Source: Candidatus Moranbacteria bacterium GW2011_GWA2_39_41 (lineage in GTDB: Bacteria; Patescibacteriota; Minisyncoccia; Moranbacterales; UBA2206). From it: DNA of 36,091 nt. Where the stretch lies: assembly GCA_000995125.1 (NCBI GenBank), contig LBXA01000003.1, forward strand, positions 1 to 36,091, in the 5' to 3' direction. The position numbers and the translations under genes are program-made. Of this stretch, positions 1-36,091 are shown piece by piece; positions within the stretch are counted from its first letter, which is position 1, and every line of letters begins with the position of its first letter. Below the pieces are notes generated by a model. The model had not been told where the DNA came from. It worked only from the letters and a program-made list of their open reading frames with translations, and made no database searches.

Positions 1-96
1 CATGGAGATAGCCTTAATTGTTTAGCTATCTCCAAGATTAGATTTTAAATGATAAATCGACTAGGGCAATCATTAGATTTTGGATGAGTTACTGCG
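1..96. repeat. Left copy of a 96-bp perfect terminal inverted repeat
   Basis: Bases 1-96 equal the reverse complement of 35996-36091; identity ends at base 97. Contains an internal 10-bp stem hairpin (3-12/25-34) and a direct repeat attagatttt (37-46, 72-81). Confidence 0.97.
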
Positions 97-101
97 TAGC
101 A

Positions 102-130
102 TTGACTTTAGTGTAGATAATTGATAAACT
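102..130 (+). promoter_or_regulatory. Predicted sigma70-type promoter of rpmH
   Basis: TTGACT (102-107), 17-nt spacer, TAAACT (125-130), 45 nt upstream of the rpmH start. Confidence 0.55.
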
Positions 131-174
131 CTTAAATAGTAAATAAAGGATAATTTATAAGTTTATATAACACT

Positions 175-312
175 ATGAGCCAGACATATCAACCCTCAAG
201 TACTCGACGAAAAAATAGACACGGTTTTCGTAAAAGAAACGAAACCGCGACTGGTCAAGCTGTGCTTAAAAGACGTCGAACAAAGGGTCGAAAACGACTA
301 ACTACGGTTTAA
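175..312 (+). CDS. rpmH: 50S ribosomal protein L34
   Basis: Translates to [45 protein letters not shown], typical L34; directly upstream of rnpA. Too short for the supplied ORF track. Confidence 0.95.
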
Positions 313-330
313 TTAACCTAAGTTTGTAGC

Positions 331-693
331 ATGTTACCCTTTAAAAACCGTCTAACTAGAAAAAAAGATCACGAACAAGTTCAAAAGCTTGGTAATTTCG
401 TGTCTCTAGATAACATCGCCATCAAGTTCATGCCCAATGACTTGCGCGATGTGCGGGTGGGCATTGTGGTGGGTTTGAAATATTCAAAAAAAGCCGTTGA
501 AAGAAACCTAGTTAAGAGAATGATTCGAGAAATTGTTCAGGCAGAATTGAAAAATATGGAAAAAGGTGTGGACATTGTGATTATGGCTAGAAAGCGGGAA
601 GAAGAAAAGACTCGTAACATCAATTTCAAGAAAAACATCCAAGAGGCATTGACTCGCGGACAACTATTAATAAAAACCAAAGAAAAAATCTAA
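331..693 (+). CDS. rnpA: Ribonuclease P protein component
   Basis: RnpA-like basic protein with KKAVERNLVKRMIRE; position after rpmH. Confidence 0.93.
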   Translation: MLPFKNRLTRKKDHEQVQKLGNFVSLDNIAIKFMPNDLRDVRVGIVVGLKYSKKAVERNLVKRMIREIVQAELKNMEKGVDIVIMARKREEEKTRNINFKKNIQEALTRGQLLIKTKEKI

Positions 694-706
694 ACATAAC
701 AAAAAA

Positions 707-1456
707 ATGGGAAATCTATTTGACATTGCTATTTATAATCCAATCTACAATCTACTGATTTTTATTTATAATATCATACCTGATTTTGGAGTTGCTATTA
801 TTCTTGTTACTGTTTTTATAAAATTTTTACTGATTCCATTGAGTAAAAAACAAATTGAATCACAGAAAAAAATGCAGGAATTGCAGCCAAAAATCAAGGA
901 AATTCAAGCTAAACATAAAAATGACAAAGAAAAGCAAAGTCGCGCGATGATGGAATTGTACAAAGAAAGTAAGTCCAATCCCTTCTCTGGTTGCTTGCCG
1001 ATGATAGTACAGTTGGTATTTCTAATCGCTATTTATCGAGTGTTGTTTAATATTTCTGAAGCGGGATTGATCGTTAGTAGCGCTGATTTGTATGCATTTA
1101 TTCAAAATCCAGGACAAATCAATAAAATGTTTTTGGGGATGGTGGATCTTTCTTCCGCGATAAACTTCTCTGAGATCGGACTTAGTAGTTTACCGCATAT
1201 TATCCTGGTTATTTTGGCAGCTGGAGCACAATTTTTGCAAACAAAGATGATGATGGCCAAGCAAGTGATGATACCTAGCAAGGCTGGTGAAACTGATTTC
1301 GCTCAGATTATGTCTAAACAGATGTTATTTCTTGGACCAATTATGACATTGTTTATTGGTATCAAATTTCCGGCTGGATTAGCGTTATATTGGTTAGTTT
1401 CAACTGGTTTTATGCTTATTCAGCAGAAGCAGATGGAGAAAAATGAAAAAGCATAA
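707..1456 (+). CDS. yidC: YidC/Oxa1 family membrane protein insertase
   Basis: Family-typical segments (IESQKKMQELQPKIKEIQAKHKND, NPFSGCLPMIVQ, PAGLALYWLVS) and synteny. Confidence 0.95.
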   Translation: MGNLFDIAIYNPIYNLLIFIYNIIPDFGVAIILVTVFIKFLLIPLSKKQIESQKKMQELQPKIKEIQAKHKNDKEKQSRAMMELYKESKSNPFSGCLPMIVQLVFLIAIYRVLFNISEAGLIVSSADLYAFIQNPGQINKMFLGMVDLSSAINFSEIGLSSLPHIILVILAAGAQFLQTKMMMAKQVMIPSKAGETDFAQIMSKQMLFLGPIMTLFIGIKFPAGLALYWLVSTGFMLIQQKQMEKNEKA

Positions 1457-1536
1457 TTTAGATAATTTGTTAATACCTGCATTACAGTAAGAAAAGAAAG
1501 CGAAAGCATCTTTAGTTGGTGTGGGGATAAATATAT

Positions 1537-2037
1537 ATGGAAAATCAACAAGAACGAAGTTTGGAAGAGGTGGTGCGTGAAGCTGTAGAAGGTTTATTGC
1601 AAAAGATGGGATTTGATTGTGAAATCGAAGTTGCTCGAGAAAAAGAAGAAGAAAAAAATGGTGAAATCAAAGAGGTGGTTGTTTGCAATATCAAAACCGA
1701 AGAATCAAATTTTTTGATTGGTCAGTATGGTGTGAACTTGCAGTCCTTGCAACACATTGCGCGAATTTTAGTGAGAAAACAGGCTGATGATCGCGCCAAT
1801 TTCATTTTAGACGTTAATCACTATCGCAAAGAAAAAAACATTTCTATTGTGACGCTAGCTAAAAATGTAGCCGAACAGGCTTTGAATGAAAAAAGAGCGA
1901 TTGTATTTCGTCCAATGTCGCCCTATGAACGTCGTTTGGTGCATATGGAGCTTTCTAAGAACTCAGCTGTTGTCACCGAAAGTATTGGTGAAGGCGAAGA
2001 CCGCAAAGTTGTGGTCAAACCCGCGGAGATTGTTTAA
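1537..2037 (+). CDS. khpB: Jag/KhpB family RNA-binding protein (KH + R3H domains)
   Basis: Jag-like sequence with LIGQYGVNLQSLQHIARI and MSPYERRLVHMELS; follows yidC. Confidence 0.9.
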   Translation: MENQQERSLEEVVREAVEGLLQKMGFDCEIEVAREKEEEKNGEIKEVVVCNIKTEESNFLIGQYGVNLQSLQHIARILVRKQADDRANFILDVNHYRKEKNISIVTLAKNVAEQALNEKRAIVFRPMSPYERRLVHMELSKNSAVVTESIGEGEDRKVVVKPAEIV

Positions 2038-2056
2038 AATTGTATTCACTGAGGTC

Positions 2057-2141
2057 GACTGTCCACAAGCGTTGGACACCAAGTGTCTCTCATTTTTGAT
2101 GCCCATCGGACACTCGGTGTCTAAATGTTGAGCGGACAGTC
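2057..2141. repeat. Imperfect inverted-repeat element (REP/MITE-like) after jag
   Basis: gactgtcc (2057-2064) pairs with ggacagtc (2134-2141); inner ggacaccaagtgtc (2074-2087) pairs with gacactcggtgtct (2109-2122) with two mismatches; right arm holds palindrome agcggacagtccgct. Confidence 0.75.
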
Positions 2142-2168
2142 CGCTGAATAAAATATAGAAATAAACTT

Positions 2169-3611
2169 ATGGTTATTGCTCGAAAAATAGCCTATAACGT
2201 AGTTGTTAGCACAGTTGCTAAGGTGCTTTCGACAATTCTAGCTCTCGTATCCATTGGATTTATTACGAGATATTTAGGCAAAGAAGGTTTCGGAAATTAC
2301 GCCACGGTATTGGCGTTTTTGTCTTTTTTTGCGGCTGTTTCTGATTTAGGTTTATATTATATTACAACGCGAGAAATTTCTCGCGCTGGCGCGGATGAGG
2401 AAAAAATTTTGGGCAACATTTTTTCCATTCGCCTACTTTCTAGCCTAGCAATCTTCTTGATTTCCCCAATTGTTACCTTGTTTTTCTCATATCCAAAAGA
2501 AGTTAATGAAGGCATCATTATTGTCGCCGCTTCCTTTCTCTTTTCTTCCAGCTATCAAATTCTAAACGGAGTTTTCCAAAAGAATTTGGCCATGGACAAA
2601 GTGGCGGTGGGAGAGCTCATTGGAAAAATTGTGCAAGTGGCGGTGGTTATCACGGCAGTTAAAATGCAATTGGGTTTTGCCTGGATCATTTCATCCCTTT
2701 TATTTAATATGTTTGCGAGTTTCTTAATAGTTTTCTTTTGGGCTAAAAAGTATGTGCGCATTCATCTGCGCTTTGATTTTGATTATTGGAAGCTTTTTTT
2801 GAAAGAATCAATGCCAATGGGGGTGGCGACTATCATAACCTTTGCCTATTTCAAAATGGACACCATTCTGTTGTCAGTGATGAAGACTGGTTCAGACGTA
2901 GGAATTTATAACGCGGCGTATAAGGTTTTGGAGAATATTACTTTTTTCCCAGCGATGATCGCAGGCCTGGTTATGCCAATCCTAGCGCATAGCATTTTTA
3001 TTAATCGAGATAGATTTGAGGAAATATCCAATAAAACTTTTAAAGTTTTTGTAATTTTAGTTGTGCCATTGGTAGTGGGCGTGTTGTTTTTAGCTGATGA
3101 CGTGATTCGTCTGATTGGTGGCGCGGGTTTTGTGGAGTCGGGACAAGTCTTGCGCATTTTGGTGTTTGCTTTGGCTTTTATTTTCTTTGGTCAATTTTTC
3201 AACACACTTCTCATTGTGGGTAATTTACAAAAAAGATTGATGTGGACACTGGGAATTGCTGCTGTAGCCAATATTACTTTAAACTTAATTTTTATTCCTA
3301 AATTTTCCTACACGGCAGCAGCTTATATATCAGCCATTACCGAATTCATTGTGGTGCTGTTAACGGCCTATATGACGATGAAGAAGCTGAAATACAAGCC
3401 GTCTCTAGCAAAAACCCCAGTGATTGTTTTAGCGGGGGTTGTGATGGCAGTTCCACTTTTCGTTTTTAAAGGGTATAATTTCTTTGTGCTGGCGATTGGA
3501 AGTTCAATAATCTATTTTATAGCCTTGTGGCTTTTCAAGGCCATTGAAACTTCTGAAATAACCAGCCTAATTAGTAAAAAAGGCGTACAGGAATATGACG
3601 AACTACCCTAA
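2169..3611 (+). CDS. Oligosaccharide flippase family (Wzx-like) membrane protein
   Basis: Multi-TM protein with N-terminal ...STILALVSIGFITRYLGKEGFGNYATVLAFLSFFAAVSDLGLYYITTREI typical of polysaccharide flippases. Confidence 0.88.
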   Translation: MVIARKIAYNVVVSTVAKVLSTILALVSIGFITRYLGKEGFGNYATVLAFLSFFAAVSDLGLYYITTREISRAGADEEKILGNIFSIRLLSSLAIFLISPIVTLFFSYPKEVNEGIIIVAASFLFSSSYQILNGVFQKNLAMDKVAVGELIGKIVQVAVVITAVKMQLGFAWIISSLLFNMFASFLIVFFWAKKYVRIHLRFDFDYWKLFLKESMPMGVATIITFAYFKMDTILLSVMKTGSDVGIYNAAYKVLENITFFPAMIAGLVMPILAHSIFINRDRFEEISNKTFKVFVILVVPLVVGVLFLADDVIRLIGGAGFVESGQVLRILVFALAFIFFGQFFNTLLIVGNLQKRLMWTLGIAAVANITLNLIFIPKFSYTAAAYISAITEFIVVLLTAYMTMKKLKYKPSLAKTPVIVLAGVVMAVPLFVFKGYNFFVLAIGSSIIYFIALWLFKAIETSEITSLISKKGVQEYDELP

Positions 3612-3634
3612 CTAAGAGTAGTTCTAAAAGTATT

Positions 3635-4543
3635 ATGGAAAAAGAAATAATAGGCGCAGGAATAAAGTCCGGCGTCAGGGTAAACCCTAAGGTATTCATA
3701 GTCATTTTGAATTATAACGGCAAGGATGTCATTAAAAAATGCTTAACGAGTGTTTTCAAGTTGGATTATCCAAATTTGGAAGTTGTTTTGGTGGACAATA
3801 ATTCGATTGATGGCTCTTTGGAGATGGTGAAATCTAGCTTTTCCAAAATAAATTTCATTAAAAATGAAGAGAATTTAGGTTTTGGTGCGGGCAATAATAT
3901 TGGTATTCGTTTCGCTTTGGAGCGGATGGCTGACTTTGTGTTGTTGCTCAATAATGACACTGAAGTGGAAAAAGATTTTTTGACCAAATTGATTGATGTG
4001 GCGCAAGTTGATGAAAAAGTTGGAATTTTGAGTCCAGTTATCTTTGATGGCAATTCAAAAAAAGTTTGGTTTTCTGGTGGAAAAATCGACTGGTTGCGTA
4101 TGCGCACGCAACATTTGCAAAAAATTCAAACTGAAGATTATTATAGCTCAGATTTCATAGCTGGTTGCAGTATGTTGGTGCGGGCGGAAGTTTTCAAAAA
4201 AATCGGCTTGTTTGATGAGGATTTTTTTCTATATTGGGAAGATGCTGACTTTAGTTTGCGAGCGAAAAGAGCGGGTTTTGCCAATTCGGTGGTATCTGGC
4301 AGTTGGATCTATCATTTTGAAAAAAGTGAACAAGCTAAGAGCAATAAGATTTATTGGCTAGTGATTTCTGGCTTGATATTTTTCAAGAAAAACACGCCCT
4401 TTTGGTTGAAGCCCTGGGTAAAAATATACGCAATGATTCGAAAAATAAAAAACTGGCTGGATATTAAATTTGGAAAGAAGGAGTTGGCACTAACAGTGCA
4501 AAAGGCTTACAAAGATTATCAGTCTTATGCAAAACTCAAATAA
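3635..4543 (+). CDS. Glycosyltransferase family 2 protein
   Basis: VFIVILNYNGKDVIKKCLTSV, VDNNSIDGS, LLLNNDTEV motifs. Confidence 0.92.
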   Translation: MEKEIIGAGIKSGVRVNPKVFIVILNYNGKDVIKKCLTSVFKLDYPNLEVVLVDNNSIDGSLEMVKSSFSKINFIKNEENLGFGAGNNIGIRFALERMADFVLLLNNDTEVEKDFLTKLIDVAQVDEKVGILSPVIFDGNSKKVWFSGGKIDWLRMRTQHLQKIQTEDYYSSDFIAGCSMLVRAEVFKKIGLFDEDFFLYWEDADFSLRAKRAGFANSVVSGSWIYHFEKSEQAKSNKIYWLVISGLIFFKKNTPFWLKPWVKIYAMIRKIKNWLDIKFGKKELALTVQKAYKDYQSYAKLK

Positions 4544-5309
4544 ACTATCCATTATTATTGTAAATTATCATAGCGAGAAATATTTAGATAAATGTTTGTC
4601 ATCGATTTATGGTGTGTGGGGGCAGGACTTGGAAATAATTATTGTGAATAACGATATTGCTGAATCATTGCAAAACATTATAGAAAAATTTCCAGCAGTG
4701 AAGATCATTCAGCAAAAAGAAAATGTCGGCTTTGGTCGAGCACATAATGCTGGGGCACAAATAACCAAGGGTAAGTATTTATTATTTTTGAATCCAGACA
4801 CGATTATTGTTAATGATGCGACAGATATTTTGAATAAGTTTGAGCAAGATAATAGTGTTGGAATAATCGGAGCTAAGCTGGTGAATTCTGAAGGCAAGAA
4901 TCAATCTTGGAGCGTAGGTTATGAGGCGACTTTGTGGAATATATTAAAAAACAAGCTGGGCTTTCCAGAAAGTAGAAGGATCTGGGAAAGTGCACAAACA
5001 CAAGAAGTCGAATGGACGAGTGGCGGTTCAATGTTTATTCGCAAGGAAATTTTTGCAGAAGTTGGCGGATTTGATGAAAAGTTTTTTTTGTATTTTGAGG
5101 ATATGGATTTGTGTAAACGAGTGTGTAAAATTGGTAAAAAAGTACTCTATTTTCCGAGTGTTCGGATAGAACATATTGAGGGTGGTAGTGTTGAAAACAA
5201 AAATAAACAAAAAAAAGACTATTATGCTTCGCAGGATTATTATTTCAGCAAACATTTTGGATTAATCCAATCTGTGTTGATAAGATTGTTGCGAAAACTT
5301 TTTGTTTAA
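4527..5309 (+). CDS. Glycosyltransferase family 2 protein
   Basis: LSIIIVNYHSEKYLDKCL, LFLNPDTII, GGFDEKFFLYFEDMDLCKR motifs; overlaps the previous gene by 17 nt. Confidence 0.92.
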   Translation: MQNSNKLSIIIVNYHSEKYLDKCLSSIYGVWGQDLEIIIVNNDIAESLQNIIEKFPAVKIIQQKENVGFGRAHNAGAQITKGKYLLFLNPDTIIVNDATDILNKFEQDNSVGIIGAKLVNSEGKNQSWSVGYEATLWNILKNKLGFPESRRIWESAQTQEVEWTSGGSMFIRKEIFAEVGGFDEKFFLYFEDMDLCKRVCKIGKKVLYFPSVRIEHIEGGSVENKNKQKKDYYASQDYYFSKHFGLIQSVLIRLLRKLFV

Positions 5310-6630
5310 TAAGCTTTCTAAAAGCGCCATGTTTAATATATTCTTGTTGATACTTTTATACTTACCATTTCAATTGGCACTGAATCCAGTTAGCGGAGTT
5401 GATTTGGCGTCTATTCGTGTGCTAATTTTGGCATTATTTTTTGTTTGGTTGGCACAAGGACTAAAAAAGAAGAGCATCCAGTTGAATAATAATTTACAAA
5501 CCTGGCTCGTGGCATCTTTTTTATTTCTGAATTTATTTTCTGCGTTGGTAGCGAGAAATTCAGATTGGTCAGTGCGTAAGTTGTTGTTTTTGTTTTCCAT
5601 TTTTCCAATTTATTTTGTGGCGAGTCAATTGATTTCGAGCAGAGAGCGCTTGTACAAGGTTGTTAGAGTAATAGTTGTGAGTGCCTCAGGGATTGCTGTG
5701 ATTGGTATCGTGCAATTTTTATTGCAATTTGCAATTGGCTGGAAGAGTACCTTTGCTTTTTGGGCTAAGTTTGTGATAATGCCATTTTTGGGTAGCAGTT
5801 TCGGCGAAGCGGTGTTGAAAAACCCCAGCTGGCTAGTCAATATTGGCGGACAAACCTATCTGCGTGCCACGTCACTCTTTCCAGATCCGCATATGTTGGC
5901 TTTTTATTTGGGTTTGTCCTTGCCACTCGCCTTTTGGCTGATGTTGTACACAGACAAAAGAAAAAAACTAGCTATGCTGGGTTGTTGTTTGATTTTAATA
6001 GCAGATTTGTTGACTTTTTCTCGTGGTGGGTATATTGGGCTATCTTTCGGTTTGATTTTTGTGGGCATTTTCTTCTGGAAAAAAATAGAACACAAATATA
6101 AAATAGTGACAGCAGGTGTTTTGCTGGCGGGCTTGTTGATTATGCTGGTTCCATCGCCAATTTCACAGAGATTTGTGTCCAGTTTTGATTTACAAGAAGG
6201 TTCTAATCAGGGTCGATTGGCTATGTGGGAAAAAGCCACTGAAGTGATTGCTCAACATCCGCTTTTGGGGGTTGGCATTGGTAATTATTCGCTGGAAGTG
6301 AATCCAACAGCAACTTATCGCAACTCAATTTATGCCCATAACACGTATTTGGATATTGCTGTTGAAACGGGCATAGTAAATATGTTGGTTTGGCTGGGAA
6401 TTTTGTTGGTGACAGGTCTGGGCTTTTTACAAAAATCCAAACACGAAAATCTCTTCTTTTTCGGTGCAATTAGTTTAGTTATTTTTTCGGTGCATTCTTT
6501 GGTTGAAACGGCTATCTATTCTCCGGTGGTACTCACGCTATTTTTAATTATTATAAGTTTTTATAATGTAGAGACGAGGCATTGCCTCGTCTCTACGGGA
6601 CAGGCGAAACAAAATGAAAAAATTGTTTAA
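5302..6630 (+). CDS. O-antigen ligase/polymerase-like membrane protein
   Basis: Multi-TM; GRLAMWEKATEVIAQHPLLGVGIGNYSLEV...YAHNTYLDIAVETGI typical of Wzy/WaaL family. C-terminal tail carries VETRHCLVST. Confidence 0.85.
   Translation: MFNKLSKSAMFNIFLLILLYLPFQLALNPVSGVDLASIRVLILALFFVWLAQGLKKKSIQLNNNLQTWLVASFLFLNLFSALVARNSDWSVRKLLFLFSIFPIYFVASQLISSRERLYKVVRVIVVSASGIAVIGIVQFLLQFAIGWKSTFAFWAKFVIMPFLGSSFGEAVLKNPSWLVNIGGQTYLRATSLFPDPHMLAFYLGLSLPLAFWLMLYTDKRKKLAMLGCCLILIADLLTFSRGGYIGLSFGLIFVGIFFWKKIEHKYKIVTAGVLLAGLLIMLVPSPISQRFVSSFDLQEGSNQGRLAMWEKATEVIAQHPLLGVGIGNYSLEVNPTATYRNSIYAHNTYLDIAVETGIVNMLVWLGILLVTGLGFLQKSKHENLFFFGAISLVIFSVHSLVETAIYSPVVLTLFLIIISFYNVETRHCLVSTGQAKQNEKIV
6568..6596. repeat. 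Palindromic element copy 1, in-frame in CDS
   Basis: gtagagacgaggca-t-tgcctcgtctctac; encodes VETRHCLVST with the following G. Confidence 0.95.
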
Positions 6631-7801
6631 TCTAGAAAATTTTATATTTATTACTATAATTTGCATGCCGCTTTATTTAGTAAAGCTGACTATTTGGGGT
6701 GTGCCGACGAATATTTTTGAGCTGATGGCAATGATTGCAATAATAGTGTTCCTGAGTGGGTCTGTGGGCTCAAAAATTGAGTTGAGAGACTATAGAAAGT
6801 ACTTTGCACCCTTGATTGCTATAATTCTTGGATTGCTCATTTCAACACTCTACAATGGCGCCTATCGCGCCGGATTTGGCATAATAAAGAGCTGGTTTGT
6901 TGTTCCCGTTGTTTTTGCTTTTGTGGCAGTGGAAGTGTTGCACAAGACAAAAGAAAAAAATATATTAAACGCTATATATTTTTCAGCTTTGGGTGTGGCG
7001 TTTATTGCCATAGGCTATTTTTTCTCGGGAATAGTGACTTTTGATGGTCGTTTGCAAGCCATCTTCAACTCGCCAAATTATCTGGCTATGTTTTTGGTGC
7101 CAGCTATCGTGATTGGAGTGGCTAAATTTAATAAAAATAAGAAGTTTTATGTGCTTACTCTTCTGATTATATTGAGCGCGCTGTATCTAACATTTTCCTA
7201 TGCTGCTTGGCTGGCAGTAGCTGTCTCATTGATAGTCGTATTTTTTAAAAAAGAAGTAGAGACGAGGCACTGCCTCGTCTCTACGGAGATTTCAAAAAAA
7301 CTTTTTTGGGCAGCACTTGTTGGTTTGTTGATTATTTTTTTGCAGATGGGCTCTGATAAAATGCAAAATCTAATGCATATGGACAGCAGATCATCATTAG
7401 CATCACGCGTGATGATTTGGCACTCAGCTGGGAAGATAATCGTTGATAATCCAATAATGGGTATTGGTCCAGGTAATTTTCAAAATAAGTATTTAGAATA
7501 TCAAAAATACTTCCCGCCATATTTGGAATGGGCAGTGCCTGAGCCACATAATATTTTGCTGGCTTTTTGGTTGCAGGCTGGAATCTTTGGACTGATTGGT
7601 TTTATGTGGTTGATAATTCAGTGGCTTAGAGATTTGATTAAAAGAACTGATGGCGTGGCTAGTATTGGCATAGCGATTATGGTAGGCATTTTGATTCACG
7701 GACTTTTTGACACAACGTATTTTAAAAATGATTTAGCAGTTGTGTTTTGGCTGGTTATCTTCTCAACAATAAAAAATCGCTCCAGCATATTGGAGCGATA
7801 A
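6614..7801 (+). CDS. O-antigen ligase/polymerase-like membrane protein
   Basis: Multi-TM; SRVMIWHSAGKIIVDNPIMGIGPGNFQNKY...EPHNILLAFWLQAGIFG. Contains internal VETRHCLVST. Confidence 0.85.
   Translation: MKKLFNLENFIFITIICMPLYLVKLTIWGVPTNIFELMAMIAIIVFLSGSVGSKIELRDYRKYFAPLIAIILGLLISTLYNGAYRAGFGIIKSWFVVPVVFAFVAVEVLHKTKEKNILNAIYFSALGVAFIAIGYFFSGIVTFDGRLQAIFNSPNYLAMFLVPAIVIGVAKFNKNKKFYVLTLLIILSALYLTFSYAAWLAVAVSLIVVFFKKEVETRHCLVSTEISKKLFWAALVGLLIIFLQMGSDKMQNLMHMDSRSSLASRVMIWHSAGKIIVDNPIMGIGPGNFQNKYLEYQKYFPPYLEWAVPEPHNILLAFWLQAGIFGLIGFMWLIIQWLRDLIKRTDGVASIGIAIMVGILIHGLFDTTYFKNDLAVVFWLVIFSTIKNRSSILER
7256..7284. repeat. Palindromic element copy 2, in-frame in CDS
   Basis: gtagagacgaggca-c-tgcctcgtctctac; same reading frame as copy 1. 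Confidence 0.95.
7776..7799 (-). terminator. Intrinsic terminator for the - strand gene 7807-8952, located inside the + strand CDS end
   Basis: 9-bp stem atcgctcca/tggagcgat; on the - strand it is followed by ttttttatt. Confidence 0.75.
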
Positions 7802-7806
7802 TGAAC

Positions 7807-8952
7807 TTATAATGAAATGCGATAGAGCTTGCCATCTATTTTATTCAAGAAAAATAGCATGCTTTCATCGGAGTTAAGAAATAAGTTAGTGGCATCATAT
7901 GCCTGAGTTATTTTGTCTAGGTCAACTAGGCGAGTTTTTTCTCCGGTTGTTGTGTTCACCATCCAGAAGGTGTCATTGGTGGTAATTTTGTGAGTATTGT
8001 AATCATTTGGCATTGTAGCATCACTTGGAATGGATCCCGGCAATGCATAATAGATGTTTTTATTGTTTTTAGACCACGCACATTTAGAGACCAATGTTGG
8101 AATGCCAAGCGTTTTATATTCTCCTCCTGAATTATTCATAATTCCAAGTTGCATTTTCAGGCCACCAGATGTTTCTACACTACTTTCGAGCAACATATTG
8201 CCATCAGAACTCCATAGATAATCAGCGCCAAATTTTTCGCTAGCTATAGTTTTCAGTTCACCGCCAAAAATTGGCACGGATTGCAAAAGCGTTTTATTGA
8301 ATGAATCCGGTTTGCTCCAAAAAGAAATCAAACCTGTTTTTGGAATGGCTGCGATAGAAATGTTTTTTAGAGTAAGGTTAATAATTTTTTCCCAATTTGA
8401 TCCATCCGGATCAGCAATGTTTAAGGTTCTTTCTTTGGTTTTGGGATTAAAATATTTGTAGATTATTTTATTATTGCTTTGCCAAGTGACGGTATCCAAG
8501 TTGTCTTTTAATTGTACACCTTTATTTTGTGTATAGTCATAATAAAAGAATTTGGAGGACAGACTGTCAATAGGGAATGTTGAGATAACCCGAGACCTAT
8601 CCGATGACCAATTGATGCTGGAAAGATTCACCAGCTCTCTGTTGGAAATAGATCGAGTAGTGTTATTTGAAATGTTTAGTTCAAAAGCTTTTCCAGTAGC
8701 TTTGGAGTAGTATTTAATGGCATTTCCATCGGCTGAAAGAGTCGGCGATATAATTGCTTCATCGGTTAGCGCTAGGATTGTTGGGCTTTTGGAGGCAACT
8801 ATATCTGTTATTGCAGTGGTGTCAGACAGAGTGTTTATAGCTGAATCTAGCGAAGCAGGCTTTTGAAAGGAAATAATATAGACGCCCCAAAGAAGTAAAA
8901 TTACAAGAAGAATAATGGAGGAGGTTAAAAAAATTTTTTTAGCTAATGACAT
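7807..8952 (-). CDS. Membrane-anchored TolB-like/beta-propeller-type protein
   Basis: N-terminal TM segment; repeated WSSD-type segments (INWSSDRSRVIS, YLWSSDGNMLLES). Confidence 0.55.
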   Translation of the reverse strand: MSLAKKIFLTSSIILLVILLLWGVYIISFQKPASLDSAINTLSDTTAITDIVASKSPTILALTDEAIISPTLSADGNAIKYYSKATGKAFELNISNNTTRSISNRELVNLSSINWSSDRSRVISTFPIDSLSSKFFYYDYTQNKGVQLKDNLDTVTWQSNNKIIYKYFNPKTKERTLNIADPDGSNWEKIINLTLKNISIAAIPKTGLISFWSKPDSFNKTLLQSVPIFGGELKTIASEKFGADYLWSSDGNMLLESSVETSGGLKMQLGIMNNSGGEYKTLGIPTLVSKCAWSKNNKNIYYALPGSIPSDATMPNDYNTHKITTNDTFWMVNTTTGEKTRLVDLDKITQAYDATNLFLNSDESMLFFLNKIDGKLYRISL

Positions 8953-8970
8953 AGATCAGTATTTTAAATA

Positions 8971-9777
8971 TTATTTATTGACATGAAAAGAGGCGCTGGT
9001 CATTGTGGCATAAGTTTTGCAAGGAATTCCTTTGGCCGTAAAAGGCGCGCAGTTATTGCTTTCGTAGGTATATGAGCTAAATCCAGCTGCCTTGAGTGCA
9101 TCAGATAATATTTTTACATCATTTATATTAGCGCCACTACCAGCAATCAAATTGACATCGGCACAAGTTCCATTTGTGTGACATGAACTAGCATGATTGA
9201 CTGTGGGTGGCCAAGGCTCAGTTATTCTCCATGAAGCAGAGCTGTTGACTGTTTTTAGCTTTGCAATAAGTTCTGAATTTAAATAACACGGAGTTTCTTT
9301 GCAAGTCAAATCAGTTACTTGATGACAATCAATGCAAGCAGCGCACTTAGTGTTTGGTTTGCAATCTGCTGGCACGCCAGGCGTACCAGGTGCAGTCGAA
9401 GCCGTCGGTGACACAGCTGGCGCACGCAACTTAACTAAATTCGGATTAATTTCATATAACAACAAATAAGAAACTAAAGCTAAAATCAAACCAATGATAG
9501 CATCGGTAATCACAGCCTTAGCTTTCTCGGCGCTAGCCACATTAGCTGCTGACATAATATACATGTAACCACCAATAGTTATCATGAGTAGTGCGGAAAC
9601 TCCAACTGCCCAAATCCCAAACTTGTAAACCGCGGAGATATAGCTATAAAAATTATTCTCTGGAGTAAATCCAGGAATCTGTTCCATCGGCGCATAATTA
9701 AAACTCGCCGCTAGAGTTAGGGCTGGAAAGATTAGCAGAACAAGAATAACAATGGATAGAGAATATTTGTTTTTCAT
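8971..9777 (-). CDS. VirB2-like two-TM module fused to an M15 (D-Ala-D-Ala carboxypeptidase-like) peptidase domain
   Basis: Signal/TM + FNYAPMEQIPGF...YKFGIWAVGVSALLMITIGGYMYIMSAANVASAEKAKAVITDAIIGLILALVSYLLLYEINP; C-terminus SSCHTNGTCADVNL...SASFHVNK resembles the M15 metal-binding pattern. Confidence 0.65.
   Translation of the reverse strand: MKNKYSLSIVILVLLIFPALTLAASFNYAPMEQIPGFTPENNFYSYISAVYKFGIWAVGVSALLMITIGGYMYIMSAANVASAEKAKAVITDAIIGLILALVSYLLLYEINPNLVKLRAPAVSPTASTAPGTPGVPADCKPNTKCAACIDCHQVTDLTCKETPCYLNSELIAKLKTVNSSASWRITEPWPPTVNHASSCHTNGTCADVNLIAGSGANINDVKILSDALKAAGFSSYTYESNNCAPFTAKGIPCKTYATMTSASFHVNK
9392..9726. repeat. Duplicated DNA segment (copy A) encoding the VirB2-like module
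   Basis: Near-identical to 10961-11300, including a long exact run beginning gcagtcgaagccgtcggtgacacagctggcgcacgc. Confidence 0.9.
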
Positions 9778-9798
9778 TTTTTATTTTGAGAGACGGGA

Positions 9799-10488
9799 TT
9801 ATTTGCGTATAAATTTTTTGTACAAGACAAAAAAAATAATCGCGCCGAGAGCACTTCCTAATAATATTAACATACTTAGTGGAAATGTTGATGTTTGTGG
9901 AAGCGGCTTGGTTGGCACGACAGCTGACTCATTGGCGGACTTTTCTTTGTTAGAGATGGCAACCGTTTCATTGGTGCTGTCTAGTATATCTAGTGTTTGC
10001 TGACTGAATTTTGGCTGAGCAGTTGCGCAATCCTCTAGACAATTTTGGGCTGATTCTTTTTTTTCATATTCACAAATACCATTGCCATTGCAGGTTGAAA
10101 ATTTTGATAAATCAGCATTGAGCAGTTCTTTATTGGTGGACTTTTCAAAGACTTGTAGGCTATAGGCTAGACTGAAATAAGGAATGTTCAAACTGAAAGC
10201 CCCATCTTTTTTTTCAAATTCAGTCGAGACAATTTCACTGCCAGTTGTATCGTAAAATCTCAATATATATGCGCCAGTTGTAGGTTGCTGAGCGAACTCC
10301 AAGATAGAGATGTCAACGCTTTGACTGTAGGACACTTTTTCTGAAACCTTATTGTCGAAAGTCAGCGCCTTAGTTGCCGGATTATAATATAGATTAACAA
10401 TAAAACCATCCGCTCTTGCAGTTAATAACTCAACATTAAATAATGCAGTAAGGAGTAGTAGGAATAGTACAAAAAAAGTCTTTCTCAT
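9799..10488 (-). CDS. Secreted/membrane-anchored hypothetical protein in the T4SS locus
   Basis: N-terminal signal-like segment, Cys-rich CNGNGICEYEKKESAQNCLEDC, C-terminal TM followed by KKFIRK. Confidence 0.7.
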   Translation of the reverse strand: MRKTFFVLFLLLLTALFNVELLTARADGFIVNLYYNPATKALTFDNKVSEKVSYSQSVDISILEFAQQPTTGAYILRFYDTTGSEIVSTEFEKKDGAFSLNIPYFSLAYSLQVFEKSTNKELLNADLSKFSTCNGNGICEYEKKESAQNCLEDCATAQPKFSQQTLDILDSTNETVAISNKEKSANESAVVPTKPLPQTSTFPLSMLILLGSALGAIIFFVLYKKFIRK

Positions 10489-10491
10489 TTT

Positions 10492-11346
10492 TTAAAGATT
10501 ACACGTTTTATAATAATTGGTTACTTTGGGTCCATACCAGGCATTCTTGTGACAATCACCATTATTCGGTCCACCATTATAACAACAGCCAACACGGGAA
10601 ATTTCTGTTGTGCCACATTTCCCGGATTGGTTTTTTATCAGCCAAGCGGCGCAATTTATGTCCAAAGTAACATCATTTTGAATTTTAACACACGTTTCAC
10701 TGGGTGTGCCACTTATGCCACAAGCAGTTCTGATGCTGGGTAATGCCTGTGAATAGCCGCAAGATCCAAAACCATCACTTGACACGCTTTTATTGCAACC
10801 TTCGCCACCTGTCACAATGGACTTCAAAATTGATGAGTTGATAGAAGAAGAGTTGTTGAGGCAGGCAGAATTGACTTGATTGCAAGTTCCATCACAAAGA
10901 GCAGGTGTTCCAGCTCCACCCGTCGTAGTCCCACCTGATGCCGTAGTCGTCCCGCCTTGCGCAGTCGAAGCCGTCGGTGACACAGCTGGCGCACGCAACT
11001 TAACTAAATTCGGATTAATTTCATACAAGAGTAAATAAGAAACTAAAGCTAAAATTAAACCAATAATAGCATCAGTAATAATCTCTTTAGCTTTCTCAGC
11101 GCTAGCTACATTGGCTGCTGACATAATATACATGTAACCACCAATAGTTATCATGAGTAGTGCGGAAACACCAACTGCCCAAATCCCAAACTTGTAAACC
11201 GCGGAGATATAGCTATAAAAATTGCCACTAGTAGTAAATCCCGGAATCTGTTCCATCGGCGCATAATTAAAACTCGCCGCTAAAGCTAGGGTTGGGAAGG
11301 CGAATGATGCAAGTATAGCAATAATGAATATTTTTTTTCTGTTCAT
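10492..11346 (-). CDS. VirB2-like two-TM module fused to a lytic-transglycosylase/lysozyme-like domain
   Basis: N-terminal module near-identical to that of 8971-9777; C-terminus ILKSIVTGGEGCNKSVSSDGFGSCGYSQALP...GCCYNGGPNNG...VTNYYKTC resembles SLT/lysozyme-like domains. Confidence 0.68.
   Translation of the reverse strand: MNRKKIFIIAILASFAFPTLALAASFNYAPMEQIPGFTTSGNFYSYISAVYKFGIWAVGVSALLMITIGGYMYIMSAANVASAEKAKEIITDAIIGLILALVSYLLLYEINPNLVKLRAPAVSPTASTAQGGTTTASGGTTTGGAGTPALCDGTCNQVNSACLNNSSSINSSILKSIVTGGEGCNKSVSSDGFGSCGYSQALPSIRTACGISGTPSETCVKIQNDVTLDINCAAWLIKNQSGKCGTTEISRVGCCYNGGPNNGDCHKNAWYGPKVTNYYKTCNL
10961..11300. repeat. Duplicated DNA segment (copy B) encoding the VirB2-like module
   Basis: See copy A. 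Confidence 0.9.
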
Positions 11347-11381
11347 TTTTAATATATGTATTGGCAGATCAATTGGTTTTT

Positions 11382-14069
11382 TTAACGAGGGCTTTGTTTT
11401 GGAAAAAACGAAAATATTATGTTAGTCGTAGCTAAAATTAATATAATAGTTAGCGCTATTCTTAAAAGAAAACTAATATAAGTAGGTATTTCTGCAAATA
11501 GACTAGCTAAAACTTTTTGTTTAGGGGTTCTAGTGCTTGCAATCATTTCCCCAGCGAGTTGATTTGTTACTTTAATATTGATTGAGTTTCCAACAGGTTT
11601 TTCATAAAAAGCTGTTGCCGGAACATTCCATATATCATACAAAGCTTTTTTGGTAGTCTTTGGCTGGGTATATAAATCCCCTATTTCAACAGAATATGAT
11701 TCTCCAATCTTTTTGTCAGCTATGAAGCTGAGCTCGCCAGTACTTGTCAAGCTAGCTCCCATTTCCGGTGCGTTTGCAGACGTTATTGCAACTCCGTCAA
11801 GAAACCAGGAAAATGTATTAGAGGAAGAATAATTGAATGTTGGTTTTAGAGTAACCATTTTTCCTTGAAGCGCCGCAAAGCTGTCAGCGCTATAATCTGG
11901 CCACAATGAATTATTGTCTGTATCAGGGTTAGGGTTTTTATTTATTGGATCGACATAATGTCCCAAAAGAATTGGCGCACAAGAGCTCATATCAGCAGAG
12001 CTTATAGTGACTGTTGGATTGGTGACCGCAAAAGTTTTAGTTAGAGTGATTTTTTCGGCTGAATTTTTATTCAAAGCATCTAGGGTAACTGTATATCGAG
12101 TGCCTTGGTTTTGTAGTATGGGAAAGTAAGCAATGCTGGGATCAGAAGCATTTTGTTGTAAGGATGTGCCGTTTAGTGACCAGATAATATTGTATGTGCT
12201 AGGATTGATGTCAGTTTTCATGCCGACAATTTCATTTTTAACAACGGGGCAAATAATTTTTTCAACCCCATCTTTACAGCGCTCAAGACTAGCTGGAGTA
12301 TCAACAAGGCTTATGGCGGAAGCGTCAGAAACAGCAACAGGAAAAATTTTAATTGTATTTGCAGAATTATAAATAGGGATGATAATAGATTTTACACCTT
12401 CTTTTTTGACTTCCCCGGCGATGATTTCCTTAGCGCGCAAAGTTACCTTGATATAAAATGTATTAGGTTGATTGTCGAAGGCCAATTTTATTTTTAAGGA
12501 TGATAAATTAATACCGGATGTTTGGCTTGCGATGCTTTTTTTTGTGGCGGAGTTCATTGCAAGAAATTCACTTGACATAGAATCTGCTGGCTCTGAAATT
12601 GTCCAATCATAATTTATAAAAGCAGCGTTTTCAATATTTAAGATAGATGATTGAATGGATAGTTCATTAGAATTGTCGCTAGAAACACCATTCATCGGCG
12701 TGGTTGGTAAATAAGATAAATCTATAGTCATATTTTTGTCTGAATTTCCTTCAGCAGGGTCAATAAGATTGGATTCCAGACAGTCATTTAAATCAAAATC
12801 AGAGCTTACGGTTAGAGTTTGATCCGTTGGAGCAGCTTCACTGGGATTGGGATAACGAGTATTATCATCATAAAAAAGATTAATTTCATCTCCGGAAAAT
12901 GGTTCATTAGCAGAATTTACCCATTCTGGTGTTGTGGTTGTATCATCATAAGCCACATCATCATAAGCGCCAGTAAAAGAATTATAATGATATTTTTGTG
13001 TATGAACAACGATAGTTTTGCTTGTAAGTACGGCTATACCAGGAGCATAGCCAGTTTTAACAACATAGTCACCAGTAGAATAGTGATTAGTGATGGTGGT
13101 TGTGGTTATAGTTTTTTCTTGAGTATCTGGGTCAATGCTGGTTGTTTGTGTTTGCGTAGAATCATCAGTGGGAATTCTTTCAGTAGTATCTACTTCACAA
13201 GTGTTTTTTGGCATAGCCCACATAGTTTTGTAGGAAGCGTCAGCATAACTAGTTGGCTCGATTGAAACACCTTCAACCGCGACTCCAACTTGGTCACCTG
13301 AAATGTATGTCCAGCTGAAAGTATTTTTACCCAGTCCAACGACGGCAGCCTCGTCGAATGTGCCTGTATTGGTAGTATCGCTAGAGTTTGGATTAGTATG
13401 CCAAAATTTTTCTTCATCCAAGTTAAAGTGATCATCCCCAGTTTCTTCTTCTGGCGCATTTGGAAAAAGATGTTTGCAGGTTGGGAGTTCACTTTCATCA
13501 CCTGTTTTAACATTATGAATAAAACAATGTTCTCGTTTGTTGCGTTGATCGTCTCCACCAAAAGCAGACCTATAACCATCTGAATCAGTATGCGCCGCAT
13601 AGTTATCTACATCTTCTCTATTCCATTCAAAATTACCACTTGCAATTAGTCGCATAGCAGCAATCTTATAATCCTCAATGTTTATACGTCCATCATCATT
13701 TAAATCATCATTGCCGTGTCCATCTCCACCGCCAGCATTATTATGCTTTAAATACCATGTAAAATATAATTTAGTAGTATCATTCATGAAATAGGAAGGA
13801 GAGGCGGCAGCGGTTATTTCTGAGCCAGGAACAGGGCTGGCTGGGGTAAAGGATAGTGAAACTTGAGGCGGAGTCTTTTTCTGACGCGAAACATTCATTA
13901 CTTGAATATTGTTTTTTAGTTCAGTCTGATTGACGCCGAGACTGCTCATAATTTGTTCTATGGCTTCAGCGGGAGATGGATAACTAAAGCCAGCGAAAGC
14001 ACTTGGGGTGGCAAGAGAAAATATGATGCTGGAAACTAAAATGATGAGAGAGAGTTTTTTAATGCGCAT
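11382..14069 (-). CDS. Large (895 aa) secreted/anchored surface protein with dockerin/EF-hand-like repeat, T4SS-associated
   Basis: N-terminal signal peptide, Ser/Thr-rich ectodomain, DLNDDGRINIEDYKIAAMRL (dockerin-like Ca-binding pattern), C-terminal TM helix. Confidence 0.7.
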   Translation of the reverse strand: MRIKKLSLIILVSSIIFSLATPSAFAGFSYPSPAEAIEQIMSSLGVNQTELKNNIQVMNVSRQKKTPPQVSLSFTPASPVPGSEITAAASPSYFMNDTTKLYFTWYLKHNNAGGGDGHGNDDLNDDGRINIEDYKIAAMRLIASGNFEWNREDVDNYAAHTDSDGYRSAFGGDDQRNKREHCFIHNVKTGDESELPTCKHLFPNAPEEETGDDHFNLDEEKFWHTNPNSSDTTNTGTFDEAAVVGLGKNTFSWTYISGDQVGVAVEGVSIEPTSYADASYKTMWAMPKNTCEVDTTERIPTDDSTQTQTTSIDPDTQEKTITTTTITNHYSTGDYVVKTGYAPGIAVLTSKTIVVHTQKYHYNSFTGAYDDVAYDDTTTTPEWVNSANEPFSGDEINLFYDDNTRYPNPSEAAPTDQTLTVSSDFDLNDCLESNLIDPAEGNSDKNMTIDLSYLPTTPMNGVSSDNSNELSIQSSILNIENAAFINYDWTISEPADSMSSEFLAMNSATKKSIASQTSGINLSSLKIKLAFDNQPNTFYIKVTLRAKEIIAGEVKKEGVKSIIIPIYNSANTIKIFPVAVSDASAISLVDTPASLERCKDGVEKIICPVVKNEIVGMKTDINPSTYNIIWSLNGTSLQQNASDPSIAYFPILQNQGTRYTVTLDALNKNSAEKITLTKTFAVTNPTVTISSADMSSCAPILLGHYVDPINKNPNPDTDNNSLWPDYSADSFAALQGKMVTLKPTFNYSSSNTFSWFLDGVAITSANAPEMGASLTSTGELSFIADKKIGESYSVEIGDLYTQPKTTKKALYDIWNVPATAFYEKPVGNSINIKVTNQLAGEMIASTRTPKQKVLASLFAEIPTYISFLLRIALTIILILATTNIIFSFFPKQSPR

Positions 14070-14073
14070 AGGA

Positions 14074-14733
14074 TTATTTAAACAGATGAATTATATAGGC
14101 GTCAATGATTATCAAAAAAAATATACCCATAGCATAGGAATATAGGAAAGATTTACTTTTATACGCGACAACTCCGCCAGTTAAAGTTAGGATTATAAGC
14201 GGAGCGACTTGCCAGTCAAGCTCGCGAGTAATAATTAGAAATAAAATAAATAGCAAGGATTGGAGTAGAACAGACCAAAGACCAAAGCGTTGAGAAAGAA
14301 AGGAGAGAAGAAAACCTTTGAAGAAAAACTCTTGAATGAACAACAAAAAGTTGACTAAAATTAGCTCGTAAAACAAGAAGGATCCAAAATTTTGCGCGAT
14401 ATAGGCTGGAATGATGTACTTTTGTTCAAAATTGTAGAAGTGGATTAAGAAAAAAGCGATTAATAAAGAGACAAACAACATCAGGCAGGCCCACAAAAGA
14501 CCGATGGATTTATTTCGAAGATTAAAACCAAAATTAGCCAAATTTTGTTTTAGTATGAGCTTGATATAAAGTACAGGCAACAAAAAAAGGAAAAATAAAA
14601 CACTGCTAAACGTTTGCAAATTTCCTTGCGCCGGAAAATAAATGGTCAACAAAAGGCAGGACAAAATAATCGCAGAACTTATCATTTCTGTTTTCCAGGG
14701 AGAAATAAATTGTAGAATATTTTCTTTTTGCAT
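14074..14733 (-). CDS. CPBP/Abi-like intramembrane protease homolog with degenerate motif
   Basis: Multi-TM; LLFIQEFFFKGFLLSFLSQRFG resembles the EExxxR motif region of the CPBP family. Confidence 0.5.
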   Translation of the reverse strand: MQKENILQFISPWKTEMISSAIILSCLLLTIYFPAQGNLQTFSSVLFFLFLLPVLYIKLILKQNLANFGFNLRNKSIGLLWACLMLFVSLLIAFFLIHFYNFEQKYIIPAYIAQNFGSFLFYELILVNFLLFIQEFFFKGFLLSFLSQRFGLWSVLLQSLLFILFLIITRELDWQVAPLIILTLTGGVVAYKSKSFLYSYAMGIFFLIIIDAYIIHLFK

Positions 14734-14869
14734 TTTGTTTTCAATATGGGTTACGCGCTTGTTGCAACGCTGAGTGTTTTCACGGTGGGGTCTTTATGGA
14801 GCTTGAGTCTGGCAAAGGCTCAGCCTTTGATGGATTCAAAGAATAAAAGTAATTGCGTAAATCCTACGC

Positions 14870-15430
14870 TTAGGCGACTTGTTGTTCCGTTCTGGTTGTA
14901 AATTGCGGATTTTGAGCAGACTTTTTTTGTCGATCGGCAGTGGCTTTCGCTTTTTCTTCTTCGGCTGCTTCTTTTCTTTCGGTTAATGTCATCCAAACAA
15001 TGATTATCACAACTAGCGACTCTATGGGCAAGATATCTATTCCAGGAATATATTCAACTAGCGTAGCGCCAACAAGCAGTGCAACTTTTTTGGCTATCGT
15101 TTTGGCTAGCTTTGTTTTCCCAGAGGAACCAGTCAGTAATATTACAAAACCAATAACTAGGGAGCAAATAGTTGTTAATATAAAAATCAATACTGCGCCT
15201 ATACCGCCAGCGGCAATGAGTGCGGTATTCACTAAATCTAAAATATCTTTAATGATGGCGAATATTAGCGCAATTGCGAATAGCCAATCCATAAAAGGAT
15301 CAATATAAGTCATTAGCGAAATAGCATTTGTTGCTGCTTTTAGGTTATTTCGCACCTTACTGGCTGAATTTTTAAAAGAACCAGCTTGCGCAGACTTCAG
15401 ATTGTTAGAATGTCGTTGTTCGTCTGACAT
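14870..15430 (-). CDS. T4SS-locus multi-TM hypothetical protein
   Basis: Downstream of virB4; start set at MSDEQRH (15430), just past the virB4 stop, rather than the longer ORF start. Confidence 0.65.
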   Translation of the reverse strand: MSDEQRHSNNLKSAQAGSFKNSASKVRNNLKAATNAISLMTYIDPFMDWLFAIALIFAIIKDILDLVNTALIAAGGIGAVLIFILTTICSLVIGFVILLTGSSGKTKLAKTIAKKVALLVGATLVEYIPGIDILPIESLVVIIIVWMTLTERKEAAEEEKAKATADRQKKSAQNPQFTTRTEQQVA

Positions 15431-15437
15431 ATTTTTT

Positions 15438-17273
15438 TTATTCTTCATCATCAAAATCTTTCTTAGCTTGTTCAATTTCCAATAGTTGAGATGGGTCAGT
15501 AGTGATAACCTGGTCTTCGCTATATGACGCCACAACCTTAATAGCTACATGCTTAGTGCCGGCAAAGAAAATTCCTTCACCAACATTGCTTTCGAGTAAC
15601 AAAAATTTTTCCTGATCAGTCAGATAGAATGTGTCGGCAATCACATCAATGGCAGCTGGAGATTGTTTCAGCAGAAGCTGGATTGATGAGTTGGTCACAA
15701 TCGGCTTGCCATAACGTGAAGAGAGAAAGTCATTTACATCCTGCGTAATGGTGGTAAGTCCAGTATAATATTTTCTGCATCTTTTTGCAATTCCAAAGAG
15801 GAAAGAAGCAGCATCATCAGATTGCATCATTATCCAAGCCTCGTCCACAATAACCATTCTTTTTTTAATGTTGGTGCGCATTTCGTTCCAAATAAATTGT
15901 AAAATAATATACATGGCGATTGGACGCAACTCATCTTCCATATCACGAATGTTGAAAACTACCAATTTATTATCAGACTTAATATTGGTGATGTTATTAA
16001 GGAAACCAGCGAAAATTCCTTCGGTATATTTTTCTAGTCGAATAGCTAAATCTTCACTGCCATCCATATTGCGCAAAACTTGGTAGAGGTCAGACATTGT
16101 TGGGTAGGCTTCTTTAGGAAGTTCATTGAAGTTAGTTTGCTCGGTAATATCGCGAATAGCATAGGTTTCGTGAACTGCGCGGTCTAGGATTGAATCTTCT
16201 TCGGGAGTGATGCCGCCAAGCATTAAATGCAAAAGTCCAAGTAATCCTGCAATGTTATTGCGTAAAATATCCCCGGGATCTTCGTCATCAGCAATTTTTG
16301 GTAAATCAAATGGATTTATATGATTAGTGGAATTCAAAGATATTTTTATAAAAGCTCCTCCTACAGCGTCACAAAGATGTTTGTATTCATTTTCCGGGTC
16401 AATAATAATAATATTCGTGCCAACCATTAGAGATCGTAAAATTTCCAATTTAACCGTATAGCTTTTTCCACCTCCAGATTTGGCAAAAACAATCATATTG
16501 GCATTTTCCATTTTGAAGCGGTCAAACAAAACTAAGCTATTATTATGTCGATTGATACCATATAGAATACCCTCATCATTTGAAAGGCTGGAGGAAATAA
16601 ATGGAAAAGTTGTGGAAAGTGGCGCAGAATTCATATTGGTTCCAATGTTCAATTCATCATTGGCTAGCGGAATTGTTGAATTGAAACCTTGTTCAGTTTT
16701 GAAAATTGCTGGTTTAATATAAACTAGCTGAGCTTCTAGAATGGATTCGATGGCGCGCGTGGTTTTGTCCAATTCTTTTTCATCAGCACCATAAATAGTG
16801 ATGTATAGTCCAAAACGGAAAAATTTTTCCGTGCCTTGTTGCAGTTTGTCACGCAATTCATCAATGTCTTGCATTGCAGTTTCCAAGGAAGGGTCACGAA
16901 TCATACTATTTTCTTGTTCAATATGTATCTGTGATTGGACTTGAGTGGCGCTTTTTCTCAGTGTTTTTAGGATATCAACGGTTTCAATTGGATGTACAAA
17001 CATAGAGATGTCAATGGACATATCAATATTGATGATAGGTGAAAACCAGTTGCTATTTAGATAGCGAGGATAAGAGATGATAAAAATTGTGCGGGCTATG
17101 GTTTCACCCAATTGAATTGACTTAGGCAAAATCTTAATAGCCGCAGGAGCTAAAAGATCATGTAGCTTAGCTACACCCTCTTGATAATACTTTTCGGATT
17201 CAATCACGTCATCAAGATTTACGGGATTTTTTGATTGAGTCGTTGCATTTTTTTTGTTGAGAAAATCAAACAT
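15438..17273 (-). CDS. virB4: VirB4/TraC-family type IV secretion ATPase
   Basis: Walker A VFAKSGGGKSYT, IIIIDPENEYKHL, Walker B KRMVIVDEAWIMM, RKYYTGLTTITQDVNDF. Confidence 0.92.
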   Translation of the reverse strand: MFDFLNKKNATTQSKNPVNLDDVIESEKYYQEGVAKLHDLLAPAAIKILPKSIQLGETIARTIFIISYPRYLNSNWFSPIINIDMSIDISMFVHPIETVDILKTLRKSATQVQSQIHIEQENSMIRDPSLETAMQDIDELRDKLQQGTEKFFRFGLYITIYGADEKELDKTTRAIESILEAQLVYIKPAIFKTEQGFNSTIPLANDELNIGTNMNSAPLSTTFPFISSSLSNDEGILYGINRHNNSLVLFDRFKMENANMIVFAKSGGGKSYTVKLEILRSLMVGTNIIIIDPENEYKHLCDAVGGAFIKISLNSTNHINPFDLPKIADDEDPGDILRNNIAGLLGLLHLMLGGITPEEDSILDRAVHETYAIRDITEQTNFNELPKEAYPTMSDLYQVLRNMDGSEDLAIRLEKYTEGIFAGFLNNITNIKSDNKLVVFNIRDMEDELRPIAMYIILQFIWNEMRTNIKKRMVIVDEAWIMMQSDDAASFLFGIAKRCRKYYTGLTTITQDVNDFLSSRYGKPIVTNSSIQLLLKQSPAAIDVIADTFYLTDQEKFLLLESNVGEGIFFAGTKHVAIKVVASYSEDQVITTDPSQLLEIEQAKKDFDDEE

Positions 17274-17289
17274 AATTGATAATTGAAAA

Positions 17290-17970
17290 TTATTTTAGCT
17301 CTAGTTCTTCGACGTTTCCAATTTTAGTATCCATAAAAATACTTGGATTGTAGGAATTATACATTAATTCAATTAGCTCTTGAGTTTTGAGCGGTGTCAT
17401 ACGGGCACCGATACCAGAAAGTGAGGTGGAAATGTGATCAAGTCTTTGAAACAGTTGATTTTTGTAGGTTTCGAAATCCTCTCTTTTGTGTAGGATATCT
17501 TTTCTAGCGCTGCTAAATAGATTGCCTAAAAAACTTTTATCTTTATTTTCAACTGGAGCAAATGGAATGATTATATAAAAGCTTTTGTCTATAATATTAG
17601 AAACAGAAACTAATTGGCGAATGAAGTTTTTGTATTCATAAATCTGTAAACGCAAGAGTTCGCTATCTTGTTCTTTTTCCTTTTTTTCTATATATGTAAT
17701 GTATTTATTAATATTCATGCGACGGGAACTGATGAGGATCTGAATGGGAAAGTCTAGGGAATTTAAGAAATTTTGATATTGGTTGATGATACCTTCTTGT
17801 TCAATAGATGATTTCAAATCAAAGTTGATGGCGGATACTGCCAAAACTGCACGTAAAGATCCACTTTTGAGTATGATGACATCTTCCTTAATTTCAGCAA
17901 TATCAAGAAATTGTTGGCTAGCAGTAGTAGCGGTGGGTTTAGTTAATTTCGATGAGTTTAAGGTTTCCAT
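17290..17970 (-). CDS. VirB4/TraC N-terminal-domain-like protein encoded separately
   Basis: FLDIAEIKEDVIILKSGSLRAVLAVSAINFDLKS...YQNFLNSLDFPIQILISSRRMNINKYI resembles TraC/VirB4 N-terminal domains; no Walker motifs. Confidence 0.65.
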   Translation of the reverse strand: METLNSSKLTKPTATTASQQFLDIAEIKEDVIILKSGSLRAVLAVSAINFDLKSSIEQEGIINQYQNFLNSLDFPIQILISSRRMNINKYITYIEKKEKEQDSELLRLQIYEYKNFIRQLVSVSNIIDKSFYIIIPFAPVENKDKSFLGNLFSSARKDILHKREDFETYKNQLFQRLDHISTSLSGIGARMTPLKTQELIELMYNSYNPSIFMDTKIGNVEELELK

Positions 17971-18368
17971 TATTTTCTGATCTCTAATAGTTTACTTATA
18001 TCTTCAATTTTTTGACTGGAGAGTTCTTTTCTGGCGACAGTAGCAGATATTTGTGGCTGAGTGGGTTTAGCAATGTGGCGTGTGTCCGCTACTCTTCTCC
18101 AGATGTACATTTTTGGTTTAGTGAAAAAAGAAACAGCGGACAATAGAAATATAATGAGTGGTTGTCCGTGTGGCTTGAAAAAAGCTAGCGCGCCAAAAAT
18201 CAAAGTTAGAATTATGGCAATAAATATGAATAGTGATGTATCCAATATACCCCAAGCCAATAGTAGAATTACACCTTCAATTGCAAACCAGCCCAATTGT
18301 TTGGCAGTTAGTGGGCCGACAATTTTGTCTTCTATGTCGATAAATTGTGGGACGTTGAACATGCTCAT
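17970..18368 (-). CDS. PrgI-family T4SS membrane protein
   Basis: Short two-TM protein FNVPQFIDIEDKIVGPLTAKQLGWFAIEGVILL...FFKPHGQPL directly upstream of the VirB4 genes. Confidence 0.75.
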   Translation of the reverse strand: MSMFNVPQFIDIEDKIVGPLTAKQLGWFAIEGVILLLAWGILDTSLFIFIAIILTLIFGALAFFKPHGQPLIIFLLSAVSFFTKPKMYIWRRVADTRHIAKPTQPQISATVARKELSSQKIEDISKLLEIRK

Positions 18369-18448
18369 AAACTTGAATTTTCAATTACCAATTTACAATT
18401 TTCAATGAATTTCTAATGTTTAAATATTCAATTATTCAAAAATCAAAA

Positions 18449-19531
18449 TTATTGTTCTCTCAAATTTACCACATTTTTCCCCAATGCCCTAGGGTCTGGT
18501 CTGTTTTCAACTGGTTGTGGGCGGGTCTGAGGGGCTGGTGTGATTCGGTATGGCTGATCTTGCGGAATATCTTTTCTTTCGTAGGCTAATTTTTGCGGAG
18601 AGGAAAAACTGATTTTGTTGTTGAGTGATGGTGTTTTCGAAATATTGCGGGTTTCAAGGTTCAACCTTGATGGTGCTTGAGCGTTCTCTAAAGGTTGAAC
18701 CTTTACATCGCTTTCACTAAACATAATTTTCTTCGAAACTTTATCCACCGTAACCATACTCTTTTCATCAAACGCTTTCAAAATATATGACAATTTTTCT
18801 CGATCATTTGAATTTAATAATTTGGCGTTTTCGCTGTGAAAAAGGAAATTGACGCGAGCCACTGAGTTGTGTTTGTCATAACCCAAAACAGCTGTGTAGT
18901 CAGCCAACCAGTTCTTGATAGATGGTCGCACTGGTTCTGGGAAGTTCAATATTTTGATGCGTGCGGTAGTAATGGTTTGCTCGCCCAATTCTGGATAAAT
19001 CCTGATTGCATTAGCTAACGTCTGATTTTCAGTTGTTATGGGAGCATTTTTTAAATTGACAGCATTATTTTGAGAAACAGCATGGTTAGTTGTTGACAAG
19101 ATATTGGCTTTAGATAAAATCTGATTATTGACAGCGCTAGCAATTTGGTTGGCTTGGGATGAATCAATATTTAAAGTGTTTTGTAAAAGTGTTTCCAATT
19201 CAAGCCAATTTTTGTTTTTGCAAATTGCCCACACGATTTGTGGGAGATCATCTCTTTGTTGTTGATTCAATGCAAATTTTTTGGCCAAATCATTATAGAA
19301 AAGTGTGTTTTCAAAAGACAACAAGAAATCGATCAAGGCTGGATTCATTGAAACAACGGAATTTGGAAAAATTTGTGCATGTGCATAAGCTTTTTGCCAT
19401 TTAGCCAACAATTCTTTCTTAATTTCTTCAGTGCCCTCAGCAATGCGCTTTTTTTCCGACTCCAAGTCATACTCGACATATTTTTTCGAGTCATTTTGGG
19501 CGCTATAATTTTGATTTTGATAAACTGTCAT
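18449..19531 (-). CDS. Hypothetical protein in the T4SS locus
   Basis: Long ORF in strand and position context. Confidence 0.65.
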   Translation of the reverse strand: MTVYQNQNYSAQNDSKKYVEYDLESEKKRIAEGTEEIKKELLAKWQKAYAHAQIFPNSVVSMNPALIDFLLSFENTLFYNDLAKKFALNQQQRDDLPQIVWAICKNKNWLELETLLQNTLNIDSSQANQIASAVNNQILSKANILSTTNHAVSQNNAVNLKNAPITTENQTLANAIRIYPELGEQTITTARIKILNFPEPVRPSIKNWLADYTAVLGYDKHNSVARVNFLFHSENAKLLNSNDREKLSYILKAFDEKSMVTVDKVSKKIMFSESDVKVQPLENAQAPSRLNLETRNISKTPSLNNKISFSSPQKLAYERKDIPQDQPYRITPAPQTRPQPVENRPDPRALGKNVVNLREQ

Positions 19532-19609
19532 ATGATATTTTGTTATTCCGGACTTAATCTGGAATCTACTTCGATTAACTCCCTGATTTTGTATTTTGGA
19601 ATTATTTGT

Positions 19610-20008
19610 TTAAAACTCAAATGCGTTGCGATTGTCTTTGATGTATTGAATTACATTTTTAACTCTTTGTTGATGTTGTGCGTTGTTATCAGTTGATTCA
19701 TCTAGATTCTTAGATATTTCTAGGGCCTCCTTGATTTTATAGGATGTTTGAATAGTTTCAACTAGCTGTTTTTTGTAGACGGTAGGTGCATGTTTAGCGA
19801 TATATTCAACCTGTTTGTAGCTTAATCCTGCTAAGGCTGCAGGAAAAGAAAATGTCCATGCTGTAGATAAAAGCACCGTATTATCATTCAACATGCTTAT
19901 GTATATAGCTAATTGTTTTTTTGATTGAACATTATTTTGAGGGAAGTAGATGAATGGAATCGTGGTTTTCTCAAAAAAATCGCTCAAGTGATCATCAATT
20001 GTTTGCAT
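19610..20008 (-). CDS. Hypothetical protein in the T4SS locus
   Basis: ORF in operon context. Confidence 0.55.
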   Translation of the reverse strand: MQTIDDHLSDFFEKTTIPFIYFPQNNVQSKKQLAIYISMLNDNTVLLSTAWTFSFPAALAGLSYKQVEYIAKHAPTVYKKQLVETIQTSYKIKEALEISKNLDESTDNNAQHQQRVKNVIQYIKDNRNAFEF

Positions 20009-20024
20009 ATTTTTTTTTAATTAA

Positions 20025-21902
20025 CTATATATCAGTGTGCGTATTTCTTAGGGATTTTACATTATCACGTACATTTTTGATTTCCTGAGTGACAATATTT
20101 TCCATGGTTCTTTGATATAGTTCAGTTCGTTTAGCTGTTTCTGCTTGAGCATGAGCATTTGCAACAGAATAGCTCCATTCCGATGTTCCAGATATTAGAT
20201 TAGCTGATCGAGCAGTATTTTCAGCTGCTATACGTAGACTAGTTTGTGTGGCAGGATCATTAACCTCACGATCAACTGTACGATTGGCAACTGTAATTAA
20301 ATCAGTATTGTTTTGTAGTGTGTTTTTCCATTCATCCATTTTGGCTGGATCGGATAATAATTGTTTGGCATGTCCAGCATATTTCACGGCCGCAGACTTG
20401 TCAGTTCTAGCTCTATTGATATTGGCTGGGTCATCAAGGTGTGCGGTAAGCGTGTTGGTTGTCTCAGATTCAAGTCCTTCTGAAGCTTTTTTAGTGTCTT
20501 CATCGAAACTTTTTTTAGCAGTATCTTTTTTAGCATCTTTCCATCCCTTAGGCCCCTTTATAAGAAATCCTTTAATTCTGTCTTCAGTAGCTTCTGTTTT
20601 TTCTGATCCACGTAAGCCAGGAATTTTACCAAGAAATCCTGGAGCACCTTTCTTATTATAGTGATCCATGGTTTTTTTGAATCCACCAGGGATTGACGTA
20701 GCTTTCCATATACTAGTCCCAGTGCCTTTTGCAAAATTTTGTGCCTTGCCAACTACAGCTGATGCGCCTTCAATGCCCATCTTTTGGGCGATGCCCATGC
20801 CCATCCAGAGAATGACGAGTGGAATCGAAAATTGAGCCATAGCGGTTATGACATTATCTCCTTGCGCGCCAGTGGCTAGTTTGGAAGCCTCGCCCATAGC
20901 TTTCATTGTTGAGATGGCAATGTGTAGGACAAACACCATAATGGGACCAAAGAAAGCATATTTGAAAAGTTTATCCCAAAATCCAATACTATCTTTGCCC
21001 ATTATGGATTCTACAAAAGCCACCGGAGAAGCAATGATGAGAATTGCTAGGGCTACAACTCTGATCAAAAATAAGACAGCCATTGCCAGGAAAGTGAGAG
21101 CTAGTATAAAAACAAAAATAATTGATGCAAATAATTGAGAAAATGAAGGGTCTCCGATAGGATTTAGGATGTCTTTTATGCCTGTGGACTCACTTATACT
21201 AGTAAGGATTGCTTGCGGATTGTCGGCATTGGCTGGAAAAAACTGAAGCAGTAGTGTGTACATCAGGGAATTGGAAGCATCAATTACAAAACGAGTAATT
21301 GGAAAGCTAAAATTAACCAACAGCGCCATCAGGACAATGGTCAAAATAATTTTCTTTTCTCCAAATTTTCCACCGACTTGAAAAATAATAGAAAAAGCTG
21401 AATAAAGTAAAGCTAAGATGAAGAAAATGTTGATAAAGTCACGAACCTCAGTCCAAACAGTATAAATTGCGGGATTAGAGATAACAGCGCTAAGTTTGTC
21501 AGCATCAACTACCCAACCAAACATCATAGCTGCTGCGGATAGAAGCCAGCCAACCATTTCTAAAATCCCTAACAAAATACATTTAGGTAAGTTAAGCGGG
21601 TTAAGACATGATATGGTGTTCCTGGATTTGTCAGGGGGCTTTACTCCACCATGAGACACTTCCGCTACAGTTTTAGTTGGATCAAGTGCTATTGTGGAAA
21701 TTGCATTTTCAGGTGATTTAATAGCTGATACAGTAGATGGTGTGGGATTTTCTGTCTTGAGAGCTTCATTAAAACCAACAGCTTTTACATTAAGGGTTAC
21801 ATCAAAAAACAAAAAACCAGCAAATAGGATAAATATTGCTAAAAATAAGGCAGATATTTTCGGAGTGTTTTTTTTGTGCATAATGGCAGATAAAAGCAAC
21901 AC
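20025..21902 (-). CDS. VirB6/TrbL-like polytopic membrane protein with long charged C-terminal tail
   Basis: Multiple TM segments (VWTEVRDFINIFFILALLYSAFSIIF..., LTFLAMAVLFLIRVVALAILIIASPVAFV) followed by a hydrophilic helical tail. Confidence 0.75.
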   Translation of the reverse strand: MLLLSAIMHKKNTPKISALFLAIFILFAGFLFFDVTLNVKAVGFNEALKTENPTPSTVSAIKSPENAISTIALDPTKTVAEVSHGGVKPPDKSRNTISCLNPLNLPKCILLGILEMVGWLLSAAAMMFGWVVDADKLSAVISNPAIYTVWTEVRDFINIFFILALLYSAFSIIFQVGGKFGEKKIILTIVLMALLVNFSFPITRFVIDASNSLMYTLLLQFFPANADNPQAILTSISESTGIKDILNPIGDPSFSQLFASIIFVFILALTFLAMAVLFLIRVVALAILIIASPVAFVESIMGKDSIGFWDKLFKYAFFGPIMVFVLHIAISTMKAMGEASKLATGAQGDNVITAMAQFSIPLVILWMGMGIAQKMGIEGASAVVGKAQNFAKGTGTSIWKATSIPGGFKKTMDHYNKKGAPGFLGKIPGLRGSEKTEATEDRIKGFLIKGPKGWKDAKKDTAKKSFDEDTKKASEGLESETTNTLTAHLDDPANINRARTDKSAAVKYAGHAKQLLSDPAKMDEWKNTLQNNTDLITVANRTVDREVNDPATQTSLRIAAENTARSANLISGTSEWSYSVANAHAQAETAKRTELYQRTMENIVTQEIKNVRDNVKSLRNTHTDI

Positions 21903-21927
21903 GTTTTAGTAGTCTAAATTATAATCA

Positions 21928-22974
21928 TCACCTAGCTAAGTCTGGATTTTTCCAGATCGAAGCAGGGCCATTAGTAGATGCTTGTGTATTGATAGCCTGA
22001 GTGGCCTTACTGGCTACACCTTGAATTTTTTGTTGGGCAAATTCTTGTGCTTTTCCAATTCCACTTTGTATTGACTTACCAATAATCCCTTGAACTGCAG
22101 CCGTAATGACTTCAGGCACACTTTGCGCATTAGCCAAAACATCAAAACCAATTGTCAATGAGTGGGTCATGACGTCACCAATAATAGATCCTGGAGCAGT
22201 GATTATATCGCCTTGTCGTGTGCCTTTAAATCCTCGGCCGGCAATAGCTTCAGTACGAGCGGCATCTTGAGCGACATCTAAAAGCTTTTGATATTTTTCT
22301 TGCGCATTAATATTAAAAGCCCAGGGATTGTTGATGCCGGATAAGTAGAGATTGAGGTTGTTAAAATTTCCACCAGAGAATAAATTTTGAGATGGATTTC
22401 CAACATAGGTCGGAGTTGGTTCTTGTTGTTCAGTGATCACAGCTAAGGCAGATTGCTTTAATTGGGCAATATAGTTACCAGCAAAAGCCGTACCCATAGA
22501 ACTTAGGCTAGATGAGGCCATAGCAGATGGAATTAATCGAGTAGAATAATCATTACTCGCATCTTCGTCGGAAGTATTGTCAGCAAAGCCTTCAAAGTCA
22601 GCAGGTATATAACCTGAAGAAGATCCGCGTCCGCTAGTGATTTGACTTAGATAATCATTCATGTAGAGGCTGGCTTTTTGCTGAGGTTCAGCATATAAAA
22701 AGTCAGAATAATTGCCAATAATTTTGCTGGTTTGAGAAGATGACCCTCCTACAATGCCACTAACGCTTGAGCTGATGGCTTTAATGGCAGCCTGCTTGAG
22801 TGAGCCCATAATCATACCTAAAATTTGAGCGCGCATAACATCCATCTCACTTTCTAGCATCACGCCGGCCATCGTGAGCCAGGCTTCGGATTTTGGTGCG
22901 GCAATCGGAGAAAAAGCTAAAACAAAGGCTAGAAAACCCGTGGCGAAAGTCTTGATTATAAATTGTTTTTGCAT
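21928..22974 (-). CDS. Secreted T4SS-associated hypothetical protein (possible VirB5-like role)
   Basis: N-terminal signal peptide (FLAFVLAFSPIAAPKSEA); adjacent to the VirB6-like gene. Confidence 0.55.
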   Translation of the reverse strand: MQKQFIIKTFATGFLAFVLAFSPIAAPKSEAWLTMAGVMLESEMDVMRAQILGMIMGSLKQAAIKAISSSVSGIVGGSSSQTSKIIGNYSDFLYAEPQQKASLYMNDYLSQITSGRGSSSGYIPADFEGFADNTSDEDASNDYSTRLIPSAMASSSLSSMGTAFAGNYIAQLKQSALAVITEQQEPTPTYVGNPSQNLFSGGNFNNLNLYLSGINNPWAFNINAQEKYQKLLDVAQDAARTEAIAGRGFKGTRQGDIITAPGSIIGDVMTHSLTIGFDVLANAQSVPEVITAAVQGIIGKSIQSGIGKAQEFAQQKIQGVASKATQAINTQASTNGPASIWKNPDLAR

Positions 22975-22980
22975 GGTTGT

Positions 22981-24012
22981 TTATTGGGATAATTTTTGGG
23001 ATAAATCAGCAGGAATGACGATACCATAGTCTTTCAATTTGTTTTGGACGCTATCATCATAGGTCAGTCCATATTGGCCGAATTTGATGGCGACATCGTT
23101 TGAGTAGGACAGCATAAGATCAAGCAAACTTTGCATTTTAGAATAATTCGTAATGTCCATTATCGGGTCGTCTGTGTTGGGGCTGATTTTTGTTTGTAAA
23201 TCTATGGCATAGGTAGCTAATTGCATTCCTTTGGTGTGTGTGTCAACTAATTCTTCCGGAACTTCAATATCTTTCATCTGTTGCAGTATTTTTTCTCCGC
23301 TGAGAGCGAGGCCTTGCAATGAGGACGCGTCACTTGTGGTTATGGCTGTAGTTAATTGACTGGAAATTGAGTTAGCCAGTTCATCGATATCAGTAGTCGA
23401 GGTTATTGGTGTTGGCGAATTGCTAGCCAGGACATAGGACAAGCCGATGATATAGTTGGTGAAGTCTTCCTTTTTCTGGGCACTAGCTTTTTCTTCGGAT
23501 AGCTTGTCGTAGTCTTGTTTTTTTATCTTAATATCTTCAGATGCAATTTGTGGCAGTTCGTCCTGGGTGATTTGTGCATCAGTCGTTTCCGTTACGATGC
23601 TTTGTATTTGAACAAGACTGATTTCTTGGTTGCCTGTGCTGGCAGAGTCGATTGCGGTTGAGATTTTCTGTGCCAATTGCTCAGTTAGATTCGACTTGTT
23701 AGGTTCAGATGCCGCTACAAATGTTGCTGCACTGGCGTCAGGAATGAGCTTGTCTCCCGGGGATTTTTTGAGTGGGTCATAACCGCTTTTGACTTCTGTA
23801 CCATCGGAATAGCCATCACCATCCGTGTCGGCCAGATGCGGATTAGTGCCATAGATCTCTTCTTCTTCGTCAGACAAACCATCTTGGTCGCTGTCTAGAA
23901 AAATGTTTTTTGTGGTAGTGATTTGCTCTTGCGCCGAAACAAAAAAAGCAAAACTGCCAATGGTTAGCGCGAATAAAACTATGAAAGATAGTTGGATATT
24001 TTTTGTTTTCAT
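22981..24012 (-). CDS. Secreted protein with thrombospondin type 3-like calcium-binding repeats
   Basis: Signal peptide, then DSDQDGLSDEEEEIYGTNPHLADTDGDGYSDGTEVKSGYDPLKKSPGD. Confidence 0.8.
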   Translation of the reverse strand: MKTKNIQLSFIVLFALTIGSFAFFVSAQEQITTTKNIFLDSDQDGLSDEEEEIYGTNPHLADTDGDGYSDGTEVKSGYDPLKKSPGDKLIPDASAATFVAASEPNKSNLTEQLAQKISTAIDSASTGNQEISLVQIQSIVTETTDAQITQDELPQIASEDIKIKKQDYDKLSEEKASAQKKEDFTNYIIGLSYVLASNSPTPITSTTDIDELANSISSQLTTAITTSDASSLQGLALSGEKILQQMKDIEVPEELVDTHTKGMQLATYAIDLQTKISPNTDDPIMDITNYSKMQSLLDLMLSYSNDVAIKFGQYGLTYDDSVQNKLKDYGIVIPADLSQKLSQ

Positions 24013-24022
24013 AATAAATGTG

Positions 24023-24067
24023 ACCTAAAGCCAAGCTTTAGGAAATTCCTAAAGCTTGGCTTTAGGT
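24023..24067. repeat. Perfect 22-bp-arm palindrome between divergent genes
   Basis: acctaaagccaagctttaggaa-a-ttcctaaagcttggctttaggt; each arm is itself a small hairpin (cctaaag/ctttagg). Confidence 0.97.
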
Positions 24068-24149
24068 TTCAATTCTGATACTAAAATTATACCATAGAAA
24101 TAAAAATAATGGTAATGGTATTTATCCACAGATATGGTAATATTGATTT

Positions 24150-25790
24150 ATGGATAAATTTAAAAATATTGGCAAAAAACTGGAGCGATTTGTTGATGGA
24201 ATGTTGGCGGGGAAAGTCAGCGCCACGGCATTGCTAGCGAGCCTTTTGGGTATTATTGCAATCCGTGGATTTGAAGAACATTTTTTGGCCTATGCGCCAG
24301 CTACAGTCGGGGAAATGTTAATCGCCAATGTACATAATTTTCTTTTTTTTGCCAACACTTTCGTTTTGGTTTGGCTGGCATTGAGTTTTTTTCTGCAAAA
24401 AAATCCAGCCAAAATAACAACAATTATTTTGTGGGCTTTGTGGTTGATCTTGTTACCCCCACTTATTGATATGGTCAAAACAGGTGGAGATATTTTCTGG
24501 AGCTTCTATTTATTAAATAGTCCAGCTGGTCTTTGGCAACAATTTATAACTATTTTTGGCAACTTGCCATCAGGCATTGTTTATTTCGGCAGTAAAATCG
24601 TGTTTTTAGGGGCGGTCTGTCTGTCCGCCACAATAGTTTATCTAAAAACTAAAAAAATCATTAAAACCTGCCTGAGCGCTTCGATGGTTTATGTGATTTT
24701 ATTTTTCATGGGCAGTTCCCCCTCTTGGATAGTGTTCATATATAGTTTTTTTCATGGCAAGAGTGTGAGGGGTGTCACGGGAGTCCAAATAGCACAATTT
24801 TTTGGCTCTCCGACACCGATATTTGGGTTGGATGTCAATACACTGAAATATGCTTTTGCCTATCATCTCAATATTTTATTTTATCTGGCACTTTTAATTT
24901 TACTGGCAATTTTATTTTTCGTAATTAACCGAGAAAAGTTTTGGGCAATTATTAACAATGCCAGATTTCCGCAAATTGCATATCACGCAGGCTTGTTTTC
25001 AGTGGGATTGGGTCTGGGCTTTTTGGCCTATCCGCATAATATGCACTTGAATTTTTTTGAATTTTTGAGTGTGTTGGCGCTATTGGCGAGTATCTGGTTG
25101 GCTTGGCTAGCCTCGGTAATTGTGAATGATATTTATGATCTAAATATAGATGCTGTTTCCAATTCCGAACGTCCATTACAAAAAGAGGTTTTTACTTTAG
25201 TTGAATATCGTGACTTGGGGCTGGTATTTTTTGCGCTATCTATTTTAGGTGCTTTGGCAATCGGTCTTCAGTTCGCGATGATTTTGCTAATTTATCAGAT
25301 AATTGCTTGGTTCTATTCAGCGAAGCCCTATCGCCTGAAAAGATTCCCATTGGTGGCGACATTTTTTAGCGCTATGGCTTCAGTGACAGTGATTTTTATT
25401 GGATTTAGTCTGTTTTCCGGTGATGATAATATAAAACTTTTCCCATGGAGGATAACCCTGTTGATGTTGACAGCACTGACACTGTCATTGCCTATTAAAG
25501 ACTTCAAGGATATCGCTGGTGATAAGGCGGATGGCATATTGACTATTCCAGTTGTATTTGGAATGGATACTGGCAGGATAATTGTGGCTTCCGGAATTTT
25601 TATTTCTTTTATGCTGAGTGTGTTTTTTTTGAATGAAAGAAGGCTTTTTTGGTGGGCATTGCTATGCGGCACGCTGGCCTTTTTGACGCTAATAACTAAA
25701 AAAATAAAACCTCGCCAAATGTTTTGGTGGGTTTTGGGGATTACAGCTATTTATGCGGTTGTTTTGATGAAGATTATTTTTATTAGATGA
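24150..25790 (+). CDS. UbiA-like prenyltransferase with extra N-terminal membrane region
   Basis: VNDIYDLNIDAVSNSERPLQK and KDFKDIAGDKADGILTIPVVFG match the two Asp-rich UbiA motifs. Confidence 0.82.
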   Translation: MDKFKNIGKKLERFVDGMLAGKVSATALLASLLGIIAIRGFEEHFLAYAPATVGEMLIANVHNFLFFANTFVLVWLALSFFLQKNPAKITTIILWALWLILLPPLIDMVKTGGDIFWSFYLLNSPAGLWQQFITIFGNLPSGIVYFGSKIVFLGAVCLSATIVYLKTKKIIKTCLSASMVYVILFFMGSSPSWIVFIYSFFHGKSVRGVTGVQIAQFFGSPTPIFGLDVNTLKYAFAYHLNILFYLALLILLAILFFVINREKFWAIINNARFPQIAYHAGLFSVGLGLGFLAYPHNMHLNFFEFLSVLALLASIWLAWLASVIVNDIYDLNIDAVSNSERPLQKEVFTLVEYRDLGLVFFALSILGALAIGLQFAMILLIYQIIAWFYSAKPYRLKRFPLVATFFSAMASVTVIFIGFSLFSGDDNIKLFPWRITLLMLTALTLSLPIKDFKDIAGDKADGILTIPVVFGMDTGRIIVASGIFISFMLSVFFLNERRLFWWALLCGTLAFLTLITKKIKPRQMFWWVLGITAIYAVVLMKIIFIR

Positions 25791-25797
25791 TAATGAC

Positions 25798-25826
25798 GTA
25801 GAGACGCCTCGGCGGGGCGTCTCTAC
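25798..25826. repeat. Palindromic element copy 3 (variant arms), between convergent genes
   Basis: gtagagacgcc-tcggcgg-ggcgtctctac. Confidence 0.92.
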
Positions 25827-25830
25827 ATTT

Positions 25831-26652
25831 TTAGAATATTTCCGCCAATCTTTGCCAATCTGCGATATCCAATTCTTGAGCACGAGCGTTTTCATTCAGG
25901 GAAAGCGCTTTTAATTTTTCGCTAACCAAGTCTTTATCTAGTTGAAGACTATTGGCTAGATTATTCGCTAGCGTTTTTCTTTTAGCTGAAAAACCTGCCT
26001 TCACAAGGCGAAAGAACTTTTTGTCTAGTTCTTTGTTGAACTTGCGATTTGGAGTGATTTTTATAACGGCGCTATCAACTTTGGGCACTGGGAAAAAAGC
26101 TTCTTTGTTGACTCTAAATAGAATCTCAGCCATGCCATAATATTGCACAGAAATAGACAAGATGCTCATTTGTCCCTTGCTTGCCACAATTCGCTCGGCC
26201 ACTTCTTTCTGAATCATCAATAGGATTTTCTTGGGTTGATTTTCTTGTTCTAGAAATAGCCGAATGATAGGTGAAGTTATGTAATATGGAATATTAGCAA
26301 TTAACTTATAATTAACCGGCGTAGAGACGAGGCAGTGCCTCGTCTCTACATTCTTAATATGATTCTCAATTAATGCTGGTAAATTTATATTTAAAATATC
26401 GGCATGGATAAATTCAACATTCTTTTGCGTAGCAAATTTTTCCGTTAGCTGGGGCATCAAATCACCGTCCAACTCAATAGCGACAACTTTCTTAGTATGT
26501 TTAGCCAACTGTTCAGTTAACACACCTTCACCTGGGCCGATTTCAATCACAAAATCTTCTGATCCCAAATCAGACGCTGCAATTATTTTGTGCAAAACTA
26601 CCTCATCTCGCAGGAAGTTTTGTCCGAGTGATTTTTTTGGCGCATTTTTCAT
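25831..26652 (-). CDS. rsmA: 16S rRNA (adenine(1518)-N6/adenine(1519)-N6)-dimethyltransferase
   Basis: KKSLGQNFLRD, VIEIGPGEGVLTEQLA, NIPYYITSP motifs; interrupted by VETRHCLVST just before NIPYY. Confidence 0.95.
   Translation of the reverse strand: MKNAPKKSLGQNFLRDEVVLHKIIAASDLGSEDFVIEIGPGEGVLTEQLAKHTKKVVAIELDGDLMPQLTEKFATQKNVEFIHADILNINLPALIENHIKNVETRHCLVSTPVNYKLIANIPYYITSPIIRLFLEQENQPKKILLMIQKEVAERIVASKGQMSILSISVQYYGMAEILFRVNKEAFFPVPKVDSAVIKITPNRKFNKELDKKFFRLVKAGFSAKRKTLANNLANSLQLDKDLVSEKLKALSLNENARAQELDIADWQRLAEIF
26321..26349. repeat. Palindromic element copy 4, in-frame inside rsmA
   Basis: gtagagacgaggca-g-tgcctcgtctctac. Confidence 0.95.
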
Positions 26653-26674
26653 TATGGTGTTAATTATTTCGAAT

Positions 26675-26703
26675 GTAGAGACGAGGCACTGCCTCGTCTC
26701 TAC
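26675..26703. repeat. Palindromic element copy 5, upstream of rsmA
   Basis: gtagagacgaggca-c-tgcctcgtctctac. Confidence 0.95.
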
Positions 26704-26799
26704 GCGATTATTTTTTTAAAAAATCAGGCGGCAGTATGTGTGCTCAGGTGCGAACCTGCTTTCGCTAAAGCTACGGCAAGGCAAGGTTAGTGGTTCTGA

Positions 26800-27723
26800 T
26801 TAGTTTAAAACTTGCTCTACTTTTACATTATGTAATATCCCTTGACCTAAGTCGCCTATTTTGGAAAAAGAAGCGTAGCTCAAATCAATAATGCGTTGCG
26901 GCGATTGCGGTCCGAAATCATTTATTTTGACGATAGTCGATTTGCCGTTATCCAAATTAGTTACCTTGGCAAAGCCACCGCGAGGAATTGTTCGACTAGC
27001 ATTCATCTCCCCCCAACCTGAGGCATAGTAACTGGCATCACCCCGGCCAGCCTTGCCGAGTTTCATATAGGTCCCTTGCATAATTATTTCCGGGGTTGGT
27101 TCTTGCACGACATTTTCTTCCAGAATTTTGCGAGAAATTTCTTTATTGTCATGAGTGACAACTCTATAGTTTATCTCTTTGATTCCTTTGATGCCTTTCT
27201 GCTTTGTTTTTTTAATGCGCCAGCCCAAAGAAGCGTCTTCTTCCGAGATCGTTTTGAAATCAATTGGCTTGGGCAAGATTTCTTCTTTGATTTCTACGCG
27301 AGTGATGGAAATTTTCAAATCATTTTTTAGTAAAGTCGACATAGTTGGAGCCACTAGGTCATCTTCACCCAGAGTTATGCGACTGTCAATAATAGCGCTT
27401 TCAACGGTTTTAGTCAAGGTAAAAATCTCTCGTATTTCTTCGTCGGCGAAAATCCTTACTTTGATTGCTCGAGCAATTTGAATGTTTATTCCTGGATAAA
27501 TCAAAGTATTTTTATCTGGGATTATCATATCGTGATCATCTAGTACAATCTTTTTTTCTTGCAACATATCAGCAATAGTTTTTGCGGAAGTAACTGTTGT
27601 AAATATGGAACCGTTATCATTGATACTGATAGTTTTTGTTTTGGAAAAGTCTAATGTCCTTGGAGGGTTTTGAAAAAAAGTAAAAAGACCATAACCCAAT
27701 AAAGTTATGAAAAAAATAAACAA
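26800..27723 (-). CDS. DUF348/G5-type protein with C-terminal RlpA-like double-psi beta-barrel domain
   Basis: KTISINDNGSIFTTVTSAKTIADMLQEKKI repeats; GRGDASYYASGWGEMNASRTIPRGGFAKVTNLDNGKSTIVKINDFGPQSPQRIIDLSYASF. Confidence 0.85.
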   Translation of the reverse strand: MFIFFITLLGYGLFTFFQNPPRTLDFSKTKTISINDNGSIFTTVTSAKTIADMLQEKKIVLDDHDMIIPDKNTLIYPGINIQIARAIKVRIFADEEIREIFTLTKTVESAIIDSRITLGEDDLVAPTMSTLLKNDLKISITRVEIKEEILPKPIDFKTISEEDASLGWRIKKTKQKGIKGIKEINYRVVTHDNKEISRKILEENVVQEPTPEIIMQGTYMKLGKAGRGDASYYASGWGEMNASRTIPRGGFAKVTNLDNGKSTIVKINDFGPQSPQRIIDLSYASFSKIGDLGQGILHNVKVEQVLN

Positions 27724-27800
27724 GCTAAATTTTGTAAATTTGGATTTTATAAATATCTTTGTAATTTTTTAAAAGCGAATAGCCTACCAATACCATAATC

Positions 27801-27828
27801 GTAGAGACGCATTGCAATGCGTCTCTAC
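27801..27828. repeat. Palindromic element copy 6 (variant arms), overlapping the yifB stop codon
   Basis: gtagagacgcattg/caatgcgtctctac perfect palindrome. Confidence 0.95.
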
Positions 27829-29351
27829 TCTGCCTTAAACCGATACTGAATTGCCTCAGCAATATGCGATGGATTTATATTGGGCTCACCAGTCAAATCA
27901 GCAATAGTCCTAGCAACCTTAATAATACGATAATAAGCGCGAGCGCTCAAGTGCAAGGAAGAAACGGCACTTTTCATGAGTTCCAAGCAGCTCTGGTCCA
28001 AAACACAGAACCTTTTTATTTCTGGCCCACCCATTTCGCTATTGGTTATGATGCGAGATCCATTGAAGCGCTGAGCTTGGATGTTTCGGGCTCTTTCGAC
28101 TCGTTTACGAATTGAAACTGATTTTTCTGAAGTTGAATCTTCAGCTAATTTTTCAAATTTGATGCGTGGCACTTCCACATGCAGATCGATGCGATCAAGA
28201 ATCGGTCCAGAAATTTTTCTTTGATATTTGATAATTTGCGCTGGATTGCATGAGCAGGCTTTTTCTGGATCAGTAGCATTGCCACAGGGACATGGGTTCA
28301 TAGCAGCCACAAGTGTGAAGCGAGCGGGAAATTCCAAGGTGCCTTGAGCGCGAGAAACCGTGATGATTCCATCTTCCAATGGTTGGCGCAGGTTTTCCAA
28401 GACTGAGCGAGAAAATTCAGGAAATTCATCCAAAAACAACACGCCACGGTGCGATAGACTGATTTCTCCCGGCTTTGGATAGGTTCCACCACCCACGAGG
28501 GAAACAGCGCTAGCGCTATGGTGTGGCGAGCGAAATTGACGATGCGTCATCAAAGCCGTTTCTTTGGGAAGTTGTCCGGAAACAGAAAATATCTTGGTGA
28601 CCTCAAGTGCTTCAGGCACAGTTAACTTTGGCAAAATAGATGGCATAGTTTTGGCCAAAAGACTTTTGCCTGATCCAGGCGGGCCATTTAAAATAACATT
28701 GTGTCCACCGGCCGCTGCAATTTCCAAAGCACGTTTAGCATGCTCCTGGCCTTTGATGAAAGACATTTCGCACAAATGTTCTTCGTGGGTAAACAAATCA
28801 TTCAAATTTATGGCCGGAAAGGTTGCAATTGTTTTTTGATTGGTTAAATGAGCTATGAGAGAAAGTAGATTGTCTACCGGATAAATATTTAGACCTTCAA
28901 TGACTGAAGCTTCAGCTGCATTTTCTCGGGGGATGAAAATTTCTCGAATGTTTTTTTCTTTAGCCAAAATTGCCATCGGCAACACGCCTTTAACTGGCCG
29001 AACTTTGCCGTCTAGCGCGAGCTCACCTAGAAAAATCTTATTAGTATAATCAAATTTGATTTGCTTGGTGGTCAAAAGAAATCCCAAGGCAATCGGCAGG
29101 TCATAAACTGGACCTTCTTTTTTGAGATCAGCTGGCGCCAAATTCACTGTGATGCGCCCACATTGATGCGGTGGCTTGAATTTGCTATTGCGAATAGCCG
29201 CAGCCACGCGATCTTTGGCTTCTTTGACAGCAGCATCTGGCAAGCCAACAATATTGAATTGATGCAGTCCAGCCGACACCGCATCAACCTCAATTTCTAT
29301 GAGCTCACTCTTAAGACCAATGGTAGCAGTGGATAAGATTTTTGAAGACAC
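27825..29351 (-). CDS. YifB/ComM family Mg-chelatase-like AAA+ ATPase
   Basis: GGHNVILNGPPGSGKSLLAKTMPSILP, REFRSPHHSAS-like segment, GVLFLDEFPEFSRSVLENLRQPLEDG, CPCGN. Confidence 0.95.
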   Translation of the reverse strand: MSSKILSTATIGLKSELIEIEVDAVSAGLHQFNIVGLPDAAVKEAKDRVAAAIRNSKFKPPHQCGRITVNLAPADLKKEGPVYDLPIALGFLLTTKQIKFDYTNKIFLGELALDGKVRPVKGVLPMAILAKEKNIREIFIPRENAAEASVIEGLNIYPVDNLLSLIAHLTNQKTIATFPAINLNDLFTHEEHLCEMSFIKGQEHAKRALEIAAAGGHNVILNGPPGSGKSLLAKTMPSILPKLTVPEALEVTKIFSVSGQLPKETALMTHRQFRSPHHSASAVSLVGGGTYPKPGEISLSHRGVLFLDEFPEFSRSVLENLRQPLEDGIITVSRAQGTLEFPARFTLVAAMNPCPCGNATDPEKACSCNPAQIIKYQRKISGPILDRIDLHVEVPRIKFEKLAEDSTSEKSVSIRKRVERARNIQAQRFNGSRIITNSEMGGPEIKRFCVLDQSCLELMKSAVSSLHLSARAYYRIIKVARTIADLTGEPNINPSHIAEAIQYRFKAE

Positions 29352-29363
29352 TTCTTTAGAATT

Positions 29364-29795
29364 TTAATTTTTATTTTGTGTGATTGAGTATAATGTTATT
29401 ATAACACCAATTGTAATAAATGCATCAGCCAGGTTGAAAACTGACCAAAATCCAAAATTTATAAAATCAATTACACAGCCAAAATACAGGCGATCAAGGA
29501 TGTTTGAGATGGCACCAGCCAATATAAGATAGAGCGCCGGTTTGTATATTGAAAATTTATTGCTATAAATTGCATAAATAATATTACTTATTATGAATAT
29601 CCAAAAAAACCAAAATAACATTACGGGTAATGCGATACTAAAAGAAATGCCCGGGTTGCAAATATAAAATCCGCCCCCATGGCGGACTAAATATTTACTT
29701 AGTTGGTCGATAAAAACCAATGAGGTTGCTAGATATGACAATGTTTGTATGTTTGCAGATTTAAAGTTCATGCTGGATATTAGCATTTTATACAA
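29364..29795 (-). CDS. lspA: Signal peptidase II
   Basis: [19 protein letters not shown] and [12 protein letters not shown] match the LspA catalytic Asp motifs. Confidence 0.88.
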
Positions 29796-30124
29796 GTTTG
29801 CGCAGATGGATTGGCTTGCAATCTTTCAATCGCAATTTCTTGTTTGCAATTATCACAAAATCCATAAGTTCCATTCTCCATTCTTGCTAATGCTGCATTC
29901 ACCTCATGCAACTTCTTTTCCAAAGCTTGTTCCACTGGTAAATTATCAGTATATTCTTCAACTTCAGTAGCATTGTCTTCGCGGTCATTACCAACTTCGT
30001 CAAAAGTTGTGACATATTCGCCATCGGTTGGCTTGGCAATTCTGCCCAAATTGCTTTCTAATTCAGCTTTTTCAGTGAGTAATGCCTCTTTTAGTTCAGT
30101 GAGTGTTTTTGTATCAATGGTCAT
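29780..30124 (-). CDS. TraR/DksA family zinc-finger protein
   Basis: [25 protein letters not shown] zinc finger; [14 protein letters not shown]. Confidence 0.9.
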
Positions 30125-30181
30125 ACATTTGAAATTATAAAATTATAACAAGTTAAGTATATCAATTTAGCATGAGACTGT

Positions 30182-30574
30182 CTATAAGCTCTGAATATGC
30201 TTGATTTTGGCCATTCTAGTCTCAAAATCGAGCCACACTGAGACAGCATCAAAGCGATATGCATAGTTAGCTAATTTATGTTGACGCAGGTAGATGGTGG
30301 CTATTTTGTCGAGCTTGCGGAGTTTTTGGTAAGTTATATTCTCTTCTGGTAGCGTATCTTTGTATTTTGTATATTCACGTGTTTTGACTTCCACAAACAC
30401 AATCTCGTTTTGCTTAGTATCCTTGGCAATAATGTCGATTTCTCCCAAGCGTCGCCCAGAATCGTTCTGGAAATTCATATCCAAAATCTCAAAGCCTTTG
30501 CTTTTGAGAAAATTGGCCGCCACCTGCTCGCCTGTTTGCCCAGTTGTTATTTTTTCATTCATCCACATTGCCAT
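30182..30574 (-). CDS. yraN: YraN family (UPF0102) nuclease-like protein
   Basis: GEQVAANFLKSKGFEILDMNFQNDSGRRLGEIDIIAKD...IVFVEVKTRE. Confidence 0.93.
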   Translation of the reverse strand: MAMWMNEKITTGQTGEQVAANFLKSKGFEILDMNFQNDSGRRLGEIDIIAKDTKQNEIVFVEVKTREYTKYKDTLPEENITYQKLRKLDKIATIYLRQHKLANYAYRFDAVSVWLDFETRMAKIKHIQSL

Positions 30575-30623
30575 TTAAATAGGTCCTATGTGTCCCATTT
30601 GTCCCCAGTATACCATTTTAAAA

Positions 30624-31197
30624 ACAAAAAAAACACCCCGTATGGTGTTATATAAATTATAGAAACCCCGGCGCTCTACAGTTGGAAAACCCAATAATAT
30701 AAATAATTTGGCTCCGTGTAGACGCCGAGGTGTTCATCAATGTGTGAACGCGTAAGATTCTTTTGAATCATTTGGTTCGGGTGAAGAACCATTTGATCAC
30801 AGGGATCTAGCGTGTAAAACTTTGTTTACTTTACACATTGTTTTTGTATCTTTCTAACTTTTGTAGATACTTTTTTCTCTTTACCATTCTCTGGCATATT
30901 GCCTTTGAGGTGGCCAGTAACTACCTAGAAGAGCATTTTTAATGGAAATTGCTACTCGAGGTAGTTACCAACCGTTTTAAAGAACATTTTTTACTTTTTA
31001 TTTTTATTTTTAGTAAAATTTCTATTTTTGTTTTTAGGGTCCGCTGGTTAGAATTCAGCGGCGGCTTCGATTCGTTGATCGAAACACTTGAACAGTAAAG
31101 AGGTTTCAATCGCAAATAGGGGGAAATTGCGATTGAAACTCCGCTACCATTCAAAGAGCCTTATTTCGGCTCGGATTAAGTTTTCAAAGTTCACTAT
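30624..31197 (-). ncRNA. Candidate large structured noncoding RNA (family unknown)
   Basis: Near-consensus promoter upstream, intrinsic terminator at the end, no convincing long CDS, and about ten short-range hairpins in between (for example 31103-31139, 31156-31172, 30917-30968, 30756-30769). Confidence 0.55.
30632..30649 (-). terminator. Intrinsic terminator of the candidate ncRNA
   Basis: - strand: aacacc-atacgg-ggtgtt followed by tttttt. Confidence 0.7.
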
Positions 31198-31203
31198 ACA
31201 ATA

Positions 31204-31232
31204 ATTATAGCAGAAAAATATGCCTCGGTCAA
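31204..31232 (-). promoter_or_regulatory. Strong sigma70-type promoter of the candidate ncRNA
   Basis: - strand TTGACC (31232-31227), 17-nt spacer, TATAAT (31209-31204). Confidence 0.8.
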
Positions 31233-31371
31233 CGTTTGCTGTTATATATTGCAATAATACTAATGAATATTACAATGTATAGCATTTGGATATATTTTTT
31301 TCAAAAATCAAAATTTCAATCAAAAATAATAAGTAAATTTCTTTTTTCAAAGCAGTCTATTTAAAGGAAAT

Positions 31372-32496
31372 TTAATCTTTATTCAACAAGTTATCCACAG
31401 TTTGCTCAGGATTTGTATTTGTCACTGCCGGAATCAGTTTGTCTATAATTGATTGCAAAGTCATCTTAGTTGTTCCAATGAGGAGTTGTTTGTCGGTTAG
31501 CGTATAATCAATGGATAGATCTTCTGGAGAGATTATGTTTTGGTATCGAATATCTAAGCCATTATATATGTTTTTACCAAAAGCAGTTTGTGGCAATTTA
31601 TAGTCTGCGGGCAACAGAATTGGTTCAAGATTTTTAGCAAGTAGCAACTCTTCTTCCAAAAGAACAGTCTGCAGCTTTTCATTTTTGATAAAATCGATTG
31701 CAAGTCCAAGCCCAATAACGCCATTATCATTAAATATGAAGAGACTAAAATTTTTATTTAAAGCAGCTAAGATATTTTTAGATAATGTGAAGCCAATTAT
31801 ATTGGAAAATGTTGCAAAATCGATTGGATTGTTTTGTGAATCAGCGATTGCGAACTCAATAGGTTTGGTTATAGCTGACTTTTTGATATCTTCCGCATAT
31901 TGACTGATAATTTTTTTAATTTGAGAGTTGTTGATGGTAGATGTATCTACAATTAGATAATTCGGTTTATCATTGGAAAAGCTGAGCTCTGGTGTGTACG
32001 CAGTCTCGGTATTTGGCGTAGTTTTTACCTCTAGACTTGGTTCAGTCGTCGCGTCACTTTGACGAGTAATCGCAAAATAATAATACGCGCTTACGCCTAA
32101 AAACAACAACAGCACTCCAGCAATAATTGTAAAAATTTTAGGGCTAGTTGGCTTTTGGGATATATCTTTTGTGATTGGTAATGTTTTTGTGGGAATTGGG
32201 TTGGATGTTGGCATAGTAACTTTTGTAGCAGCAGTGTCCTTAACTGGTGTGGAAACTTTCACGGGCACTTCTGTGCTGAAAAAAGGGCTACTTTTTTGTT
32301 TTTCAGTGACATTTTTGGATATTGTTTGTGTTTCGATTGGCTGTCCTTGTTTGTCGGGGTGTTCTATCTCTTCGATATCTTTAGCCATTGTATAAATAGG
32401 AATATCTTCAATTTTTAAATCTTCGTCTTGGTTAAAATTTTGTTGGTGAGTATTGGCTTCTTTCGCAGTAGCGAAGACATTTTGATTTTTAGTCAT
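31372..32496 (-). CDS. Single-TM hypothetical protein
   Basis: Hydrophilic N-terminus, TM (IFTIIAGVLLLFLGVSAYYYFAI), extracytoplasmic C-terminal domain. Confidence 0.7.
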   Translation of the reverse strand: MTKNQNVFATAKEANTHQQNFNQDEDLKIEDIPIYTMAKDIEEIEHPDKQGQPIETQTISKNVTEKQKSSPFFSTEVPVKVSTPVKDTAATKVTMPTSNPIPTKTLPITKDISQKPTSPKIFTIIAGVLLLFLGVSAYYYFAITRQSDATTEPSLEVKTTPNTETAYTPELSFSNDKPNYLIVDTSTINNSQIKKIISQYAEDIKKSAITKPIEFAIADSQNNPIDFATFSNIIGFTLSKNILAALNKNFSLFIFNDNGVIGLGLAIDFIKNEKLQTVLLEEELLLAKNLEPILLPADYKLPQTAFGKNIYNGLDIRYQNIISPEDLSIDYTLTDKQLLIGTTKMTLQSIIDKLIPAVTNTNPEQTVDNLLNKD

Positions 32497-32550
32497 TTTT
32501 TTTGTTTTAATCCTGCACCTTATGTTTGCAAGAAGATATTTTTAAAAAAT

Positions 32551-32582
32551 AAAATAGAGACAATTTTACTTGTCTCTATTTT
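32551..32582 (-). terminator. Intrinsic terminator downstream of pnp
   Basis: 13-bp stem aaaatagagacaa/ttgtctctatttt, U-rich 3' side on the - strand. Confidence 0.75.
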
Positions 32583-32603
32583 ACAATAAAAATCTATTTT
32601 TGG

Positions 32604-34721
32604 CTACTCAACTTTTTTTGCTGCCGCTTTCATAGAAAGATTGATGCGTCCTTGAGCGTCAATTTCTTTCACCTTGACTGGTACGATGTCTCCGACTGAG
32701 ACAATATCTTCAACTTTTTCCACGCGTGCTTCAGCTAGTTCGGAAATGTGGATCAAACCTTCTTGTCCGGGAAGAATTTCCGCGAAAGCTCCAAAGGTCA
32801 TAATTTTAGTGACTTTCGCTTGGAACAATTCACCAGCTTTCACTTCATGAGTTAGGTTGTCAATCCATTCTTGCGCTTTTTTGGCAGCGATGGCATCTGG
32901 AGAAGTGATGAAAATTGATCCATCATCTTCAATATCAATCTGCACGCCTGTTTCATCGATAATAGCATTGATGATTTTGCCACCTGATCCAATCACATTG
33001 CGAATCTTGTCAGGATTGATATGCATAATCACAATTCTTGGGGCGTATTGGCTCATTTCGGCACGAGGTGTAGGAATAGCAGTGGTGATTTTTTCCATAA
33101 TTTCCATGCGGTTGCCTTTGGATTGAATGAGGACAGCTTTCAACATCTCCAAAGTCACACCTTGCACCTTCACATCCATTTGCAAGGCTGTGATTCCGAC
33201 AGTGGTTCCAGCAGCTTTGAAATCCATGTCGCCATAATGATCTTCCAATCCTTGAATATCAGTCAAAACTTTGAACTTGCTATCGTTTGCTTGGTCAACG
33301 ATGATTCCCATGGCAATGCCAGACACGGGGCGCACAATTGGCACACCAGCATCCATCAAAGACAAGGTTGAACCACAAGTTGAAGCCATAGAAGAAGAGC
33401 CATTTGATTCCAGCACTTCAGAGACTAACAAAATAGTATATGGAAAAACTTCTTTGGCTGGCAACACTGGAATCAAAGCTTTTTCTGCCAAAGCGCCGTG
33501 TCCGATTTCTCTTCGTCCGGGACCGCGCATTGGTCGTACTTCACCCACTGAATATGGTGGGAAATTGTAATGATGGATATATCTTTTCTTCATATCAACT
33601 TCCATCGTGTCGATGATTTGTTCGTCTCCAGGGGAACCCAATGTGGTCACAGTCAAAGCTTGAGTTTCTCCACGAGTGAAAAGCCCGGTGCCATGAGTTC
33701 TTGGCAAAATACCAACTTGGCAATCAATGTGACGAATTTGATCAAGCTTGCGTCCATCTGGGCGTTGTTCTTTTTCCAAAATGTTCTTGTGGACGATCTC
33801 ATCAGAAACCTCTTCAAAAACTTGTTGGGCGATTTCTTTCAACTTGTCGATGCCTTCAGTGAAGTTGGCGGTGATATATTCACCAACTTTTTCGTTGATA
33901 GCTTTGGTTTTTTCTTCAATCACCACTTTGCTTGGATCATACAGTGCTGATTCAAGTCCTTCAGCCAACAAAATTTCTTTGACCTTAGCTTCAAATTCAG
34001 GAGTCCCTTGCAAAAGAGTTGGCACAGCCTTTTCTTTGCCAATTTCAGCTACAATTTCTTCAATGAAAGTTGCAATCTTGGTTATTGCTTCTTGTCCAAA
34101 AGCAAAAGCCTCAACAATAGTTTCTTCTGGCACTTCTTTGGCACCAGCTTCCAACATATTAATTTTGTCTTTTGTTCCAGAAATCACTAGATCCAATTTG
34201 CTATCAGCCAATTCACCATTGACTGGGTTCAAAATGAATTCACCATTTTCAGCTTGTGCCACACGCACCGCGGCCACTGGTCCATTCCAAGGAATGTTGG
34301 AGATTGCTAGGGCGGCTGAAGCTGCAATCACGGAAATTGTATCTGGATCATTTTCGCCGTCAATCGACAAAACAGTCACAATCACTTGGACTTCGTTTCG
34401 CATTCTGGCATTGAAAAGTGGGCGAATTGTTCGGTCTACCACGCGACCAGTCAAAACTGCGTCATCAGATGGACGACCTTCTCGCTTGATAAATCTTGAA
34501 CCTTTGATTTTGCCGGCAGCATAATATCTTTCCTCAAAATCAACCATCAATGGGAAATAACCACTGATGCGAGATGCTCCCTTGCTCATGGTGGCAGCTG
34601 CCAACACGACTGTGTCGCCATAGCGTACAGTTACAGACCCATTGGCTTGTTTCGCCAACAGACCGGTTTCGATCTCCAACACTCGGCCTCCAATTTGGAG
34701 TGACCATTTTTTTTGTGCCAT
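32604..34721 (-). CDS. pnp: Polyribonucleotide nucleotidyltransferase
   Basis: Full-length PNPase with KH (VIGSGGKIINAIIDETG) and S1 domains. Confidence 0.97.
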   Translation of the reverse strand: MAQKKWSLQIGGRVLEIETGLLAKQANGSVTVRYGDTVVLAAATMSKGASRISGYFPLMVDFEERYYAAGKIKGSRFIKREGRPSDDAVLTGRVVDRTIRPLFNARMRNEVQVIVTVLSIDGENDPDTISVIAASAALAISNIPWNGPVAAVRVAQAENGEFILNPVNGELADSKLDLVISGTKDKINMLEAGAKEVPEETIVEAFAFGQEAITKIATFIEEIVAEIGKEKAVPTLLQGTPEFEAKVKEILLAEGLESALYDPSKVVIEEKTKAINEKVGEYITANFTEGIDKLKEIAQQVFEEVSDEIVHKNILEKEQRPDGRKLDQIRHIDCQVGILPRTHGTGLFTRGETQALTVTTLGSPGDEQIIDTMEVDMKKRYIHHYNFPPYSVGEVRPMRGPGRREIGHGALAEKALIPVLPAKEVFPYTILLVSEVLESNGSSSMASTCGSTLSLMDAGVPIVRPVSGIAMGIIVDQANDSKFKVLTDIQGLEDHYGDMDFKAAGTTVGITALQMDVKVQGVTLEMLKAVLIQSKGNRMEIMEKITTAIPTPRAEMSQYAPRIVIMHINPDKIRNVIGSGGKIINAIIDETGVQIDIEDDGSIFITSPDAIAAKKAQEWIDNLTHEVKAGELFQAKVTKIMTFGAFAEILPGQEGLIHISELAEARVEKVEDIVSVGDIVPVKVKEIDAQGRINLSMKAAAKKVE

Positions 34722-34918
34722 AAAAAGCGTTTAGCCCTGTACAAAGCACTAAATGTAAATTCAAAAGCCAGTGTTTAATCTCATTAAGCGCTAACTTTTG
34801 AGCTTACTAGTAGCTCAGACAAGGCAAATTATTAAATTATTAAGTTTACCCTTTTCTCTATTAGGGTGCTTATAGATTAGCTTTTTTTAATAGCTTTGTC
34901 AATCCAAACGAAACAAAA

Positions 34919-34934
34919 ACCCGCCGAAGCGAGT
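34919..34934 (-). terminator. Intrinsic terminator of the NYN-domain gene
   Basis: - strand actcgc-ttcg-gcgggt followed by ttttgttt. Confidence 0.65.
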
Positions 34935-34959
34935 TAATGTAGTTAATGCTTGTATTTTT

Positions 34960-35457
34960 TTATATTAAAAACTTCTTCTTATCCGCGCTAATGTTGGTGA
35001 ATTCATCGACTTCTTCGACAAGCTTTGCGCTGGTTGATTCCAGGAAAGCCATGACTTCGACTCGGCATCCTGTGGTGCTTTGGATATATTTGACCAAGGG
35101 AATGTAGTCGCCGTCGCCACTCATCAAAATGATGACGTCGAGGCTTTTGCTCATTTTGATGGCGTCAACAGTGATTCCCACATCCCAGTCGCCCTTTTTG
35201 GCTCCACCAGGGAAGATTTGCAGGTCTTTGGTTTTGACTTCAAAACCTTGTTTGCCCAACGCTTCGAAGAATTTTTCTTCTTGGCCTTCCAAAGTCTTGA
35301 TGCCATAGGCGATGGCGCGGATGAGCTTGCGATCATCAACGCCAGCGGTCAAGAGTGCGCCAAAATTAGCCTTCTTTTTGTGCAGGACTTTGGCGGAATA
35401 ATAGAGGTTTTGGATATCGACGAGCACGCCGACACGTTGTTCTTTGAATTTTGACAT
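34960..35457 (-). CDS. NYN domain (LabA/DUF88-like) protein
   Basis: VGVLVDIQNLYYSAK, KGDWDVGITVDAI, DVIILMSGDGDYIPLVKYIQ. Confidence 0.9.
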   Translation of the reverse strand: MSKFKEQRVGVLVDIQNLYYSAKVLHKKKANFGALLTAGVDDRKLIRAIAYGIKTLEGQEEKFFEALGKQGFEVKTKDLQIFPGGAKKGDWDVGITVDAIKMSKSLDVIILMSGDGDYIPLVKYIQSTTGCRVEVMAFLESTSAKLVEEVDEFTNISADKKKFLI

Positions 35458-35480
35458 TTTTTTTTATTAAAAATTTACTT

Positions 35481-35579
35481 TGTCATTCCAGTGCGACCAA
35501 AGGAAGTGCCCTTGTGGTAAAAACGGAAATCTAGTATCGAAGCCTTGTGACTGGATTCCCGATCAGGTCGGGAATGACA
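35481..35579. repeat. MITE-like element with tgtcattcc/ggaatgaca termini
   Basis: Terminal inverted repeat 35481-35489/35571-35579 plus internal hairpin ttcccga-tcagg-tcgggaa. Confidence 0.75.
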
Positions 35580-35592
35580 CTTATAAAAAAAT

Positions 35593-35616
35593 AAAAGCAG
35601 GCTTTCACCCGCTTTT
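35593..35616 (-). terminator. Intrinsic terminator of rpsO
   Basis: - strand aaaagcggg-tgaaag-cctgctttt (one G-U pair) followed by attttttt. Confidence 0.75.
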
Positions 35617-35623
35617 ATAACAC

Positions 35624-35893
35624 TTATCCCTTGAGTTCAAGTTTTTTTACAATTGCTTTGTAATCCTTTTCATTGGTCTTCTGTAAATAAGTCATCAATC
35701 TTTTTCTTTTCGAGATCATTTTTAGCAAACCTCGTCTAGAATGGAAGTCTTTGGCATTTTTCTTCAAGTGAGAAGTCAATTGCTTGATTTTCTCGGTAAA
35801 GAGTGCGATTTGGTACTCTGGAGAACCAGTGTCCTTTTCGTGTCTTTTGACCTCAGCGGTCACCTTGGTCTTTTGCTTGTTTGTAAGCGCCAT
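35624..35893 (-). CDS. rpsO: 30S ribosomal protein S15
   Basis: S15 signature (DTGSPEYQIALFTEKIKQLTSHLKKNAKDFHSRRGLLKMISKRKRLMTYL); start set at MALTNKQ. Confidence 0.95.
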   Translation of the reverse strand: MALTNKQKTKVTAEVKRHEKDTGSPEYQIALFTEKIKQLTSHLKKNAKDFHSRRGLLKMISKRKRLMTYLQKTNEKDYKAIVKKLELKG

Positions 35894-35961
35894 ACTTTTT
35901 CGGCTAAACATGCGTTGGGCTAGGCCACAACCAATGTCTGCTAATAATTTATTACCTTTCT

Positions 35962-35990
35962 ATTGTAGCATATAAAATTAGTCTTGTCTA
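35962..35990 (-). promoter_or_regulatory. Predicted rpsO promoter
   Basis: - strand TAGACA, 17-nt spacer with TGc extension, TACAAT. Confidence 0.55.
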
Positions 35991-35995
35991 GCAAT

Positions 35996-36091
35996 CGCAG
36001 TAACTCATCCAAAATCTAATGATTGCCCTAGTCGATTTATCATTTAAAATCTAATCTTGGAGATAGCTAAACAATTAAGGCTATCTCCATG
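35996..36091. repeat. Right copy of the 96-bp perfect terminal inverted repeat
   Basis: Exact reverse complement of 1-96. Confidence 0.97.

Follow-up and report, generated by a model that had tools for sequence, protein, structure and literature searches.

A conserved structured RNA gene beside yraN and dksA in Candidatus Moranbacteria and its relatives

What is encoded by the roughly 575 nt that follow a strong minus-strand promoter and hold no convincing long coding sequence in Candidatus Moranbacteria bacterium GW2011_GWA2_39_41? The window analyzed, meaning the whole stretch of DNA, covers 36,091 nt (GCA_000995125.1, contig LBXA01000003.1, positions 1 to 36,091). An earlier note, made from the sequence alone, had proposed that this part of the window encodes a large, hairpin-rich non-coding RNA of unknown family.

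The predicted transcript

The predicted transcript and its boundaries are as follows.

30625..31197 (-): whole predicted transcript (~573 nt), from promoter and terminator, fold z score and homologs
31204..31232 (-): promoter TTGACC-17-TATAAT, from the sequence; hexamers and exact 17-nt spacer kept in 30/30 homologs
30625..30649 (-): intrinsic terminator, stem 30649..30632 with a T-run

The promoter (31232..31204) matches the consensus at 11 of 12 positions, carries a TG before the -10 hexamer and ranks best among 15 sites in 29500-32700. Each of the 30 best homologs has a promoter of the TTGAC/17 nt/TATAAT type at the start of the RNA. The minimum free energy of the 574-nt transcript is -171.8 kcal/mol, compared to -114.1 +/- 5.8 for dinucleotide shuffles (z = -9.9), and 0/100 shuffles folded as well. 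The longest same-strand ORF in the RNA region is a 71-aa frame with a TTG start. No conserved ORF was found among the RNA homologs, in which ORFs are short and differ in position and sequence, or are absent. The near-consensus promoter, the ~575 nt without convincing coding sequence and the terminal intrinsic terminator claimed by the earlier note were all confirmed. Homology, covariation, promoter conservation and the lack of an Rfam match support its reading as a large hairpin-rich RNA of unknown family; homologs with covariation do exist, so this ground for refutation named in the note does not hold.

Since the promoter is kept, the helices covary and no ORF is conserved, the locus is best read as a structured untranslated RNA. 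Expression data are lacking, and we hold it as practically certain that the conserved structured RNA gene at 31197-30625 (-) is genuine.

Homologs of the RNA

A DNA search of relatives gave matches in 94/95. This is an upper figure because the weaker listed matches are partly low-complexity, A-rich sequence. Over most of its length the RNA is covered by the best matches; for many genera the match lies in the 5' domain, with 75-84% identity. R1, a covariance model of the 5' domain, matched 37/39 genomes of the order listed in the class sample (E<=1.3e-6). The exceptions were G037, whose RNA lacks part of the 5' domain, and G078. Almost no R1 matches were found in the same class outside the order, and in other classes of the phylum R1 matched G461, G468 and G537. 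Two further R1 matches, in G149 (L106) and G452 (L078), had neither the loop described below nor a fitting promoter and were judged to be chance. Because the models match few genomes outside the order, the wide occurrence there rests partly on proximity to dksA and on segments chosen by eye. We consider it very likely that the RNA is present well beyond its home order.

Domain structure and covariation

Reading 5' to 3' along the RNA, the following elements were assigned.

31156..31174 (-): small accessory hairpin, lineage-specific; sequence and fold, missing from most homologs
31090..31152 (-): D2, long 5' hairpin; 18 pairs, 10 of them with double changes, and 98-99.6% of cells paired
31114..31128 (-): near-invariant loop of D2, AATTTCCCCCTATTT; UCCCCCU invariant in 32 diverse sequences
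31090..31103 (-): 3' outer strand of D2, contested between the D2 5' strand and D7; pairing tests
31061..31087 (-): D3 hairpin; double changes in 8 of 10 pairs
31042..31060 (-): D4 hairpin with conserved TTCTRACC-type loop; covariation, similar loop in other classes
30988..31035 (-): A-rich single-strand linker; composition conserved in homologs, also in other classes
30972..30986 (-): second boxA-like sequence TGTTCTTTAAAACGG; many homologs have a AGTTCTTT-type motif, whose function is inferred
30914..30971 (-): hairpin insert, close relatives only; fold and homolog comparison
30893..30906 (-): short hairpin AAAGGC-N-GCC ahead of D7; sequence and alignment
30877..30889 (-): D7, which competes for pairing with 31090-31103; covariation and permutation
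30846..30870 (-): D8 hairpin; predicted fold, homologous stem variable
30739..30839 (-): 3' multi-branch domain; strand covariation in 28 homologs
30666..30729 (-): D12, 3' hairpin; alignment-based helix

In the 5' domain, 98.0% of 899 cells from 29 sequences are standard pairs, and 21/31 pairs show double changes. Covariation was 0.547, compared to 0.244 +/- 0.011 for shuffled alignments (0/500) and no more than 0.157 for slid versions. The 3' half of 28 homologs contains a four-strand domain of the type CAUGUA..UACAUG..ACAUGU..UACAUG, followed by a hairpin and the terminator. Strands 1-4 and 2-3 of this domain covary (z -7.5 and -8.2, 0/10000 permutations). Strand permutation was used here because RNAalifold on the gappy 3' alignment gave a single helix; the permutation tests of helices take no account of phylogeny. 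The home copy and its closest relatives carry a diverged version of the 3' domain that lies outside the search pattern used for the 28 homologs.

Most of the stems listed in the earlier note appear in the predicted fold. Those at 31103-31139, 31066-31083 and 31041-31061, all in the 5' domain, are conserved with covariation, and those at 31156-31172 and 30917-30968 occur in close relatives only. The earlier note took the stem near 30669-30727 for a closing one, but it is a hairpin local to the 3' part and does not join the 5' and 3' ends; the note also overlooked the long-range helix 31090-31103 : 30877-30889.

Different lineages have gained unrelated hairpins at the A-rich linker, L010 and L022 being two of the homologs concerned, so insertions are tolerated there.

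Competition between D2 and D7

D7 lies ~200 nt downstream of D2, resembles the D2 5' strand and can pair with 31090-31103. Duplexes formed with each sequence's own D7 had a mean energy of -17.0 kcal/mol, compared to -11.3 when strands were swapped between sequences (0/20000 permutations, z -12.0); after dereplication to 27 sequences z was -9.7. The stem of D2 itself gave a similar result (-16.1 own, -10.0 swapped). In 26 distinct ungapped sequences, with bulged members counted in a separate set, 95% of the cells of the D7 helix are paired and 8/13 pairs show double changes. The number of double-change cells was 46 compared to 15.4 after shuffling, and covariation was 0.460 compared to 0.293 (0/500 shuffles). 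The strand 31090-31103 covaries with D7 as strongly as with D2's own 5' strand. Pairing of the D7 type was also seen at nine loci in other classes (-13.2 compared to -8.2 swapped, p 0.0002), where the segments were picked by eye and are biased. Forcing the D7 helix costs a median of 5.3 kcal/mol (range -2.8 to 15.1) out of roughly -145, which is small beside the error of such energy models.

The D2 and D7 helices are both conserved yet mutually exclusive, which is most simply explained by an exchange in a fixed order or by a switch between two states. An alternative to an intramolecular exchange, namely that two copies of the RNA pair with each other, is not excluded. We are fairly confident that the three-strand exchange is biologically real.

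Gene neighborhood

The locus in the home order reads pnp - ORF - RNA - yraN - dksA - lspA. The genes around the RNA in the window are listed below.

32604-34721: pnp (Pfam)
30182..30574 (-): yraN (UPF0102), conserved downstream neighbor (Pfam PF02021; downstream in 45/55 loci)
29780..30124 (-): dksA/traR-type zinc-finger gene, a neighbor also in other classes (Pfam PF01258)
29364-29795: lspA (Pfam)
27825-29351: Mg-chelatase-type ATPase gene (Pfam)

Across 55 oriented loci, several of them with incomplete flanks, yraN lies downstream in 45, dksA in 43 and lspA in 36. The ORF between pnp and the RNA, a 374-aa frame at 31372-32496 (-), has no Pfam match; a relative of it occupies this place in 47/55 loci. 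In G461, G494, G551 and G537, dksA is downstream of the RNA without yraN, and in G468 the order is pnp-RNA-dksA-lspA. Upstream of dksA/traR in other classes, without use of any RNA model, we found further stretches of structured non-coding sequence that start from a promoter and contain A-rich linkers and D7-like segments. Judged from sequence, these stretches are probable relatives of the RNA, less certain than the model matches. Such stretches are missing ahead of many dksA/traR genes and, within the same class, ahead of most that belong to orders other than the home one.

The conserved order RNA-yraN-dksA or RNA-dksA, with the terminator directly ahead of yraN, would suit a riboswitch or attenuator, that is, a long leader that regulates yraN-dksA-lspA in cis and in which competing folds control readthrough at 30649-30625. 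Long attenuated leaders are known in other bacteria, but ~570 nt with many domains is an unusual size for one, and the gene that adjoins the RNA varies between yraN and dksA. Two mutually exclusive helices are also what an attenuator would need; however, the exchange takes place >200 nt upstream of the terminator, with 31090-31103 pairing with 31130-31152 or 30877-30889, and 30625-30649 is part of neither helix. The strong constitutive-type promoter in every homolog fits a stand-alone RNA instead. We consider a leader unlikely.

The dksA/traR linkage, which holds in several classes, raises a second possibility, namely that the RNA regulates RNA polymerase in trans as a functional counterpart of 6S RNA with a DksA/TraR-type protein as partner. 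Like 6S RNA, it could be a housekeeping RNA tied to transcription control, and no 6S match was found in any of 56 relatives (0/56). This absence means little because the 6S model detected only 5/14 control genomes, and linkage of genes is by itself weak evidence. The RNA also differs from 6S RNA in size, architecture and sequence: 6S RNA is a ~180-nt single hairpin with a large bulge, and no RF00013 match was found here. Such a counterpart is, in our judgment, rather improbable.

The C-rich loop of D2

The loop of D2, AAUUUCCCCCUAUUU, contains the near-invariant UUUCCCCCUAUU, and the stems that carry it change freely with compensation. The 32 sequences in which UCCCCCU is invariant had been selected for possessing a CCCCC loop. 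R2, a covariance model of the hairpin, matches G457, G494 and G551, from other classes. The same loop is carried by a stem of unrelated sequence in G494, G551 and G537, and in G577 (E 0.004) it is again present on a different stem. R2 was also run on hard negatives, which are non-homologous contigs with the loop sequence. Their 28 pattern matches were chance apart from L049 (JAGGSH010000009.1), a true homolog that scored 78.5 bits, compared to 17.5 bits for the best non-homolog. R2 matches at L169-L172, L174 and L175, with neither loop nor fitting promoter, were judged to be chance.

In four loci of family f10 (L096, L098, L099 and L102) the RNA is kept and the CCCCC loop is lost, with TTTTGTG or CACATCA, for example, in its place. 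This loss is a natural test of the purpose of the loop.

An exposed, near-invariant C-rich loop on changing stems is also what would be expected of an sRNA that pairs with Shine-Dalgarno regions of mRNAs or with another RNA. No shared site complementary to ATAGGGGGAA was found, however, besides the RNA's own antisense. In the window, AGGA, GGAG or GAGG lies within 25 nt of only 2/30 gene starts and G-rich motifs are found at 1/30. This scarcity argues against an anti-Shine-Dalgarno role, and we see only a slim chance that the RNA is such an sRNA.

Known RNA families

Rfam at the gathering threshold gave 0 matches in the window. At E<=10, only chance-level matches were found at the RNA locus, with neither RF00013 nor any bacterial SRP RNA model among them, and ARAGORN found no tmRNA in the window. 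The Rfam scan that the earlier note called for gave no strong match to a known class; the note itself had recognized no signatures of tmRNA, RNase P RNA or SRP RNA. RNase P RNA has no RF00010/RF00011 match at the locus and its gene lies elsewhere in 34/37 relatives; tmRNA scores over the cut-off elsewhere in 34/37, including G000 (C2:35903-36317). SRP RNA was ruled out for the locus only, up to E 10. That the RNA is a diverged universal RNA (RNase P RNA, tmRNA, SRP RNA or 6S RNA) has in its favor a near-universal presence in the order and a size similar to RNase P RNA or tmRNA, but it can be set aside with hardly any reservation, since those two are found elsewhere and are refuted and the Rfam and ARAGORN results above are negative. 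CRISPR repeat RNA, suggested by the palindrome GTTTCAATC..GATTGAAAC, was rejected, as there is one copy at a fixed locus and the Rfam CRISPR-DR2 match (E 6) is chance.

OLE, GOLLD, ROOL and HEARO are stand-alone RNAs of several hundred nt with many helices and mostly unknown function. Our RNA resembles them in length, number of helices and predicted stand-alone transcription. It differs in being tied to one phylum and one chromosomal locus; none of their elements were recognized in it, and neither these nor the other large ncRNAs of Rfam 15 gave a covariance-model match at the locus. We did not find a description of such an RNA in open-access papers; subscription journals, preprints and supplements were outside the scope. 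It looks like a new class of RNA, where the newness is claimed for the class and not for its mode of action.

A boxA-like element shared with 16S rRNA leaders

One more element lies near the start of the transcript.

31174..31192 (-): boxA-like element GAACTTTGAAAACTTAATC, near +9; strict motif in leaders, also in 16S leaders of relatives

GAACUUUGAAAACU sits about nine nt past the predicted start. The strict boxA-like motif was found in 18/30 leaders, compared to 0.28 expected, and the remaining 12/30 are partial and diverge from it. GAACUUUGACAA or a close variant occurs in several 16S leaders of relatives, as well as in those of G461 and G468.

The 16S leader hairpin of the home order, AAUCRCAAUUUUUUGYGAUUAGUCC, has a 3' strand complementary to the 16S trailer, for example GGACUAAUCACAA in G017 and GGACCAACCACAA in G043. 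Because of this complementarity, pre-16S RNA shows the same layout of boxA, hairpin and third strand as our RNA. In the home order, the 5' strand of the hairpin, AATCRCAATTT, is common to both. The two differ in that no rRNA follows our RNA, its loop is C-rich and the 16S leaders of G461, G468 and G537 do not have the shared strand. Pairing in trans with the 16S leader was rejected on this last ground.

At L119-L123, L147 and L148 the hairpin AATCRCAATTTTTTGYGATTAGTCC stands before 16S, with a 5' strand that equals the D2 strand of the RNA. An intron near the 16S 3' end is suggested at L121, L122, L123 and L150, where the 16S match breaks off in an odd way and conserved intron-like sequence, GACCCCGGGAGATCTTACGTTGTT ... 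GAAACTTACGCAGCGTAAGAAGTCAGCTGAATCGTAGTA, comes next.

In E. coli, boxA is necessary and sufficient for the rrn antitermination complex (PMC10250234). As in rrn transcripts antiterminated through boxA, a boxA-like element right after the start of our RNA is followed by a long structured untranslated RNA. For our RNA, recruitment of Nus factors is not shown. Whether the RNA is transcribed by an rRNA-type antitermination complex we regard as an even question, in which Nus factor recruitment and resistance to termination are both inferred.

Discussion

We lean towards the explanation that the locus is an independent gene for a structured untranslated housekeeping RNA of the phylum, ~450-600 nt long and probably abundant. 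Its function is inferred in the absence of transcription or biochemical data. According to this explanation, RNA polymerase would leave the strong promoter, read the boxA-like element at about +9 and turn into an antitermination complex of the rRNA type, which can transcribe through the hairpins. D2 would fold first and expose the UUUCCCCCUAUU loop. Once D7 has been transcribed, which in the window copy is ~200 nt later, it may displace the 5' outer strand of D2 by branch migration, and its pairing would then enclose D3, D4 and the A-rich linker in one domain while the inner D2 hairpin stays intact. The mature RNA may form an RNP and work in trans; the loop and the linker would be its likely sites of binding, in the absence of binding data. 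From the link to dksA/traR one may suspect a role in growth control or around RNA polymerase, with no target identified. To name any one specific cellular function would be little better than a guess.

It remains a tentative possibility that this is a phylum-wide housekeeping RNA of about the importance of tmRNA or RNase P RNA, antiterminated as rRNA is and matured by the three-strand exchange. Change in its stems, too rapid for ordinary homology searches to follow, would then explain why it has escaped notice so far.

The home phylum, taken to be Patescibacteria/CPR from its hundreds of families, its genomes of about 0.4-2 Mb and the earlier note, makes up a large portion of uncultured bacterial diversity and has very small genomes. 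That nearly all genomes of the order keep a ~570-nt RNA despite shedding genes, and that it can be followed into other classes, points to a core function that is apparently undescribed. Concrete handles on it are the exchange among three strands, the boxA-like element at the start and the loop that stays near-invariant while its stems are interchangeable, and the linkage to dksA/traR makes a role related to RNA polymerase directly testable.
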